A DNA stretch of 64,000 bases from Microbacterium hydrocarbonoxydans (GTDB taxonomy: Bacteria; Actinomycetota; Actinomycetes; Actinomycetales; Microbacteriaceae), in the NCBI RefSeq assembly GCF_000956475.1, contig NZ_JYJB01000009.1:310001-374000 (forward strand). Direction: 5' to 3'. The position numbers and the translations under genes are program-made. Below the pieces are notes generated by a model. That model searched no databases. It saw nothing but the letters and a program-made list of their open reading frames with translations, and had not been told where the DNA came from. Within the stretch, counting starts at the first letter, position 1, and each line of letters starts with the position of its first letter. Below are positions 1 through 64,000 of this stretch, piece after piece.

Positions 1-1
1 G

Positions 2-502
2 GAGCTGGGCTGCATCGTGTTCCTGCACCCCTTCGGCTGCAGTCTCGACGAGCGGCTCGACCGCTTCTACCTCTCCAATACCGTCGGGCAGCCGACCGAG
101 AACGCGGTGGCGCTCTCGCACCTCATCTTCGCGGGCGTGCTCGACCGGCATCCGGGGCTCAAGATCGTCGCCGCGCACGGCGGCGGGTATCTGCCGTTCG
201 CGATCGGCCGCTCCGACCGCGCGTGGAAGGTGCGACCCGAGGCGCACGGATGCGCGCATGCACCGTCGACGTACCTGAAGAAGCTGTGGTTCGACACGGT
301 CGTGCACGATCCGATCGCGCTGCGGCACCTCGTCGAGGCGGCCGGGGGATCGCGAGTGCTGCTGGGGAGCGACTTCCCCTTCGACATGGGACTCGACGAC
401 CCCGTGGCCTTCGTGCACGGCGCCGAGCTGCCGGCCGAGATCACGCAGCGCATCCTCTCGGGCAATGCCGAAGAGCTGCTGAAGACGAAGGTACGGGCAT
501 GA
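2..502 (+). CDS. Amidohydrolase-2 family protein, C-terminal part (5' truncated by window)
   Basis: This is the last 166 residues of a metal-dependent hydrolase or decarboxylase of the amidohydrolase-2 (ACMSD-like) superfamily; the start lies before the window. Seen: HPFG near the beginning of the fragment, AHGGG about one third in, and GSDFPFDMG near the end. In this family the His of the AHGG strand and the Asp of GSD are metal or catalytic residues of the TIM barrel. The stop codon overlaps the next start as ATGA, so it is co-translated with the fumarylacetoacetate-hydrolase-family gene that follows. The substrate cannot be read from this part; with its neighbours it suggests breakdown of a ring-derived or keto-acid compound. 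The family call is firm, the reaction open. Confidence 0.85.
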   Translation, partial: ELGCIVFLHPFGCSLDERLDRFYLSNTVGQPTENAVALSHLIFAGVLDRHPGLKIVAAHGGGYLPFAIGRSDRAWKVRPEAHGCAHAPSTYLKKLWFDTVVHDPIALRHLVEAAGGSRVLLGSDFPFDMGLDDPVAFVHGAELPAEITQRILSGNAEELLKTKVRA

Positions 503-1503
503 GGATCGCCCGCTGGGCCGACGGCAGCGGAACCGGCGAGGGGTTCGTGATCGGCGACCGGGTGGTCGCCTTCCCCGACGGGCTGGCGGTAGCCGATGTG
601 CTGCATCGGGGGCTGACCGGCGCGCACGAGCTGTACGAGCGGGTGACGGATGCCGCGGGTGCGCCGCTCGCGTCGGTCCGCGCCGTGCCGCTGGCCGACG
701 TGCGCCTGCTCGCGCCGCTGGTGCCGGCATCCGTGCGCGACTTCGTCGCGTTCGAGGAGCACGTGGAGGGGGTGAGCGCCGGAGTCGAAGGCAAGAGTGA
801 TGTCGCCGCCGAGTGGTACGAGGCCCCGACCTTCTACTTCACCAACCCGCACACGATCTCCGGTCCGGACGACGTGGTGCGGCCCCCGGTGACGGAGAAG
901 CTCGACTTCGAGCTCGAGCTCGCCGTGGTCGTCGGCGGCGACGCCGAGGCGGGGGAGTCGAACCTCGATGCGGAGGCCGCCGCATCCGTGATCTTCGGGT
1001 ACACGATCATGAACGACTGGTCGGCGCGCGACCTGCAGGCGCGGGAGATGAAGGTGCGCCTGGGCCCGGCGAAGGGCAAGGACTTCGGCACCACGCTCGG
1101 CCCCTGGATCGTCACGGCCGACGAGGTCGCACCGTATCTCGACGCCGACGGCTTCCTCGCGCTCCGTGCAGAGGTCTACGTCAACGGCGAGCTGATCGGG
1201 GAGGATCTGCTCTCGAACGCCGGCTGGCCGTTCCCCGAGTTCGTCGCCTACGCGTCGCGCAACTCGAGGGTCGTGCCCGGTGACGTGCTCGGCTCGGGCA
1301 CGGTCGGCAACGGCGGATGCCTGGGCGAGCTGTGGGGGCGCAACCAGGCTCTGACCCCGCCGCCGCTGCGCGAGGGCGACGAGGTGCGGATGGTCATCGA
1401 GGGCATCGGCGAGCTCGTGAACCGGGTGGGGGCGGCGATCGCCGCCCCTGAGATTCCCGCCGCGCGCCCGCGTCCCCGGCTGCGTCACCGCGAATCTGCA
1501 TGA
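499..1503 (+). CDS. Fumarylacetoacetate hydrolase (FAH) family protein
   Basis: A cytoplasmic enzyme of 334 residues. The FAH fold fills the C-terminal two thirds. Seen: the block TFYFTNPHTISGP, the acidic ELELAVVVG segment that supplies metal ligands in this family, and the MNDWSARDLQ block followed by KGKDFGTTLGPW, all typical of FAH hydrolases, decarboxylases and isomerases acting on 2-keto acids. The start at 499 was chosen because it gives an ATGA overlap with the upstream amidohydrolase and opens the conserved N-terminal domain; a longer frame upstream is antisense-like noise. Its own stop again overlaps the next start as ATGA, so amidohydrolase, FAH protein and SDR form one tightly coupled operon. 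The exact reaction (hydrolase, decarboxylase or dehydratase partner) cannot be decided. Confidence 0.9.
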   Translation: MRIARWADGSGTGEGFVIGDRVVAFPDGLAVADVLHRGLTGAHELYERVTDAAGAPLASVRAVPLADVRLLAPLVPASVRDFVAFEEHVEGVSAGVEGKSDVAAEWYEAPTFYFTNPHTISGPDDVVRPPVTEKLDFELELAVVVGGDAEAGESNLDAEAAASVIFGYTIMNDWSARDLQAREMKVRLGPAKGKDFGTTLGPWIVTADEVAPYLDADGFLALRAEVYVNGELIGEDLLSNAGWPFPEFVAYASRNSRVVPGDVLGSGTVGNGGCLGELWGRNQALTPPPLREGDEVRMVIEGIGELVNRVGAAIAAPEIPAARPRPRLRHRESA

Positions 1504-2273
1504 CCGATCTGCTGCCGGGTCTCGCCGGTCGCACGATCGTCGTGACCGGAGCCGCCCGCGGACAAGGCGCCGCAGAGGCGCTGCTGCTGGCCGGTCACGG
1601 CGCCAGGGTCGTGGCGACCGACATCGCCGATGACGCCCCCGAGCTCTCAGGGCCGGGGGTCGAGTACCGACGGCTCGACGTCACGGTCGAGGATGAATGG
1701 CGGGCGCTCGCCGCGGATCTTGCTCGGGAGGAGACGCCGCTGCGGGGCCTGGTCAACAACGCCGGCATCACTCACCGCGCGCGCCTCGGCGACACCGAGC
1801 GGGCCGACTGGGACCGAGTCATCGCGGTGAACACGACGGGGCCGATGCTCGGCATCCGCCATCTGGCTCCGCTCATGTCGGTGGGCTCGTCGATCGTGAA
1901 CGTCGGCTCCTCCGCAGCCCTCACGGCGCACTACACGGCCGCGTACACCACGTCCAAGTGGGCGCTGCGCGGTCTCACGCACGTCGCGGCGAACGAATAC
2001 GGGCCGCGCGGCATCAGAGTCAACATCGTGCACCCCGGCTTCATCGAGACCGAGATGACGGCGACCGCGCCCCAGGCCATGCGCGCTTCGCAGCTGGAGC
2101 TCACTCCGCTGGAGCGGTTCGGGGAGGCGGGGGAGGTGGCACAGGTCGTCGCCTTCCTGCTGTCGGATGCCGCGGCGTACGTCTCGGGTGCGGAGATCCC
2201 GATCGACGGAGCGTTCACGGCCGTCGGCGGGGCCAAGCTGCTGAGCGATCGGATCGCACGCGAACTTAAGTAG
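1500..2273 (+). CDS. SDR family NAD(P)-dependent dehydrogenase
   Basis: A classical short-chain dehydrogenase of 257 residues. The cofactor-binding TGAARGQG motif lies near residue 17, NNAG near residue 87, an active-site Ser in the VNVGSSA strand, and YTTSK (catalytic Tyr and Lys) near residue 150; PGFIETEM follows as usual. It overlaps the FAH-family gene by ATGA and ends the three-gene catabolic operon. An AT-rich inverted repeat covers its stop codon (2258-2294). Likely role: oxidising or reducing an alcohol/keto intermediate of the same pathway; the substrate is unknown. Confidence 0.92.
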   Translation: MTDLLPGLAGRTIVVTGAARGQGAAEALLLAGHGARVVATDIADDAPELSGPGVEYRRLDVTVEDEWRALAADLAREETPLRGLVNNAGITHRARLGDTERADWDRVIAVNTTGPMLGIRHLAPLMSVGSSIVNVGSSAALTAHYTAAYTTSKWALRGLTHVAANEYGPRGIRVNIVHPGFIETEMTATAPQAMRASQLELTPLERFGEAGEVAQVVAFLLSDAAAYVSGAEIPIDGAFTAVGGAKLLSDRIARELK

Positions 2274-2294
2274 AAATAAGACTGAAGTTCGCGT
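2258..2294. repeat. Perfect 10-bp inverted repeat around the SDR stop codon
   Basis: Arms ACGCGAACTT (2258-2267) and AAGTTCGCGT (2285-2294) are perfect reverse complements with a 17-base, unusually A-rich spacer. A TAGAAT hexamer follows at 2294-2299. The AT-rich core in a GC-rich genome looks more like an operator and promoter region for the MFS gene downstream than an intrinsic terminator, but either is possible. Confidence 0.5.
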
Positions 2295-2400
2295 AGAATC
2301 GACGTGACGTCGAGGTTCGCTGAGCCTGATCCCGCATGCGATGGCGTGTGCGGGGCACACAAGGTCGCGTCGACGGCCCGATCGTTCGGGCACTCAACGG

Positions 2401-3927
2401 ATGACTCTCTCCCCTCTTCGGATGCGCCTTCTGGTCGCCTCTCTGCTCACGGTCGGGCTGCTCGGCGCCCTCGACCACACCATCGTCTCGACCTCTCTCG
2501 CCACGATCGCGGGCGACCTCGGCGCGCTGGGACACCTCGGCTGGATCGTGGTCGGCTACACGCTTGCGAGCACCGTGCTGCTTCCGGTGCTGGGCAAGCT
2601 CGGCGACATCGTCGGCCCGCGCGGCGTCTTCCTCACGTCTCTCGCCGGGTTCCTGCTCGCCTCCCTCGCCTGCGGATTCGCGCAGGACATGACGACGCTG
2701 ATCGTGGCCAGGGTGCTGCAGGGCATGACCTCGGCGGGCCTGCAGCTCATGAGCCAGACCATCGTCGCGCACGTCACGACCCCGCGCGAGCGGCCGCGAC
2801 TCATGAGCATCATCGGCATCGCGTTCCCCGTCGCGATCCTCGTCGGCCCGGTCATCGGCGGACTCATCGCCGATTACTGGGGCTGGCCGTGGCTGTTCTG
2901 GATCAACCTGCCGTTCGGCCTTGCGGCGCTCGCGCTCGCGGCATTCGCGGTGCCGCCGATCGAGCATGCACCGCGAGGGCGGTTCGACTTCGCCGGATCC
3001 GTCTGCTTCACGGCGCTGCTCGTCGCACTCGTGCTCGCGGTCACCTGGGCGGGCGACGGCGCCGCCGGCGCGGCATCCGCCGTCTGCTTCGCCGTCGCCG
3101 CCATGGCGCTCGCCGCCTTCATCCTCGTCGAGCTGCGCGCGGCCGAGCCGATCCTGTCGCTGCGGATCCTCCGCGACCGCACGATCGCGACCGGGATCGC
3201 CCTGTCGGCCATCGTCGGCATGGGCCTGTTCGCTATCGTGGCGTATCTGCCGACTTACTTCCAGATGGCGTACCGCACGACCGCGACCGTGTCGGGACTG
3301 GTGCCGATCGCGACCGTGTTCGGGATGCTCGTCAGCAACCTGCTCACCGGGTTCCTGGTCGCGCGCTCCGGCCGGTACCGGCTCTACCCGATCGTCGGCT
3401 GCGCTCTCGCCGCCGGCGGGCTGCTCGTGATGGCTCTGCTGCCGCTCGGCCTGCCCCTGTGGGTGCCGATGGTCGTGATGGGGGTCGTCGGCGTCGGCAT
3501 CGGATCGTTCATGAACGTGATCGTCGCCGTGGTGCAGAGCGCGGCGCCCCGCGAGGATCTGGGCAGCGTCACGGCGGCGACGAACGTCGTCCGTCAGGTC
3601 GGCTCGACGCTGGGCACGGCGGTGGTCGGCGGCATCGTCGGCGCGGGGGTCGCCGCTCTGCTGCCTGTCGGCGTCGACGCCGGGAGCCTCACCCCGCACG
3701 CCGTCCACGGCGCGGACCCTGCACTGCAGGATGCCGTCGCTGCCGCGTATCACGAGGTGTTCGCGCCGATCTTCGTCGCCATCGCCGTGGTCTACGCGAT
3801 CGGGGTCGCGGTTGCGGTGCTGTTGCCGCACGGGCGGCTCGCCGACCACGCCGACGTCCGCGAGCGCGATGATCAGCGCGATGATCTCAGCGCGACGGCC
3901 GGAAGATCCGCATCGACCGGACGGTGA
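2401..3927 (+). CDS. MFS drug-efflux transporter, DHA2 (14-TM) type
   Basis: An integral membrane transporter of 508 residues, the size of the EmrB/QacA-like 14-helix drug:proton antiporters. Seen: the early segment LGALDHTIVSTSLATIAGDLG, which carries the motif D1 pattern of this group; GKLGDIVGPRG (motif A loop); ARVLQGM (motif B); and GPVIGGLIADYWGWPWLFWINLPFG (motif C, shown in part). The start at 2401 places the Met just before the first helix; an in-frame ATG at 2341 would add 20 basic residues that are not typical. No clear ribosome site precedes either. The 3' end overlaps the convergent YciI-like gene by 41 bases. The substrate is unknown. Confidence 0.9.
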   Translation: MTLSPLRMRLLVASLLTVGLLGALDHTIVSTSLATIAGDLGALGHLGWIVVGYTLASTVLLPVLGKLGDIVGPRGVFLTSLAGFLLASLACGFAQDMTTLIVARVLQGMTSAGLQLMSQTIVAHVTTPRERPRLMSIIGIAFPVAILVGPVIGGLIADYWGWPWLFWINLPFGLAALALAAFAVPPIEHAPRGRFDFAGSVCFTALLVALVLAVTWAGDGAAGAASAVCFAVAAMALAAFILVELRAAEPILSLRILRDRTIATGIALSAIVGMGLFAIVAYLPTYFQMAYRTTATVSGLVPIATVFGMLVSNLLTGFLVARSGRYRLYPIVGCALAAGGLLVMALLPLGLPLWVPMVVMGVVGVGIGSFMNVIVAVVQSAAPREDLGSVTAATNVVRQVGSTLGTAVVGGIVGAGVAALLPVGVDAGSLTPHAVHGADPALQDAVAAAYHEVFAPIFVAIAVVYAIGVAVAVLLPHGRLADHADVRERDDQRDDLSATAGRSASTGR

Positions 3928-4192
3928 CGTCGCGCCAGACGTCGCCGGTGACGTACGGCTCGGCGTCGTACCACGCGCGGAACGAGGCCTCGTCGGCGAA
4001 GGCGACGTGCATCGATGATCCGATCATCCGGCCGTCGTCGTCGAGGATCGCCCCGCCGCTGAGCAGCTCGCCGTTCTCGGCGAGCCGCTGCGCCCCGGCG
4101 AGGTGCGCGTCCCGAACAGCGAGACGGCGACCGAGGGCGCCGGCATCCGTGCCGTCCCACGCGGTGATGAGGTACTCGACGGGTGCGTCCAT
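3887..4192 (-). CDS. YciI family protein
   Basis: A small protein of 101 residues with the YciI/YCII ferredoxin-like alpha+beta fold. Seen: the N-terminal strand YLITAWDG, the helix RRLAVRDAHLAGAQRLAENGELLSG (in part) with the conserved RDAHLA stretch, and the GSSMHVAFADEASFRAWYDAEPYV block near the C-terminus. Family members bind small ligands or do dehalogenase-like chemistry; no function can be assigned here. A TAGGCT box (plus-strand AGCCTA, 4199-4204) sits 6 bases before the ATG, so the message is probably leaderless. It ends tail to tail inside the MFS gene. Confidence 0.85.
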   Translation of the reverse strand: MDAPVEYLITAWDGTDAGALGRRLAVRDAHLAGAQRLAENGELLSGGAILDDDGRMIGSSMHVAFADEASFRAWYDAEPYVTGDVWRDVTVRSMRIFRPSR

Positions 4193-4219
4193 AAGACCAG
4201 CCTATGATTCCGCGCGCGC

Positions 4220-5509
4220 TCAGCCTCTGAGAACCTGAGCCGCCTGCCGTGCAGCCCCGAGCGCCACGTACTCTCCGGGCTCCGGCACCTCGACGGGCAG
4301 GCCGAGGACCTCGGGCGCGATCGCCCGCACGGCCTCGGACTGCGCTCCGCCGCCGATCAGCAGGGCGCGCTCGAGCGGGATGCCGAGTTCGCGCAGCGCG
4401 TCGAGTCCGGCGCCGAGGCCGCGGAGCATGCCCTCGACCGCTGCGCGCGCGAGGTTGGGGCGGGTCGTCGAGGCCAGGGTCATCCCGGTGAGGGACGCCG
4501 TGGCATCCGGCAGGTTCGGCGTGCGCTCGCCCTCGAAGTAGGGGACGAGTGTCAGCCCGTCGGCCCCGGCAGGGGCCTGCAGCGCGAGGTCGCTGAACTC
4601 GCCGTGGTCGACGCCCAGCAGCGACGCCGTGGCGTCGAGCACCCTGGCGGCGTTCAGCGTCGCGACCAGGGGAAGGAAGTTCCCCGAGGCGTCGGCGAAG
4701 CCGGCGACGGTGCCGGAGGGATCGAAGACGGGCGACTCGCTGATGGCGCACACCGTGCCCGAGGTGCCGATCGAGACGACGACGTCGCCGACCACGGCAC
4801 CCAGTCCGAAAGCGGCGGCGGCGTTGTCGCCGGCGCCTGCCGCGACGCGGCGGCCACGGGCATCCGTCACGCTCTCCTCGTGGCCGAGCACGCGCGGCAG
4901 CACCGCGTCGTGACCGAGCGCGGCGATCAGGAGGTCGCGGTCGTACTCGCCGGTTCGGGGGTTCCAGTAGCCGGTACCCGAGGCGTCGGAGCGGTCTGTG
5001 ACGAGTTCGTCGAGCGCCGGGTTCTCGGGGCCGAACCCGCGCAGCCGCCAGGTCAGCCAGTCGTGCGGCAGCGCGACGGCGGCGACGCGGGCGGCGTTGT
5101 CGGGTTCGTGATCGCGCAGCCAGCGCAGCTTCGTGATCGTGAACGATGCGACCGGTACGAGGCCGGTCCGCTCGGCCAGCGCCGCCGCGCCGAACTCGGC
5201 GATCAGATCAGCGGCGGCTCCCGCCGAGCGGGTGTCGTTCCAGAGCAGGGCATCGCGGATGACGCGCCCCTCGCCGTCGAGAGCGACCATGCCGTGCTGC
5301 TGCCCGCCGATCGACCAGGCCTCGACATCGTCGAGACCGCCCGCCTCGTCGATCGCCGTGTTCAGCGCACGCCACCAGGTCTCGGGGTCGACCGCCGTGC
5401 CGTCAGGATGCGACGCCCTGCCGGAGCGCACGACGGCTCCGCTGGACGTGTCGATGACGACCACCTTGCAGGACTGCGTCGACGAGTCGACGCCCAACAC
5501 GTATGCCAT
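4220..5509 (-). CDS. xylB: Xylulokinase
   Basis: A FGGY-family sugar kinase of 429 residues that phosphorylates D-xylulose with ATP. Seen: the N-terminal phosphate-1 loop [19 protein letters not shown] near residue 100 of the sugar-binding lobe, a central [12 protein letters not shown]-binding loop, and GGGAQS in the C-terminal adenosine site. The start at 5509 follows a GAGAGG ribosome site; a longer frame upstream adds residues before the conserved motif. It lies 232 bases downstream of xylA on the same strand, separated by a perfect inverted repeat, so it may have its own promoter or depend on read-through. With xylA it channels xylose into the pentose phosphate pathway. Confidence 0.95.
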
Positions 5510-5590
5510 CACGGCATCCTCTCGAATCTGGCGGCACGCAGTCGCGGGGCGCATGTGCGCTTGTGGCTCTGCGTGCGGTGGAAGGTCTTG

Positions 5591-5634
5591 GTGCGCTTCT
5601 GAGCTGCGCGTGCGCTTCTGAGCTGCGGGTGCGC
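5591..5634. repeat. Short tandem repeat, 19-bp unit
   Basis: The unit GTGCGCTTCTGAGCTGCG plus one base occurs at 5591-5609 and again at 5610-5628, followed by a partial third copy GTGCGC. It lies in the xylA-xylB gap, about 80 bases upstream of the xylB start. It could be a duplicated regulatory element or a slippage product; nothing else in the window matches it. Confidence 0.7.
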
Positions 5635-5685
5635 AGGTGATCAGGCCGCGTTCCGTGGCGGGAAACGCTCTCGGGCCCGGGGCCG

Positions 5686-5733
5686 GTCACGTTTCGGGCG
5701 GGATGCCGAGAGGCGACCCGCCCGAAACGTGAC
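5686..5733 (-). terminator. Perfect 17-bp inverted repeat downstream of xylA
   Basis: Arms at 5686-5702 (GTCACGTTTCGGGCGGG) and 5717-5733 are perfect reverse complements with a 14-base loop, starting 8 bases after the xylA stop on the minus strand. There is no T-run after it, as is common for actinobacterial hairpin terminators. It probably sets the xylA:xylB ratio by partial termination or mRNA processing. Confidence 0.75.
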
Positions 5734-5741
5734 GGAACCGA

Positions 5742-6929
5742 TCAGCGCGCGCCGAGGAGGTGCTCGGTGGCGAGCTGCTGCAGGCGGACGAAGCCGAAGC
5801 CCTTGCCGCCGAAGTACGAGTTCGCGTCGAAGTCCTCATAGGCCGAGCGGTCGGCGAGGAAGTCGTCGTAGGTCTCGCCCTCGGCGAGTGTCGGGGTCGA
5901 CAGCTCGTCGACGCGTGCGGCGGCCAGCGCCTCCTGAACCTCGGGGTCGGCGCGGAACGCCGCGGCCCGCTCCTTCAGCAGCAGATAGGTGCGCATGTTC
6001 GCCGCCGCCGACTCCCACACGCCCTTCTCGTCCTCGGTGCGGCTCGGCTTGTAGTCGAAGTGACGCGGTCCCTCGTATGCGGGCACGCCGCCGGGGCCGC
6101 CGTTCTCGAGCAGGTCGACGAGCGCGAAGGCGTTGTGCAGGTCTCCGTGCCCGAACACCAGGTCCTGGTCGTACTTGATGCCGCGCTGGCCGTTCAGGTC
6201 GATGTGGAACAGCTTGCCGTGGAACAGCGCCTGTGCGATGCCGGCCGCGAAGTTGAGTCCGGCCATCTGCTCGTGGCCGACCTCGGGGTTGAGGCCGACG
6301 AGCTCGGGGCGCTCGAGCGAGTCGATGAAGGCCAGCGCGTGGCCGAGAGTCGGCAGCAGGATGTCGCCGCGGGGCTCGTTCGGCTTCGGCTCGATAGCGA
6401 AGCGGATGTCGTAGCCCTTGTCGGTGACGTAGTCGCCGAGCAGGTTGACCGCCTCGCGGTAGCGCTCGAGCGCCGCGCGGATGTCCTTCGCGGAGTCGTA
6501 CTCGGCGCCCTCGCGGCCGCCCCACATGACGAAAGTCTTGGCTCCCAGCTCGGCGCCGAGGTCGAGCTGACGGAAGACCTTGCGCAGCGCGTAGCGGCGC
6601 ACGTCGCGGTCGTTCGATGTGAAGCCGCCGTCCTTGAAGACGGGCGCGCTGAACAGGTTGGTCGTGACCATCGGCACGATGAGCCCGGTGTCGGCGAGAG
6701 CGCCCTTGAGCCGGTCGATCTGCGTCTGGCGCTCGGCGTCGGTCGATCCGAACGCGAACAGGTCGTCGTCGTGGAACGTCAGGCCGTAGGCGCCGAGCTC
6801 GGCGAGCTTCTCGACGGCGTGCACGACATCGAGGGCGGGGCGGGTCGGGCCGCCGAACGGGTCGGCGCCGTTGTAGCCGACGGTCCAGAGGCCGAACGAG
6901 AACTTGTCTTCACGGGTGGGGGTTGTCAT
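5742..6929 (-). CDS. xylA: Xylose isomerase
   Basis: Interconverts D-xylose and D-xylulose (and glucose/fructose) in the cytosol. The 395-residue length and the start of the protein ([18 protein letters not shown]) are those of the compact actinobacterial class I enzyme. Seen: the catalytic base region [12 protein letters not shown] near residue 55, [13 protein letters not shown] near residue 180 with the metal-ligand Glu and the Lys, [11 protein letters not shown] near residue 217, and FHIDLNGQ with metal-ligand Asp residues near 245. The start follows an AGGAG site 5 bases upstream. It is divergent from the ROK repressor gene, with an operator-like GTTGT-N5-ACAAC between them. Confidence 0.97.
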
Positions 6930-6955
6930 GACTGCTCCTGTGCAGATCGAAATAA

Positions 6956-6970
6956 GTTGTGAACGACAAC
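6956..6970. promoter_or_regulatory. Probable XylR/ROK operator
   Basis: GTTGT-gaacg-ACAAC is a perfect 5-bp dyad in the 84-base gap between xylA and the ROK regulator. Its form resembles known XylR-type operators, which are TTGT/ACAA dyads. The position allows repression of xylA and feedback on the regulator. Confidence 0.65.
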
Positions 6971-6977
6971 ATATAGC

Positions 6978-7007
6978 ATGACAGCGACGCTGTCCAGCCC
7001 GTACAGT
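6978..7007 (+). promoter_or_regulatory. Promoter of the ROK regulator (leaderless)
   Basis: ATGACA at 6978-6983 and TACAGT at 7002-7007 have an 18-base spacer. TACAGT ends 6 bases before the ATG at 7014, so transcription would start at or next to that codon. This decides the start: the in-frame ATG at 6978 would lie inside the promoter. Confidence 0.6.
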
Positions 7008-7013
7008 GAAGGG

Positions 7014-8183
7014 ATGCCGTCACCGTCGAGCCCGGCCCCTGGGACCCGTCCGCACAATCTCGCTCGCATCCTGCGACTCGTGCACGAAGAAGGCGCGCAA
7101 TCCCGCGCCGCGCTGACCGAGACGACCGGTCTCAACCGCTCCACGATCGCCGATCTGGTCGGTGAGCTCATCCGCCTCGGCCTGGTCGATGAGCGCATCC
7201 CCGAGACCCCCGGTCGAGTCGGCCGCCCCTCGCCGGTGGTCGCCGCATCAGCCGACGTGGTCGTGATCGCCGTGAATCCCGAGGTGGACGCGGTCGAGAT
7301 CGCCGCGATCGGCCTCGACCGGAGCATCCGCCTGCGCGAGCGCGTCCTGAACGAGGCTCTGCCGACTCCGGAGGGGCTCGCCCTGCTGCTCGCCGACACG
7401 GTCCGCGCATGGAGCGGGGGGCCGCTGAAGGACGCGCGCATCATCGCGGTGGGCATCGCCGTGCCCGGCCTCGTCCGCGCATCGGACGGGGTCGTGCGCA
7501 ACGCCCCGCACCTCGAATGGCGCGATGTGCCGCTCGCGGACCTCGTGGCCGAAGCCACCGGCGTCGCCACGGTCGTCGACAACGACGCGAGCCTCGGTGC
7601 GATCGCCGAGCACCGCTACGGCGCCGGAGCGGGCATCGACGACGTCGTCTACCTGAACGGCGGCGCCTCCGGCATCGGCGGCGGGCTCATCATCGGCGGC
7701 GTGCCTGTTGCGGGCTCGGGCGGCTACGCGGGGGAGTTCGGGCAGAACCGGCCCCGCATCACCGCCGACGACGATCGGCGCACGGCCGACGGCGTGCTCG
7801 AGTCGGAGGTGAGTCGTCGGCTGCTGCTCGACGTGGTCGGACTCGACACGGCCGACGACGATCTCCTCGCCGGCGAACTGAGCGCCTCGCGCTCTGCAGA
7901 GGTCGCCGGCGAGGTGTCGCGACAGGGGCGGGTTCTCGCGAGCGCGCTCGCGAATGCCGTGAACGTGCTGAACCCGGCCGTCATCGTGCTGGGAGGGTTC
8001 CTCGCGACGCTCGGGGAACTGCGACGCGAAGCGATCATGGATGCCGTCGCCGAACTCGCGATGCCGGAGAGCGCCGAGGGGCTCGGCATCCGCTCCGCCG
8101 CCCTCGGGGCCGACCGCCTTCTGATCGGCGCAGCAGAGCTGGCGTTCGCGGGCCTCATCGCGAACCCTGCGGAACGCGGCTGA
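7014..8183 (+). CDS. xylR: ROK family transcriptional regulator (XylR-like)
   Basis: A predicted xylose-responsive repressor of 389 residues. The N-terminal winged helix-turn-helix ([25 protein letters not shown]) is followed by an ROK sugar-kinase-like domain with VGIAVPGLV, the sugar-site [17 protein letters not shown] and [14 protein letters not shown]. The Cys-rich zinc motif usual in ROK proteins (CxCGxxGC after GEFG) is missing: the segment [21 protein letters not shown] has no Cys, so this protein should be zinc-free or rely on another structure. Divergent placement next to xylA supports the role; leaderless transcription from 7014 is likely. The symbol is by context. Confidence 0.85.
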
Positions 8184-8254
8184 TCGCATCCGACCGCGAT
8201 GATCGGGTGCGGCCGTGGGCTCGCTCGAGACGATGGTGGGGAAAGGAGGACCTC

Positions 8255-9118
8255 ATGATCGGAACGCTCAATGCCCTGGTCGATCTGGTCGACGGTGCCG
8301 ACCCAGCGGAACTCGACGTCGCCGCCTTCGCCCGCGATCACGGCACGACCGAGTACCACCTGCGTCGCATGTTCTCGACGCTCGCCGGCATGCCGCTGTC
8401 GGATTACATCCGGAGAAGGCGGATGACGCTGGCGGGCGCCGAGCTGGCGGCGGGCGCGCCGAACGTGCTCGATGTGGCCGTGCGCCACGGATACGGCTCG
8501 ATCGAGGCTTTCGGCCGCGCCTTCCGTGCTGTGCACGGGATCGGACCGACGGATGCGCGCCGTGACGGGGGACCTCTCCGCACACAACCCACGCTCCGGT
8601 TCCGCCTGAGCGTCGAAGGGAGCATCCCGATGGACGTCACCATCACCGCACTGCCCGAGCTCGTCCTGATCGGCCACGCCGCGCAGGTTCCGCTCATCCA
8701 TGAGGGCGTGAACCCGCACATCCAGGAGCACATCGCCGCGCTCGCCCCGGAGGAGCATGCCCGTCTGAAAGCGCTGAGCGATGCCGAGCCACGGGGGATC
8801 CTCGCAGTCACGGATGACGTCGCGCCCGACGCGCCAGAGGGGACGACACTCACCTACCTGCACGGCGTCGCGGTGCAGCCGGGGACCCCGGTGCCAGACG
8901 ACCTCGACGTGATCAGGGTGGATGCCGGATCCTGGGCCGTGTTCTCGGCCGACGGCCCGTTCCCCGAGACCCTGCAGAGCCTGTGGGCGGCGACGGCGGC
9001 CGAGTGGTTCCCGTCGAACCCGTGGCGGCTGCGGCCGGCGCCGTCGATCGTGCGCTACCTCGAGTTCACGGGCACGCACGCCTCGTGCGAGCTGTGGCTC
9101 GCGGTCGAGACCGCCTGA
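8255..9118 (+). CDS. AraC family regulator with GyrI-like effector domain
   Basis: 287 residues. The first 100 form an AraC-type double helix-turn-helix (FARDHGTTEYHLRRMFSTLAGMPLSDYIRRRRM in part, then VLDVAVRHGYGSIEAFGRAFR), and the rest, from about residue 125, is a GyrI/SOUL-like small-molecule-binding domain (VTITALPELVLIGHAAQVPL). This DNA-binding plus GyrI order is that of Rob-like multidrug regulators. The start at 8255 has a strong AAAGGAGG ribosome site. The next gene encodes a free GyrI-like domain, suggesting a shared ligand. Target genes are not evident. Confidence 0.9.
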   Translation: MIGTLNALVDLVDGADPAELDVAAFARDHGTTEYHLRRMFSTLAGMPLSDYIRRRRMTLAGAELAAGAPNVLDVAVRHGYGSIEAFGRAFRAVHGIGPTDARRDGGPLRTQPTLRFRLSVEGSIPMDVTITALPELVLIGHAAQVPLIHEGVNPHIQEHIAALAPEEHARLKALSDAEPRGILAVTDDVAPDAPEGTTLTYLHGVAVQPGTPVPDDLDVIRVDAGSWAVFSADGPFPETLQSLWAATAAEWFPSNPWRLRPAPSIVRYLEFTGTHASCELWLAVETA

Positions 9119-9199
9119 CTCGGGCACGTCGGGCCCTGCCGCGCCAGTGGTGACAGGGTCCCGACGACGCGCCGTCGGTGGCACGTGTGACACTGAAGC

Positions 9200-9832
9200 A
9201 TGGCGATCGACCCGAAGAAGACGCTCGACGCGTACCAGGCCGAGCGCGGCGAGTTCCGCGTGGTCGAGGTGCCGCCCATGCAGTACCTGACGGTCGACGG
9301 CGCCGGCGACCCCAACACGGGCCAGGAGTACGCAGACGCGCTCGCGGCGCTGTACCCGGTCGCGTACACGCTGAAGTTCGCGCTGCGTGAGCAGGCCGGC
9401 GTCGACGTCGTGGTCATGCCGCTCGAGGGCCTGTGGCACGCCGCCGACATGGAGTCGTTCACCACCAGGCGCGACAAGTCCGCGTGGCTCTGGACGATGA
9501 TGATCATGGTTCCCGACGAGGTCACGACCGAGATGTTCGCCGAGGCGGTCGAGGTCGTCGAGACGAAGAGCGCGAAGAAGAAGCGGGCTCTGCCGGCGCT
9601 GCCTCGTGTCGGCCTGAAGACGCTTGACGAGGGGATGTGCGTGCAGACTCTGCACGTCGGCTCCTACGACGACGAGGCTCCGGTGCTCGACGACCTGCAC
9701 CACCGGTTCATCCCCGAGAGCGGCCTGCGGATGACCGGCCTCCACCACGAGATCTACCTGAGCGATGCACGACGCGTCGATCCGGCGAAGCTGCGCACGA
9801 TGCTCCGTCAGCCGGTGCGGTCGATCAGCTGA
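9200..9832 (+). CDS. GyrI-like domain-containing protein
   Basis: A cytoplasmic protein of 210 residues. FRVVEVPPMQYLTVDGAGDPN and the later LHVGSYDDEAPVLDDLH match the GyrI-like ligand-binding family, in which the conserved acidic/aromatic cleft binds hydrophobic cations and sometimes hydrolyses cyclopropane-type toxins. It has no DNA-binding domain. It sits 81 bases after the AraC-GyrI regulator and may act on or sequester the same compound. Its stop overlaps the convergent acyltransferase by 8 bases. Confidence 0.85.
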   Translation: MAIDPKKTLDAYQAERGEFRVVEVPPMQYLTVDGAGDPNTGQEYADALAALYPVAYTLKFALREQAGVDVVVMPLEGLWHAADMESFTTRRDKSAWLWTMMIMVPDEVTTEMFAEAVEVVETKSAKKKRALPALPRVGLKTLDEGMCVQTLHVGSYDDEAPVLDDLHHRFIPESGLRMTGLHHEIYLSDARRVDPAKLRTMLRQPVRSIS

Positions 9833-10421
9833 GCGCGGCCCGCTGCCGCTCCCACCTCTCACGGGTGAGGAAGGCGAGCCTGCCGGTCTTGTCCGGCAGC
9901 GAGACGAGCGGACCGAGTTCGAAGCCGCTCTTGACCGCACGAGCGACCGCCCGCTCGTTGCGGACATCGGGCTCGATCACGAGCCGATCGACCTCGGGGC
10001 GAGAGAACAGGAACGCGGCGATCACGTCGGTGACGTGCCACGAGAAGTGCCGCACCGGATCCCCGCGGTCGCCGAGGAAGAAGTGCAGGCCGACGTCTCC
10101 GGGCTGCACGTCGTACACCTCTCCCAGCGGATCGTTCTCGGGTTCGTAGGTCTGCAGCAGCACGATCGGCCGCCCGTCTCGGCGCACGAGGAACGCGTGA
10201 TGGCTGGGAAGCCCGTCGACGAACAGATACAGGTCGCGCAGCTCCTCGCGCGAGAGCTCGGCCAGCCCCCAGAACTGCGAGCTCGGTCGCGTCACCCATT
10301 CGTGCAGCAGATCGAGGTCGCCGACCGGATCGAGCACGGAGAACTCGATCCGCCCCAGCGTGGAATCGGTCGCGTGCACGAGGGCGCCGGTCACCAGACG
10401 GGCGGTACGGGGCACTGTCAT
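9825..10421 (-). CDS. GNAT-type siderophore acyltransferase, second copy (DesH-like)
   Basis: 198 residues, the last gene of the siderophore operon. It belongs to the AlcB/IucB-like GNAT group that acylates N-hydroxylated amines: EWVTRPSSQFWGLAELSREEL, GDVGLHFFLGDRGDPVRHFSWHVTDVIAAFLF (in part) and the VDRLVIEPDVRNERAV block are all shared with the first acyltransferase of the operon (14291-14869). Its start overlaps the stop of the acylase gene as ATGA, with a CAGGAG site. Likely role: attaching a different acyl group (for example an aryl or longer acyl) to a hydroxydiamine. From memory, an acyltransferase paired with a penicillin-amidase-like gene has been described beside desferrioxamine genes under the names desH and desG. 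Confidence 0.85.
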   Translation of the reverse strand: MTVPRTARLVTGALVHATDSTLGRIEFSVLDPVGDLDLLHEWVTRPSSQFWGLAELSREELRDLYLFVDGLPSHHAFLVRRDGRPIVLLQTYEPENDPLGEVYDVQPGDVGLHFFLGDRGDPVRHFSWHVTDVIAAFLFSRPEVDRLVIEPDVRNERAVARAVKSGFELGPLVSLPDKTGRLAFLTRERWERQRAALS

Positions 10422-12511
10422 GATGCTCCTGTCGGACGGTCGGCGGTGAGCGCGCTCCACTCGGTGACGACCCTGGTCGGGCGCGCCTCGACCCAGGCCG
10501 CATGCTGATCCGCGAAGTGCGCGGAGGCCGGGTCTCCGGACGCCCCGAAGGGCACACTCCACAGGCTCCGCTCGCGGTCGTCGAGATCCCACGCCCATCG
10601 CGCCACCGAACCGCGCCAGCTGCGGTCGCTGACGCCGGGGGACGAGCCCGCGCAGCGCACCGCGTCGCCGTCGCCCGGCAGAGCCGAGTCGAACTCGGCC
10701 CCCGGCGTCATGACACCGTCGACCTCGGCGAGCACGTGCAGCGGAAGCATCCGATGCGTGGCGCCCCACGTCGTTGCCGAGGCGGCGCGCTCGAGAGCCG
10801 CCAGCACCATCTCATGCGCCTCGGATGCGAGGGACGGATGCCGCAGCGCCTGCGGCAGCGCCGAGGCGATCTGGCCCTCAGCCGCCATCCACGGATCGAA
10901 GATCGCACCGAACGGGTGCGGATCCCGCAGAGGGGACAGGGCGTGATGCCGGGTGACGGCCTGCACGAGGGCTGCTCGCCAGGCGGCGAAGATGCCGGCA
11001 GCGCGGGAGTCGGCCTCCATCCGGCCGTCCCAGGCGGCGAGCGCATCGCGCGCCTCGGATGCGGGTGCGGAGAGCTCGCCCGCGGGCAGCCACGCGAGCA
11101 GACCCGAGGCCGAGCCGCTCCGGGTGTCGCCCCAGACATCGGCGAACTCGCCGGTCGTCCACCGGTGCCGGGCCCCGAGCAGCTGCGCGATGCGGCAGGC
11201 TCGATGGGGCGACGGATACGCCCAGCCGAGGTCGATCTCCGCTCTCGCGGGCCGCTCGTTCGCGTCGACGGCGAGATCCCTCACGCGGATCGGGGTGGGC
11301 AGCATCCGATCGGCCGCCGGCGCCGCGCTCTGCAGAGTCCGCCGGCGCTCCGAGCGGGCGCGATCGGGAACGACGCCGACGGTCGCCGAGAGAACCTCAC
11401 CCGACCGATCGGCCGCGAGCACGCGGTTGACCGGGTCGACCCAGCTGTCGAACGCGTCGAGCACCTGACGCGCGGTCCGAGCGCGAAGAAGCGGCAGGAG
11501 AGCCGCCGCGCCGAGATCCGCCCTCGCCCTGGCGGGGTGGCGGATGCTCCATCCTCGCAGCTCGCCGTCGCTCTCGTGCAGCTCGGTCACGATGCATCCG
11601 CGCACGGTCTCGACGGACTCGACCTCGACATCCGCCCCTCCGCGCACGCGGATCACCGAACGACGCACGTCGACCGGCTCCCAGCCGCTGCGCCCCCAGG
11701 CCTCGTAACCGTCGCCCGCGGCACGGAGCCGCTCTTCGAACACGTCGACGCTGTGCGCGATCGCGTTCGTGATGCCCCAGGCGGCTTCTCCGGTGTGCCC
11801 GAAGTGGGGCACCCCCGGGACACCGGGGAACGCGAGCCCGACCACGTCGAACTCGTCGCATGCGAGACGGATCTGCTGGTACACGCCGGGCAGCTCGAAC
11901 AGCCGATGCGGGTCGCCCGCGAGCAGCGGCAGTCCGCTGGACGTCCGCGTGCCGTGCAGCGCCCACGCGTTGCTACCCGAGGTCGGCAGCGTCTCGTCGG
12001 CGTGCTCGTCTCCCGCGAACACATCGACCCAGTCGTCGCCGAGCGTGCGCGCGACGTGCTCGCGCCAGAGCACGTGCGGGAACGTCGAGAACAGCACGTG
12101 CGCCACGTGCAGCACGCCCAGCGGGTCGTGATCGCGCCATGGCTCGAGCGGGCGAGCGTCGTCGAACCGCGCATCGAGCGCGCGGAACTCGGCGGCTCCG
12201 CTGCCGACGCCGGCCATGCCATCCCGCACGCCCGCGGCATAGTCGCCGACGAACTGCCGCGTCTCGTCGTCGAGGGCATCGAAGGCGCGCCGGGCCGTGC
12301 TGTCGATCCGCGCCCTCCGGGCGAACACATCCCACGCGACGCCGGCCTCGCCGATGAGCTCGGCGAGGCGGCCCTGCGCGCGCAGCCGGTCGACCTCGAT
12401 CTGCCAGCCGCGGTCGCGGGCGGTGACCTCGCCCTGGGCGCGGGCGAGATCCCGCACATCCGTCGCGCGGATGTGCGGGATGCCCAGGTCGTCTCGGAAG
12501 ACCTCCGCCAT
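10418..12511 (-). CDS. Penicillin-acylase family Ntn-hydrolase in siderophore operon (DesG-like)
   Basis: 697 residues, the usual size of the acylase precursor (alpha, spacer, beta). FRDDLGIPHIRATDVRDLARAQG opens the alpha part. GSNAW places the nucleophile at Ser180, which would become the N-terminus of the beta chain after self-cleavage; GDPHR and FPGVPGVPHFGHTG follow as in the family. There is no signal peptide: the protein starts directly with the catalytic domain, unlike secreted penicillin acylases or PvdQ, so it is predicted cytoplasmic. It starts 4 bases after desD and overlaps the next acyltransferase. Likely role: removing or exchanging an acyl group on the siderophore or on a hydroxydiamine precursor. 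The substrate is inference. Confidence 0.88.
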   Translation of the reverse strand: MAEVFRDDLGIPHIRATDVRDLARAQGEVTARDRGWQIEVDRLRAQGRLAELIGEAGVAWDVFARRARIDSTARRAFDALDDETRQFVGDYAAGVRDGMAGVGSGAAEFRALDARFDDARPLEPWRDHDPLGVLHVAHVLFSTFPHVLWREHVARTLGDDWVDVFAGDEHADETLPTSGSNAWALHGTRTSSGLPLLAGDPHRLFELPGVYQQIRLACDEFDVVGLAFPGVPGVPHFGHTGEAAWGITNAIAHSVDVFEERLRAAGDGYEAWGRSGWEPVDVRRSVIRVRGGADVEVESVETVRGCIVTELHESDGELRGWSIRHPARARADLGAAALLPLLRARTARQVLDAFDSWVDPVNRVLAADRSGEVLSATVGVVPDRARSERRRTLQSAAPAADRMLPTPIRVRDLAVDANERPARAEIDLGWAYPSPHRACRIAQLLGARHRWTTGEFADVWGDTRSGSASGLLAWLPAGELSAPASEARDALAAWDGRMEADSRAAGIFAAWRAALVQAVTRHHALSPLRDPHPFGAIFDPWMAAEGQIASALPQALRHPSLASEAHEMVLAALERAASATTWGATHRMLPLHVLAEVDGVMTPGAEFDSALPGDGDAVRCAGSSPGVSDRSWRGSVARWAWDLDDRERSLWSVPFGASGDPASAHFADQHAAWVEARPTRVVTEWSALTADRPTGAS

Positions 12512-12515
12512 CCCG

Positions 12516-14294
12516 TCAGACTCCCACGGGCGCCGGGCGGGGGATCCGCGCGCGCCCGATCGGGTTCTCCAGGGTGCCGGCGTACAGCAGCGACGCAGAC
12601 TGGTTCGTCAGATCGACCATCCGCAGCGTGTTGCGCAGCTGCAGCCGGTTCAGGCACGAGTGCGCGAACGAGTCGGCGCGCAGATCGACGCGCGTCTCGA
12701 GATCGGGGTGGTCGAGTGCGTGCTCGTCGACCGTCTCGGCGACGAGGCGCCAGAAAACGGACTCCGAGAGCGTGCCGTCGACGTGCAGGATGCCGGCGAG
12801 ATGGCGCAGGACTCCGTCGAAGACATCCGTGAAGACCGCGAGCGCCTTCTCCTCGTCGTCCACGGGCGACACCGTACGGCGCATCTCCTCGGGCACCGTG
12901 CGATCGGCGAGCAGGGCGATCTCCTCGCCGATGTCCTTCATGAACACACCTGCGGGCACGTGATCCTCGAGGATGAGGATCAGGTTCTCGCCGTGCGGCA
13001 TGAACGCCAGGTCGTGGGCGAGCAGGCAGTGCACGACCGGGCGCAGGTAGGCGCGCAGCGCCGCACGCACCCACTGCTGCGCCGGCACTCCGGACGCGCG
13101 GATCAGGGCGGTGGCGACGGAGGCGCCGGCGGAGTCGCGATGCAGCAGCGAGGCGAGGGTCGCGAGACGCCGGCCCTCGGCCACCAGGGGCACGGGGCTC
13201 TCGCGCCAGAGCGCCGCGAGCATCTTCCGATGCGCTGAGGGCTCGGCCGTGCGGTGGTACGCATCGCCCGTGTAGCCGATCGACGCGCGCTCGCGGAGCA
13301 CCCGGAATCCCGCATCGCTGAGCGCGGGGTCACTCGCGACGAGAGCGGCCACCCAGTCGTTGATCGCGGGCGTGACCCGCATGTAGGCGGGGGAGAGGCC
13401 ACGCAGGAACCCCATGTTCTGCACCGCCAGGGCGGTCTTGACGTAGTGCCGCTCCGGGTGTGAGAGGTTGAACATCGTGCGCACCGACTGCTGCGCGCGG
13501 TACTCGCTCTCGCTCTCGCCGATCAGCACGAGGTCGCGCCGGGCGAGGTCGGGGGCGAAGGTGATGGCGACGCGGTTCTCCCACTGCCACGGGTGCACGG
13601 GCAGCAGGTGGTACTCGGCCGGATTCTCGCCGAGGTCGTCGAGGCGCGACGCGAAGCGCTCGCGCTCTGCGTCGCTCAGCTCGGCGGAGAGCAGAGCCTC
13701 CTCGTCGAGTCCGGCCCCCAGAGCCAGGTGCGACACCGACCGGCGCGCGGCGACCCAGATCAGCCGGAACGACCGAGCGGCCTCGGGCGCGAAGGCGGCG
13801 TGATCCGAGACGCCGAACCCGATGCGCCCGTTGTTGGCGACGAACCCGGGGTGGCCCTCGGTCATCGCGGCCTCGACCGTCTGGAAGTCGGCATCCGCGA
13901 GCTCGGATGCAGACGGCCCGCCCTGCGCGATCTTGAACATCGCGCCCGCGAGCGTCGACGCGATCTCCTCGAGATACACGGGGAGCAGCTCGTCGGACAG
14001 ACCGAGCAGGGGCTGGAGCTCGAGGATGAGCTCCTGCGCGTCGAGCGGCAGCTCCTCGCCGTCGCGCAGGCGGCGGATGCTCGGCTCGTCCACGATCCAG
14101 TGCTCGAGCTCGGCCCGCTGCGCGTCGAAGCGGTACTCGATCTCGCCTGTCGGCACTCGGAGCAGCCACCCGCCATCCTGATGCGGCTCGGGCGCGATCA
14201 GCCGCTCGTGACTGAACTCTGCGATCGCCTTGGCGACCAGGTGGCGCTGCGCATGCTCGAGAGCAGCGGAGGTGAGGTGGGCGGCGGTGTTCAT
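12516..14294 (-). CDS. desD: NIS siderophore synthetase, desferrioxamine type (IucA/IucC family)
   Basis: Joins N-hydroxy-N-acyl-cadaverine units by ATP-dependent amide formation (and macrocyclisation). The 592-residue length fits. Seen: EGHPGFVANNGRIGF at residues 146-160, the ATP-binding block with HPWQW at 234-238 and QSVRTM at 269-274, and NMGFLRGLSPAYM near 293; all are signatures of the IucA/IucC family. The start at 14294 overlaps the acyltransferase stop as ATGA; the longer reading frame upstream lies inside that gene. The acylase gene starts 4 bases later. The assignment as DesD rather than another NIS enzyme rests on the desABCD gene order. Confidence 0.95.
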   Translation of the reverse strand: MNTAAHLTSAALEHAQRHLVAKAIAEFSHERLIAPEPHQDGGWLLRVPTGEIEYRFDAQRAELEHWIVDEPSIRRLRDGEELPLDAQELILELQPLLGLSDELLPVYLEEIASTLAGAMFKIAQGGPSASELADADFQTVEAAMTEGHPGFVANNGRIGFGVSDHAAFAPEAARSFRLIWVAARRSVSHLALGAGLDEEALLSAELSDAERERFASRLDDLGENPAEYHLLPVHPWQWENRVAITFAPDLARRDLVLIGESESEYRAQQSVRTMFNLSHPERHYVKTALAVQNMGFLRGLSPAYMRVTPAINDWVAALVASDPALSDAGFRVLRERASIGYTGDAYHRTAEPSAHRKMLAALWRESPVPLVAEGRRLATLASLLHRDSAGASVATALIRASGVPAQQWVRAALRAYLRPVVHCLLAHDLAFMPHGENLILILEDHVPAGVFMKDIGEEIALLADRTVPEEMRRTVSPVDDEEKALAVFTDVFDGVLRHLAGILHVDGTLSESVFWRLVAETVDEHALDHPDLETRVDLRADSFAHSCLNRLQLRNTLRMVDLTNQSASLLYAGTLENPIGRARIPRPAPVGV

Positions 14295-14869
14295 GCGGCG
14301 GTCTCCCGGCTGCGAGCGATTTCGGATGCCGCGAAGCCGGCGCGCGTGCACACCGACAACATCGCGGTCTTCAGATGACCGCCCTCGTCGACGATCACCT
14401 CGTGCAGCTCGGTGAAGCCGGCACGCACGTTCTTGCGCCGGATGCGGTCGTTGCGCACATCCGGCTCGACGACGACGCGCTCCGCCCCCAGCTCGTCGAA
14501 GCACCACGTCATGACTCCGGCGAAGACGGCGTCGGTGAATCCGTGCCGCGGCTCTCCGCCCGGAGGTGCGATCAGCACATGCATCCCGAGATCTCCCGGC
14601 AGGGCGTCGTGGATGCCGGCCAGCAGCACACGAGCGGGATCGTAGGTCTCGGCGTAGAACGCGGGGATGCCGTTCACGAGGCCGAGCCAGGCATCCTGAT
14701 CCGGATGCCCTGCGATGCCGTCGAGATACCTCTCGACGGCATGCTCATCGAGATCGGCCATTCCCCAGAACGCGGCGTGCGGATCGGAGAGCCAGTGCTG
14801 CAGCAGCGGGGCATCGCGCTGCGGGTTCGCCGTCGTCAGGACGACCGAGAGCGCGGTGGCGAGCGTCAT
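14291..14869 (-). CDS. desC: Hydroxydiamine N-acyltransferase (DesC-like GNAT)
   Basis: 192 residues. It transfers an acyl group (succinyl or acetyl from CoA) to N-hydroxycadaverine. Seen: LLQHWLSDPHAAFWGMADLDE, GDLGMHVLIAPP, the catalytic-type GEPRHGFTDAVFAGVMTW and VVVEPDVRNDRIRRKNVRAGF, all typical of the siderophore acyltransferase branch of GNAT. It has ATGA overlaps on both sides, with the hydroxylase before it and the synthetase after it. A related copy ends the operon at 9825-10421, so two different acyl donors are plausible. Confidence 0.92.
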   Translation of the reverse strand: MTLATALSVVLTTANPQRDAPLLQHWLSDPHAAFWGMADLDEHAVERYLDGIAGHPDQDAWLGLVNGIPAFYAETYDPARVLLAGIHDALPGDLGMHVLIAPPGGEPRHGFTDAVFAGVMTWCFDELGAERVVVEPDVRNDRIRRKNVRAGFTELHEVIVDEGGHLKTAMLSVCTRAGFAASEIARSRETAA

Positions 14870-16176
14870 CGGACAGCCTCCGCCGTGAGAGCGTCCTGCG
14901 GGACGCCGAACTCCTGGAAGGCGATCCGCCGCTCGATCGGATAGACCTCTCGACCGGTGATCGAGGCGAGGATCGACGAGTTGCGCCAGGCGCCGAAGCC
15001 GAGGTCGGGCGCGGTCAGGCCGTGCGTGTGCTCTTCGCCGTTCTGCACGAAGACGCGCGCGCGGCCGCCGTCGACGCTGTAGTCGCGCGCGACGTCGAGC
15101 CGGCCCAGAGCGTCCCAGTCGAGCCGGTCCGAGATTCCGGCGAGGAAGGGCGGCGTCTCTGCCGCGTAGCCGGTGGCGAGGATCAGCGACTCGGTCTGCC
15201 GCTCGTGTTCCTGAGCCAGCTGGCCGTGGCGAAGCCGCAGGCGGAAGCGCTCGCCGTCCCACTCGGCGGCTGCCACCTCGGTGTCGGCGAGCAGCGTGGT
15301 GCGCACAGGGCCGTCGGCGCTGAGACGGTAGAGCGTGTCGTAGATGTCGTCGATCAGATCGGCGGAGATGCCCTTGTACAGATTCCGCTGCTCGCGACCG
15401 AGGTGCTGACGCATCCCGATCGGCAGTGCATGGAAGTGGTCGGTGTACTCGGGAGAGGTCATCTCGAGCGTGAGCTTGGTGTACTCCATCGGGAAGAACC
15501 GGGGCGACCGCGTGATCCAGTCCAGCCGGTATCCGCCCTCCCGGGCGCCCTCGAGCAGGTCGCGGTAGATCTCGGCAGCCGACTGTCCGCTGCCCACGAC
15601 TGTGATGGACTCGCTCGCGCGCAGCTCCTCGCGGCGCGCCATGTACTCCGAGCTGTGCACTGCCCGCCCCGCGATCTCGCGCAGCTCGCGGGGCACGGAC
15701 GGCCGTGTGCCCACCCCGACGACGATGTGGCGCGCGCGCAGCTCGAGCTCCTCGCCGGTGTCGGTGCGCATGGCCCGCACCACGTAGACGTCATCGGCCG
15801 GATCGTGGTCGACCTGCACGACCTCGTGGTTCCAGCGCAGCTGCGGCAGCCGATCCGCCGCCCAGCGGCAGTACGCGTCGTACTCGGCGCGCAGCACGTA
15901 GAAGCTCTCGCGGATGTAGAAGGGATACAGCCGCCCGGTGTGCTTCAGCCAGTTCAGGAAGGAGAACTCCGAGGTGGGATCCGCCATCGTCACGAGGTCT
16001 GCGAGGAACGGCACCTGGATCGTCGAGCCCTCGATCATCATGCCGTGGTGCCAGCGGAACTCCTCTGCGCGATCGAGGAACACCGCATCGAGGCCGGTGG
16101 GATGCGCGAGGCAGGCGAGTCCGAGATTGAACGGTCCGATGCCGACGCCGATGAGATCGTGCACGTGCCCGCTCAT
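14866..16176 (-). CDS. desB: Cadaverine N-hydroxylase, flavin monooxygenase (DesB-like)
   Basis: 436 residues, a class B N-hydroxylating flavoprotein (lysine/ornithine/cadaverine group). Seen: FAD site GVGIGPFNLGLACLA near residue 11, the substrate/FAD stretch WHHGMMIEGSTIQVPFLADLV near 43, NADPH site VVGSGQSAAEIYRDL near 205, and the ATGY motif LILATGYAAETP near 350. It uses FAD, NADPH and oxygen to make N-hydroxycadaverine in the cytosol. The start at 16176 gives an ATGA overlap with the decarboxylase gene. Confidence 0.95.
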   Translation of the reverse strand: MSGHVHDLIGVGIGPFNLGLACLAHPTGLDAVFLDRAEEFRWHHGMMIEGSTIQVPFLADLVTMADPTSEFSFLNWLKHTGRLYPFYIRESFYVLRAEYDAYCRWAADRLPQLRWNHEVVQVDHDPADDVYVVRAMRTDTGEELELRARHIVVGVGTRPSVPRELREIAGRAVHSSEYMARREELRASESITVVGSGQSAAEIYRDLLEGAREGGYRLDWITRSPRFFPMEYTKLTLEMTSPEYTDHFHALPIGMRQHLGREQRNLYKGISADLIDDIYDTLYRLSADGPVRTTLLADTEVAAAEWDGERFRLRLRHGQLAQEHERQTESLILATGYAAETPPFLAGISDRLDWDALGRLDVARDYSVDGGRARVFVQNGEEHTHGLTAPDLGFGAWRNSSILASITGREVYPIERRIAFQEFGVPQDALTAEAVR

Positions 16177-17627
16177 GCGTCGGCGCCGATCAGCTCGGCG
16201 CCGATGCCGGCGAGGGTGGTCGCGGCATCCTTCACCATGCCGAGGATCGCGAGCACGTCGTCGAGCGTGGTCTCGGGGTTCAGCAGTGTGAGCTTGAGGC
16301 ACGGCCGGCCATCGATCACGGTCTTCGCGACGAGCGCGCGGCCCGATTCGAAGAGCACGCGGCGCACCCCGGCCACGAGAGCGTCCTGCTCGTGGGCGGA
16401 GGTGCCCTCCGTCCGGAGACGGAACAGCACGGTGCTGAGCTGCGACCATCCGACGAGCTCGAGCTCGTCATCCGCGTCCACCGCATCGCTCACGGCCTGC
16501 GCGAGGTCGATCACGGCGTCGAACATCTCGCCGATGCGGTCGGCGCCGATCGCGCGGAGCGAGACCCAGAGCTTCAGCGCGTCGAAGCGCCGGGTGGTCT
16601 GCAGCGACTTGTCGACCTGGTTGGGCTCCTCGTTCTCGAGCGGGTTGAGGTAGTCGGCGTGCCATGCTCCGGCCGCGAGGTCGCGCGGCTCGCGCACGAG
16701 GATCGCGCTCGAGGACACCGGCTGGAAGAAGCTCTTGTGGAAGTCGACCGTCACGGACCGTGCGCGCTCGATGCCGTCGAGCAGATGGCGGCGTCGACGC
16801 GAGACGAGGAGTCCGCAGCCGTACGCGGCGTCGACGTGCAGCCAGACGCCGCGGGCGTCGCAGACGGCGGCGACGGCGGCGACGGGATCGATCACTCCGC
16901 GATCGGTGGTGCCTGCGGTCGCGACGACGGCCATCGGCAGACGACCGGATGCCACGGCCGACGCCATCGCGTCATCGAGGGCTGCCGGCAGCATCCGCCC
17001 TTCACCATCGTCCGCGACCACGATCACCGCATCGTCGGCGAGTCCCAGCAGCAGCGCCGACTTGCCGACGCTGAAGTGGCTCGAGGCCGTCGCGAACACG
17101 GCGAGCCGGGGCAGCGCCTGCGCTCGCGGCATGCGCGCCTCGGCGAGGGCGGCCTCTCGGGCGAGGAACAGGGCGTGCAGATTCGACTGCGTGCCGCCGG
17201 AGGTGAACACGCCGTCACCCGCGTGGAAGCCGATCCATCCGGCCGCGACGTCGATCAGCCGACGCTCCATGAGCGTGCCGACCGTGGACTGGTCGTAGGT
17301 GTCGACCGAGGGGTTCACCGCGGCGAGCACGGCCTCGGCGGCGACCGCGGGGAGCGCGACGGGGCAGTTGAGGTGTGCGGCGTACGCGGGGTGGTGGAAC
17401 CACACGGCGTTCTCGAGGAACAGCTCGTCGATCTCGCGGATGGCGGTAGGGGTTCCGACGCCCGACGCGGTCAGATCGACCGCGTCGACCTGCCGCTGCA
17501 GCTCGGCTCGCGAGGCACCGGACGACGGCTGCGTCGCCTCGGCGAACCGGGCGGCGACGCGGGAGGCGGTCTGGGCGACAAGCGATCGGTAGAGATCGGT
17601 CGTGGACGAGGTGACCAGCTCAGGCAC
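16173..17627 (-). CDS. desA: PLP-dependent lysine decarboxylase (DesA-like)
   Basis: 484 residues, group II pyridoxal-phosphate decarboxylase, making cadaverine from lysine as the first step. Seen: NPSVDTYDQS, GVFTSGGTQSNLHALFLARE near residue 140, HVDAAYG near 265 and the cofactor lysine in VDFHKSFFQP near 300. The start is a GTG at 17627 with a GAAGGAG ribosome site 8 bases upstream. It is the first gene of the operon, directly behind an iron box, so the whole pathway should be switched on by iron starvation. Five coupled genes follow. Confidence 0.95.
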   Translation of the reverse strand: MPELVTSSTTDLYRSLVAQTASRVAARFAEATQPSSGASRAELQRQVDAVDLTASGVGTPTAIREIDELFLENAVWFHHPAYAAHLNCPVALPAVAAEAVLAAVNPSVDTYDQSTVGTLMERRLIDVAAGWIGFHAGDGVFTSGGTQSNLHALFLAREAALAEARMPRAQALPRLAVFATASSHFSVGKSALLLGLADDAVIVVADDGEGRMLPAALDDAMASAVASGRLPMAVVATAGTTDRGVIDPVAAVAAVCDARGVWLHVDAAYGCGLLVSRRRRHLLDGIERARSVTVDFHKSFFQPVSSSAILVREPRDLAAGAWHADYLNPLENEEPNQVDKSLQTTRRFDALKLWVSLRAIGADRIGEMFDAVIDLAQAVSDAVDADDELELVGWSQLSTVLFRLRTEGTSAHEQDALVAGVRRVLFESGRALVAKTVIDGRPCLKLTLLNPETTLDDVLAILGMVKDAATTLAGIGAELIGADA

Positions 17628-17645
17628 CGATTCGACTCCTTCAAG

Positions 17646-17663
17646 TTAGGTATGCCTAGCCTA
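17646..17663 (-). promoter_or_regulatory. Iron box (DtxR/IdeR/DmdR type operator)
   Basis: TTAGGTATGCCTAGCCTA closely matches the 19-bp DtxR-family consensus (TTAGGTTAGCCTAACCTAA). It lies 18 bases upstream of the desA GTG, where iron-loaded repressor would block the promoter. It is the only good match I noticed in the window. Confidence 0.9.
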
Positions 17664-17764
17664 CATAAATCGTCCTCGGCGCGACGTAACAGAGTGGCCG
17701 ATGTCGTTTCTCGCGGCGAATCAAGCCCCTCTTCGCACCGGCTGAGGCGAGATAACCTGCCGGG

Positions 17765-18565
17765 GTGACCACAGCGAAGAGCACCGCCCGCGCGGCAAGG
17801 AGCTCCACACTCTTCCGCAGGACGGCGCGCACCGGATACGCCGTGCTCGGCGTCGTGCACATCATCATCGGAGCGCTGGCCGTGTCGATCGCCGTCGGAG
17901 CGGGAGGCGATGCCGATCAGGACGGTGCGATGGAGCAGATCCGCAGCACGCCGATCGGCGGCGCACTGCTGTGGTGCGTCGCGGCCGGAATGCTCGCGCT
18001 GGCCATCTGGCAGATCACGGCCGCCGTCGTCGCGGCCGCGCCCGATGAGGCGAAGCGATGGGGCCGGAGGGCGAGCCTGCTCGGCGCCGCGGTGGCCTAT
18101 CTCGTGATCGCGGGCATGGCGTCGGTGTACGCCGTGGGCGGTCGAGCCGATGCGGAGGAGACGACCCAGACGCTCAGTGCTCGAGTGATGGCGGCGCCGG
18201 GAGGCGTGATCCTCATCGTGGTGCTCGGTCTCGGAGTGATCGCGATCGGCGTCGGCTTCATCGTGGGCGGACTCAGACGTGTCTTCGAGAAGACCATGGA
18301 TCTGCCGGCAGGAGCGCCAGGCAAGGGCATCGCGACGCTCGGCGTGATCGGGTACATCGCCAAGGGCATAGCCGTCGCGCTGACCGGGACGCTCTTCGTC
18401 GTGGCGGCCTGGACGCAGGACCCCGACAAGGCGGCGGGCCTCGACGCCGCACTGCACAGTCTCGCGGCTCTGCCGCTGGGCAGGATCGCCCTTCTGCTGG
18501 TCGGAGTCGGGCTCGCGGTCTACGGCGTGTTCTGCTTCGCCCGCGCCCGCCTCGCGCGGATGTGA
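17765..18565 (+). CDS. DUF1206 domain-containing membrane protein
   Basis: 266 residues with six predicted membrane helices in three repeated pairs, each pair beginning with a Gly/Ala-rich helix containing an R/K-T-G-Y or similar lead (TARTGYAVLGVVHIIIGALAV; TLGVIGYIAKGIAVALTG). This threefold layout is the DUF1206 family, of unknown function and widespread in actinobacteria. GTG start; a TAACCT box at 17753-17758 lies 6 bases before it, so it is probably leaderless. It is divergent from the siderophore operon, but nothing shows shared regulation. Confidence 0.88.
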   Translation: MTTAKSTARAARSSTLFRRTARTGYAVLGVVHIIIGALAVSIAVGAGGDADQDGAMEQIRSTPIGGALLWCVAAGMLALAIWQITAAVVAAAPDEAKRWGRRASLLGAAVAYLVIAGMASVYAVGGRADAEETTQTLSARVMAAPGGVILIVVLGLGVIAIGVGFIVGGLRRVFEKTMDLPAGAPGKGIATLGVIGYIAKGIAVALTGTLFVVAAWTQDPDKAAGLDAALHSLAALPLGRIALLLVGVGLAVYGVFCFARARLARM

Positions 18566-18616
18566 GCCTGCGGGCGCGAAGAAGGCGGACGCCGGCTCGC
18601 ACGCACTCGCACCGCC

Positions 18617-18643
18617 CCTGCGGGCCCGCGGCGCCCCCGCAGG
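18617..18643 (+). terminator. Hairpin after the DUF1206 gene
   Basis: CCTGCGGG (18617-18624) and CCCGCAGG (18636-18643) pair perfectly around an 11-base loop, in the 93-base gap before sufS. There is no T-run. Likely a terminator for the DUF1206 message. Confidence 0.5.
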
Positions 18644-18658
18644 TGGGAAACTGGAACA

Positions 18659-19963
18659 GTGAGCACCATCGAGGCAGACCTGATCTCTCCGTTGACCGAG
18701 GCAGAGGTGCAGCGGATCCGCGAGGACTTCCCGATCCTCCGCACCGAGGTCAACGGGCATCCGCTCGCGTACCTCGACTCCGGGGCGACATCGCAGCGTC
18801 CGTTCGCGGTGCTGGATGCCGAGCGCGAGTTCGCGACGACCATGAACTCCGCCGTGCACCGCGGTGCGCACACGCTGGCCGCCGAGGCGACAGAGCTGTT
18901 CGAGGACGCACGGGCGTCGGTCGCCCGCTTCGTCGGCGCGGACGATGACGAGATCGTCTGGACCTCGAACGCCACCGAGGCCGTGAACCTCGTGGCGTAC
19001 TCGCTGTCGAACGCCTCGCTGGGCCGTGGGGGAGCGGCGGCCGAACCCCTGCGGCTGGGCGCCGGCGATGAGATCGTCACGACCGAGATGGAGCATCACG
19101 CGAATCTCATCCCGTGGCAGGAGCTCGCCGCCCGCACGGGCGCGACTCTCAAGGTGATCCCGCTCGACGACGAGGGTGCGCTTCGTCTCGACGCGGCCGC
19201 CGAGCTCATCACCGCTCGCACGCGCCTCGTGGCGTTCACGCACGTGTCGAACGTGCTCGGCGTGATCAATCCGGTGTCCGACCTCGTCGGCCTCGCCCGC
19301 AAGGTCGGCGCGCTGGTGCTGCTCGACGCCTGCCAGTCCGCGCCCCACCTGCCGTTGGACGTGAAGGCACTCGACGTCGACTTCGCGGTTCTGTCCGGGC
19401 ACAAGATGCTCGGCCCCACGGGCATCGGCGCGCTGTACGGCCGACGGTCGCTGCTCGAGATCATGCCGCCGTTCCTCACCGGCGGATCCATGATCACGAC
19501 CGTCACGACCACTGCGGCGGAGTACCTGCCGCCGCCTCAGCGCTTCGAGGCGGGCACACAGCGCGTGTCCCAGGCAGTCGCGCTCGCCGCAGCCGTCGAC
19601 TACCTGACCGCCGTGGGCATGCCGCGCATCGCAGCGCACGAGGCGGCGTTCGGTGCACGCCTCGTCGACGGGCTCAGCGCGATCGACGGAGTGCGCGTGC
19701 TCGGGGCCGGCATCGACCTTCCCAGGGTCGGACTCGCGAGCTTCGACGTCGAGGGCATCCATTCGCACGATGTGGGGCAGTACCTCGACGACCTCGGCAT
19801 CGCGGTGCGCGTCGGCCACCACTGCGCCCAGCCGCTGCATCGTCGGCTCGGCATCACCTCGTCGACGCGGGCCAGCACCTATCTCTACACGACGGATGCC
19901 GAGGTGGATGCCGTCATCGCCGGCGTCGCCGGCGCGATCGACTTCTTCCGGAGGGGCGCATGA
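18659..19963 (+). CDS. sufS: Cysteine desulfurase, SufS type
   Basis: 434 residues, class V aminotransferase fold with pyridoxal phosphate. It takes sulfur from cysteine and passes it as persulfide to SufU for Fe-S cluster assembly. Seen: YLDSGATSQRP near residue 41, NAVHRGAHTLA-like SAVHRGAHTLAAEA near 65, the cofactor lysine in VLSGHKMLGPTG near 245, and the catalytic cysteine in RVGHHCAQP near 385, the SufS-type loop. GTG start. The 3' end overlaps sufU by ATGA. The rest of the SUF system (sufBCD) is not in the window. Confidence 0.95.
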   Translation: MSTIEADLISPLTEAEVQRIREDFPILRTEVNGHPLAYLDSGATSQRPFAVLDAEREFATTMNSAVHRGAHTLAAEATELFEDARASVARFVGADDDEIVWTSNATEAVNLVAYSLSNASLGRGGAAAEPLRLGAGDEIVTTEMEHHANLIPWQELAARTGATLKVIPLDDEGALRLDAAAELITARTRLVAFTHVSNVLGVINPVSDLVGLARKVGALVLLDACQSAPHLPLDVKALDVDFAVLSGHKMLGPTGIGALYGRRSLLEIMPPFLTGGSMITTVTTTAAEYLPPPQRFEAGTQRVSQAVALAAAVDYLTAVGMPRIAAHEAAFGARLVDGLSAIDGVRVLGAGIDLPRVGLASFDVEGIHSHDVGQYLDDLGIAVRVGHHCAQPLHRRLGITSSTRASTYLYTTDAEVDAVIAGVAGAIDFFRRGA

Positions 19964-20400
19964 GCGACCTGCAGAACCTGTACCAGGAGCTGGTGCTCGA
20001 CCACTCGCGCACCCCGCACGGCTACGGTCTGCGCGAGGAGATCCGCGCGCAGTCGCACCAGCTGAACCCGACGTGCGGTGACGAGGTCACGCTTCAGGTG
20101 CACCGCGCCGACGACGGCACGGTCGAGGCGATCGCGTGGGAGGGGCACGGATGCGCGATCTCACAGGCATCCGCCTCGATGCTCGCCGAGCTCGCCGAGG
20201 GTCTCACGGTCGATGACCTCGAGGCGCGCATCGCCTCGTTCCGCGAGGCCATGCGCTCACGCGGCAAGATCCAGCCCGACGAGGAGCTGCTCGGAGACGC
20301 CGCCGCCCTCGGCGGCGTCTCGAAGTACGTCGCGCGTGTGAAGTGCGCCATGCTCGCGTGGGTCGCCGCAGAAGACGCGCTCGCCAAGAGCGTCGCCTGA
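19960..20400 (+). CDS. sufU: Fe-S cluster assembly sulfur-transfer protein SufU
   Basis: 146 residues. Zinc-containing sulfur acceptor for SufS. The three conserved cysteines are present in NPTCGDEV, GHGCAISQAS and VKCAMLAW, with the Asp of CGD completing the zinc site. The insertion between the second and third Cys (LTVDDLEARIASFREAM) is the feature that separates SufU from IscU scaffolds. Translationally coupled to sufS. Confidence 0.95.
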   Translation: MSDLQNLYQELVLDHSRTPHGYGLREEIRAQSHQLNPTCGDEVTLQVHRADDGTVEAIAWEGHGCAISQASASMLAELAEGLTVDDLEARIASFREAMRSRGKIQPDEELLGDAAALGGVSKYVARVKCAMLAWVAAEDALAKSVA

Positions 20401-20411
20401 AGGGTGCAGCC

Positions 20412-21350
20412 GTGCCCGTCGAGCTGAGTCCCCTCGGTGCCGATCGCTTCGACGGATGGCGCGAGGATGTCAAGCAGAGGCTGATCGCCCGCAGCAGAGA
20501 ATCGGGCATGCGCGCGGGTGACGATGCGATCGACTTCGCCGAGGCGTTCCTCCGCGACCTGCTCCCGCAGGGTCCCGCGACCTCGAGCGCCGGGCTGTTC
20601 GTCCTCGTCGAGAACTCGCAGGAGCTCGGCGCCCTCTGGCTTGCGGACAGCGGGGGCAAGCTCTTCCTCGTCGATCTGGGCCTGAGCGTCGATCTCGACG
20701 CCCGGCAGCGGGAGGAGCTCTTCTCCACGATCCGCCGTATCGCGGTGCAGCACGAGGCGAGGCTCATCAGCGTCGCCCTGTTCCCGCAGGATGCTCAGGC
20801 CCACGCGCTCATCGCCGGCAGGGGCTTCGCGGTGGCATCGATCCAGATGCTCCTCGAGCCGCTGCCCGAGCGTCGCGTCGCGCCGCACGTCGTCGTCTCG
20901 CCGATGACCGCAGAGCGCTTCCGCCGCTTCGCCGAGCACTCCGAGGCCTCCTACGCCGAGGATCTTGTGGCCGCCGGCCGGTACACGGCCGATGAAGCCG
21001 TGATCGAGTCCCGCAGGCAGATGCGCCTCGAACTGCCCGAGGGCATCGACACCCCGGGCCAGGAGCTGTTCACCGCATCCGTCGACGGAGCGGAGGTGGG
21101 CGTGCTCTGGCTCGGGTTGCGCCGAAGGGACGGTCGTCCGCACGCGTTCATCCTCGACATCGAGGTCGCTCAGGACCAGCGCCGACGGGGGTACGGTCGC
21201 GAACTCATGCATGCGGCGGAGCGCGAGGCGCGGCGCATGGGAGCCGAGTCCATCGGGCTGCACGTGTTCGGCTTCAACACCGGCGCGATCGACCTGTACG
21301 AGTCGCTCGGGTATCGCCGGGTGGAGGAGACGTTCCTGCTGAACCTCTGA
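20412..21350 (+). CDS. Double-domain GNAT acetyltransferase
   Basis: 312 residues with two GNAT-like halves. The N-terminal half (to about residue 150) keeps the fold (LFVLVENSQELGALWL, VDLGLSVD) but has lost a clear acetyl-CoA loop. The C-terminal half has the intact RRRGYGRELMHAAE pyrophosphate loop and GLHVFGFNTGAIDLYESLGY. The start is a GTG at 20412 behind GAAGGGTG. It lies 11 bases after sufU, so probably co-transcribed, but no sulfur role is known for such enzymes; the substrate is unknown. Confidence 0.85.
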   Translation: MPVELSPLGADRFDGWREDVKQRLIARSRESGMRAGDDAIDFAEAFLRDLLPQGPATSSAGLFVLVENSQELGALWLADSGGKLFLVDLGLSVDLDARQREELFSTIRRIAVQHEARLISVALFPQDAQAHALIAGRGFAVASIQMLLEPLPERRVAPHVVVSPMTAERFRRFAEHSEASYAEDLVAAGRYTADEAVIESRRQMRLELPEGIDTPGQELFTASVDGAEVGVLWLGLRRRDGRPHAFILDIEVAQDQRRRGYGRELMHAAEREARRMGAESIGLHVFGFNTGAIDLYESLGYRRVEETFLLNL

Positions 21351-21415
21351 GCTGACATGCGCGGTCATCCGGCGTCATCGAGGAATAGGCGCAGGTGCAC
21401 GTGGTTTCCCCCTGC

Positions 21416-22060
21416 ATGACAACCACTCTCGGAATCATCGGCGCAGGAAACATCGGCTCTCAGATCGCCCGTGTGGCGGTGGCGAACGGCTACGACGTCG
21501 TGATCGCCAACTCCCGCGGGCCCGAGTCGCTCGCGGGCCTCGTCGAGGAGCTCGGTCCGCACGCGAAGGCCGGCACGGCGGAAGAAGCAGGCTCCGCCGG
21601 CGACGTGATCGTCGTGAGCGTGCCGCTGCACGCCATCGAGCAGATCCCCGTCGAGCCGCTCGCGGGCAAGATCGTGCTCGACACGAACAACTACTACTTC
21701 GAGCGCGACGGGCACATCGAGGCTCTCGACAGGGCAGAGACCACCACGTCGCAGCTGCTTCAGAAGCACCTGCCGACGTCGAAGGTCGTGAAGGCGTTCA
21801 ACCACATCGGCGCCGCTGACATCACGACCGACGGCACTCCCGCGGGGACCGAGAACCGGCGCGCCCTCGCGACCGCGGGCGACGCCCCCGAGGCGGTCGA
21901 GTTCGTCACCCGGTTCTACGACCAGGCCGGGTTCGACACCGTCGAGATCGGCCCCCTCAGCGAGTCGTGGCGCGTCGAGCGGGATCGTCCTGCCTATGTC
22001 GCGCGCCAGAACGCCGGAGAACTGGCGGCCAACCTCGCGATCGCGAACCGGCTGCCGTGA
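21416..22060 (+). CDS. NADPH-dependent F420 reductase-like dinucleotide-binding protein
   Basis: 214 residues. Rossmann fold with LGIIGAGNIGSQIA at the N-terminus, VIVVSVPLHAI near residue 70, and the conserved VVKAFNHIGA segment near 130 that is typical of the F420:NADP oxidoreductase-like family (PF03807 N-terminal domain). The start at 21416 is the Met directly before the Rossmann strand. A second family member lies at 57551-58252. Real F420 dependence cannot be judged; many such proteins are generic NAD(P)-binding oxidoreductases. Confidence 0.85.
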   Translation: MTTTLGIIGAGNIGSQIARVAVANGYDVVIANSRGPESLAGLVEELGPHAKAGTAEEAGSAGDVIVVSVPLHAIEQIPVEPLAGKIVLDTNNYYFERDGHIEALDRAETTTSQLLQKHLPTSKVVKAFNHIGAADITTDGTPAGTENRRALATAGDAPEAVEFVTRFYDQAGFDTVEIGPLSESWRVERDRPAYVARQNAGELAANLAIANRLP

Positions 22061-22075
22061 CGGCACGGTAGATCC

Positions 22076-22088
22076 ATCCCGTTGGGAT
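22076..22088. promoter_or_regulatory. Short dyad upstream of the GntR gene
   Basis: ATCCC-GTT-GGGAT is a perfect 5-bp dyad followed by ACCAG, just upstream of the -35 element of the GntR gene. It could be an autoregulatory operator; a terminator stem for the preceding gene is less likely at this length. Confidence 0.35.
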
Positions 22089-22094
22089 ACCAGA

Positions 22095-22124
22095 TTGCCG
22101 CCGCTTCCCCCATGATGAGACAAT
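22095..22124 (+). promoter_or_regulatory. Leaderless promoter of the GntR/FCD gene
   Basis: TTGCCG (22095-22100) and GACAAT (22119-22124) have an 18-base spacer, and GACAAT ends 6 bases before the ATG at 22131. Confidence 0.55.
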
Positions 22125-22130
22125 CCGTTC

Positions 22131-22787
22131 ATGGGGGATGCGGGGGCAGCCGGTGAGCTGGAGTCGGTGCGCGTGGCGAGCGTGCTCCGTGAAGACATCA
22201 TCCTGGGCCGTCGGCCGCCGGGCTCGCGGCTCGTCGAGCGGGACATCGCCGCAGAGCTCAACGTCTCGCGGCTCCCCGTGCGCGAGGCCATCCGCACGCT
22301 GGTCGCCGAGGGAGTCGTCGTCGCTCGACCTCGCACCTGGGCCGTCGTGCGCGAGTTCACCGAGCGGGACATCCACGACTTCGGCGAGGTCCGCGCGTCG
22401 GTGGAGACCCTGATCTTCATGCTCGCCGCCGAGCGCCACGATGACGAAGGGCTCGCGCTGATGCGCGATGCGTTCGAGCGCGAGCTCGCCGCGGCCCGGG
22501 CCGGCGACGCCGAGACCGCGCGTCTGGCCGCCGGTCATTTCCATGAGATCGCGGCGCAGCTCGCCGGCAACGCGATGCTCGCCGAGCTCATCGGGGTCTT
22601 CGTCACGCGCCTGCGGTGGCTCTTCGGGCAGCACGACGATCTGCTGGCGATGGCGGAGGAGCATCGGGCCATCCTGCAGGCGATCGCGATGCGCGACGTC
22701 GAGACTCTCGCGCGCATCGTGCCGGAGCATCTCGCCAGCGGGCAGGAGGCGGCGCAGCGCCGCATCGCCGGCGACTACGCGATCTGA
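22131..22787 (+). CDS. GntR family regulator, FCD subfamily
   Basis: 218 residues. The N-terminal winged helix (RLVERDIAAELNVSRLPVREAIRTLVAEGVV in part) is followed by an all-helical FCD domain in which AAERHDD, HFHEIAAQLAGN and EEHRAILQAI supply the Asp/His residues that usually bind a metal and a carboxylic-acid ligand. FCD regulators usually repress sugar-acid or organic-acid catabolic genes. No such operon is adjacent; the F420-reductase-like gene upstream is the nearest candidate. Confidence 0.9.
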   Translation: MGDAGAAGELESVRVASVLREDIILGRRPPGSRLVERDIAAELNVSRLPVREAIRTLVAEGVVVARPRTWAVVREFTERDIHDFGEVRASVETLIFMLAAERHDDEGLALMRDAFERELAAARAGDAETARLAAGHFHEIAAQLAGNAMLAELIGVFVTRLRWLFGQHDDLLAMAEEHRAILQAIAMRDVETLARIVPEHLASGQEAAQRRIAGDYAI

Positions 22788-22833
22788 GCGTTTCGGGAAT
22801 AGCTCGATCGGGCGTATCGTTGTGCCAGAACAG

Positions 22834-22850
22834 ATACCCCCTAGGGGTAT
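22834..22850. promoter_or_regulatory. Copper operator (CsoR-type box)
   Basis: ATACCCC-CTA-GGGGTAT is a perfect 7-bp dyad of the kind bound by CsoR copper repressors in actinobacteria. It lies 32 bases before the copZ start. No csoR gene is in the window, so the repressor must be encoded elsewhere. Confidence 0.85.
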
Positions 22851-22882
22851 TCTCCGAACGTCGGAGCGAGTCGAGAGGAACA

Positions 22883-23095
22883 ATGATGAACACCACCGCC
22901 TATGACGTCACCGGCATGACCTGCGGACACTGCGAGGGCTCCGTGCGCGGCGAGGTCGCGAAGATCCAGGGGATCACCGGCATCGAGGTCAGCGCCGCGA
23001 CCGGCCGCCTGATCGTCACGTCCGACTCCGCCGTCGACGACGCCGCCGTGCTCGCCGCCGTGGACGAGGCCGGCTACAGCGCCGTTCGCGCCTGA
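22883..23095 (+). CDS. copZ: Copper chaperone, heavy-metal-associated domain protein
   Basis: 70 residues, one HMA domain. The Cu(I)-binding MTCGHC motif is near residue 13 and the fold ends with [15 protein letters not shown] ribosome site; a second ATG directly after the first (22886) could equally be used. It is followed 8 bases later by copA and preceded by the CsoR-type box, so it is the first gene of a copper-induced operon and probably delivers Cu(I) to the ATPase. Confidence 0.93.
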
Positions 23096-23103
23096 GGCCC
23101 GCC

Positions 23104-25335
23104 ATGGCAGACGCAGGAGCGACATACGATCTCGAGATCGGCGGCATGACGTGCGCCTCGTGCGCGTCGCGCATCGAGAAGAGGCTCAACCGGATCGAGG
23201 GGGTGACGGCATCCGTCAACTATGCGACCGAGAAGGCGCACGTCGAGGCGGCCCCCGGTGTCGAGGTCGACGACCTCATCTCCGAGGTCGTGCGCACCGG
23301 CTACACGGCTGCTCTTCCTCGCACGGACGAGCCCGCCGATGCCGATCCCTCGTACCGCCTCCTGCGTCTGCGGCTGATCGTCGCGACGGCACTCGCCGTT
23401 CCGGTGATCCTGCTCTCCATGATCGAGCCTCTGCAGTTCCCCGGGTGGCAGTGGGCCTCGCTTGTGCTCGCGACCCCGGTCGTGACGTGGGCGGCCTGGC
23501 TGTTCCACCGCGCCGCCTGGCTGAACGCGCGGCACCGCGCCGTGACGATGGACACGCTGATCTCGGTCGGCGTGACGGCTGCGTACCTCTGGTCGCTGTA
23601 TGCCCTGTTCTTCGGAACCGCCGGCATGTGGGGCATGACGCACCCGTTCCGCTTCACGATCGAGCGCGGCGACGGACTCGGCAGCATCTACCTCGAGGTC
23701 GCGGCCGGTGTGACGATGTTCCTGCTGCTCGGGCGGTTCCTGGAGCACCGGTCGAAGCGTCGGGCGGGCGCCGCGCTGCGTGCGCTGGGAGAGCTCGGAG
23801 CGAAGGACGTCGCGATCCTGCGAGACGGCGTCGAGCAGCGGATGCCGCTGGCGCGACTCGCCGTGGGAGACGTGTTCGTCGTGCGCCCTGGTGAGAAGAT
23901 CGCGACCGACGGCGTCGTGCTCGAGGGAGCATCGGCGGTGGACGCCTCGATGCTCACCGGCGAATCGGTTCCGGTCGAGGTCGCCGCCGGCGACGCCGTC
24001 ACCGGTGCGACCGTCAACGTCGGCGGCCGGCTGCTCATCACTGCCTCGCGCGTGGGCGCAGACACGCAGCTCGCGCGCATGGCGCAGCTGGTCGAGGAGG
24101 CGCAGTCCGGCAAGGCCGAGGCGCAGCGGCTCGCCGATCGCCTGTCGGCGGTGTTCGTGCCCGTGGTCTTCGCGCTCGCCGCGGTGACTCTCGTCGCGTG
24201 GCTCATCGCCGGCGGCGGTGCTGCTGCGGCGTTCACAGCAGCCGTCGCAGTGCTGATCATCGCCTGCCCCTGTGCGCTGGGCCTCGCGACGCCGATGGCG
24301 CTTCTCGTCGGCACCGGCCGAGGTGCTCAGCTCGGGGTGCTGATCAAGGGCCCCGAGGTGCTCGAATCGACACGTCGCGTCGACACGATCGTGCTGGACA
24401 AGACCGGCACGGTGACGAGCGGGCGGATGACCCTGCTCGAGGTCGTCCCCGCCGAGGGACAGGATCCTCAGGAGGTGCTGCGCCTCGCTGCGGCGGTCGA
24501 AGAGGCCTCGGAACACCCGATCGCACAGGCGATCGTGCGCGCCGCCACCGAGCGTCTGGGCGAGATCCCGACGGTGTCGGACTTCCAGAACGTGCAGGGG
24601 CGCGGTGTGACCGGCGTTGTCGATGCGCACGCCGTGGTGGCCGGACGCCCGGCGCTCCTCGCCGACTGGGCGCTGCACCTGTCGCCGGCACTGCGCTCGG
24701 CCTTCGATCGCGCCGAGTCCGAGGCCCGCACCGCGGTGGCCGTCGCCTGGGACGGCGAGGTGCGCGGCATCCTCGTCGTGGCCGATCAGATCAAGCCGAG
24801 CAGCGCGGCGGCGATCTCCGCGCTGCGCGGCCTCGGGCTCACACCGGTGCTGCTCACGGGTGACAACGAGCAGGCGGCACGCCAGGTCGCCGCGGCCGTG
24901 GGCATCGATCAGGTCCGAGCGGGGGTTCTCCCGGAGGGCAAGGTGGCTGAGGTCACCGCTCTGCAACAGCAGGGACGTGTGGTCGCGATGGTCGGGGACG
25001 GCGTCAACGACGCGGCGGCCCTCGCGCAGTCCGACCTGGGAGTCGCGATGGGCACGGGGACGGACGCTGCGATCGAAGCATCCGATCTGACCCTGGTCCG
25101 AGGCGATCTGTGGGGCGCCGTCGACGCAATCCGCCTGGCGCGATGCACCCTCGGAACCATCAGGGGGAACCTCTTCTGGGCGCTCGCCTACAACGTCGCC
25201 GCTCTGCCGCTCGCAGCGCTCGGCCTGCTCAACCCGATGCTCGCCGGCGCCGCGATGGCCTTCTCGAGTGTCTTCGTCGTGCTGAACAGCCTGCGACTGC
25301 GGCGTTTCCGCAGCGCGGCACCCGGCATGTCGTAG
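23104..25335 (+). CDS. copA: Copper-exporting P1B-type ATPase
   Basis: 743 residues, inner-membrane Cu(I) pump. One N-terminal HMA domain (MTCASC at residues 15-20), membrane helices from about residue 80, the A-domain TGESVPVEV motif, the transmembrane CPC at residues 388-390 ([13 protein letters not shown]), the phosphorylation site DKTGTVTS with Asp432, the nucleotide-site HP in [12 protein letters not shown], and [20 protein letters not shown] in the hinge. All catalytic elements are intact. Expressed with copZ from the copper box. Confidence 0.97.
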
Positions 25336-25393
25336 TCCGCGCGGCGGTATGGTGGCCCCGGGGGCTGGAAAGTCGTTCGTTCTGGGGAGCGAG

Positions 25394-25639
25394 ATGCGGA
25401 TCGTCGCAGTGATCGTGGGAACCCTCCTGCTTCTGAGCGGGGGTGCTCTCGTCGTCGTCGCCGACCAGCAGCGCGTGGCTGCTCTCGAGGCGGCGAAGGC
25501 CGCGGTCGAGAAGACGCGTCAGGAGCTCGCAGAGCTCGATGACGCGAACTCCGACCTCGAGGAGACCCTGGCGGCGCTGCGTGCGCAGATCGCCGAACAG
25601 GAGAAGCAGCTCGCCGACATGACGGGCCTTCTGCAGTGA
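25394..25639 (+). CDS. Small membrane-anchored coiled-coil protein
   Basis: 81 residues. One N-terminal membrane helix (IVAVIVGTLLLLSGGALVVV) is followed by a heptad-rich charged stretch from about residue 25 to the end (LEAAKAAVEKTRQELAELDD, LEETLAALRAQIAEQEKQLA). This predicts a type II anchored coiled coil, probably extracytoplasmic. The start at 25394 has a GGGGAGCGAG site. The stop overlaps the GTG of the next gene, a secreted peptidase whose N-terminal half is also helical, so the two may form a complex. No family recognised. Confidence 0.8.
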   Translation: MRIVAVIVGTLLLLSGGALVVVADQQRVAALEAAKAAVEKTRQELAELDDANSDLEETLAALRAQIAEQEKQLADMTGLLQ

Positions 25640-26502
25640 GGCGGATGCTGGCGGTCACAGCCGCCGTGGCCGCCGCCCTCGCCGTCGGCGTCGCCGAGCG
25701 GGCGAACTCGCTCGACGACGAGCGCGCTGCGACTCTCGCCGAGCTGCGCACGGTCGAGGTCGCGGCGGACGAGTCGGCGCAGCACGGCGACTATCTGCGC
25801 GGGGCCATCGGCGGTGCCGAGGACGACGTCGCCGATCGCGCCGCGGTGCTGGCCGTGAGACCGGCGTTCGTGGCCGAGATCGCCGCGCTCTCCGCCGCAC
25901 TCGGTCGCGCGGACGGCCGTGTGGACACGACGGCCGATCGGGCATCCGCTCTCTCCGCTCAGCAGGCCGTGCTGGCCGAGCGCGCCGACCCTGTCGTCGT
26001 GACGAACGCGACGGCCACGGTCCACGCGCTCACCGCCAAGATCGACGGGGACGTCTCGACATGGCTGGCCGCGCAGCAGGCGCGGCGCGCCCCCGGAGGT
26101 CCGGCGTGGTCGTCGAGCGGCCCGGACGGCTACGCGCGTGTGCGCGCCGCACTCGATCGGGTGGGCGGCACCGGCGTCGGCCTGTACGAGTCGTCATCCT
26201 GCGCCGGAGGCACCGCCGCCGCGTGTGCCAACAGCAACGGCTACATCAAGTACCGCGCCGACATCGCGAACTGGGGCGCCGACCGGCTGAACTGGGCGAT
26301 GGCCCACGAGCTCGCCCACATCTACCAGTTCCAGGTATGGGGTGCGCTGACCTCCTCGGCGGCGTATCAGTCGATGTTCGGCGGCGACCCCGAGTTCCTC
26401 GCCAACTGCATGGCGGTGGTGCGCGGGTTCCCCGGATCCGTCGGCTGCGACGGCGATCAGCAGGCGTGGGCGTCGGGCATCTGGGTGGGCGCCGTACGGT
26501 GA
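25636..26502 (+). CDS. Secreted HEXXH zinc-metallopeptidase-like protein
   Basis: 288 residues, GTG start overlapping the previous stop. An N-terminal signal or anchor (MLAVTAAVAAALAVGVA) is followed by a helical, Ala/Glu/Asp-rich region to about residue 150, then a C-terminal catalytic-looking domain with AHELAHIYQ (His224, Glu225, His228) and PEFLANC with Glu253 as a likely third zinc ligand. The pattern HExxHxxQ...ExxAxC resembles that of the neutral zinc metallopeptidase family (YpfJ-like), with Asn in place of the usual Asp. Four Cys residues near 195, 203, 257 and 270 could form disulfides. Likely extracytoplasmic; the substrate is unknown. Confidence 0.75.
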   Translation: MRRMLAVTAAVAAALAVGVAERANSLDDERAATLAELRTVEVAADESAQHGDYLRGAIGGAEDDVADRAAVLAVRPAFVAEIAALSAALGRADGRVDTTADRASALSAQQAVLAERADPVVVTNATATVHALTAKIDGDVSTWLAAQQARRAPGGPAWSSSGPDGYARVRAALDRVGGTGVGLYESSSCAGGTAAACANSNGYIKYRADIANWGADRLNWAMAHELAHIYQFQVWGALTSSAAYQSMFGGDPEFLANCMAVVRGFPGSVGCDGDQQAWASGIWVGAVR

Positions 26503-26503
26503 C

Positions 26504-27343
26504 TCAGCCCATGGGCGTGGTGGTGTCGATCGCCTCGCGCAGAGGACCGCGCATCACGCGCCAGTAGCCGGTGGGGGAGGCGCGGGTCAGCAGATCGATG
26601 AGTCGCGCCTGGCGCCCGACCATGGTCCGTGCGCGGCGGTGCTGTGTCGCTCGCACGATCCGGACGGCGGCGTCGGCGGGGTCGGTGTGGTACATCGCCG
26701 CCTGGGCTGCGGCGGCCCTGGCGGCGACCGCAGGGTCGATCGCGGCGGCATATCTGCCGTGCAGGATGATCCCGGTGCGGACCCCCGCCGGGTACACGGC
26801 GCCGACTGTCACCGAGCTGCCCTGGAGCTCGTGCCGGAGGGCCTCGGAGAACCCGCGAACGGCGAACTTGCTCATCGAGTAAGGGATGCGCCCGGCGGGC
26901 GCCGCCAGGGCGTAGACGCTGGCGAGGTGGGTGATGTGCGCGTCCGGCGCTCGCTTCAATGCGGGCAGCAGCGCTTTCGTGATCGAGACGGTTCCCCAGA
27001 GGTTCACGTCGACGAGCCAGCGCATCTCCTCCATCGTGAGCTGCTCGATGTCACCCAGCATCGACGAGCCGGCGCAGGTGATCAGCGCATTGATGTGCGG
27101 GTGGGCGGCCGAGATGCTCGCGGATGCCGCGAATACGGCGTCGTCGTCGCGGAGGTCGACGAGGTGCGTGGTGACCACGGTGTCGTCGAGCTCAGCCGCG
27201 AGGGAGGACAGGGCTTCCGCGTCGTGGTCGATCAGCGCGAGGTGCGCCCCCTCATGCGCGAGCAGCCGTGCGATCTCGGCGCCCATGCCGTGCGCTGCCC
27301 CGGTGATGACGGTCGTGCGCCCGGCGAGCTCGAGCAGTCTCAC
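26504..27343 (-). CDS. SDR family NAD(P)-dependent oxidoreductase
   Basis: 279 residues, classical SDR with a C-terminal extension of about 50 residues. Seen: VITGAAHGMGAEIARL near residue 13, CAGSS near 90, ASVYA and the active-site YSMSK near 160, and PAGVRTGI. The start is a GTG with a strong GGAGGAGG ribosome site. It ends one base from the stop of the convergent peptidase gene. The divergent gene of unknown function at 27464 shares the promoter region. Substrate unknown. Confidence 0.9.
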   Translation of the reverse strand: MRLLELAGRTTVITGAAHGMGAEIARLLAHEGAHLALIDHDAEALSSLAAELDDTVVTTHLVDLRDDDAVFAASASISAAHPHINALITCAGSSMLGDIEQLTMEEMRWLVDVNLWGTVSITKALLPALKRAPDAHITHLASVYALAAPAGRIPYSMSKFAVRGFSEALRHELQGSSVTVGAVYPAGVRTGIILHGRYAAAIDPAVAARAAAAQAAMYHTDPADAAVRIVRATQHRRARTMVGRQARLIDLLTRASPTGYWRVMRGPLREAIDTTTPMG

Positions 27344-27463
27344 GGCATCCTCCTCCTGGCGGCGTCTCGGGTGCGCACCGCGGCGATCCGAACCTGATGC
27401 CGATCCATTCTGACCTGCCGGAGCGTCGGAGGGAACCGGTACTCTCGTTCAGAGGAGGTAGCG

Positions 27464-28060
27464 GTGGGACGAACTGCGGATGCCATCGCCGAGGGCGTGG
27501 CGATCGCGACGTCTGCCGCGCGCCTCGCCGTGAAGAACCACATCCTCGTCGGCACGATCGCCGAAGACGGCGTCTTCGACACCGAGAAGTACATCGACGA
27601 CACACGCGAGGCGCTGCGCGCGATGGCCGAAGAGGCCGAGCAGTCGGAGAAGGCGCTCAACGAGCTGCGCAAGCGCGCGCGCGGCCGCCACTCCGATCCC
27701 GTCGGCACGCACGACTATCGCGATCGCGATGTGCGCAACCTCAGGCGCCGTGCCAAGCAGTCGCACGGCGTCGCCGCGAAGCTGCGCGAGATGATGGAAG
27801 ACCCTGAAGAGCTCGGGGTCATCGTCGAAGAGGCGCGTCAGGCCGCCTGGGCCGATGTCAGGCACAATCTCGACCGGCGGCTCAAGGTCGAGGGCATGCG
27901 GCCCGATCAGGATCCCGACTACGAGCGGATGCGCGAGGCGCGCATGCAGGCGCTGCGTCTCGTCGATCTGCAGGCGCTCTCATCGGAGCAGCGAGCGAAG
28001 GCGAAGCGGCGCAAGAAGCAGGAGAAAGAGGCAGCGAAGTCCTCGTCGAAGGGCGCCTGA
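27464..28060 (+). CDS. Conserved hypothetical protein, highly charged and helical
   Basis: 198 residues, not recognised. It is rich in Arg, Lys and Glu and predicted almost wholly helical, with a short hydrophobic N-terminal helix (AIAEGVAIATSAARLAV), a middle ERKK-type region (RDRDVRNLRRRAKQSHG) and a Lys-rich tail (RRKKQEKEAAKSSSK). No Cys. It could bind nucleic acid or ribosomes, but this is a guess from charge. GTG start with AGAGGAGGT 5 bases upstream; TACTCT at 27440-27445 is a possible -10. It precedes the tRNA-Arg gene. Confidence 0.75.
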   Translation: MGRTADAIAEGVAIATSAARLAVKNHILVGTIAEDGVFDTEKYIDDTREALRAMAEEAEQSEKALNELRKRARGRHSDPVGTHDYRDRDVRNLRRRAKQSHGVAAKLREMMEDPEELGVIVEEARQAAWADVRHNLDRRLKVEGMRPDQDPDYERMREARMQALRLVDLQALSSEQRAKAKRRKKQEKEAAKSSSKGA

Positions 28061-28124
28061 GGCCTCGTTTCGCTTTCTCGCGAAGTCTGTTGTAGGCTGT
28101 TCCACGGCCCGCTGAGCAGGCCGG

Positions 28125-28197
28125 GCGCCACTAGCTCAATGGATAGAGCATCTGACTACGGATCAGAAGGTTAGGGGTTCGAGTCCCTTGTGGCGCA
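28125..28197 (+). tRNA. tRNA-Arg (anticodon ACG)
   Basis: A 73-base cloverleaf. The acceptor stem GCGCCAC/GTGGCGC pairs perfectly, the D arm is GCTC...GAGC, the anticodon stem TCTGA/TCAGA carries loop CTACGGA with anticodon ACG at 28158-28160, and the T arm AGGGG/CCCTT-type stem contains GTTCGAGTC. The wobble A should be deaminated to inosine, reading CGU, CGC and CGA. The discriminator is A; the 3' CCA is not encoded. A strong terminator follows. Confidence 0.97.
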
Positions 28198-28238
28198 CAG
28201 GTTCTTCGGAACCAGCAGAACTGTGTTGAGACAGTGAG

Positions 28239-28272
28239 AAATGCCCCCGTCGCGAAAGCGACGGGGGCATTT
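28239..28272 (+). terminator. Strong intrinsic terminator after tRNA-Arg
   Basis: A perfect 15-bp stem (28239-28253 with 28258-28272; core GCCCCCGTCGC) closed by a GAAA tetraloop and followed by CTTCTTG. The A-run on the 5' side and T-run on the 3' side let it work in both directions, so it can also stop the convergent gene at 28364. Confidence 0.93.
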
Positions 28273-28363
28273 CTTCTTGTCCTGGGAAGTGGAACTGGTC
28301 GCTCCCTGTCGCGCAGGGTCTCCGTCGATGGGCGGGCGGCAACGATCGGAGGCTGCCCGCGCC

Positions 28364-29014
28364 TCACATGGCCGGCTCGGGGACCGTGGCCTCCTTGACG
28401 AATCGGATCGAGATCGAGTCCATGGCCGTCCTCGTCATCGCCTCTTCGGCGAAGGCGTCCCACCCGGACTGCGCCCCCGAACGCGAGTCAAGAACGGAAT
28501 CGGGGACCGACGGGCCGATGAACGTGAGCGAATCAACTCCGACTTCGACGGTGACTTTCGTTCTCATCGCCTCAGGAACCAGGTCGTGGAGGGCGGCTGC
28601 GATGCTCATCATGTCCGTCTGGCAGTTGCGTGCGCGGACGATGGTGATCGAGGATCCGGTGTCGGCTTCGATGTCAGCGAGTCCTGACGTCAGCCAGTCC
28701 GGTACCGCGCCTGCCCACGGCACGGTGAGAGACGTCTCGCCCTTCGTGCCGAAGTCGAGGGTGGGAGTGGCGGCGATGCCCTCCTCGCCGTGGTTCTCCG
28801 AGATCAGTCGAGTGACGGATTCGTAGATGTCGAATGACGACACGCCGGGGCGGAGGTCGGCAGCGATCTGCCAAGAGCTGTCGGCCAGCCGCGTGGCGGA
28901 TGCCTCTGCGGCGGGCGGGTTCCCCGTCGCCGCGGCGATCGTCGCGACCCCGCCGACCGCAACGGCGGCCGCCACGACTGAGGCCCAGCGAGCGACCGGG
29001 AGATCTCGCTTCAT
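28364..29014 (-). CDS. Hypothetical exported or membrane-anchored protein
   Basis: 216 residues, not recognised. An N-terminal hydrophobic segment at residues 9-28 (WASVVAAAVAVGGVATIAAA) after a basic start predicts a signal anchor, with the rest outside. The mature part mixes strands and helices (GTKGETSLTVPWAG, VTVEVGVDSLTFIGP), with a single Cys. Good ribosome site GAGGAGGT. The closest visible context is the LysR gene upstream on the same strand (127 bases away); there is no evidence of a link. TACACT (plus AGTGTA 29068-29073) may be its -10. Confidence 0.75.
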   Translation of the reverse strand: MKRDLPVARWASVVAAAVAVGGVATIAAATGNPPAAEASATRLADSSWQIAADLRPGVSSFDIYESVTRLISENHGEEGIAATPTLDFGTKGETSLTVPWAGAVPDWLTSGLADIEADTGSSITIVRARNCQTDMMSIAAALHDLVPEAMRTKVTVEVGVDSLTFIGPSVPDSVLDSRSGAQSGWDAFAEEAMTRTAMDSISIRFVKEATVPEPAM

Positions 29015-29140
29015 CTCGACCTCCTCGTCGGATTTGCGATCATCGCATGAGTGCAGACTTTCGGAGGAAGTGTAGCGTCCGGAGGAGGAGATCCGCTCTC
29101 AGAGGCCTGAACACCTGCCGTGAAGCCTGCGCTCGTCCGG

Positions 29141-30070
29141 TCACTGCAGGCTCGTGATCGCCGGATCCCGCCGGGCGACCTCGGCCGCCGTCGACACGAT
29201 CGCGCGTCGCATCTCGGCGACGGCGAGAGCGGGTGTCACGTCCGAGCGATGCGCGAGGCTGATCGTGCGGGTCATCGACGGGTGGGCCAGACGCGCCGAG
29301 CGCAGCTCCGGGCGATCGAGCAGGACCATCGCGGGAACGACCGCCACGCCCACTCCGCGCTCGACGAAGCGAAGCACGGCGTCCATCTCGGCCCCTTCGA
29401 GCACCATGGTCGGTGTGAGACCGGCGGCCCGGAAGGCGGCATCCGTCGTCGCTCGCAACGAGTAGCTGTGGTCGAACGCGATCAGGGGCAGTGTCGCCAG
29501 GAGGTCGAGAGAGATGACCTCGTCACGTGTCAGCGCGGGTGCCGAGGCGGATGACACGACGACGAGCTCTTCGGCGAGAAGAGGAGTGCGGGTCAGGCTG
29601 ACGCCGGAGACGGGCTGCGCGTCGGACTCGGTGATGAGGGCGATGTCGACGGCCCCCACCGCGAGCTGTTCGACCAGCAGGCGCGACCCGCTCTCTGTGA
29701 GATGCAGATCGACGCCGGGATGCCGGGCTCGGAACGCACTGAGCGCCTCGGCGACGAGGCTGATGCACAGGGTGGGCGGTGCGCCCAGGCGCACGCGTCC
29801 GCGGCGGAGCCCGGCGAGTTCGCCCATCTCCTCCCGGATCGACTCCGCCTCCGCCAGCATCCGCTGTGCCCGGGGGAGCAGCGTCTCGCCGGCGGCGGTC
29901 AGCGAGATGTTGCCGCGCGCCCGCTGGAACAGCTCTGCCCCGAGCTCGCGCTCGAGCGTGGAGATCTGCCGGCTCAGCGAGGGCTGGGCGAGATGCAGGC
30001 TCTCGGATGCTCGGGTGAAGTGCCCCAGGCGGGCGACTTCGACGAAGCTGCGCAACTGCTCGAGATTCAT
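29141..30070 (-). CDS. LysR family transcriptional regulator
   Basis: 309 residues. The N-terminal helix-turn-helix (MNLEQLRSFVEVARLGHFTRASESLHLAQPSLSRQIS in part) is of the LysR type, followed by the two-lobed effector domain (RVRLGAPPTL, VDIALITESDAQPV, GVGVAVVP). The start at 30070 is the usual LysR N-terminus; seven extra residues from 30091 are possible. It is divergent from a solitary flavoprotein gene 71 bases away, so that gene is the likely target, induced by its substrate. Confidence 0.92.
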   Translation of the reverse strand: MNLEQLRSFVEVARLGHFTRASESLHLAQPSLSRQISTLERELGAELFQRARGNISLTAAGETLLPRAQRMLAEAESIREEMGELAGLRRGRVRLGAPPTLCISLVAEALSAFRARHPGVDLHLTESGSRLLVEQLAVGAVDIALITESDAQPVSGVSLTRTPLLAEELVVVSSASAPALTRDEVISLDLLATLPLIAFDHSYSLRATTDAAFRAAGLTPTMVLEGAEMDAVLRFVERGVGVAVVPAMVLLDRPELRSARLAHPSMTRTISLAHRSDVTPALAVAEMRRAIVSTAAEVARRDPAITSLQ

Positions 30071-30104
30071 GTTCAGAGTGTATCGACTCAAGCGAGACTA
30101 TGCA

Positions 30105-30134
30105 TTGGAGTTATGAACCCCGCGTTCTTAGCGT
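30105..30134 (+). promoter_or_regulatory. Leaderless promoter of the flavoprotein gene
   Basis: TTGGAG (30105-30110) and TAGCGT (30129-30134) with an 18-base spacer; TAGCGT ends 7 bases before the ATG at 30142. It lies in the LysR-flavoprotein gap. Confidence 0.6.
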
Positions 30135-30141
30135 GGACATC

Positions 30142-31866
30142 ATGAACGAACGTCAGATCTCCACGACCGTCCTCGTCATCGGCACAGGCGGATCGGGCCT
30201 GCGCGCCGCGATCGAGGTCGCAGAACACGGCATCGACGTCGTCGCGGTCGGAAAACGCCCCCGAGGCGACGCGCACACCTCGCTGGCCGCAGGCGGCATC
30301 AACGCCGCTCTCGGCACCATGGACGCCGACGACAGCTGGCAGCAGCACGCCGCCGACACCATCAAGGAGAGCTACCTGCTCGCACACCCGCACACGGTCG
30401 AGATCGTCACTCAGGGTGCGGAACGTGGTATCCGCGATCTCGAGCGCTGGGGCATGGACTTCGCACGCGAAGACGACGGGCGCATCTCGCAGCGGTTCTT
30501 CGGCGCGCATACCTTCCGCCGAACCGCCTTCGCCGGCGACTACACCGGACTCGAGATCCAGCGCACGCTCGTGCGCCGCGCCGAAGAGCTGGACGTGCCG
30601 ATCCTCGACGGCATCTACATCACGCGTCTGCTCGTGCGCGACAACGTCGTGTTCGGCGCCTACGGGTTCGATCAGGCCGATGGCACCCGCTTCCTCATAC
30701 ATGCGGATGCCGTGATCCTCGCCGCAGGCGGTCACAACCGCATCTGGCGCCGAACCTCCTCCCGTCGGGACGAGAACACCGGCGACTCGTTCCGGCTGGC
30801 CGTCGAGGCGGGGGCGCGGCTGCGAGACCCCGAGCTCGTGCAGTTCCATCCGTCCGGGATCCTCGAGCCCGAGAACGCGGCGGGCACTCTCATCTCCGAG
30901 GCCGCGCGCGGCGAGGGCGGCATCCTCACCAACGCGCTCGGCGAGCGGTTCATGGCGAAGTACGACCCGCTGCGCATGGAGCTGTCGACCCGTGACCGCG
31001 TCGCGCTCGCGGCGTACACCGAGATCGCCGAGGGCCGCGGAACCGAGAACGGCGGAGTGTGGCTCGACGTGTCGCACCTGCCGCGCGAGACGATCATGAC
31101 CCGCCTGCCGCGGGTGTACCAGACGATGATGGAGCTGCAGATGCTCGACATCACGACCGATCCGATCGAGATCGCCCCGACGGCGCACTACTCGATGGGC
31201 GGAGTCTGGGTGCGCCCGGAGGACCATCAGACCGATGTCGAGGGGCTGTACGCGATCGGCGAGGCGTCGAGCGGACTTCACGGGGCCAACCGCCTGGGTG
31301 GCAACTCGCTCATCGAGCTGCTCGTCTACGGGCGCCTTGTGGGACAGGCCGCGATGGCGCACGCGGCGGGCCTCGATGCCCAGCGCCGGTCGGCGGATGC
31401 CGTGGCCGCGGCTCGTGCGGAGATCGACGAGCTGCTGGCCGCCGACGGACACGAGAACGTGCGGGCATTGCAGCGCGCGATCCGAAACGCCATGACCGCC
31501 CACGCCGGCGTCGTCCGCTCGGAGGAGGGGCTTCGCTCCGGCCTCGCCGAGCTCGACCTCATCGAAGGGCGGATGGAGGATGTCGGCATCCATCCCGATA
31601 TCGCGGGCTTCCAGGACCTCGCGCACGCCTTCGATCTCAAGGCGTCGGCGCTGGCCGCCAGGGCCACGCTCGAGGCGGCCCTGGAGCGGCGCGAGACCCG
31701 CGGATGCCACAACCGCAGCGACTACCCCGATCTCGATCCCACGTTGCGGGTGAACCTGGTGTGGTCGCCGTCTGCGGGCGTCACACGCGAAGAGATCCCG
31801 CCGATCCCCGCCGAGATCGCCGAGCTCATGCGCGACGTCGACACGACGGGAAAGCTCGTCGAGTAG
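30142..31866 (+). CDS. SdhA/NadB-like FAD flavoprotein (fumarate reductase/aspartate oxidase family)
   Basis: 574 residues, soluble, no signal. Seen: FAD dinucleotide site VLVIGTGGSGLRAAIEVAE, HTSLAAGGINAALG near residue 50, substrate-site RGEGGILTNALGERFM near 255, HYSMGGVWV near 350, and SGLHGANRLGGNSLIELLVYGR near 375. The last block and the C-terminal RGCHNRSDYP segment are SdhA-like, while the 574-residue size and lack of partners are closer to L-aspartate oxidase. No iron-sulfur or membrane subunit and no nad genes are adjacent. Controlled probably by the divergent LysR protein. It may oxidise or reduce a dicarboxylate other than succinate; the reaction is open. Confidence 0.85.
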   Translation: MNERQISTTVLVIGTGGSGLRAAIEVAEHGIDVVAVGKRPRGDAHTSLAAGGINAALGTMDADDSWQQHAADTIKESYLLAHPHTVEIVTQGAERGIRDLERWGMDFAREDDGRISQRFFGAHTFRRTAFAGDYTGLEIQRTLVRRAEELDVPILDGIYITRLLVRDNVVFGAYGFDQADGTRFLIHADAVILAAGGHNRIWRRTSSRRDENTGDSFRLAVEAGARLRDPELVQFHPSGILEPENAAGTLISEAARGEGGILTNALGERFMAKYDPLRMELSTRDRVALAAYTEIAEGRGTENGGVWLDVSHLPRETIMTRLPRVYQTMMELQMLDITTDPIEIAPTAHYSMGGVWVRPEDHQTDVEGLYAIGEASSGLHGANRLGGNSLIELLVYGRLVGQAAMAHAAGLDAQRRSADAVAAARAEIDELLAADGHENVRALQRAIRNAMTAHAGVVRSEEGLRSGLAELDLIEGRMEDVGIHPDIAGFQDLAHAFDLKASALAARATLEAALERRETRGCHNRSDYPDLDPTLRVNLVWSPSAGVTREEIPPIPAEIAELMRDVDTTGKLVE

Positions 31867-31870
31867 CCCT

Positions 31871-31928
31871 TCCGGTCGCAGTTCCTGCCGCACCTGCCGT
31901 CGGCGGGGCGGCACGAACTGCGACCGGA
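31871..31928. terminator. Long bidirectional hairpin terminator
   Basis: TCCGGTCGCAGTTC (31871-31884) pairs perfectly with 31915-31928; after one C.C mismatch TGCCGC (31886-31891) pairs with GCGGCA (31908-31913). It fills the gap between two convergent genes, 4 bases from one stop and 2 from the other. Confidence 0.85.
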
Positions 31929-31930
31929 GC

Positions 31931-32242
31931 TCATTCCTGTGGACCGGACTCCGGCGTGTCGATCACGCCTATGCCGACTGCTCGGTGGTCGGGTTCGGCG
32001 TCGTCGGGTGCGGGAGCTTTGGGCTCCTCCTCCGGTTCCTTCTCGGTGCTCGGCTCTTCGAGCTCTTCGTTGCTCGGCAGCTGCTCCGGGTCGGCGTCCT
32101 CCGGCGACTCAGCCCGCTCCGGCGTCTCGGCCACCCCCTGAGTGAACTCGCCGGCGTCCTGCCCCGAGGCGGGGGAGGGCGTCGGCGTCCGGGCTTCGGA
32201 GTCGCGCTCGGCCGGCTCCTGTGCGGGCGTGCTGTCGGTCAT
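31931..32242 (-). CDS. Acidic, intrinsically disordered hypothetical protein
   Basis: 103 residues made almost only of Glu, Asp, Pro, Ala, Ser and Thr (for example ESPEDADPEQLPSNEELEEP), with no hydrophobic core, Cys or Trp. It is predicted disordered and strongly acidic. The start at 32242 follows AAAGGGG; an upstream ATG (32260) lies before that site. Codon use fits the genome, so it is probably real. Function unknown; such proteins can act as flexible linkers or ion-buffering proteins, but nothing here shows it. Confidence 0.65.
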   Translation of the reverse strand: MTDSTPAQEPAERDSEARTPTPSPASGQDAGEFTQGVAETPERAESPEDADPEQLPSNEELEEPSTEKEPEEEPKAPAPDDAEPDHRAVGIGVIDTPESGPQE

Positions 32243-32329
32243 GATGATCCCCTTTCGCATGGGTCGATGCGGTCAGCATGCGGCCTCGACGAGGGGGCGG
32301 CCAGGGGGTTGACGGGTGCCGGTCCGCCT

Positions 32330-33169
32330 TCACCCGATCTCGCGTGTCTCCATCGCCACGATCGTGTCGCCCTCGGAGGTCACGAACAGCAGCGACACCG
32401 GCATCCCGCCCTCGATCGCGACGACGGCGAAGCCCTCGCCGAGCTCGACGATCTCGAAGTCGAAGCCCTTGGCGTAGCGGTGGTACGCCGCTGCGCTCGA
32501 GGCGACCTTCTCGGCGCCGCGGAGGATGCGGACGCCGTCGGCGCCGAGGTCCTGACGGAACTCGACGTCGGGATGCAGCAGCGCGAGGAGCCCGGCGAAA
32601 TCGCCGTCGCGGGCCGCAGCGAGGAAGGCGTCGACGACCCGTCGGCGCTGTTCGCGGGTTGCCGCCTGCTGCGGATCGGCGGGCGCCGCCCCGCGCACCC
32701 GGTCGCGCGCCCGGCTCGCGAGCTTGCGCGCAGCAGGGGCCGTGCGTTCGACGAGCGGGGCGACCTCGTCGAACGAGAGGCCGAACACATCGTGCAGCAC
32801 GTATGCGAGGCGCTCGTCGGGGCTCAGCTGCTCGAGCACGAGCATGAGCGCGTAGCCGACCCGGTCGGCGCTCTCGGCACGCGCGACCGGGTCGTCGTGA
32901 TCGGGAGCGCGCTCGGCGTCAGGGATCTGCTCGAGCGGACTCTCACGGCGACGGGTGCGAGAGCGCAGCTGGTCGAGGCAGATGCGGCTGACGACCCTGG
33001 TCAGCCAGGCGCGCAGATCGTCGGCGTCCGGCGTCGCCTTCGCGACCCGGAGCCAGGCCTCCTGCACCGCGTCGTCGGCATCGGCGTGCGAGCCGAGCAT
33101 GCGGTACGCCACGGCGGTGAGGTAGCGACGGTGGCTCTCGAAGTCCTCGGCCAGGGGTGTCGACTGCAT
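32330..33169 (-). CDS. ECF RNA polymerase sigma factor with SnoaL-like C-terminal domain (ECF41/SigJ-like)
   Basis: 279 residues. Sigma region 2 (FESHRRYLTAVAYRMLGSHADADDAVQEAWLR in part) and region 4 (LVLEQLSPDERLAYVLHDVFGLSFDEVA) are followed from about residue 170 by a SnoaL/NTF2-like domain (RVVDAFLAAARDGDFAGLLALLHPDVEF). In this group the C-terminal domain replaces an anti-sigma factor and tunes activity. The partner typical of ECF41, an AhpD-like carboxymuconolactone decarboxylase, is encoded 17 bases upstream. TAGGTT (plus 33177-33182) lies 7 bases before the ATG, giving a second, leaderless start. Trigger unknown. Confidence 0.9.
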   Translation of the reverse strand: MQSTPLAEDFESHRRYLTAVAYRMLGSHADADDAVQEAWLRVAKATPDADDLRAWLTRVVSRICLDQLRSRTRRRESPLEQIPDAERAPDHDDPVARAESADRVGYALMLVLEQLSPDERLAYVLHDVFGLSFDEVAPLVERTAPAARKLASRARDRVRGAAPADPQQAATREQRRRVVDAFLAAARDGDFAGLLALLHPDVEFRQDLGADGVRILRGAEKVASSAAAYHRYAKGFDFEIVELGEGFAVVAIEGGMPVSLLFVTSEGDTIVAMETREIG

Positions 33170-33186
33170 GCTCGGCAACCTACCCG

Positions 33187-33678
33187 TCAGAACGATCCGG
33201 CGGGCTGTCGGATCGCCGCGTTCAGACGATTCCAGACGTTGATGGCGCCGATCTCGAACAGCAGTCCGGAGACCTGCTTGCGGTCGAAGTGCGCCGACAG
33301 CTCGGTCCACAGCTCATCGGTCACGGGATCGTGGTTGTCGGCGAGGCGCGTGAGCACTTCGGTGAGCTCGAGCGCTGCGCGCTCGGCCGCGGTGAAGTAC
33401 GGCGCGTCGCGCCACGCGGCGACCGCGTGCAGACGCTCGGGTGCCGCGCCGTCCTCGACGATCTGACGCGAGTGATCGACGACGCACCAGCTGCAGCCGT
33501 TGATCTGGCTCGCTCGCAGAGAGACGAGGTGCAGGATCTCCTCGGGGACGCCCGAGGCCTGAGCTGCGCGATTCACGCCGCTGATCGCATCGATGCCTCC
33601 CTCGAGCAGGAACGCCGGATGCGGCATCCGCGCCTTGTGTGTGACGAGGTCGGACGATGCGGTGGTGGTGATGGTCAT
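33187..33678 (-). CDS. AhpD-like carboxymuconolactone decarboxylase family protein
   Basis: 163 residues, all-helical AhpD/CMD fold. The redox pair and proton relay are seen in QINGCSWCVVDHS near residue 60 (CxxC with a His four residues on), preceded by VSLRASQ. Peroxidase- or disulfide-reductase-like activity is likely, rather than true decarboxylation. GAAGGAG ribosome site. It is transcribed with the ECF sigma gene behind a promoter that matches the ECF41 consensus, so it is the likely main target of the sigma factor. Confidence 0.92.
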   Translation of the reverse strand: MTITTTASSDLVTHKARMPHPAFLLEGGIDAISGVNRAAQASGVPEEILHLVSLRASQINGCSWCVVDHSRQIVEDGAAPERLHAVAAWRDAPYFTAAERAALELTEVLTRLADNHDPVTDELWTELSAHFDRKQVSGLLFEIGAINVWNRLNAAIRQPAGSF

Positions 33679-33712
33679 CTCGGTTCTCCTTCGTGGATGG
33701 ATCTATAGAGGA

Positions 33713-33739
33713 GACGAACGGGGCGCCGGATGTGTGACC
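33713..33739 (-). promoter_or_regulatory. ECF41-type sigma promoter
   Basis: On the minus strand GGTCACA (33733-33739), a 16-base spacer and CGTC (33713-33716) match the ECF41 consensus TGTCACA-N16-CGTC at all but the first base. It lies 35 bases upstream of the AhpD-like gene, implying autoregulation by the sigma factor encoded next. Confidence 0.8.
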
Positions 33740-33775
33740 GATCCGGTGAGAAAAGTTCGGACGTAAGCTGGAGAG

Positions 33776-35293
33776 GTGACTGCGTACGTCTCGGCCTTCG
33801 ACTTCTTCTCCATCGGAGTAGGACCCTCGAGTTCCCACACGGTCGGGCCGATGCGAGCCGCGCTCGACTTCGCCCGGCGCCTCGCCGCGACCGGCGGCAT
33901 CGACCGCATCGCGCGGGTCGGCAGCACGTTGTACGGATCGCTCGGCGCCACGGGCATCGGGCACGGGACGCCGGATGCCGTGGTCGCCGGACTCCGCGGA
34001 CTGTCACCCGAGACGTGCGACCCCGCCCAGGTACGCGCGGCATGGACGGACTTCCCCGAAGGGGCGACGCTCGACCTGAACGGCACGCACGGCATCCGCT
34101 TCGCCAAGGACGACATCGTCTTCGCCCCGCGCACGCGGCTCCCGGGTCACCCGAATGCGATGACGCTCACCGCCTGGGACGCCGACGGCGCGATCGTCGC
34201 GGTCGACACGTACTACTCGATCGGCGGCGGGTTCATCCGCCGAGACGGCGAGGAGGCGACGCTCTCGACGGGCGGGCTGCCGTATTCCTACGCGGATGCC
34301 GCATCGATGCTCGCACTGTGCGATGAGCACGGGATCACGATCGCGGAGCTGGCCAAGCGCAACGAGATCTCGATGCGCAGCGAGCAGGAGCTCGCAGCCG
34401 GGCTGGATGCGATCTGGGACGCGATGTCCAGCTGCGTCGAGGCGGGGCTGTCCGCAGAGGGCGTCCTCCCGGGGATGCTCAAGGTCAAGCGGCGCGCCGG
34501 CGTGATCCGCGCCCAGCTCGAGGAGGCGGAGGCCGACGGGCACCGCGAGCTGCCGGGCGAATGGCTGGGCGCGTTCGCGCTCGCCGTCAACGAGGAGAAC
34601 GCCGCGGGCGGACGGGTCGTCACCGCGCCGACGAACGGAGCAGCCGGCATCCTGCCCGCCGTCGCCATGTACTGGTGGCGCTTCCTCGCCGACTCCGGGC
34701 TCGGAGCGGGCAACGCGGTCACACCCTATGGCGAGCTCGTCGGCAGCGCGCTGCTCGGCTTCGGGGCGGAGGCCTCGCTCGTCGCGGTCGGGGCTGGGTC
34801 CCTGAGCCTGTCGAAGGGCGACGACCCGGTCACCGTCGCCGAGGCGAACCGCCGCCGCGGCATCCGCCGGTTCCTGCTCACCGCCACGGCTCTGGGGTCG
34901 CTGTTCAAGGCGAACGCCTCCATCTCCGGCGCCGAGGGCGGGTGTCAGGCCGAGGTCGGATCGGCGTGCGCCATGGCCGCAGGCGGACTCACCGCCGTCA
35001 TGGGCGGAACGAACCGGCAGATCGAGAACGCCGCCGAGATCGCCATGGAGCATCACCTCGGTCTCACCTGCGACCCGATCGGCGGCCTCGTGCAGATCCC
35101 GTGCATCGAGCGCAACGCGATCGCTGCATCCACTGCGGTGACCGCGGCACGCCTCGCGCTGCGCGGCGATGGCAGCCACTACGTGTCGCTCGACGCTGTC
35201 GTGGAGACCATGCGGCAGACCGGCCTCGACATGTCGACGAAGTACAAGGAGACCAGCGAGGGCGGCCTCGCGGTCAACGTCATCGAGTGCTGA
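33776..35293 (+). CDS. sdaA: L-serine ammonia-lyase (single-chain, Fe-S)
   Basis: Deaminates L-serine to pyruvate in the cytosol. 505 residues, the single-chain type with beta domain (SAFDFFSIGVGPSSSHTVGPM at the start) and alpha domain. The cluster cysteines are in GAEGGCQAEVGSACAMAAGG, LTCDPIGGLVQIPC and the following ERNAI block; APTNGAAGILPAV is the substrate loop. GTG start at 33776 with TAAGCT (33764-33769) 6 bases before it, so leaderless. Its promoter region overlaps that of the divergent ECF41 target. Confidence 0.96.
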   Translation: MTAYVSAFDFFSIGVGPSSSHTVGPMRAALDFARRLAATGGIDRIARVGSTLYGSLGATGIGHGTPDAVVAGLRGLSPETCDPAQVRAAWTDFPEGATLDLNGTHGIRFAKDDIVFAPRTRLPGHPNAMTLTAWDADGAIVAVDTYYSIGGGFIRRDGEEATLSTGGLPYSYADAASMLALCDEHGITIAELAKRNEISMRSEQELAAGLDAIWDAMSSCVEAGLSAEGVLPGMLKVKRRAGVIRAQLEEAEADGHRELPGEWLGAFALAVNEENAAGGRVVTAPTNGAAGILPAVAMYWWRFLADSGLGAGNAVTPYGELVGSALLGFGAEASLVAVGAGSLSLSKGDDPVTVAEANRRRGIRRFLLTATALGSLFKANASISGAEGGCQAEVGSACAMAAGGLTAVMGGTNRQIENAAEIAMEHHLGLTCDPIGGLVQIPCIERNAIAASTAVTAARLALRGDGSHYVSLDAVVETMRQTGLDMSTKYKETSEGGLAVNVIEC

Positions 35294-35321
35294 CGTCCGC
35301 GGCTCGGGTTAGCGTCTGATC

Positions 35322-36077
35322 ATGGAGTCGATCTGGAAGCCGGGGAGCCGCCGACGACGGGAGCAGCCCGTGGTGGCGGTGCGCCCGAACGACGACGCGC
35401 CGGCGCCGAGCAGCACGTGGCCGGCCAGCATTCCCGCCGTCGCGCAGGTCCTCCGGGAGGGCATCGACCTCGCGCCGGGCGTGACCTTTCTCGTGGGCGA
35501 GAACGGCAGCGGCAAATCGACCATCGTCGAGGGCATCGCGATCGCCTACGGGCTTTCACCGGAAGGCGGCTCCCGCAACGCGAGGCACAGCACTCGCCCG
35601 ACCGAGTCGCCGCTGTCGGAGTGGATCCGTCTGCAGCGCGGTGTCGGCGCGAACCGCTGGGGGTTCTTTCTGCGTGCCGAGACGATGCACTCGTTCTACA
35701 CGTATCTCGAGGAGAACCCGTCGATGAGCGGGCCCGAGGCCTCCTTCCACGAGATGAGCCACGGTGAGTCGTTCCTCGCGATCCTGGACAGCCGGTTCGA
35801 CGAGCCCGGTTTCTACTGCCTCGACGAACCGGAGGCGGCGCTGTCGTTCAACTCGACGCTCTCCCTGATCTCCGTGCTGCAGCGGATCGTCGACGACGGC
35901 GGGCAGGTGCTGTGCGCCACGCACTCGCCGGTGCTCGCGGCGCTTCCCGGCGCGAGGATCCTGGAGGTGGGCGAATGGGGGATCCGCTCGGCGCAGTGGC
36001 ACGATCTCGAACTCGTGCAGCACTGGAAGTCGTTCCTCGACGCTCCGCCGCGGTATCTGCGCCACCTGCTCGGCTGA
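35322..36077 (+). CDS. AAA/ABC-type ATPase (SMC-like, stand-alone)
   Basis: 251 residues, a single nucleotide-binding domain with no membrane part. Seen: Walker A VGENGSGKST near residue 58, an ABC-like signature MSHGES near 145, Walker B GFYCLDEPEAAL near 165 and an H-loop CATHSP near 197. The spacing without a coiled-coil insertion is that of the small stand-alone ATPases related to RecF/SMC and retron or nuclease partners, but no nuclease is adjacent. TAGCGT (35310-35315) lies 6 bases before the ATG, so leaderless. The function is not known; a regulator or repair role is possible. Confidence 0.85.
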   Translation: MESIWKPGSRRRREQPVVAVRPNDDAPAPSSTWPASIPAVAQVLREGIDLAPGVTFLVGENGSGKSTIVEGIAIAYGLSPEGGSRNARHSTRPTESPLSEWIRLQRGVGANRWGFFLRAETMHSFYTYLEENPSMSGPEASFHEMSHGESFLAILDSRFDEPGFYCLDEPEAALSFNSTLSLISVLQRIVDDGGQVLCATHSPVLAALPGARILEVGEWGIRSAQWHDLELVQHWKSFLDAPPRYLRHLLG

Positions 36078-36083
36078 GCAGGT
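36064..36083. promoter_or_regulatory. Perfect 8-bp dyad in the tetR promoter
   Basis: ACCTGCTC-GGCT-GAGCAGGT covers the stop of the ATPase gene and lies just upstream of TAGGCT (36086-36091), the -10 of the TetR gene. The position, immediately before the -10, suits an autoregulatory operator; a terminator for the ATPase gene is the alternative. Confidence 0.6.
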
Positions 36084-36098
36084 CGTAGGCTGACGGTC

Positions 36099-36695
36099 AT
36101 GATCGAGCAGGGCGCGCCGCGGCGGCGTGGGCGACCGCGCGGCGGCACGGATTCGCGCGAGCGCATCATCGCCGCGGCCGTCGACGAGTTCGGCGAGCAG
36201 GGATACGAGGCGTCGACCGTCCGCGCGATCGCGGCTCGCGCGGGGGTTGACTCCGCGCTCGTGCACCATTACTTCGGCACGAAGGCCGATCTGTTCGCAG
36301 AGGTCGTCGGGATTCCCATGCGGCCCGACATCGACGTGCCCGGCATCCTGAACGGTCCCCGCGAGCTGGTGGGGGAGCGCGTGGTCCGCTACGTGCTCGA
36401 GGCATTCGAGAAGCCGGACGTCCGCCGGCGCGGCGTGGTGCTCATCCGCACGGCGATCGGGAGCCGGCTCACCACGCCTCTGCTCGCAGGCTTCCTCTCG
36501 CGTGAGCTGATCGGACGGATCGCACGCACGCTCGACGTCGACGACGCCGAACTGCGCGCGACTCTTGTCGCCTCGCAGATCGCGGGACTGCTCGTGGCCC
36601 GGTATGTGATCAAGCTCCCGGCGCTCGCCGCGGCATCCGTCGACGAGCTCGTCACCCGGGTCGGGCCGACCGTGCAGCGGTACCTGTTCGGCTGA
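36099..36695 (+). CDS. TetR family transcriptional regulator
   Basis: 198 residues. RERIIAAAVDEFGEQGYEASTVRAIAARAGVDSALVHHYFGTKADLF (in part) is the TetR helix-turn-helix; the C-terminal ligand domain is helical with PGILNGPRELVGERVVRYVLEAFE typical of the TetR_C_11-like subfamily. TAGGCT lies 7 bases before the ATG (leaderless). It stands 132 bases upstream of an ABC exporter operon on the same strand and most likely represses it and itself. Confidence 0.92.
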   Translation: MIEQGAPRRRGRPRGGTDSRERIIAAAVDEFGEQGYEASTVRAIAARAGVDSALVHHYFGTKADLFAEVVGIPMRPDIDVPGILNGPRELVGERVVRYVLEAFEKPDVRRRGVVLIRTAIGSRLTTPLLAGFLSRELIGRIARTLDVDDAELRATLVASQIAGLLVARYVIKLPALAAASVDELVTRVGPTVQRYLFG

Positions 36696-36818
36696 GCCGG
36701 CATCCTTCCGTTCGCGATCCCTGCGGCGCGCGGAAGTGGACCCGCATGTCCACGCGCCGCGACGCGCGAAGGTCGCCGACGTGCACGGCTCTTGTGCGCG
36801 CCCTTCGGCAGGCGCATA

Positions 36819-36836
36819 ATTCATCACATGATGAAT
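36819..36836. promoter_or_regulatory. Operator-like dyad over the ABC exporter start
   Basis: ATTCATCA-CA-TGATGAAT is a perfect 8-bp dyad that covers the predicted transcription start and the ATG codons at 36828/36831; CATAAT at 36815-36820 is the likely -10, 7 bases before the first ATG. A TetR dimer bound here would block transcription. It differs in sequence from the dyad in the tetR promoter. Confidence 0.7.
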
Positions 36837-37589
36837 AACTCGGCGGTGGAGATCTCGCAGCTGCGGGTGCGAAGAGGCCGGACACAGGTGTTCGACGGCG
36901 TCGATCTCGCGATACCGCGAGGCGAGATCACCGGTCTGCTCGGGCCGTCCGGATGCGGAAAGACGACCCTCATGCGCGCGATCGTCGGGGTGCAGAAGAT
37001 CTCCGACGGCACCGTGACCGTGCTCGGCGAAGCCGGCGGCACGAAGCGGCTGCGTCAGCGGGTCGCCTACGGCACGCAGGGAGCGGCGACGTACGGCGAC
37101 CTCACGGTGCGGCAGAACCTCGCCTACTTCGCGCGTCTGCTGAAAGCGCCCCGCGGTGATGTCGACCGCGTGCTCGACGAGGTCGGGCTGCGAGCGCAGG
37201 CGGGACAGCTGGTCGAATCGCTCAGCGGAGGGCAGTCGATCAGAGTGTCGCTCGCGATGGCGCTCATCGGCACGCCGGAGCTGATCGTGCTCGACGAGCC
37301 GACCGTCGGGCTCGATCCCGTGCTGCGGGCCGAGCTGTGGGGACTGTTCCGCGGCCTCGCCGATCGCGGGGTGACGATGGTGGTATCCAGCCACGTGATG
37401 GACGAGGCGCTGCGCTGCGACCGCCTCCTCCTGATGCGCGACGGGCGGATCATCGCCGACACCACGCCGCGGGCGCTGCTCGCCGACACCGGAACCGCCG
37501 ACCCGGAGGCGGCGTTCCTCGCCGTGATAGAGAGGGATCGCCAGGCGCACGGGGCCACTCGCCGCACCCGGCGGGAGGTATCGGAATGA
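36828..37589 (+). CDS. ABC transporter ATP-binding protein (DrrA-like exporter)
   Basis: 253 residues. Walker A GPSGCGKTT near residue 43, Q-loop region YGTQGA, signature LSGGQS near 137 and Walker B LIVLDEPTVGLDP near 160, with an H-loop SSHVMDEA. The Gln after LSGG is as usual. This is the ATPase of an ABC-2 type drug or lipid exporter; the permease gene overlaps its stop by ATGA. The start is either of two adjacent ATGs in the operator dyad; the first is given. Regulated by the TetR protein upstream. Confidence 0.93.
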   Translation: MMNNSAVEISQLRVRRGRTQVFDGVDLAIPRGEITGLLGPSGCGKTTLMRAIVGVQKISDGTVTVLGEAGGTKRLRQRVAYGTQGAATYGDLTVRQNLAYFARLLKAPRGDVDRVLDEVGLRAQAGQLVESLSGGQSIRVSLAMALIGTPELIVLDEPTVGLDPVLRAELWGLFRGLADRGVTMVVSSHVMDEALRCDRLLLMRDGRIIADTTPRALLADTGTADPEAAFLAVIERDRQAHGATRRTRREVSE

Positions 37590-38320
37590 ACGGGCGACGG
37601 ATGCTGGCGACCGCGGGTCGCGTGCTCGAGCAGCTTCGCCACGATCCGCGCTCGATCGCGCTGATGCTGATCGCGCCGAGTCTGCTCGTGGGGCTGTTCG
37701 CCTGGCTGTTCAGCGATCAGGACGGCGTGTTCGATCGCTTCGGCGGAGCGATCCTCGCGCTGTTCCCCTTCATCGTGATGTTCCTGATCACCTCCATCAC
37801 GACGCTCCGCGAGCGTCGTTCGGGAACGCTCGAGCGACTGATGACGACGCCGGTCGGCAAGGCCGATTTCATCCTCGGCTATGCGCTCGCATTCGGTCTG
37901 ATGGCGCTGCTGCAGGCCGTCGTCACCGTGTCGTTCGCGGTGGGGGTGTGCGGACTCGACGTCGACGGCCCGCTGTGGCAGCTCGGCCTCGTCGCGGTCG
38001 TCGACGCGCTGCTGGGCACCGCGCTCGGGCTGCTCGCGAGCGCGTACGCTGCGACCGAGTTCCAAGCCGTGCAGTTCATGCCGCTGCTCGTGTTCCCGCA
38101 GATCATCCTCGGCGGGCTCTTCATGCCGCGCGACCAGATGCCCGACGTGCTGCACGCCATCTCGGACTGGCTGCCGTTGAGCTATGCGATCGACGCGATC
38201 GGTGCGGTCGCGGCGGGGGATCCGGACGGCGACGTGTACGGGCCGCTCCTGGTGGTGGCGGCGTTCGCCGTCGCCGCTCTCGTGCTCGCGTCTCTCACCC
38301 TGCGACGCCGGACCAGGTAG
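37586..38320 (+). CDS. ABC-2 type transporter permease (DrrB-like)
   Basis: 244 residues with six membrane helices. The ABC-2 pattern is clear: TSITTLRERRSGTLERLMTTPVGKADFILGY (in part; the E-R-x-x-G-T-x-E-x-L motif), and LLVFPQIILGGLFMPRDQMPDVLHAISDWLPLSYAIDAI (in part) near the C-terminus. Overlaps the ATPase gene by ATGA, so expressed in step with it. Likely exports a hydrophobic drug or antibiotic. Confidence 0.93.
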   Translation: MNGRRMLATAGRVLEQLRHDPRSIALMLIAPSLLVGLFAWLFSDQDGVFDRFGGAILALFPFIVMFLITSITTLRERRSGTLERLMTTPVGKADFILGYALAFGLMALLQAVVTVSFAVGVCGLDVDGPLWQLGLVAVVDALLGTALGLLASAYAATEFQAVQFMPLLVFPQIILGGLFMPRDQMPDVLHAISDWLPLSYAIDAIGAVAAGDPDGDVYGPLLVVAAFAVAALVLASLTLRRRTR

Positions 38321-38353
38321 ATCGGGCCGGGAAGGCCGCGCAGGAGCGCGTGC

Positions 38354-40906
38354 TCAGTCGCGCGCTCGCCGGGTCGTGTGCCGGGTGGGGGTGGCGGCCC
38401 ACGGGTCTTCGGGCCACGGATGCTTGGGGTAGCGACCGCGCATCTCGGCGCGCACCTGCGCGTACGGACCCGACCAGAACGAGGCCAGGTCGTCGGTGAC
38501 GGCGAGCGGACGGCCCGCGGGCGAGAGCAGGTGGAAGAGCACTGGCACCCGGCCATCGACCAGCCGAGGCGTCTCGGCCCACCCGAAGCACTCCTGCAGC
38601 TTCACAGCCACGACGGGGCGTGCCGCGGGATCATCTGCCGGGGCGTAGTCGATGCGGATGCGCGATCCGGTCGGCACCTCGAGCCGCTCCGGCGCGAGGT
38701 CATCGAAGCGCACCGCTTCCGGCCACGGCAGCAGCCGGCGGAGCGCGGATGACAGGTCGAGCCGCCCGGCCGGCGTGCCCGCCGCCAGCGTGTCGAGCTC
38801 GGGCGCGAGCCACGCGTCGAGGGCGGCGAGGAGCCCAGTGTCCGACACATCAGGCCAGGGCGCGCCGAGCTCGTGGTGCAGCAGCGCCAGTCGCCGTCGC
38901 AGAGCGTCGGCGGTGTCCGACCAGCCGAACATGCTCAGGCCGTCTCGGCGGATCGCCCGGCGCACGGCATCCCGCCCGTCCTCGGTCGACGCCTTGACCG
39001 GCGCCGAGGAGAGGAGGATCGCCCCGACCCGGCGTTCGCGGCGCGCCTGGACGCGACCCCCGGTGAACTCCGCTTCGATCCGATCGGTGATCAGGTGGCT
39101 CGCGGCGCGCTCCATCTGCTCCTGGGTGAGCGCCGCGGCCGACCGGATGACGGCGCCCGATCCCGCCGCCGCGCGACCCGAGGCGCGGGCGACGTCGGCG
39201 ACGGCCAGCCACTCGACCGAGGCGAGCGAACCGGTGACGCCGGCGCGGGTTCCGGATGCCAGCTGGAAGGTCGCCCCGGCGGCGGTGTGCTCCACACGAC
39301 GGGCGATGCGCTCGGGAAAGGCGAGGGCGATCACGAGGCCGGTGCCGTCGAGATCGGAGCGCCCACCGGGTGCCGGGGGGATCATGCGCTCGAGCCGGTC
39401 GGCGTCGCTGCGCCACCGCCTGGCGTCCTTCGGTCGTCCGCCGCGCAGAGCGACGAGCGCCTGGGCGACGTCGGCATCGGCGATCCGCAGATCGCCTCCC
39501 AGCAGGGCGACGACCTCCGCCGCCAGCCTGGCTCCGACGAGAGGACTGCCGTCGCGGAGCGCACGAGCGAGCCGCGGTTCGGTCGGGATGCGCGCGAGCG
39601 CTCGCCCGGCATCCGTCGCTCGTCCGTCGTCGTCGATCGCGCCCAGACCGCGCAGCACTCCGAGAGCGTCCGCGAGAGCGTCGGCGGGCAGTGGATCGAG
39701 CATGCGCAGGCCGGTACCGCCCGGCGCTCCCCAGCATGCGAGGAGCAATGCCGCGTCTGCGAGGTCGGCCGTCGCGATCTCCGGGGCGGGCCGGGCGGGA
39801 GCCGCAGCGTACGTGCGCTCATCGACGCAGCGGATGACGGAGCCGGGGGCCTGTCGGGTGGCGCGACCGGCGCGCTGCACGCACGACGAACGGGGCGCGG
39901 CAGAGGTGACGAGGCCGGTCATCCCTCGTGCGGCGTCACGCTGCGGGCGCCTGGCGAGGCAGCTGTCGACGACGAGGCGCACGCCGGGCACAGTGAGCGA
40001 CGATTCGGCGAGGGAGGTGGTGACGATGATGCGCGCCGGGTCGTCCGGCCGGCGGCCGCGGATCACCGCGTCCTGTTCGGCCGCCGGGATCTGCCCGTGC
40101 AGCTCACGCACATCGAAGCCGCCGGCCGCATCGCGGACGCGGCGGGCGATCTCCGACACCTCGCGGGCACCGGGGGCGAACACGAGCACGTCGGCGGTGG
40201 GGTCCAGGCGGGTCAGATCCAGGGCAGCGGATGCCGTGACGCGCGCGACATGGTCGAGGAACGCCCAGGTCACCCCGCGGTCGTCGAGGCGCGGCACAGG
40301 ACTCGGCGCCCAGCGCTCGGTGAGCGGGAAGGCCGGCACGTCGTGCTCGACGATCGGCGCCGGTCGATCCGTGGGGCCGATGACGGTCGCGATGCGCTCG
40401 GCATCGAGCGTCGCCGACATCGTGACGAGCACCAGGTCGTCGCGCAGCTCGCGCACCTCCGACAGCAGCCCGATCAGAAGGTCGGTCTCGAGTGCCCTCT
40501 CGTGCACCTCGTCGATGACCACGGCATCCACGCCGTCGAGACCTGGGTCGTCCAGCATCCGTCGCAGCAGCACGCCGGCGGTGACGAACTCGATGCGGGT
40601 CTGCGCGCTGACCGCGCGCTCGCCGCGGACTGTGAAGCCGACACGGTCTCCCAGCGATGTGCCGTCGAGCTGTGCGAGACGACGGGCGGCCGCTCGTGCT
40701 GCGACGCGGCGGGGCTGCGTGACGATGACGCGCCCGCGCGAGCGGTTCGCGAGCAGAGGCGGGACCAGTGTGGTCTTGCCCGTACCCGGTGGCGCGCTCA
40801 CGACCACGGCAGCACTGGTGTCGAGCGCCGCGGAGACCTGGTCGAGGGCGCCGGCGAAGGAGAGGCGGTCGCCGATCGAGACGAGGTCGAAGGCGCCGAC
40901 GGTCAT
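38354..40906 (-). CDS. hrpB: ATP-dependent helicase HrpB
   Basis: 850 residues, DEAH-box RNA/DNA helicase of the HrpB family. Motif I SAPPGTGKTTLVPP near residue 36, Ia TQPRRVAARAAA, II DEVHE near 125, III VTMSAT near 155, V/VI in TSLAESSLTVPGV and QRAGRATRQAPG, then the helicase-associated and HrpB-specific C-terminal domain (FHLLSPAGRPLAVTDDLASFW near 800). The start at 40906 overlaps the upstream gene by ATGA; the longer open frame upstream is inside that gene. Its cellular role in bacteria is poorly known. Confidence 0.95.
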   Translation of the reverse strand: MTVGAFDLVSIGDRLSFAGALDQVSAALDTSAAVVVSAPPGTGKTTLVPPLLANRSRGRVIVTQPRRVAARAAARRLAQLDGTSLGDRVGFTVRGERAVSAQTRIEFVTAGVLLRRMLDDPGLDGVDAVVIDEVHERALETDLLIGLLSEVRELRDDLVLVTMSATLDAERIATVIGPTDRPAPIVEHDVPAFPLTERWAPSPVPRLDDRGVTWAFLDHVARVTASAALDLTRLDPTADVLVFAPGAREVSEIARRVRDAAGGFDVRELHGQIPAAEQDAVIRGRRPDDPARIIVTTSLAESSLTVPGVRLVVDSCLARRPQRDAARGMTGLVTSAAPRSSCVQRAGRATRQAPGSVIRCVDERTYAAAPARPAPEIATADLADAALLLACWGAPGGTGLRMLDPLPADALADALGVLRGLGAIDDDGRATDAGRALARIPTEPRLARALRDGSPLVGARLAAEVVALLGGDLRIADADVAQALVALRGGRPKDARRWRSDADRLERMIPPAPGGRSDLDGTGLVIALAFPERIARRVEHTAAGATFQLASGTRAGVTGSLASVEWLAVADVARASGRAAAGSGAVIRSAAALTQEQMERAASHLITDRIEAEFTGGRVQARRERRVGAILLSSAPVKASTEDGRDAVRRAIRRDGLSMFGWSDTADALRRRLALLHHELGAPWPDVSDTGLLAALDAWLAPELDTLAAGTPAGRLDLSSALRRLLPWPEAVRFDDLAPERLEVPTGSRIRIDYAPADDPAARPVVAVKLQECFGWAETPRLVDGRVPVLFHLLSPAGRPLAVTDDLASFWSGPYAQVRAEMRGRYPKHPWPEDPWAATPTRHTTRRARD

Positions 40907-41436
40907 CTCAGGCTGAAGGTCATCACCGTGACGAAGACCACCACGATCACGACGAGCGCCCCGCCGCCGCATCCGATGGCGGCGATGGCCCCGTAGCCGA
41001 GGCGTGAGACCTGAGCGCCGGATGCCCGGGCGGCGGCGATGAACTCGGGGCCGCCCTGAGAGCTGAAGGCCGCTCCGGCCGCCGCCTGATTCACACCGCG
41101 TCCGACATCGACGCCGGCCTCGAAGACCGGCCTGTCGAAGGCCTCGGCGTACGTGCTGGCGGCGCCGTACGCGATCGCGCGCCCGACCGCGGCGGGCTTC
41201 GCGAGAATAGGGTAGCTGCGCCCCTGCACCACGAGGGTGATGCGCTGCGCGGCCGACTTCACGGTGACCTGCTGCGCCGGCACGCTGAACTGCTGCGCCC
41301 AGCCGCCGCCGGAGGCGACCCACAGGGTCACGTAGCCGTTGCTCACCTCTGCGCGGGCTTCGTACCAGCCGCCGGTGGTGGTGTCGCCGTACGCACCGGT
41401 GAACACTGCGTACGGGTACTGGTAGGGCATCGTCAT
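40903..41436 (-). CDS. Hypothetical protein with C-terminal membrane anchor
   Basis: 177 residues, not recognised. A Tyr/Gly-rich N-terminal half rich in strands (GGWYEARAEVSNGYVTLWVASG), then a helical part and a strong C-terminal membrane helix (AIAAIGCGGGALVVIVVVFVTVMTF). A tail-anchored topology is predicted. TAGACT (plus 41443-41448) lies 6 bases before the ATG (leaderless). It is the first gene of a two-gene unit with hrpB, whose start overlaps its stop. Confidence 0.75.
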   Translation of the reverse strand: MTMPYQYPYAVFTGAYGDTTTGGWYEARAEVSNGYVTLWVASGGGWAQQFSVPAQQVTVKSAAQRITLVVQGRSYPILAKPAAVGRAIAYGAASTYAEAFDRPVFEAGVDVGRGVNQAAAGAAFSSQGGPEFIAAARASGAQVSRLGYGAIAAIGCGGGALVVIVVVFVTVMTFSLR

Positions 41437-41456
41437 GCGTCGAGTCTACGAAAAGC

Positions 41457-41492
41457 ACGGGGCCGTCCTGCACGAATGCAGGACGGCCCCGT
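41457..41492 (-). terminator. Intrinsic terminator of the flotillin gene
   Basis: A perfect 16-bp stem (41457-41472 with 41477-41492) with a 4-base loop; on the minus strand it is followed by GCTTTTCG. It starts 7 bases after the flotillin stop. Confidence 0.93.
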
Positions 41493-41499
41493 CAGAAGG

Positions 41500-43083
41500 T
41501 CACTCCGATTCGGCCGCGGGCGGCGGGGGAGTGGTCGGGTTCGGCTGCCGGACCACAGGCGGGGTGGCAGCCGCGATCCCGTCGCCGATGCCGCGTCCGA
41601 CGGCCTGGCCCTGGATGATCGATGCGAGGTCGAGTCCGGTCGCCGAGCTGACGCTGTCGAAGACCGACTTCAGCGCCTTGGCGCTGTCGGCGCCGACGAG
41701 GTCGGACGCGCCGTCGCCGGAGCCGCCGATGATCGACACGCTGCCGATCGTCGAGTAGCCCTTCGCGAATTCGGCCATGATCGACGGCAGCACGTCGAGC
41801 ACGCGCTGCGACAGGAACGCGTCCTGGTTGGAGGCGATGGCCTTGGCCTCCGCCTCGACGGCGGCGGCTCGTGCCTCGCCCTCTGCGCGGATCGCGTCGG
41901 CCTCTGCGTTCGCACGCAGACGGCGGGCCTGCGACTCGGCCTCGGCCTGAGCGCGCAGGGCGTCGGCCTCACCGGTCGCACGGGCGATCGCGGCGGCGGC
42001 CTCACCGGCGGCCTTGGCCTTGTCCGCCTGGGCCTGCTGCTCGGCGATGCGGGTGCGCGCCTCTGCCTGCTTGACCTGCTCGATCGCCGCGGCCTCTGCC
42101 GCCTTCTCGCGGGTGTAGAGCTCGGCCTGGGCGCGAGTCTCGGCCTCGTACCGCTGCGCGTCTGCGACGCGCTTCACGTCGGCATCGAGCTGCGCCTGGC
42201 GGTTCTCGGCCTGCTGCTGCAGGACGGCCTGCTGGGCCTGCTCGCGGGCGAGGTTCTCGGCCTGCTCGGCTTCGGCGCGCGCACGGCCGATGCCGGCGTT
42301 CGCGTTGGCGGTGTTCGTGTCGAGCGCGGTCTGCTCGATCAGGTTCGCTTCCTGGTTCGCGATGTTCTTCTGGTTGATCGCGCGGTCGGCGTTCGTCTGC
42401 GAGATCTCGGCGGCCTGGCGCTTCGCCTGGATCTCGGGGGCGCCGAGCGACTGGATGTAGCCGACCTTGTCGGTGATGCCCTTGATCTGGAACGAGTCGA
42501 GGATCAGGCCCTGCTCGGCGAGCTCCTGAGAGACGTCTGCGGCGATCTGGTCGGAGAACTTCTTGCGCTCGCGCATCAGCTCGACGACCGACAGCGTCGC
42601 CACGATGCCGCGCAGCGCACCTTCGAGCTGCTCGGTGGTGAACTGCTCGATGGCCTTGTCCTGCGAGGCGAAGCGCTCTGCGGCGCGGCGCACGTAGAGG
42701 GGGTCGGATCCGATCTTCACGATCGCGACGCCGTCGACGTTGAGGGTGACGCTGTCCAGCGACTGCGCCTCGGCGTTCAGGGAGACCTGGCGCGAGCGCA
42801 GGGAGATGATCTCGTGGCGCTGCGTGATCGGGTTGACGAGCGACTTGCCGTTCACGATCACCGTGACGGGAGACTCCTCCGTCTCGCCGCGAGTCGTGCC
42901 GTCAGCGGAGATGACGGTGCGCTGCACCTTCTGCTTGCGCCCTGAGATGACCAGGGCCTCGTCGGCGCGGGCGACCTTGATCCAGCTGCGTGCGAACAGC
43001 AGCAGGATGAGCAGAACGACGATGACGGCGACGATCGCGATGCCGACGATGATGAGGATGCCGATAGCTCCGGCGATCTCCAT
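41500..43083 (-). CDS. Flotillin-like SPFH-domain membrane protein
   Basis: 527 residues. An N-terminal membrane helix (AIGILIIVGIAIVAVIVVLL) is followed by an SPFH/band-7 domain (about residues 35-220) and a long Ala/Glu/Gln-rich coiled coil with many A-E-A-x repeats (about 240-430, for example AEAEQAENLAREQAQQA), ending in a disordered Pro-rich tail (NPTTPPPPAAESE). This is the bacterial flotillin plan: a scaffold of ordered membrane domains that oligomerises through the coiled coil. GGGAGGT ribosome site. The leader carries two strong hairpins just upstream. No NfeD-type partner gene is adjacent. Confidence 0.93.
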   Translation of the reverse strand: MEIAGAIGILIIVGIAIVAVIVVLLILLLFARSWIKVARADEALVISGRKQKVQRTVISADGTTRGETEESPVTVIVNGKSLVNPITQRHEIISLRSRQVSLNAEAQSLDSVTLNVDGVAIVKIGSDPLYVRRAAERFASQDKAIEQFTTEQLEGALRGIVATLSVVELMRERKKFSDQIAADVSQELAEQGLILDSFQIKGITDKVGYIQSLGAPEIQAKRQAAEISQTNADRAINQKNIANQEANLIEQTALDTNTANANAGIGRARAEAEQAENLAREQAQQAVLQQQAENRQAQLDADVKRVADAQRYEAETRAQAELYTREKAAEAAAIEQVKQAEARTRIAEQQAQADKAKAAGEAAAAIARATGEADALRAQAEAESQARRLRANAEADAIRAEGEARAAAVEAEAKAIASNQDAFLSQRVLDVLPSIMAEFAKGYSTIGSVSIIGGSGDGASDLVGADSAKALKSVFDSVSSATGLDLASIIQGQAVGRGIGDGIAAATPPVVRQPNPTTPPPPAAESE

Positions 43084-43100
43084 GGATGACCTCCCTGGTT

Positions 43101-43146
43101 CCCCCCGAGGGGGGCGGTCCGAGTCGTCTGCGCGGACGCGCAGACG
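43101..43146 (-). other. Two hairpins in the flotillin leader
   Basis: CCCCCC-GA-GGGGGG (43101-43114) and CGTCTGCGC-GGAC-GCGCAGACG (43125-43146) are perfect dyads immediately upstream of the ribosome site of the flotillin gene. As RNA both are very stable and could limit ribosome access or protect the 5' end. Confidence 0.6.
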
Positions 43147-44931
<1,785 letters not shown>

Positions 44932-44937
44932 GGATCC

Positions 44938-44967
44938 AGGCTACGTCCCCACCGCTTGTGGTGTCGA
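44938..44967 (-). promoter_or_regulatory. Leaderless promoter of the HNH gene
   Basis: On the minus strand TCGACA (44962-44967) and TAGCCT (44938-44943) are separated by 18 bases; TAGCCT ends 6 bases before the ATG at 44931. Confidence 0.7.
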
Positions 44968-44994
44968 AGATACTTTCGAGAATGTGGAGACTAC

Positions 44995-45450
44995 TTACTG
45001 ATCGTAAGTCGAACCTGGTGACGAACCGGTGCGCAGCTTCTCCGCCAGGTCGCGCAGCAGGCGCAGTTCCTCGTTGTCGAGCCGTGACATCCGCTCGGCG
45101 ATGGAGCGGCCGTGAACGGTTGCGAGTGCGCGGAACGCTCGTGCGCCGGCATCCGTCGCCTTGACCAGCGCGCCCCGACCGTCTTCGGGATCGGGGCATT
45201 TGGAGATCAGGCCGCGCGAGACCATCCGGTCGATCAGGCGCGAGACGCTGGGCTGGCTGATCAGCATGTTGCTGGTGACGTCGCGGAGCCGTGCGGTCAT
45301 GCCGGGGGAGCGAGTCGCCGTGAGCAGCACGTCGTACTCGGCCTGCGAGAGGTGGGCGTCGTCGAAGTCCTTCACCATCTCGTCGAACAGCTCGTGCTGC
45401 GCGCGGAAGAGGCTCTCCCAGGCCTCGAGGGCGAGCTTGCGATCGGTCAT
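44995..45450 (-). CDS. MarR family transcriptional regulator
   Basis: 151 residues, winged helix. LSQAEYDVLLTATRSPGMTARLRDVTSNMLISQPSVSRLIDRMVSRGLI (in part) is the MarR DNA-binding core and DPEDGRGALVKATDAG the wing with its Asp-Arg pair. TACGCT (plus 45458-45463) ends 7 bases before the ATG, so leaderless from 45450; a longer frame upstream is inside the terminator region. Target and ligand unknown; the VOC gene upstream on the same strand is separated by a terminator. Confidence 0.92.
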   Translation of the reverse strand: MTDRKLALEAWESLFRAQHELFDEMVKDFDDAHLSQAEYDVLLTATRSPGMTARLRDVTSNMLISQPSVSRLIDRMVSRGLISKCPDPEDGRGALVKATDAGARAFRALATVHGRSIAERMSRLDNEELRLLRDLAEKLRTGSSPGSTYDQ

Positions 45451-45530
45451 GGAGAACAGCGTACTGGCACTCGCGGACGCCGCGCGGGCAGTCGCCACGC
45501 CACCCCGAGCGTGGGTTTCCGGGGCCGACT

Positions 45531-45559
45531 GCGGGTCGGCGGGCGCCCCGCCGACCCGC
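45531..45559 (-). terminator. Terminator of the VOC-family gene
   Basis: GCGGGTCGGCGGG (45531-45543) pairs perfectly with 45547-45559 around a 3-base loop, 4 bases after the VOC stop on the minus strand. Confidence 0.85.
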
Positions 45560-45563
45560 GAGC

Positions 45564-45959
45564 TCAGCCCTGGTCGTGTGACGCCGTCATCCACTGCACC
45601 AGCTGGTAGATGACGCCGTTGGGGTCGCTCATCTGGAAGTAGCGCTCACCCCAGGGCTCCGTCTCGATCGGAGTGACGATGTCTACGCCTTCATCCTGCA
45701 GCCGCAGGTACTCGTCGTCGATGCCGTCCACCGTGAACACGACGAGCAGGCCTGATGCCGATGCTGCCTGCGCCCGGGGCTTGAACGTCGGCAGACCGGT
45801 GCGCAGGTAGATGAGGTTGATTCCGGCATCCGGGCGGGTCAGGGAGCTGAAGCCCTCTGCGGCCATGGCGACGGTGAAGCCCAGGTGCTGCTCCGCCCAT
45901 CGCGCGGAGGCTTCGACATCGGGAACGTTGAGAGAGATGGCGGATGCGGTGATGTTCAT
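45564..45959 (-). CDS. VOC (glyoxalase/bleomycin-resistance) family protein
   Basis: 131 residues forming one VOC module pair. ASAISLNVPDVEASARWAEQHLGF opens the first beta-alpha-beta unit, and GERYFQMSDPNGVIYQLVQW closes the second, with the Glu-type metal position replaced by Gln in YQLV. It may bind or isomerise a small toxic compound. AGGAG ribosome site. Divergent from a TetR gene across a gap with two TGTACG-type operator copies, so it is the likely target of that regulator. Confidence 0.9.
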   Translation of the reverse strand: MNITASAISLNVPDVEASARWAEQHLGFTVAMAAEGFSSLTRPDAGINLIYLRTGLPTFKPRAQAASASGLLVVFTVDGIDDEYLRLQDEGVDIVTPIETEPWGERYFQMSDPNGVIYQLVQWMTASHDQG

Positions 45960-45976
45960 GCGACTCCTCGATAGTC

Positions 45977-46003
45977 TGTACGTCGTACAATGTAATGCGT
46001 ACA
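45977..46003. promoter_or_regulatory. Tandem TetR operators between the VOC and TetR genes
   Basis: TGTACG-T-CGTACA (45977-45989) is a perfect 6-bp dyad; a second, weaker copy TGTAAT-G-CGTACA follows at 45991-46003, 14 bases on. The pair covers the divergent promoter region. Confidence 0.75.
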
Positions 46004-46028
46004 ACACAGATGTGGCAAGATCATTCCC

Positions 46029-46787
46029 GTGAGCTTCGAGCGGACCGGCGGCGGCCAACCCAGCAGAACCCTCGCTCTGCTGTGGGGTGAGCCCTCCGTG
46101 CCTCGCAAGGGACCGAGCCGATCGATCACCACGACCCAGATCATCGACGCATCGCTGTCGATCGCCGATGAGAGCGGACTCGGCGCTGTGACCATGCGGG
46201 CCGTCGCCGAGCGCGTCGGCGTATCGACCATGTCGGTGTACACCTACGTTCCTGGCAAGCCGGAACTGCTCGACCTCATGGTCGATGCCCTGTACCTGCG
46301 GATGGGGCGGATGCCGTGGGGCGGTGAAACCTGGAGGGATCGTGTCATCGCGGTGGCCGAGAGCAACAGGGCACTGCTCATGGCGCACTCGTGGATGACC
46401 GAGATCGCAGCGCTCAGTCGTCCGCCGCTGGGGCCGGGGGTGATGGCGAAGTACGAACACGAGCTCTCCGCCTTCGACGACGCCGGGCTGGACGATGTCG
46501 AGGTCGATGCGGCGCTGACCTTCCTTCTCGGATTCGTGCAGTCGCATTGCCGTTCTGTACATGACGCCGAGCGCGCGACGACGGACACGGCGATGACGGA
46601 TGCGCAATGGTGGGACGCCAATCAGGCGATACTCGCGCGCGCACTGGACCCCGCGGTCTACCCTCGCGCGGCGCGGATCGGCGCAGCCGCCGGGAACGCG
46701 CAGGGCGCCGCGTGGTCGGCTCGGCATGCCTGGGAGTTCGGCCTGGAACGGGTGCTCGACGGACTCGCAGTGCTCATCGCGCGCTGA
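46029..46787 (+). CDS. TetR family regulator with TetR_C-type ligand domain
   Basis: 252 residues. A 40-residue N-terminal extension precedes the helix-turn-helix (ADESGLGAVTMRAVAERVGVSTMSVYTYVPGKPELLDLM in part); VYTYVPGKPELL is typical of the TetR-class subfamily with a large C-terminal ligand domain. GTG start at 46029 with CAAGAT 7 bases before it. Divergent from the VOC gene and expected to control it and itself through the two dyads in the gap. A terminator follows at 46834. Confidence 0.9.
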   Translation: MSFERTGGGQPSRTLALLWGEPSVPRKGPSRSITTTQIIDASLSIADESGLGAVTMRAVAERVGVSTMSVYTYVPGKPELLDLMVDALYLRMGRMPWGGETWRDRVIAVAESNRALLMAHSWMTEIAALSRPPLGPGVMAKYEHELSAFDDAGLDDVEVDAALTFLLGFVQSHCRSVHDAERATTDTAMTDAQWWDANQAILARALDPAVYPRAARIGAAAGNAQGAAWSARHAWEFGLERVLDGLAVLIAR

Positions 46788-46833
46788 TCGCGATGAGTCT
46801 GCTCGGGCGGGCGGTTCTTCGCCGACGCAAGTA

Positions 46834-46867
46834 AAGGGCCGGTCGGAGAGGCTTCCGACCGGCCCTT
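46834..46867. terminator. Intrinsic terminator after the TetR gene
   Basis: A perfect 14-bp stem (46834-46847 with 46854-46867) around a 6-base loop; A-run before and TT after. It lies 47 bases after the TetR stop. Confidence 0.9.
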
Positions 46868-47075
46868 GTCCCTTGCACCAAGAGTGTCCTGCAATCACAT
46901 GAGGTGGATGCCACAGCAAACATTCACCGTGCGATCACTCTATAACGGGGCGGTAACGAATGCAACGGTTTGGTCACGGAAATCTTCGAGATGCTCTGCT
47001 TTCGGCATGACGAATCTGCAGTGATCTGGCCGCCTCGAAGAACATCTGCGTCCGTGAGGGCGTGAGGTGTCGATG
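46868..47075. other. Gene-free gap, relatively AT-rich
   Basis: About 200 bases between the TetR terminator and the first ArsR gene. A TATAAC hexamer at 46941-46946 stands out, but I find no -35 at the right distance and no start codon with coding sequence behind it. Nothing else is supportable. Confidence 0.4.
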
Positions 47076-47426
47076 TCAGCGTGCCGTCTGATGGTGGTGA
47101 GGTGTCCCGATTGCGTGCTCGGCCTGCTTCAGTGCTTCATCGACGAGGTTGACGGCATGCTCGTCGACGAGCCGGTAGAAGACCCGGGTTCCTTCGTGGC
47201 GGGTGGTGACGATACGGGTGAGACGGAGCTTCGCGAGATGCTGGGACACGGCTGTGGGTGACTTCCCGATGGCGGCCGCGAGGTCGTTGACCGCCTGCTC
47301 GCCGTTACGGAGGGCGAGGATCAGCCGCACTCGGGTCGCGTCCGCGAGCATGCCGAACACCTCGACGGCGAGTTCGACGTAGCTGCTGTCGGGATGAGCG
47401 GCGCAGGTCTCGTCTGGTGTGTCCAT
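47076..47426 (-). CDS. ArsR/SmtB family metal-sensing repressor
   Basis: 116 residues. The winged helix (GKSPTAVSQHLAKLRLTRIVTTRHEGTRVFYRLVDEHAVNLV in part) is ArsR type. Possible metal ligands are CAAHPDSS near the N-terminus and the His-rich C-terminal tail AEHAIGTPHHHQ, an arrangement like nickel/cobalt sensors (NmtR, KmtR) rather than arsenic sensors, which need the ELCVCDL Cys pair. The start at 47426 has a GGGAGAA site. Divergent from a second, related ArsR gene; one of them may sense metal for the exporters that follow. Confidence 0.9.
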   Translation of the reverse strand: MDTPDETCAAHPDSSYVELAVEVFGMLADATRVRLILALRNGEQAVNDLAAAIGKSPTAVSQHLAKLRLTRIVTTRHEGTRVFYRLVDEHAVNLVDEALKQAEHAIGTPHHHQTAR

Positions 47427-47531
47427 GGTCTTATTCTCCCGTGACTCGTCCGGCACGTAGCGGACGGCAACACCGTCGACCTTTCCGGAGCCCGGTCCTC
47501 AGTCGCAAGTGCGCCCGCTGTCTGGTATGTA

Positions 47532-47557
47532 ATAATCTGCGTATGCATGCAGATAAT
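47532..47557. promoter_or_regulatory. ArsR operator over the start of the second arsR gene
   Basis: ATAATCTGC (47532-47540) and GCAGATAAT (47549-47557) form a 9-bp dyad with one mismatch, centred on the ATG at 47543. An AATAAT -10 overlaps its left arm and ends 6 bases before the ATG. AT-rich dyads of this form are typical SmtB/ArsR sites. Confidence 0.75.
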
Positions 47558-47920
47558 GAATGCACCTTCACGTCGGACAGTCACCTGGTGCAGGTGGCCG
47601 CCGAGATGTTCGCGATCCTGTCCGACCCCACGCGACTGCAGATCATCCTCGCGCTGCGGGATGACGAACTGTCGGTGAACCATCTTGCGGACATCGTCGA
47701 CAAGTCCCCGGCGTCGGTCTCCCAGCATCTGGCGCGGCTGCGACTGTCGAAGATGGTCGCCGCACGACAGGACGGCACTCGCGTGTTCTACCGGCTCGCG
47801 AATGAGCATGCCCGTCGTCTCGCCATCGATGCGATCTTCCAAGCCGAGCACAGCGTCGAGGCCAGGCCTGCACACCACCACGACTCCCACCTGTCACGAT
47901 CCCGAATGAGCACCTCATGA
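47543..47920 (+). CDS. ArsR/SmtB family metal-sensing repressor (second copy)
   Basis: 125 residues, close relative of the divergent gene at 47076. DKSPASVSQHLARLRLSKMVAARQDGTRVFYRLANEHARRL (in part) is the winged helix. Candidate ligands: MHADNEC at the N-terminus and AEHSVEARPAHHHDSH at the C-terminus, again like nickel/cobalt/zinc sensors. Its start lies within an operator dyad and the message is probably leaderless. The stop overlaps the MFS exporter start as ATGA, so it heads the metal-export operon and represses it. Confidence 0.9.
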   Translation: MHADNECTFTSDSHLVQVAAEMFAILSDPTRLQIILALRDDELSVNHLADIVDKSPASVSQHLARLRLSKMVAARQDGTRVFYRLANEHARRLAIDAIFQAEHSVEARPAHHHDSHLSRSRMSTS

Positions 47921-49161
47921 TCTCCGTCCTGCGCAACGCCGTGTATGCCAAGCTGTTCAGCGCCCAGGTGATCGCGCTCGTCGGCACCGGTCTGCTCACC
48001 GTCGCATTGGGCCTCCTCGCCTTCGACATCGCCGGTGGCGATGCGGGCATCGTCGTGGGCACCGCCCTGACGATCAAGATGGTCGCCTATGTCGCCGTTT
48101 CGCCCGTGATGGTCGCGATCACTGCCCGCATCCCTCGCAAGACCCTTCTCATCGCCGCGGATCTCACACGTGCGGTCGTCGCGGTCTCGCTTCTGTTCGT
48201 CACCGAGGCTTGGCAGATCTACCTGCTGATCTTCCTGCTGCAATCCGCGTCGGCAACGTTCACACCGACGTTCCAGGCCGTCATCCCGGAAGTCCTCCCG
48301 GATGAACGGGAGTACACGCGGGCGCTGTCGCTGTCCCGTCTCGCTTACGACCTGGAGTCGTTGGTGAGCCCGGTGCTCGCCGCAGCGCTGCTCACGGTGA
48401 TCAGCTACAACAACCTGTTCGTCGGGACCGTGGTCGGTTTCATCGGCTCCGCAGTCCTGGTCATCGCCACCCGGTTCCCCGCCATCCGTCCCGCGGCGCC
48501 GGTCCCGTTCTTCGACCGTCTCACCCGCGGCGCACGGGTCTTTCTGAAGACCGTGGAGTTGCGCAGCCTGTTGGCCATGAACCTCGTGGTCGCGACGGCG
48601 ACAGCGATGGTGATCGTGAACACCGTCGTCCTCGTGCAGGGAGATCTCGGCAGGCCGCAGAGCGACGTAGCCTTGCTGCTCGCCGCGTACGGGGCGGGGT
48701 CGATGATCATCGCACTGCTGTTGCCGACGGTCTTGGACCGGCTTCCGGATCGGCGAGTCATGCTCACTGGTTCTGCCGCTCTTCCAGCCGGCCTGCTCGG
48801 TGCGTTCGCCCTCACCGCCGCGCCAGTCGGACCTGCGACCTGGCCGTTGCTGATGGTCACCTGGCTGTTCCTGGGAGCGTCGAACTCGCTCATCCTCACC
48901 CCGTCGGCACGGCTGCTGCGCCGGGCATCCGATGAGGACAATCGGCCGGCGGTTTTCGCCGCGCAGTTCTCGCTCTCCCACGCGAGCTTCATGATCACCT
49001 ACCCCATCGCCGGCGTCGTCGGTGCGACCTGGGGCATGTGGGCGGCTGCCATGACACTTGCCGCGATCGGCGCGGTCGCTGCCGTCATCGCGACGTTCAC
49101 CTGGCGGCATGCCGACGCGCTCACTGCATCGCAGCCCGCCCCGGAAGGAGTCGGACGATGA
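47917..49161 (+). CDS. MFS transporter, probable metal exporter
   Basis: 414 residues with 12 predicted helices, of the enterobactin-exporter/NreB-like MFS group (PF05977/PF07690 type). LFSAQVIALVGTGLLTVALGLLAFDIAGG opens helix 1 (in part); ARIPRKTLLIAADLTRA is the motif A loop; QAVIPEVLPDEREYTRALSLSRL follows. Members of this group export nickel, siderophores or drugs; here the coupling to an ArsR sensor and the CDF gene points to divalent metal. ATGA overlaps at both ends. Confidence 0.88.
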   Translation: MISVLRNAVYAKLFSAQVIALVGTGLLTVALGLLAFDIAGGDAGIVVGTALTIKMVAYVAVSPVMVAITARIPRKTLLIAADLTRAVVAVSLLFVTEAWQIYLLIFLLQSASATFTPTFQAVIPEVLPDEREYTRALSLSRLAYDLESLVSPVLAAALLTVISYNNLFVGTVVGFIGSAVLVIATRFPAIRPAAPVPFFDRLTRGARVFLKTVELRSLLAMNLVVATATAMVIVNTVVLVQGDLGRPQSDVALLLAAYGAGSMIIALLLPTVLDRLPDRRVMLTGSAALPAGLLGAFALTAAPVGPATWPLLMVTWLFLGASNSLILTPSARLLRRASDEDNRPAVFAAQFSLSHASFMITYPIAGVVGATWGMWAAAMTLAAIGAVAAVIATFTWRHADALTASQPAPEGVGR

Positions 49162-49241
49162 TCTTTGCCCCACCGGATCCGACTCGCAGCCTCGATGCGC
49201 GGGGGTTGCCGGCCACCATCGTCGAAGGAATCACCTCATGA
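49158..49241 (+). CDS. 27-residue mini-ORF between the MFS and CDF genes
   Basis: Starts in an ATGA overlap with the MFS stop (49158) and ends in an ATGA overlap with the CDF start (49238), so ribosomes could pass through all three. It encodes MIFAPPDPTRSLDARG then LPATIVEGITS; no known motif, metal ligand or helix. The CDF gene has its own GAAGGA site within this ORF. It may be only a translational bridge, or a real small protein; frame continuity on both sides is the only evidence. Confidence 0.5.
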   Translation: MIFAPPDPTRSLDARGLPATIVEGITS

Positions 49242-50371
49242 GCACACACCAGGACCACGACCACGATGAGCACACCCGGCACGATCATGGAGCCTCGGAT
49301 CAGCATCAGCACGATCATCGGCACGACGATCGCGAGCAGAGCGCCGACCACGACCACCTCCACGACCACGGTCACGGCGATCACGGGCACTCGCATCCGA
49401 CCGGGATCAAGGGATTCTTCTACGGCTTGTTCGTCCCGCACTCGCACGACGCCGCCGACTCGATCGACGACGCGATGGAGGCGAGCAAGGAAGGGGTCCG
49501 CGCACTCGTCATCAGCCTCGTCCTCCTGCTGATCACCACGATCCTGCAGGCGATCGTCGTGGTGATCAGCGGTTCCGTCGCCCTGCTCGCAGACACCATC
49601 CACAACTTCTCGGATGCTCTCACCGCGATCCCGCTGTGGGTCGCGTTCGTCCTCGGCCGCCGCGCCGCAACGCGGCGGTATACCTTCGGCTTCAATCGTG
49701 CCGAGGATCTGGCCGGACTGTTCATCGTCGCCGTGGTCCTTCTCTCCGCGGTCGTCGCAGCCTGGCAGTCGATCGCTCGCATCTTCCATCCCCAGCCGCT
49801 CACGAACATCGGCTGGGTGATCGCTGCCGGCGTCATCGGATTCCTCGGCAACGAGGCGGTCGCGATCTACCGCATCCGCGTCGGACGGAGGATCGGCTCC
49901 GCCGCCCTCGTCGCCGACGGCGTGCACGCGCGTACAGACGGCTTCACGTCCCTTGCTGTCGTCTTCGGCGGTATCGGCGTGCTTCTCGGATTCCCGCTCG
50001 CGGACCCCATCGTCGGCCTGGTGATCTCCGTCGCGATCTTCGTCCTGCTCATCGGCACAGTCCGATCGATCGGCCGCCGACTCATGGACGGCATCGAGCC
50101 CGAGCTCGTCGACCGGGCCCGGCACGCCATCGAGCATGTCGAGGATGTGCAGGCGGTCGAGCAGCTCAGGCTGCGCTGGTCTGGCCACAGACTCGAGGGT
50201 GACGCACTCATCCGGGTCCCCGACGTCCCCCTCCGCGAAGCCGACGAGATCGCCGCTGCGGTCGAGAGGGCTGTGCGAGACCACATGCCCAACGTCGACG
50301 TCATGAACATCCGTGTCCGCGCAGCCGACACGGTTCTCCGTCGGACTGGCCATGGCGACACGGCGGGATGA
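49238..50371 (+). CDS. Cation diffusion facilitator with His-rich N-terminus
   Basis: 377 residues. The first 50 carry a His/Asp cluster (about 20 His, for example HDHDEHTRHDHG and HDHGHGDHGHSH) that likely binds metal. Six membrane helices follow, with the CDF zinc site pattern: SVALLADTIHNFSDALTAIP in helix 2 (HxxxD) and LVADGVHARTDGFTSL in helix 5 (HxxxD); then a cytoplasmic C-terminal domain. The HxxxD in both sites suits zinc, cobalt or nickel export in exchange for protons. Coupled by overlaps to the genes on both sides. Confidence 0.93.
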   Translation: MSTHQDHDHDEHTRHDHGASDQHQHDHRHDDREQSADHDHLHDHGHGDHGHSHPTGIKGFFYGLFVPHSHDAADSIDDAMEASKEGVRALVISLVLLLITTILQAIVVVISGSVALLADTIHNFSDALTAIPLWVAFVLGRRAATRRYTFGFNRAEDLAGLFIVAVVLLSAVVAAWQSIARIFHPQPLTNIGWVIAAGVIGFLGNEAVAIYRIRVGRRIGSAALVADGVHARTDGFTSLAVVFGGIGVLLGFPLADPIVGLVISVAIFVLLIGTVRSIGRRLMDGIEPELVDRARHAIEHVEDVQAVEQLRLRWSGHRLEGDALIRVPDVPLREADEIAAAVERAVRDHMPNVDVMNIRVRAADTVLRRTGHGDTAG

Positions 50372-51114
50372 CATCGATCTCGGTACTCTCGAATCATGCG
50401 GCGTGCGACGGGTTCGATGTGACCCTCCGAGACAGTGAGAGTGCCGACGCCATAAGGCTGAGAGACGATCACGCGCCGTCCCGTCGGATCTGTCTTCTCC
50501 GCGGCGCGACCGCCGCGGGCACGGCCACCTTCACGGCGCTGCTGTCGCACGTGGCGTCGGGAGGCGAGATGCCCGGATGGCTCGGTATCGTGCTGCCATT
50601 GCTCTTCGCGATCCTCGCCTGCATGTTCGTCGCCGGGCGGAGGCCGTCACTGCCGCGGCTCGTGCTCTCCGTGATCGTGAGCCAGTTCCTCTTTCACACT
50701 CTTTTCGGATTGGGAGCGGGCACCCAAGGCGCTGGCCTGACCCTCCACGCCGTCGGTCACCATGGCCAGTTCATCGTCGTTTCGTCGACGTCGGCGTCCC
50801 GTCCGCTGGCTCACACCGGGATCGACGTCACGATGTGGGCCGGGCATGCTGTCGCGGCGATCATCACGGTCTTCGCATTGCATTTCGGCGAGCGGATGCT
50901 TCTCCTGCTGAGGGGCATCGCCGAGCAGGTGCGCGCTTGGTGGGGGCGGCGTGTTCAGACGTGCCAGCATCCGTTGGCCTTCCTCGCGCTGCGCCCCATG
51001 CCCACAGACGGCATTCCGTCATCGACCGCTCTGCGTCTGCTCGCCGGATCATTGCTGCGTCGAGGGCCGCCGCCACATCGCCGCCCGCTTCTCAGTCACC
51101 TGACCATTTCCTGA
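50368..51114 (+). CDS. Hypothetical membrane protein in the metal operon
   Basis: 248 residues, not recognised. After about 45 polar residues come four or five membrane helices (LGIVLPLLFAILACMFVAG, LVLSVIVSQFLFHTLFGLG, MWAGHAVAAIITVFALHFG) and a long basic Pro-rich tail. His residues in HAVGHHGQ, MWAGHAVAA and LHFGE lie at or near membrane faces, as in small copper-handling membrane proteins found beside CopC; that comparison is inference. The start at 50368 overlaps the CDF stop by ATGA; a start further in, closer to the first helix, is possible. Confidence 0.7.
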   Translation: MTSISVLSNHAACDGFDVTLRDSESADAIRLRDDHAPSRRICLLRGATAAGTATFTALLSHVASGGEMPGWLGIVLPLLFAILACMFVAGRRPSLPRLVLSVIVSQFLFHTLFGLGAGTQGAGLTLHAVGHHGQFIVVSSTSASRPLAHTGIDVTMWAGHAVAAIITVFALHFGERMLLLLRGIAEQVRAWWGRRVQTCQHPLAFLALRPMPTDGIPSSTALRLLAGSLLRRGPPPHRRPLLSHLTIS

Positions 51115-51185
51115 GGTCGATCCCCGTTTCGGTGTGCGATCGGCCCCGCCGCGCCGCAGGCGCACCCGAACGAAGGATCATCACC

Positions 51186-51815
51186 ATGCCCACCCCGACC
51201 ACACGCGCCGGAGTTCTCACCGCGCTCAGTGCGCTTCTCGTCGTCCTCGCCGTCGGAGCCGGTGCCGAGCCCGCATCCGCCCACGAGACCCTCGTCTCCA
51301 GCACCCCGGCAGAAGGCGAACAGCTCACCGCCCCACCGGAGCAGATCACCCTCGTCTTCAGCGATTCCGTGCTCACGATGGGCGCCGAGGTCGTCCTGAA
51401 CGACGCCAGCGGACGCAACTGGGTCGACGGAGACGTGGCCATCAACGGCGCCACGGTCACTGCGACAGTGGCACCCGGCATGCCTGCAGGTGCTTACGAC
51501 ATCATCTGGAAGGTCGTCTCGGGCGACGGCCACCCCATCAGCGCACTCGTTCCGTTCAGCGTGCTCCAGGCAGCGCCCACGGCAGCGCCGACGGCCGTGC
51601 CGACATCGACGCCGACGGCCGCCCAGACCGCCGCACCGGTCGCGCCGACGGAGCGACCGGACAGCGGTGACGGCGAGGGCGACCCCTGGCCGATCGGCCC
51701 GGTCATCCTGTCCGCCATCGCCGTCGTCGCTGCGCTCGGCCTCGTGATTCTCCTCGTCGTCCGACGGCGCGGCGCCGGCGGTCGCGGAGCGGACACCGAC
51801 GCGGATTCGTTGTGA
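51186..51815 (+). CDS. CopC-domain protein, secreted and membrane-anchored
   Basis: 209 residues. A signal peptide ends at ASA-HETLVSSTP, so cleavage would leave the His that is the first Cu(II) ligand of CopC; the Asp and His of SGDGHPIS near residue 115 complete the usual site, with FSDSV and GAYDIIWKV strands between. A Pro/Thr/Ala-rich linker (residues 130-165) leads to a C-terminal membrane helix (GPVILSAIAVVAALGLVILLVV). It binds copper outside the membrane. GAAGGA ribosome site. No CopD domain is fused or adjacent. Confidence 0.93.
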   Translation: MPTPTTRAGVLTALSALLVVLAVGAGAEPASAHETLVSSTPAEGEQLTAPPEQITLVFSDSVLTMGAEVVLNDASGRNWVDGDVAINGATVTATVAPGMPAGAYDIIWKVVSGDGHPISALVPFSVLQAAPTAAPTAVPTSTPTAAQTAAPVAPTERPDSGDGEGDPWPIGPVILSAIAVVAALGLVILLVVRRRGAGGRGADTDADSL

Positions 51816-51983
51816 GGGCGAGCCAGCAGATCATGAAGCGAAGAGCAGCACGACCGGGCCCGCGGATGCTCTGCGTCGTCGAGTGAAGTACTCCGTCAGT
51901 GGGAACACCATGCTCGGGGCCCCGTGGCTGCGCTCCGCATGGAGGCTGCCACCTAGCCCGATGATCCTGAGAGAATCGGTGAG

Positions 51984-53216
51984 GTGCACACCGTGAAGCG
52001 GGATACTCAGCGCCTGACCTTGGCCGAGGTCGCGCCGGCTCTGGTGTTCGCGGGTCTGGCGTGTGTCGGCTTGCTGCTCTTGCAGGCGGTGCAGGCGGCT
52101 GAGCCGGTCGCGGGCGAAGTGCCGCTCTCGCCCGCCGTCGTCGGGTGGTGGGTCCTCATCGCCGTCATCGTCGTTCAGGCGGCCGCGCTGCTCTGGGCGA
52201 AACAGGCGCCACGGCTCGTGCTCGTGATCGTCTCCATCGCGCCGCTCGTTCTCGCAGTCACGGCTCCGGCCTCCACGTTCAGCGTCACTGCTCTCGGCAT
52301 CATCTTCGCTGTCTTCCTCGCCGTGATGCGCGAGCCGCTGCGGCGCCTGTCCGCAGTGATCCCGATCACGATCGTGCTGGTGGCCTTGTCGCAGGTGGTC
52401 AACGATGTTCGTGCGGGAGCGCCCTTCGACGTCTCGACCGTGGCGATGGCTGTGGTGCAGGGTCTCGTCGTCGTGGGCGGACCGCTCGTGATCGCGCTGT
52501 TCTTCGCCGCCCGTCGAGATGCTCGTGTCAGCCGCGGCAACGAGATGCTGGCGCTCAAGCGCGAGCGCGACGCCCTCGTCCAGGCCGCGGTGTCACGGGA
52601 GCGGATGGCGATGTCGCGCGAGCTGCACGACATCGCCGCGCATCACATGTCGGGCATCGCGCTGCTCTCGTCCGCCATCTACCGGCAGGTCGACACAGAC
52701 CCGGAGGCGGCGAAGACGTCAGCGCAGCAGGTGCGCGCGCAGAGCACGATGGCGCTCGACGACCTCAGGCGGGTGATCGGACTGCTGCGCGAGGATGCCG
52801 ACAGCAGCCGCACCGTGGAGACGCTGGCTTCGGTGCGCGAGCTGATCGAGCTGCGCGAGAACTCGGGATTGCCGGTCGAGTACGAGGTGCTCACCGGCGA
52901 ATGGAGCCTGGGGACGGGCATCGGCCCGCTCGCGCAGCTTGTCGTGTACCGCACGATTCAGGAGGCTCTAGCCAACGTGGTGGCGCACGCGCCCGGCGCG
53001 CACTGCGTGGTGCAGGTCGACGATCGCGCGCTCGACGTGCTCATCGTGCAGATCGTCGACGACGGATCCCGCGCGCCCGATCCGGGGCCCGGCGGCGGGT
53101 TCGGTCTCGTGGGAATGCGGGAGCGCGCCGACCTCATCGGCGCCGAGCTGGACTACGGCCCGACCGATGCGGGCGGTTGGCGTGTTCGGCTCACAGTGAA
53201 GAGAGAAGCAGCATGA
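51984..53216 (+). CDS. Sensor histidine kinase (HisKA_3, NarL-type system)
   Basis: 410 residues. Five or six N-terminal membrane helices (to about residue 180) with almost no outside loops, then a dimerisation domain with the phospho-acceptor His in SRELHDIAAHHMSGIALL near residue 215, and an HATPase domain with GGGFGLVGMRERA near 370. GTG start at 51984; GAGAAT lies 7 bases before it. The stop overlaps the response-regulator start (ATGA). An intramembrane sensor of this type often detects membrane-active compounds; the signal is unknown. Confidence 0.93.
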   Translation: MHTVKRDTQRLTLAEVAPALVFAGLACVGLLLLQAVQAAEPVAGEVPLSPAVVGWWVLIAVIVVQAAALLWAKQAPRLVLVIVSIAPLVLAVTAPASTFSVTALGIIFAVFLAVMREPLRRLSAVIPITIVLVALSQVVNDVRAGAPFDVSTVAMAVVQGLVVVGGPLVIALFFAARRDARVSRGNEMLALKRERDALVQAAVSRERMAMSRELHDIAAHHMSGIALLSSAIYRQVDTDPEAAKTSAQQVRAQSTMALDDLRRVIGLLREDADSSRTVETLASVRELIELRENSGLPVEYEVLTGEWSLGTGIGPLAQLVVYRTIQEALANVVAHAPGAHCVVQVDDRALDVLIVQIVDDGSRAPDPGPGGGFGLVGMRERADLIGAELDYGPTDAGGWRVRLTVKREAA

Positions 53217-53875
53217 TCCGCGTACTCATCGCCGATGATCAGCCCCTCGTGAGAGCCGGCCTGTCGGCGCTGGTGAACATGGAGGACGACCTCGAGGTGG
53301 TGGGCGAGGCATCCGATGGCATCGAGGCGCTCGCGATGGCGCGAGAACTGCGCCCGGATGTCGCCTGCCTCGACATCCGGATGCCGGGGCTCGACGGCAT
53401 CGCCGTCGCCCGGGAGCTGTGCGGGCCTGATGCCGAGCTCGCGATCCCCGTCCTGATCCTCACCACGTTCGACCTCGACGACTACGTCTTCGGAGCGCTC
53501 GAGGCCGGCGTCTCGGGCTTTCTGCTGAAGGATGCCGATCCCGAGACCATCACGAAGGCGATCCGACAGGTGGCCGTCGGCCTGGGCACGATCGACGAGA
53601 GCCTCACCCGCCGGATCATGCGGGAGTTCGTCCAGCGGCGCAGCGTGAGGCCGGTGACCACATCCTTGACGAGCGATGTGCTCACCGGCCGCGAGCAGGA
53701 GATCCTGGTGCTCCTCGCCCAGGGCATGTCGAACGAAGAGATCGCACGGGCCCTGGTCATCGAGTTGTCGACCGTGAAGTCGCACCTCGCGCGGATGCTG
53801 CCGAAATTAGGTGTTCGCTCCCGTCTTCAGGCGGTCGTCTGGGCGTACCAGAACCGCTTCGTCGACCTGCCCTGA
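53213..53875 (+). CDS. NarL/LuxR family response regulator
   Basis: 220 residues. Receiver domain with IADDQPLVRAG, phospho-acceptor Asp in ACLDIRMPGLDG near residue 54 and LTTFDLDDY and LLKDA; C-terminal LuxR helix-turn-helix with LTGREQEILVLLAQGMSNEEIARAL and VKSHLARMLPKLGVRSR. Partner of the kinase whose stop it overlaps. Its last 69 bases overlap the convergent CPBP protease gene, so the two messages are antisense at their ends. Confidence 0.95.
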   Translation: MIRVLIADDQPLVRAGLSALVNMEDDLEVVGEASDGIEALAMARELRPDVACLDIRMPGLDGIAVARELCGPDAELAIPVLILTTFDLDDYVFGALEAGVSGFLLKDADPETITKAIRQVAVGLGTIDESLTRRIMREFVQRRSVRPVTTSLTSDVLTGREQEILVLLAQGMSNEEIARALVIELSTVKSHLARMLPKLGVRSRLQAVVWAYQNRFVDLP

Positions 53876-54733
53876 CTGCTCCTTGCGGTAGCCGAGCTTT
53901 CCGCGCGTCGCGATGATCACGATGACGGCGGCGATCACTGCGCTGACGGCGAGGGCGTAGGAGGTGACGTTCTCGCTGACGGTCGGGAACATCTCGCTCC
54001 AGACGACGGACATGAAGTTGTTGACGCTCACGTGCGCCAGCATGGCGAGCGGAAGGCTCTGACCTGTGCGGTTGAACACCCAGGCCATGACGACGTTGAA
54101 GGCGATGCAGAAGACGGCGAAGCTCGCGGGCCGAGTCCAGTCGGCTTCCGGGTAGCCGCCCCATTCCGTCAGGAAGAGCGGCATGTGCCACAGCGCCCAC
54201 AGCGGGCCCAGGATGAAGGCGGAGCGCATGGGGCCGAACTTGTCCTGCAGGCGGGGCAGGGCGAAGTCGCGCCACCCCGGTTCCTCGGCGAGGCCCGTGG
54301 TGAGCATCTGCAAGACGAGCATCGGGAGGTAGACGGCGAGCACGGTGACGGACGGGGCCATGACCTGGCCGCCCGAGACCATCAGCCCGGTGACGATCAG
54401 TGCGGCGGGTACGCCGAGCACAGCGATGGCGTACCAGTGCCAGCGCACACGCCAGCGCCACAGGCGAGCGCCCCATTGCCGAAGCCCGGCCGCCCCGCCG
54501 GTGAGCGCCGTGACGATCAGGGCCGACGTGATCGGCCCCAGATAGGCGCCGGGAAGCATCCCCGTCAGCTGGCCGAGCTCGAACGTGTAGTCCCACACGC
54601 CCAGACCGTTGTTCGAGAGGATGTAAGGAGTCCAGGCGCTCCAGCTGAGCGCATTGGCGAGCACGAAGAAGCTCACAAGCGGATGCCGCGCGATGACACC
54701 TCTGAGCCCCCGCTGTTGTGTGACGTCGTTCAT
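53807..54733 (-). CDS. CPBP family intramembrane glutamic endopeptidase
   Basis: 308 residues with about eight membrane helices. The Abi/CPBP catalytic motifs are present: EEPGWRDFALPRL (EExxxR) near residue 150 and LWALWHMPLF with its His near 185, followed by AHVSVNN near 235. Such proteins process prenylated or membrane peptides and give self-immunity to bacteriocins in some cases. GAGAGGAAA ribosome site. The 3' end overlaps the response regulator by 69 bases; an upstream reading frame to 54929 is not needed. Confidence 0.93.
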   Translation of the reverse strand: MNDVTQQRGLRGVIARHPLVSFFVLANALSWSAWTPYILSNNGLGVWDYTFELGQLTGMLPGAYLGPITSALIVTALTGGAAGLRQWGARLWRWRVRWHWYAIAVLGVPAALIVTGLMVSGGQVMAPSVTVLAVYLPMLVLQMLTTGLAEEPGWRDFALPRLQDKFGPMRSAFILGPLWALWHMPLFLTEWGGYPEADWTRPASFAVFCIAFNVVMAWVFNRTGQSLPLAMLAHVSVNNFMSVVWSEMFPTVSENVTSYALAVSAVIAAVIVIIATRGKLGYRKEQSGQVDEAVLVRPDDRLKTGANT

Positions 54734-54903
54734 GACTGTTTCCTCTCATCGGTTCCGCGGCGCGAAACGGCCACATTCCGACGGTAGAAGTCGCCGACTT
54801 CTCTCTCGAGAGTCGAACGGTTGCACCTGGAGAAACCCATCGAACGGTGCAATCTGCATCCAAAGTTGCAGGCGCCGTAAGCATCCGATGGCCTGGCCGC
54901 TTC

Positions 54904-54932
54904 TTGACAATAAAACTGAGTGCACTCATAAT
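54904..54932 (+). promoter_or_regulatory. Strong promoter of the hydrolase-oxidoreductase-TetR operon
   Basis: TTGACA (54904-54909), a 17-base spacer and CATAAT (54927-54932): the best sigma-70-like promoter in the window. The operator dyad lies inside the spacer and reaches the -10. A 41-base leader with a GTCGG/CCGAC hairpin and a GGAGG site precedes the ATG. Confidence 0.88.
54917..54928. promoter_or_regulatory. TetR operator inside the promoter spacer
   Basis: TGAGTG-CACTCA is a perfect 12-bp dyad between -35 and -10. The TetR gene that ends the operon is the likely repressor, so the operon would be autoregulated and substrate-induced. Confidence 0.8.
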
Positions 54933-54973
54933 AGGGTCTAGTCGGTTTTCGCCGACGGACCCTGGAGGATCTC

Positions 54974-55843
54974 ATGAGCAGTACCGGCAGCACGTCGTAC
55001 GCCGAGGCGCCGAACAAGACCCTGACCGCCGCAGGCATAACCTTCGCGTACCGCGAGCTCGGTCCCGAAGAAGAGGTCCCCGTGGTGTTCTTCGTGCACC
55101 TCGCGGGCACTCTCGACAACTGGGATCCGCGGATCGTGGACGCCATCGCTCAGCACCGCCACGTGATCGCGTTCGATCAGCAGGGCGTGGGCGGCTCCTC
55201 GGGCACGGTGCCGCGCACCCTGGAGGAGGCTGCCGACGACGCGTACGCGTTCATCACCGCGCTCGGCTACACGACGATCGACGTCTTCTCGTTCTCGATG
55301 GGTGGCATGATCGCTCAGGACCTGATCGTGAAGCATCCGGATCTCGTGCGCAGGCTCGTGCTCACCGGCACCGGCCCGCGCGGCGGCAAGGACATGGACA
55401 AGGTCGTCGGCACCACGTACTGGGATGTGCTCCGTGCGGCGCTGACGCGCTCGGACCCGAAAGAGTTCCTCTTCTTCAATCGCGATGCGGTCGGCAAGAA
55501 GGCGGGCAAGGCCTTCGTGAGCCGGCTCAAGGAGCGCACGGTAGATCGTGACGAGGACATCCGCCTCTCGGCGTTCCAGACTCAGCTGAGGGCGATCGCT
55601 CGTTTCGGCCGGTCGGCGCCGTCCGATCTCTCGGTCATCACAGGGCCGACGCTGATCGCCAACGGCGACAACGACCGCATGGTGCCCTCGATCCTGTCGC
55701 ATGACCTGCACGCGCGGATCCCCGGCAGCGAACTGATCATCTATCCGGGCTCCGGGCACGGCGGCATCTTCCAGTACTGGGAGAAGTTCGTCCCCGTCGC
55801 CGTGAGATTCCTCACGGCCGACCCTGCAGCGACGATACCGTGA
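54974..55843 (+). CDS. Alpha/beta hydrolase
   Basis: 289 residues. The nucleophile elbow reads VFSFSMGGMIAQ near residue 110 (Ser in S-x-S-M-G), the acid is in ANGDNDRMVP near 235, and the His in YPGSGHGGIFQ near 262; the oxyanion region is FVHLAGTLDNW. A catalytically complete esterase or lactonase-like enzyme of the haloperoxidase/epoxide-hydrolase branch. First gene of a three-gene operon under its own TetR. The substrate is unknown; an ester or quinone-like xenobiotic is plausible given the next gene. Confidence 0.92.
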   Translation: MSSTGSTSYAEAPNKTLTAAGITFAYRELGPEEEVPVVFFVHLAGTLDNWDPRIVDAIAQHRHVIAFDQQGVGGSSGTVPRTLEEAADDAYAFITALGYTTIDVFSFSMGGMIAQDLIVKHPDLVRRLVLTGTGPRGGKDMDKVVGTTYWDVLRAALTRSDPKEFLFFNRDAVGKKAGKAFVSRLKERTVDRDEDIRLSAFQTQLRAIARFGRSAPSDLSVITGPTLIANGDNDRMVPSILSHDLHARIPGSELIIYPGSGHGGIFQYWEKFVPVAVRFLTADPAATIP

Positions 55844-55874
55844 CACGCGGCGCCGGGTCGAAGGAACAGCACTC

Positions 55875-56870
55875 ATGAGGGCGTTCATCCTCTCGAAATA
55901 CAACACCCCCGTGCACGAAGCAGACATGCCGGAGCCCGTCGTCGGCGAGCGAGACGTGCTCGTGCGTATTCAGGCGGCCGGACTCAACCAGCTCGACGAG
56001 AAGATCCGCGCGGGGGAGTTCAAGGCCATCCTCCCCTACCGGCTCCCCATCGTCCTCGGGCACGACGTCGCCGGTACGGTCATCCGGGTCGGAACCGGAG
56101 TGAAGGGCTTCACGCCGGGCGACGAGGTCTACGCCCGTCCGCGTGATCACCGCATCGGCACCTTCGCCGAGCGCATCGCGATCGATGAGCGCGACGTCGC
56201 GCTCAAGCCCGTTTCGATCACGATGGATGAGGCCGGCTCACTGCCGCTCGTGGCCTTGACGGCATGGCAGGCGCTGGTCGAGATCGCCGATGTCCGCGCG
56301 GGTCAGAAGGTTCTCATCCATGCCGGGGCCGGGGGTGTCGGCTCCATCGCGATCCAGCTCGCCAAGCATCTCGGAGCTGAAGTCGCCACCACCGCGAGCG
56401 CCGCGAACGCGGACTTCGTCCGCCGGCTCGGTGCAGATCACATCATCGACTACCGCGGGGAGGACTTCGCGGAGGTGCTCAGCGGATATGACGTGGTCCT
56501 CGACAGCCTTGGTGGCGAGAATCTGGAGAAGTCGCTGCGCGTCCTCCGACGCGGCGGTATCGCGATCGGCATCTCCGGTCCGCCCACCCCCGAGTTCGCT
56601 CGCGCCGCCGGCCTCAGTCCGATCATCCGGCTCGCGATCGCGGGACTGAGTCGCAGGATCCGCACGCAGGCCGGAAAGCTCGGCGTCCGCTACACGTTCC
56701 TTCTCATGCGGGCCAGCGGTGTTCAGCTTCGCGAGATCGCCGGATTGGTGGATGCCGGGGCCATCCGTCCTGTCGTCGGCCGTATCTTCCCGTTCGACGA
56801 GGCCGTCGCCGGGATCGAGTCGCTGAGGAAGGGCGGCGCCCAGGGGAAGGCCGTCATCAGCAATCCGTGA
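55875..56870 (+). CDS. NADP-dependent zinc-free medium-chain oxidoreductase (quinone reductase-like)
   Basis: 331 residues, MDR superfamily. AAGLNQLDEKIRAG and LGHDVAGTVIRVG in the catalytic domain (the structural zinc cysteines are absent), the cofactor loop VLIHAGAGGVGSIAIQLAK near residue 150 and LGADHIIDYRGEDF near 195. It probably reduces quinones or enones with NADPH in the cytosol. AGGAACAG site. Lies 31 bases after the hydrolase and precedes the TetR gene by 56 bases in the same operon. Confidence 0.92.
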   Translation: MRAFILSKYNTPVHEADMPEPVVGERDVLVRIQAAGLNQLDEKIRAGEFKAILPYRLPIVLGHDVAGTVIRVGTGVKGFTPGDEVYARPRDHRIGTFAERIAIDERDVALKPVSITMDEAGSLPLVALTAWQALVEIADVRAGQKVLIHAGAGGVGSIAIQLAKHLGAEVATTASAANADFVRRLGADHIIDYRGEDFAEVLSGYDVVLDSLGGENLEKSLRVLRRGGIAIGISGPPTPEFARAAGLSPIIRLAIAGLSRRIRTQAGKLGVRYTFLLMRASGVQLREIAGLVDAGAIRPVVGRIFPFDEAVAGIESLRKGGAQGKAVISNP

Positions 56871-56926
56871 CTCGGATGGTCGCGGGGGACGCATGGGAGA
56901 ATGAGCCCGATGTCCCGGAGAAAGCC

Positions 56927-57532
56927 ATGACCACTGATACTCGCCCTCTCGGCCGCCGAGAGCGGAACAAGCTCGACAAGCTCGCACGGATCACGGCCGC
57001 GGCCGGCGAGCTTTTCGCCGAGCGCGGCGTCGACGACGTGACGACCCAGGAGATCGCCGACAAGGCCGACATCGGTACAGGCACCCTGTTCCTGTACGCC
57101 AAGACCAAGGGCGAGCTGCTGCTGCTCGTGCAGAATTCGATGTACGCCGAGGCGCTCGACCGGGGTCGCAAGGCGGCCGAGGGCGCTGACGGGGTTCTCG
57201 ACGGCGTGCTGGCGGTCGTTCGGCCGGTCGTCGAATGCAACCGCAAGCAGGTCGACAACGGCCGCACCTACCTTCGCGAGATCGTGTTCGGCGACCCCGC
57301 GGAGCCGCACCACCACGACGCGCTCGAGCTCACGGCGAAGACCGAAGAGCTGATCGCCGAGGTCATCGCCCAGCGGGCCGGCGTCTCAGCCGACACGGCC
57401 CGCGGCCTCGCCCGCATCGTGTCGGCGGTGATGTTCCTCGCGATGGCCGCCACAGTGAACGCTCAGCAGACAGTCGATCGACTGGTCGACGAGATCGCCG
57501 AGCAGCTGCGCATCATCCTTCCGGCGACGTGA
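56927..57532 (+). CDS. TetR family regulator, last gene of hydrolase operon
   Basis: 201 residues. GRRERNKLDKLARITAAAGELFAERGVDDVTTQEIADKADIGTGTLFLYAKTKGELLLL (in part) is the TetR DNA-binding domain. The start at 56927 follows CCGGAG; an in-frame GTG at 56867 would overlap the previous stop and add 20 residues without similarity to the family. It should act on the TGAGTG-CACTCA dyad in the operon promoter, releasing it when the substrate binds. Ends 18 bases before the stop of the convergent gene at 57551. Confidence 0.92.
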   Translation: MTTDTRPLGRRERNKLDKLARITAAAGELFAERGVDDVTTQEIADKADIGTGTLFLYAKTKGELLLLVQNSMYAEALDRGRKAAEGADGVLDGVLAVVRPVVECNRKQVDNGRTYLREIVFGDPAEPHHHDALELTAKTEELIAEVIAQRAGVSADTARGLARIVSAVMFLAMAATVNAQQTVDRLVDEIAEQLRIILPAT

Positions 57533-57550
57533 GCTGACCCCGCGCCGCCC

Positions 57551-58252
57551 TCACCAGCGGGATGGGAGCGTCCCGCCGCGGGCGCGCGCCACCAGTATCC
57601 CGCGCTGCGAGGTCGCGAACCCCGCGAGGAGCTCGCGCAGATCCTGCGCCGATGCGGCCGCCCCGAACACATCGCTTCCGGGTTCGAGCATGACGCCTGC
57701 CGCGAGGGGACCCGCCACGACGGGGTCGAACCCCAGGTCGTCCACGATCCCGGCGACCGCCGCGACATCCGCGGGGTCGTCGCCGGCGACCGCGATCGCC
57801 TTGCGGTCCGGTGCGCCCGCCGAGCGGGCTTGCTCCTCGAGTTCGCTCGCGCTCATGTGGTTGAACGCCTTCACGACCCGTGCGCTCCCGAGGAATCGCT
57901 GCACGGTCTCGCTCGTCGACGTGCGCAGATCGGCCAGATCGGGCCGCAGCCCGTCGAGCTCCCACCAGTGGTTCATCGCGTCGATCACGAGTCGCCCCTG
58001 CAGGTGCGCCACCGGAAGCTCACGGTACCTCCCCAGCGGAATCGCGAGGATCACGGCATCCGATTCCCGTGCGACGTCGACCGCCCAGGCCGCGCTCACG
58101 CTCCCCGCGATGGCGTCCACCCCGAGGCGAGACGGATCACCCGACCCGGCGATCCGCACCCGATACCCCGCAGACGAAGCAAGGCGCGCGAGCACCATGC
58201 CCACGCGCCCCGCGCCGATGATTCCGAGCGATGCGGGCCGTCGGTCGTTCAT
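57551..58252 (-). CDS. NADPH-dependent F420 reductase-like dinucleotide-binding protein (second copy)
   Basis: 233 residues. LGIIGAGRVGMVLARLA at the N-terminus, AVILAIPLGRY near residue 70 and the family-specific VVKAFNHMSA near 125. Same family as the gene at 21416, but with a longer C-terminal part (GSDVFGAAASAQDLRELLAG) and limited identity. TACGCT (plus 58259-58264) lies 6 bases before the ATG (leaderless). Exact cofactor and substrate unknown. Confidence 0.85.
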   Translation of the reverse strand: MNDRRPASLGIIGAGRVGMVLARLASSAGYRVRIAGSGDPSRLGVDAIAGSVSAAWAVDVARESDAVILAIPLGRYRELPVAHLQGRLVIDAMNHWWELDGLRPDLADLRTSTSETVQRFLGSARVVKAFNHMSASELEEQARSAGAPDRKAIAVAGDDPADVAAVAGIVDDLGFDPVVAGPLAAGVMLEPGSDVFGAAASAQDLRELLAGFATSQRGILVARARGGTLPSRW

Positions 58253-58282
58253 CCGGACAGCGTAGCCAGCATGGCGCGGAAA

Positions 58283-58313
58283 CGCGCTCCCTCGCCGTGA
58301 GCGAGGGAGCGCG
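58283..58313 (-). terminator. Terminator of the SRPBCC gene
   Basis: CGCGCTCCCTCGC (58283-58295) pairs perfectly with 58301-58313 around a 5-base loop, 5 bases after the SRPBCC stop on the minus strand; GTTT follows the stem. Confidence 0.88.
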
Positions 58314-58318
58314 CACCT

Positions 58319-58888
58319 TCAGATGCGCAGATCGGGGTCCTCTCCGCGCACGTCGTCCGCGGGCGATTCGGAGAACCCGGATGCCGGCGGCATCGGCGTC
58401 GCGCCCGAGAGGTCGTCTGTCTGCGTGGTCGTTCCGCCGTGCACCTCACCGCGCCAGCCACCGGTCGGCAGGCGACGCTCTTCGATGAACTCCTTGAACT
58501 TCTGCAGGTCGCGCTTGACGATCAGGTCGTCGATCTGCAGCGCCGCTCCCGCCTTCTCGGCGAAGGTCTCCGGCTTCCAGTCCATGGCGAGCTCGACTGT
58601 CGTTCCGCCGTCCTGGGCGGCTCGGAACGACACGCGGCCCTCGTGCGCGACCTCGGTGAGGCTGCGCCACGTGATGTGGGCGTCGGGCACCTGGTCGACG
58701 ATGCGCGCATCGAACTCGCGTCGCACCCCGCCGATGTTCACGACCCAGTGCGTCGTGGTGTCGTCGAGCTGCTTCACCTCTTCGACGCCCGTGAGGTACT
58801 CCGGGAACGTCTCGAACTGCGTCCACTGCTCGTACGCGGTGCTGACCGGCACGTTCACGTCGATCGCCGATGTGATGGTGGTGCTCAT
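58319..58888 (-). CDS. SRPBCC family protein (polyketide-cyclase/START-like)
   Basis: 189 residues. The SRPBCC domain fills the first 145: SAIDVNVPVSTAYEQWTQFETFPEYLTGVEEVKQLDD (in part), then WVVNIGGVRREFDARIV and TWRSLTEVAHEGRVSF. The last 45 residues are polar and disordered. Proteins of this subgroup bind hydrophobic ligands and are often found in stress-related gene groups of actinobacteria. GAAGGAG ribosome site. Ligand unknown. Confidence 0.9.
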   Translation of the reverse strand: MSTTITSAIDVNVPVSTAYEQWTQFETFPEYLTGVEEVKQLDDTTTHWVVNIGGVRREFDARIVDQVPDAHITWRSLTEVAHEGRVSFRAAQDGGTTVELAMDWKPETFAEKAGAALQIDDLIVKRDLQKFKEFIEERRLPTGGWRGEVHGGTTTQTDDLSGATPMPPASGFSESPADDVRGEDPDLRI

Positions 58889-59010
58889 CTTTGCTCCTTC
58901 CGACGGGTTTCTTCTGCGAGTGCCCCACGCTAGGCCGGTTGAGCGATGGGGGAGAGGGGGTTGCTCATCGTCCGAGGGCGGGTTATGGCTGAGCATCCGC
59001 CCACTCGCGA

Positions 59011-59051
59011 GCGCGCCCCGCCCTTGCGTCGCTGCAAGCGGTGAGGCGCGC
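59011..59051 (-). terminator. Imperfect hairpin after the small gene at 59067
   Basis: GCGCGCC...CTTGC (59011-59026) pairs with GCAAG...GGCGCGC (59034-59051) with two mismatches and a bulge. Probable terminator for the gene whose stop is at 59067. Confidence 0.55.
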
Positions 59052-59066
59052 TCAGAGGCCCGGGTG

Positions 59067-59357
59067 TCAGGCCGTGGCGGCGAGAGGCGGCCGGTGCGGG
59101 ATCTTGATCGGGGCGGTCGAACGGCTCGGCGGGTTGTGGAACCGCTGCACGTCGGCGAGAACCTCCTCGGCGGACATGTAGAAGCTCGCCAGCGGCAGGT
59201 CGCGGAGCCAGAGCACCTCGTACTCGACGGTGTCCAGCTTGTAGATGCACGCGACGGTTCGACGCGCATCATGCGGGGCGTACTTGTGGTCGACGATCAA
59301 CCACTCGCTGTCCGTGACCTTCCGGAGTTCGAACCGGGGATCGGGCATCAAAGACAT
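59067..59357 (-). CDS. Small conserved-looking hypothetical protein
   Basis: 96 residues, not recognised. An N-terminal strand-rich part (RKVTDSEWLIVDH, ACIYKLDTVEYEVLWLRD) is followed by a helix (SAEEVLADVQRFHN) and a Pro/Arg tail. It looks like a small soluble domain. Start at 59357 with a weak GGAG site; a second Met follows at 59348. It is driven by a strong promoter about 110 bases upstream, which suggests abundant expression or leader control. Confidence 0.7.
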   Translation of the reverse strand: MSLMPDPRFELRKVTDSEWLIVDHKYAPHDARRTVACIYKLDTVEYEVLWLRDLPLASFYMSAEEVLADVQRFHNPPSRSTAPIKIPHRPPLAATA

Positions 59358-59475
59358 CTCAACACTCCAATCGGTCGTAGCCAGAGCTGGTCGAACCGAG
59401 GAGCGCATCGCGTCCGGGCGGAAGATCGTCACCGCCGGCCGACGGGCGTCCTCTGCCCGCCAGAGTCTCACCTGA

Positions 59476-59504
59476 ATTATAAGAAAAGGTGCGAGCGACC
59501 TCAA
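59476..59504 (-). promoter_or_regulatory. Strong promoter of the small gene
   Basis: On the minus strand TTGAGG (59499-59504), a 17-base spacer and TATAAT (59476-59481). Transcription should start near 59469, giving a leader of about 110 bases before the ATG at 59357. Confidence 0.85.
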
Positions 59505-59519
59505 CCGGTCGCGGGCGGT

Positions 59520-59999
59520 TCACGACGACATCTCCTGCAGCCGCGTGAACAGCTCCTCGCTCGTGTGGGTCTCCTGGTCGAGGTTGTCCTGGAGCAGCGC
59601 CGCGGCCTCGGGGTGCAACGGCGTGACCGCCACGATGAGGCTCTTGTACGCCGAGATCTCGTAGTGCTCGTTGCCGAGGGCGCACGAGAGCGCAACCTGG
59701 TCGTGAAGCGAGGCCGCCGAGCGGCCCAGGAGCGACTGGGCCTGCTTGGAGATGCCCTTCGTGCTCGGCGACGGAGCGGTGGATTCGGGCAGTTCGAGCA
59801 GCGTGAACACGCGACGCAGGTTCTCGATCTGCTCCTTCGTCTCGTCCTGATGATGGCGGAAGAGCTTCTTGACGTCGGCGGATCGAGCGGCGCCGGCGAG
59901 TTCCTTGAGCGCGGCGAGCGAGTCGTCCTCCATCGTCAGTGCCGTCCTGAGCTGGAATCGCAGGAGGTCCTGAGGAGATTCGAGAGTTGTCTGCGGCAT
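59520..59999 (-). CDS. DUF892 (YciE/YciF-like) ferritin-like protein
   Basis: 159 residues, four-helix bundle. SPQDLLRFQLRTALTMEDDSLAALKELAG opens helix 1 (in part), FRHHQDETKEQIENLRRVF is helix 2, NEHYEISAYKSLIVAV helix 3 and DQETHTSEELFTRLQ helix 4. The E/H residues at ferritin-like positions (E in MEDD, E..H in ETKEQ, E.Y in NEHYE, E in DQETHTSEE) could hold a di-iron site. Stress-associated family; the reaction is unknown. GAAGGGAAG ribosome site. Confidence 0.88.
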   Translation of the reverse strand: MPQTTLESPQDLLRFQLRTALTMEDDSLAALKELAGAARSADVKKLFRHHQDETKEQIENLRRVFTLLELPESTAPSPSTKGISKQAQSLLGRSAASLHDQVALSCALGNEHYEISAYKSLIVAVTPLHPEAAALLQDNLDQETHTSEELFTRLQEMSS

Positions 60000-60108
60000 G
60001 TCGCTTCCCTTCGTTGATGCGGCGAGCCCACGCTATGGTGCGCGGGTCGGCGTTCGAAGGGGCTTGATCTTCACGCTCCGGGACGGTACACGCGGCTATG
60101 GTTGCGTT

Positions 60109-60423
60109 ATGGCAACTCTGCACTACGGCGCCTCGCACATCCCGATCCACATCGAGGATCGTGCCCTTGCGCACCTCAAGGTCGTGATCGCCACGAAGCT
60201 GCGTCGGCAGGAGAGCTTCACGCTCTCCTGGAAACACCCCGAGGGCGAGCCAGGCGGACGCTCGACGATCTGGATCCATCCTTCGATCCCGCTGCGTTTC
60301 ACGTTCGACGAGCCGGAGCCGCCCAAGCTCAACGCGAAGTGGATCGAAGACCTCATGCACTCGGTGAACTCGACCGGAGGGATCATGCTGATCGACGAGG
60401 TCCTCGACACCCCTCAGGATTAG
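60109..60423 (+). CDS. DUF7882-like small conserved protein
   Basis: 104 residues. MATLHYGASHIPIHIEDRAL, the K-V-V-I-A-T-K-L-R-R-Q helix, FTLSWKHP and the WIHPSIPLRFTF strand match a small protein family, common in Microbacteriaceae, that databases have sometimes named ATP-dependent DNA ligase by error; no ligase motif is visible. TATGGT (60097-60102) lies 6 bases before the ATG (leaderless). Function unknown. The family name is from memory. Confidence 0.8.
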   Translation: MATLHYGASHIPIHIEDRALAHLKVVIATKLRRQESFTLSWKHPEGEPGGRSTIWIHPSIPLRFTFDEPEPPKLNAKWIEDLMHSVNSTGGIMLIDEVLDTPQD

Positions 60424-60442
60424 CGCCTCTGGCGTGCGGCGG

Positions 60443-60468
60443 CCGGTCGAGGGATCCGGTCGAGGGAT
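60443..60468. repeat. 13-bp tandem duplication
   Basis: CCGGTCGAGGGAT occurs twice without a gap (60443-60455 and 60456-60468), followed by CCG, in the 48-base space between two convergent genes. Probably a slippage duplication. Confidence 0.85.
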
Positions 60469-60471
60469 CCG

Positions 60472-61062
60472 TCACGCGGCGCCGAGCGAGCCCAGGATCG
60501 CGCCGATCGTGGCCTCTGCGGCATCCTCCCAGGGCACGCCGTCGAGCAGATCGGCGGTCGCGAGCGCAGCGACGCCATGCACGGATGCGAAGATCACGAG
60601 TGCCCGGCGCTCGGCATCGCCGACGGGAATCTCCCCGGCCGTCTGTGCGGCGGCGACGAAGGCGACCACCATCGCCATGCTGGCTCGGCTCCTCTCGCGC
60701 AGCTCCTCAGACGCGCCGAGATGGTGCTTGGCCTTGTACATCACCTCGAGGATCGCCGGATGCTCGACGGCGAAGCCGATGTAGGCGAAGCCTGCTGCGC
60801 GGAGTCGCTCGCCGAACGGCGCCGACTGCTCGACGGCGGCAGCCAGCTCGTCGTTGAGCCGAGTGAACCCGGCGACCGCGACGGCATCGAGCAATGCCGT
60901 CCGATCGCTGAAATGCCGTGCTGAGGCTCCGTGGCTCACGCCCAGATCGCGGGCCAGCTGCCGCAGCGACAGGGCATCGACCCCGCCGGCGTCGATCGCG
61001 TTCCAGGCGCGGAGAAGAAGCGCCTCTCGCAGATTTCCGTGATGGTAGGAGCGCTCGGTCAC
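60472..61062 (-). CDS. TetR family transcriptional regulator
   Basis: 196 residues. YHHGNLREALLLRAWNAIDAGGVDALSLRQLARDLGVSHGASARHFSDRTALLDAVA (in part) is the AcrR/TetR DNA-binding domain; the C-terminal domain matches the TetR_C_13-like type. GTG start; on the minus strand TTGTCA (plus 61092-61097), 17 bases, TAGGAT (plus 61069-61074) and 6 bases to the GTG give a leaderless promoter. Divergent from an SDR gene with a 43-base dyad between them. Confidence 0.93.
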   Translation of the reverse strand: MTERSYHHGNLREALLLRAWNAIDAGGVDALSLRQLARDLGVSHGASARHFSDRTALLDAVAVAGFTRLNDELAAAVEQSAPFGERLRAAGFAYIGFAVEHPAILEVMYKAKHHLGASEELRERSRASMAMVVAFVAAAQTAGEIPVGDAERRALVIFASVHGVAALATADLLDGVPWEDAAEATIGAILGSLGAA

Positions 61063-61078
61063 ACCTGAATCCTATCGA

Positions 61079-61121
61079 CAAATGTAGACATTGACAACAA
61101 TGCTGTCAGTGTCTACATTTG
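61079..61121. promoter_or_regulatory. 43-bp composite dyad operator between tetR and the SDR gene
   Basis: Outer arms CAAATGTAGACA (61079-61090) and TGTCTACATTTG (61110-61121) and inner arms TGACA (61092-61096) and TGTCA (61104-61108) share one centre at 61100. Both divergent promoters lie in it: TTGACA (61091-61096) with TACATT (61114-61119), 17-base spacer, for the SDR gene; and TTGTCA with TAGGAT for tetR. Confidence 0.9.
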
Positions 61122-61126
61122 CCGCT

Positions 61127-61924
61127 ATGACCATTCATCACTCCGGCACCACCGCTCTCGTCACCGGCGCCAGCTCAGGACTCGGCGCCGAATTCGCCGC
61201 TCAGCTCGCTCGGCGCGGGGCCGATCTCGTGCTCGTCGCTCGACGCGAGGATCGCTTGCACGACCTCGCCGCCCGGCTGAAGCGCGAGCACGGCGTGCAG
61301 GCGACCGTCATCGCCCTCGACCTCGCAGAGGCCGATGCGCCGGCCCGCCTTCGGGCTGCGCTGGATGAGCGCGGCATCCGCATTCAGACGCTCATCAACA
61401 ACGCCGGCTTCGGAGCGAAAGGTGACTTCGTCGAGGCGGATGCCGCTCGCATGGCCGAGATGGTGCAGGTCAACGTCGCCTCACTCGTCGGGATCACCCG
61501 CGAATTCCTTCCCGATCTCACTCACGACGGCCGCGGCGCGCTCGTCAACGTCGCCAGCGTCGCCGCATATCAGCCGTGCCCTGGCATGGCCGTGTACGGC
61601 GCATCGAAGGCGTTCGTGCTGAGCTTCACCGAGTCGATTGCGCACGAGACCCGCGCATCCGGCCTGCGCGTGCTCGCTCTGAGCCCTGGTGCGACTCGCA
61701 CGGAGTTCTTCGACGTCGTCGGCACCGAGGCCGCGGCTGTGGGCCGCTTCCGCACGGCGGCCGAGGTCGTCGCGCAGGCGCTCAGCGCGCTCGATCGGCG
61801 ACGCACGCCGGCGAGCATCGTGTCTGGTGCGGCCAACGCCGTGACCAGCAAGCTGGTCGGGTTCATGCCGCGTCGTCTCACCCTCGCGATCAGCGGCCGG
61901 CTGCTGGCCGAGTCGGCGCGATGA
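61127..61924 (+). CDS. SDR family oxidoreductase
   Basis: 265 residues, classical SDR. TALVTGASSGLGAEFAAQLARRG near residue 7, LINNAGFG near 87, NVASVAAYQP and the active-site YGASK near 155, then SPGATRTEF. The start at 61127 is fixed by the TACATT -10 that ends 7 bases before it. Under the divergent TetR protein through the long dyad. TetR-SDR pairs of this kind often handle lipid or xenobiotic carbonyls; the substrate is unknown. Confidence 0.93.
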   Translation: MTIHHSGTTALVTGASSGLGAEFAAQLARRGADLVLVARREDRLHDLAARLKREHGVQATVIALDLAEADAPARLRAALDERGIRIQTLINNAGFGAKGDFVEADAARMAEMVQVNVASLVGITREFLPDLTHDGRGALVNVASVAAYQPCPGMAVYGASKAFVLSFTESIAHETRASGLRVLALSPGATRTEFFDVVGTEAAAVGRFRTAAEVVAQALSALDRRRTPASIVSGAANAVTSKLVGFMPRRLTLAISGRLLAESAR

Positions 61925-62002
61925 CTCTCGCATTCCGGCTCGGGCCGCCGACTGGTGCGTCGCGCTGACGTCGAACGGTGCTTCGGCAGCGTGCTACTCT
62001 CT

Positions 62003-63835
<1,833 letters not shown>

Positions 63836-63858
63836 AGGCGGCGTGGCAGGATGAGCGG

Positions 63859-64000
63859 ATGCTGCAGCATCCGCCGTCCTCCCGGCCTCCCGTCCTCGGG
63901 CGGGTCGTCGACCGGCAGACGCGCTGCGTCCACTACCGCACGGAGCTCGACATCGTCGCGATCCGATTCGCCTGCTGCGGCGAGTACTACCCCTGTCACC
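63859..64000 (+). CDS. CHY zinc-finger protein, N-terminal part (truncated by window)
   Basis: The first 47 residues. RQTRCVHYRTELDIVAIRF and the CCGEYYPCH segment match the start of the CHY zinc-finger family, which is a small cysteine/histidine zinc protein. The start at 63859 gives the family N-terminus after a short Pro-rich lead; CAGGAT lies 6 bases before it. The rest runs off the window. Function unknown; some relatives act in redox or ubiquitin-like contexts in eukaryotes. Confidence 0.8.
   Translation, partial: MLQHPPSSRPPVLGRVVDRQTRCVHYRTELDIVAIRFACCGEYYPCH

Follow-up and report, generated by a model that had tools for sequence, protein, structure and literature searches.

The window analysed here is a stretch of 64,000 nt from Microbacterium hydrocarbonoxydans (GCF_000956475.1, NZ_JYJB01000009.1, positions 310,001-374,000, forward strand), and it contains a compact block of genes for metal sensing and export (Table 1). 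We re-read the genes and their coordinates from the sequence and typed them with Pfam and NCBIfam models. From arsR2 to the membrane gene mem, the genes are chained by four 4-base ATGA overlaps (at 47917, 49158, 49238 and 50368), and a 71-base gap precedes copC, just as the original prediction had it. The two arsR genes are indeed related (50% identical), but rather than facing each other they are divergent, lying back to back 116 bases apart. The ATG of arsR1 at 47426 has an alternative GTG at 47456.

Table 1. Features of the metal-resistance block, in window positions (KmtR-type: by ligand spacing).
Feature	Position	Strand	Type and basis
arsR1	47076..47426	-	KmtR-type ArsR/SmtB sensor (HTH_5, NF033788, ligand spacing); no operator at its own start
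-10 element AATAAT, TGT just before	47531..47536	+	Spacing would place the transcription start at the A of the arsR2 ATG
Predicted operator ATCTGC-GTATGCAT-GCAGAT	47535..47554	+	Dyad axis within the arsR2 start codon
arsR2	47543..47920	+	KmtR-type ArsR/SmtB sensor that opens the chain (HTH_5, NF033788, ligand spacing)
MFS exporter, NreB/NrsD-like	47917..49161	+	MFS_1; top NCBIfam model TIGR00900, under its cut-off
Mini-ORF, 27 aa	49158..49241	+	Probable scar of a deleted hisD (alignment to SA39)
CDF exporter, N-terminus His-rich	49238..50371	+	Cation_efflux, ZT_dimer; TIGR01297 218 bits, over cut-off
Membrane gene (mem), CopC-linked family	50368..51114	+	No Pfam/NCBIfam match
copC, CopC-domain protein	51186..51815	+	PF04234 73 bits (cut-off 23.3)

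Sensors, exporters and the mem/copC pair

Both sensors have the ArsR/SmtB fold, with HTH_5 and NF033788 over cut-off. The metal ligands of KmtR are reportedly His88, Glu101, His102, His110 and His111 (the list is attributed to Campbell et al. 2007). Set against this list, the spacing is exact in ArsR2, and ArsR1 has H-x12-EH and an HH pair displaced by one residue; "KmtR-type" is assigned by this ligand spacing. H-x12-EH with HH close behind was found in 41 of 47 ArsRs tested, 35 of them with the exact spacing. The remaining six lack the EH pair (QH in five, the region lost in one); locus L083, where the pattern matched at the wrong place, is not counted among the 41. In a tree of the ArsRs, ArsR2 falls among mostly MFS-linked sensors (weak support, 83-87) and ArsR1 forms a long branch; given these features, the few columns and the many open forks, we do not use the tree as proof.

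The window MFS scores 251 bits with TIGR00900, its top model (cut-off 319.6), and shares 59-73% identity with eight MFS genes on actinobacterial plasmids, each adjoining an ArsR gene. NreB of pTOM9 is described as having a His-rich C-terminus, and the nickel role of a similar Arthrobacter MFS is called uncertain for want of one (PMC3534580). No such C-terminus was found on reading the end of the window MFS, and we therefore name it NreB-like rather than NreB. The CDF protein has Cation_efflux and dimerisation domains and, read from the sequence, H-x3-D in both metal-site helices, which is typical of zinc carriers.

Relatives of mem occur in 112/119 genomes of the genus, and copC adjoins a mem relative in 23 of 29 fetched loci. 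Since homologues align mostly from about residue 36, translation of mem from the ATG at 50368 may add extra N-terminal residues, with the GTG at 50419 as the alternative start; against the shorter form, the mem relic of Microbacterium sp. SA39 has a GTGA overlap at the equivalent place. A predicted structure of mem was helical and of low confidence (mean pLDDT 67.8, pTM 0.44), too weak for a fold search, and was rejected as evidence. The sequence of the copC product shows a hydrophobic stretch at the C-terminus, and the protein scores 61 bits with equivalog NF033814, below the cut-off of 95.

A palindrome on the arsR2 start codon

A palindrome, ATCTGC-N8-GCAGAT, spans the arsR2 start codon beside the -10 element, and we predict that it is a control switch (operator). 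Campbell et al. 2007 may already describe the KmtR dyad, so we claim no novelty for the operator. Neither an operator on the start codon nor the gene set of the window was described in the titles and abstract openings of the literature matches listed, and four gene names sought in PMC4633059 gave no match.

In its 22-base form, the operator occurs once in the window's genome at up to one mismatch, with two chance-like sites at two mismatches. Across the genus, 87 matches were found in 81/366 genomes, and none with a reversed control. Besides the window, the operator is present at 40 of 44 arsR loci selected by protein (absent in L102, L103, L105 and L109), and at 39 of 45 arsR genes with start codons assigned independently of the pattern; among the misses, a later start had been chosen for L107, and the MFS-linked gene of L093 has three mismatches. 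A further 49 loci and 90 aligned starts were gathered with the operator pattern, and their conservation is partly by construction.

The 45 pattern-free starts also carry a promoter signal, with 1.43 bits for A at -11 and 1.69 bits each for A at -8 and T at -7 (these last two positions double as operator bases), compared with at most 0.32 bit from -40 to -12. Leaderless transcripts are defined as starting 0-3 bases before the start codon (PMC8022548). The -10 spacing at arsR2 fits this definition, and we infer a leaderless arsR2 mRNA starting at the A of the ATG.

Outside the genus, the operator reaches Mycobacterium plasmids. At 15 named plasmid loci, the site lies at the arsR start with 0-2 mismatches in nine and with three mismatches in three (two of these with arms changed to match), and is missing there in three (L284, L285, L286). 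A phylum-level scan at up to two mismatches matched 96/396 genomes, a noisy result, as the reversed control also matched in several genomes, and most of these matches were rejected. Matches to ATCTGCGTCGGCATGCAGAT recur across numerous genera and translate as the peptide ICVGMQI; they were set aside on that reading alone. Ten of 30 phylum-scan loci were examined, and the site lay on an ArsR gene start in seven, on a CDF start in one and on neither in two (L186, L188). The CDF case, L198 from a class-level relative, has the operator on the ATG and no arsR in the preceding 1.5 kb, which ties the operator to the exporter. The KmtR-like placement of the palindrome is seen at the arsR2 start and, in L198, at an exporter start. 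The window does have the two sensors originally proposed; a predicted operator marks only arsR2, and none is recognisable upstream of arsR1.

A probable hisD scar and the gene order of relatives

The closest relative we found is Microbacterium sp. SA39 (NZ_JXRU01000035), where arsR1 is 84%, arsR2 89%, MFS 87% and copC 62% identical to the window. Unlike the window, SA39 has an intact histidinol dehydrogenase gene (hisD), only relics of CDF and mem, and arsR1 separated from arsR2 by 4 kb of other genes. Aligned to SA39, the mini-ORF matches the start of hisD and then a spacer ORF just after hisD, as about 18 hisD codons fused to the 11-codon spacer ORF. It is better read as the probable scar of a hisD deletion than as a separate gene. 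A six-frame search of 197 sources for the hisD-like core of the mini-ORF, allowing up to 4 changes in 12, gave a clear match only in SA39 (the same contig twice) and the window; five other matches were poor. The tail of the mini-ORF holds GAAGGA, likely the ribosome site of the CDF gene.

Among 93 fetched genus loci, hisD is found only in SA39, and the window has none. Arthrobacter sp. FB24 also has a hisD beside such genes (below), but a shared origin was rejected: in a tree of 10 rows, the FB24 gene pairs with a Tsukamurella hisD rather than with that of SA39, and recruitment in SA39 and FB24 thus looks independent. Two further plasmid hisD neighbourhoods held no annotated metal-resistance genes.

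The 93 loci comprise the 44 protein-selected and the 49 operator-selected ones. They divide into arsR-CDF (52), arsR-MFS (36), divergent MFS (2) and neither (3), as 25, 14, 2 and 3 in the protein-selected set and 27 CDF and 22 MFS in the operator-selected set. None of the 93 (0/93) has close homologues of the two exporters joined in a single chain; only the window does. The claim that this combination had not been described fits the gene orders of this genus sample; it is weakened by arsR-CDF, arsR-MFS and mem-copC each being common, and by a similar set on plasmid pFB104 of Arthrobacter sp. FB24 (NC_008539, 88-95 kb). There, hisD, ArsR (with the operator at two mismatches), CDF, MFS, ArsR and CopC lie on one strand, and CDF, MFS and CopC are 69%, 59% and 34% identical to those of the window. 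The gene order differs, the hisD is of another lineage than that of SA39, and mem had no match there at E 0.01. An ArsR-CDF-MFS array in Rhodococcus pseudokoreensis was rejected as a second copy of the combination, because its MFS and that of the window do not match at E 0.01. As the modules are common in the genus and pFB104 holds most of the set in another order, the window combination is, on these comparisons, a new arrangement of known parts.

Alternative explanations

Could the palindrome reflect the protein rather than an operator? M-x-A-D is conserved and might be an N-terminal metal ligand, and NmtR is described as binding nickel via its N-terminal amine and His3 (PMC7055735). However, the left arm is not part of the gene, yet it is exact in 36 of the 45 pattern-free genes. 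Within the gene, codon 3 is GCA in 35/35 cases where it encodes Ala and codon 4 is GAT in 39/41 where it encodes Asp, against 13% and 30% in five window stretches. The arms can also change together, as ATCTTC/GAAGAT with M-x-E-D on two Arthrobacter plasmids and GTGTGC/GCACAC with MHAH in one MAG, although one-sided changes such as GTAGAT are seen too; this arm test also caught internal start codons, and we rely only on the compensated arms that it lists. With the motif on a CDF start as well, a protein constraint is very improbable. Slightly less credible still is a functional mini-ORF, encoding a leader peptide or a small protein that binds metal. The flanking ATGA overlaps and the ribosome-site-like end would suit such a role, but the peptide has no His or Cys and fits the hisD-scar alignment, with no clear match beyond SA39 and the window in the 197 sources, and we rejected this reading.

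A Zn/Cd/Co system, in which the CDF and the ArsR pair would sense and export zinc or cadmium and the MFS would be a broad H+ antiporter, is unlikely but carries more weight than these two. The H-x3-D residues of the CDF would suit it, the solved structure closest in sequence to ArsR2 is SmtB, and the general ArsR model names no metal. Against it stand the KmtR-type ligand pattern and the CmtR equivalog model, which reaches 44-48 bits against a cut-off of 150. In addition, the kmtR-nreB pair acts on nickel and cobalt (PMC9195940).

Proposed mechanism and significance

We favour, at a probability of roughly three in four, a KmtR-kind efflux operon inducible by Ni(II)/Co(II), with an operator-blocked leaderless mRNA, descended from a longer hisD-bearing chain. 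There is good support for the proposed metal resistance with layered export, and the KmtR-type sensor pattern, together with the described KmtR-CDF and KmtR-NreB pairings, narrows the metal to Ni/Co. From the gene content, the overlaps, the conserved operator and the scar alignment, we infer the metal, start site, repression, transport and order of losses as follows. Without metal, ArsR2 would occupy the palindrome, which overlaps the -10 element in part and takes in the predicted transcription start and the arsR2 start codon, so that the leaderless mRNA is blocked; ArsR1 probably shares the site. Excess cytosolic Ni/Co would bind at a His/Glu site formed by the last helix and the C-terminal tail, releasing the repressor from the DNA. 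The arsR2-MFS-CDF-mem chain would then be translated, coupled via the ATGA overlaps, and the NreB-like MFS and the CDF would export Ni/Co. The mem/CopC pair would act on the outer side of the membrane, where it might handle copper or buffer metal. The ancestor would have been a longer chain, arsR2-MFS-hisD-spacer-CDF-mem-copC, in which a hisD deletion in the window lineage happened to preserve the overlaps and left the mini-ORF.

Several observations count against the KmtR-kind reading. These are the below-cut-off MFS and its plain C-terminus, the zinc-like H-x3-D of the CDF, the six ArsRs without EH, the four protein-selected loci without the operator and the lack of an operator at arsR1. The activity of the Streptomyces mirabilis nreB promoter without KmtR (PMC9195940) is another.

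More broadly, actinobacterial KmtR-type sensors may follow one rule, in which the dyad axis lies in the start codon of a leaderless gene and the DNA site dictates the N-terminus of the sensor, both changing together; Ni/Co operons may also have taken in hisD independently at least twice (SA39, FB24). We hold this joint reading tentatively, at slightly less than even odds. If true, hisD would allow synthesis of histidine, a strong nickel ligand, as Ni/Co rises, and the start-codon operator would be a compact example in which a site in the DNA determines the N-terminus of a protein. With hisD next to such genes in two cases, a testable connection between bacterial Ni/Co tolerance and the supply of histidine suggests itself. 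A vague multi-metal reading gives way to a specific Ni/Co prediction, and the searchable operator finds KmtR-type loci throughout Microbacterium and in other actinobacteria. The window and SA39 are related loci with opposite gene losses, suggesting how genes can be lost from such resistance chains while translational coupling stays intact.

Comparison with known systems

KmtR presumably shares the ligand spacing of the window sensors and has a dyad at its promoters. It is described as a Ni/Co-responsive repressor of a CDF (PMC7055735, PMC7689651). The mycobacterial KmtR-CDF system (Rv0827c/Rv2025c) thus resembles the window in its ArsR Ni/Co sensor with a CDF target, but the window has sensor and CDF in one chain with an MFS between them, a second sensor and CopC genes, and its metal is predicted. 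The rhizobial dmeRF operon likewise pairs a sensor with a CDF for Ni/Co, although DmeR is a CsoR/RcnR-type regulator (PMC7055735), and the DmeF equivalog NF033827 gives the window CDF 40 bits, under its cut-off of 250. In S. mirabilis P16B-1 (plasmid pI), nreB apparently lies outside an operon, unlike the window MFS, and the portion of PMC9195940 available mentions no CDF or CopC. By description, the two are nevertheless alike in a KmtR-named ArsR adjoining a TIGR00900-type MFS, and there the kmtR-nreB pair raises tolerance to nickel and, slightly, to cobalt.

Layout of the block

Re-reading of the sequence and domain-model typing bore out the gene list of the original prediction, and the four ATGA overlaps and the 71-base gap were likewise found on the sequence. 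The two arsR genes had been described as facing each other; they are in fact divergent. Within its own genome, ArsR2 has ArsR1 as its sole close relative (50% identity); a further four hits are weak and partial, at 30-39%. Elsewhere in the window, a tRNA-Ala call by ARAGORN, not listed by Rfam, is possibly false.

Features of the window
Feature	Coordinates	Strand	Remark
tRNA-Ala	2916-3003		ARAGORN only; absent from Rfam listing
Stretch shared with SA39	46830-46982		
arsR1	47076-47426	-	
Predicted operator	47535-47554		At arsR2 start codon
arsR2	47543-47920	+	
MFS	47917-49161	+	
mini-ORF	49158-49241	+	
CDF	49238-50371	+	
mem	50368-51114	+	CopC-linked membrane-protein family
copC	51186-51815	+	
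TPP riboswitch	62003-62110		

Sensors and metal

Profile models identify ArsR1 and ArsR2 as ArsR/SmtB proteins. The ligands of KmtR, the mycobacterial Ni/Co sensor, are His88, Glu101, His102, His110 and His111; ArsR2 reproduces this spacing exactly, and ArsR1 does so except that the final pair is off by one. The pattern H-x12-EH with HH close behind occurs in 41 of the 47 ArsRs tested (45 from 44 loci plus the two in the window). Six lack EH: five, all MFS-linked, have QH (L066, L068, L069, L072 and L083), and the sixth, in L104, has lost the ligand region.

Two reports describe a CDF repressed by KmtR, a Ni/Co sensor (PMC7055735, PMC7689651), and a study of Streptomyces mirabilis describes NreB, a TIGR00900-type MFS exporter beside kmtR, as raising Ni and slightly Co tolerance (PMC9195940). 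TIGR00900 is also the best model for the window MFS, with a score below cut-off; its C-terminus, read from the sequence, has no His-rich tail. Because of the KmtR-type ligand spacing and the KmtR-CDF and kmtR-NreB pairings, Ni/Co is the best reading of the block's metal, though short of proven; Zn would also fit the metal-site residues of the CDF.

A predicted operator at the start codon

Base conservation across 45 arsR genes, with starts picked without using the operator pattern, is at most 0.32 bit per base from -40 to -12 and 1-2 bits at most positions from -11 to +12. The predicted operator, ATCTGC-GTATGNNN-GCAGAT, has its dyad axis within the arsR ATG, and a -10 element is placed as needed for a transcription start at the A of this ATG. 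Among the same 45 genes, GCA encodes all 35 Ala at codon 3 and GAT 39 of 41 Asp at codon 4; comparison usage in five window stretches is 13% of Ala and 30% of Asp, respectively.

The site is found in the window and in 40 of 44 protein-selected loci. In a scan of the genus Microbacterium, 81 of 366 genomes had the site, with 87 matches in all (including that of the window), and a reversed-pattern control gave none; all 49 newly fetched matches lie on an arsR start. It also occurs, with 0-2 mismatches, at the arsR start of nine of 15 named plasmid loci examined, from Brevibacterium, Cnuibacter, Leifsonia, Rhodococcus, Cryobacterium, Dietzia, Arthrobacter (sp. FB24) and Mycobacterium. Two Arthrobacter plasmids have both arms altered, to ATCTTC/GAAGAT (protein M-x-E-D), and a Galactobacter MAG has GTGTGC/GCACAC; changes in one arm only occur too. 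In a class-level relative (L198), the operator lies on the start of the CDF gene itself, and neither the window nor SA39 has one at arsR1. The predicted start-codon operator is strongly conserved.

The mini-ORF and the mem-copC pair

In Microbacterium sp. SA39, the closest relative found, the genes downstream of MFS begin with an intact hisD (PF00815 and TIGR00069 matches above cut-off) and continue with an 11-codon ORF, a CDF relic whose His-rich start is fused to its own last codons, the tail of mem, and copC. The opening of the window mini-ORF matches the initial hisD codons of SA39 (DPTRSLDARGLP vs DPTRSVDARGVP), its last part matches the 11-codon ORF, and its hisD-like core has a clear match only in the window and SA39 loci (six-frame search, 197 sources). 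That the mini-ORF is a deletion scar is well supported. The simplest history would be a shared ancestor, arsR2-MFS-hisD-spacer-CDF-mem-copC, from which the two lineages each lost a different part. Of the 93 genus loci compared, SA39 alone has hisD, and the sole hisD match of the window genome lies on contig C10 (53% identity). Because the tree places the FB24 hisD in a lineage other than that of SA39, such clusters seem to have acquired hisD on two occasions; two cases are too few to show a rule.

SA39 also shares a 153-base stretch with the window at 94.8% identity, most neighbouring matches being at 77-87%. This stretch has no Rfam match at gathering score and, by eye, starts inside a GC-rich inverted repeat after the TetR gene.

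The mem-copC pair is a separate feature, near-core in the genus: mem relatives occur in 112 of 119 genomes, and copC adjoins mem in 23 of 29 fetched loci. The pair adjoins arsR-MFS in L094 and L137; copC adjoins arsR-MFS in L072 and, with a mem relic, in SA39. In L072 (positions 4668-6222; genome G078), copC, 68% identical over a part, appears cut short and adjoins a gene judged transposase-like by eye. The mem family (window and L037-L065) has no match in Pfam/NCBIfam; His61, His110, His132, His160 and Glu175 are invariant in 24 aligned members.

Gene order and comparison with known systems

Among 44 genus loci picked by ArsR2 similarity, 25 have CDF downstream, 14 MFS, two a divergent MFS and three neither; a further 49, picked by presence of the operator, divide into 27 with CDF and 22 with MFS. 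In no case among the 93 does a single chain hold intact close homologues of the two exporters, and eight loci have a distant CDF (34%) across from the arsR-MFS pair, on its other side. These eight (L081, L126, L135, L136, L147, L153, L161 and L162) share an identical ArsR protein and, where printed, matching bases upstream of the operator, suggesting that their arsR-MFS module is a mobile piece that spread recently. A close CDF is likewise absent from 80 named loci that were picked by MFS similarity, with flanks of at most 6 kb and less in some; distant CDFs follow MFS in Corynebacterium hylobatis (L230, 30-35%) and on a Corynebacterium comes plasmid (L281, 29-33%).

The combination in one chain had been put forward as new. 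This fits the genus loci sampled, as none of the 93 others has it; the modules themselves (arsR-CDF, arsR-MFS and mem-copC) are each common elsewhere, and the block is therefore a mosaic. Beyond the genus, a similar set lies on one strand of pFB104, a plasmid of Arthrobacter sp. FB24: hisD, ArsR, CDF, MFS, ArsR and CopC. Ni resistance is reported for this strain (PMC3910542). The block is a new arrangement of Ni/Co resistance parts already known.
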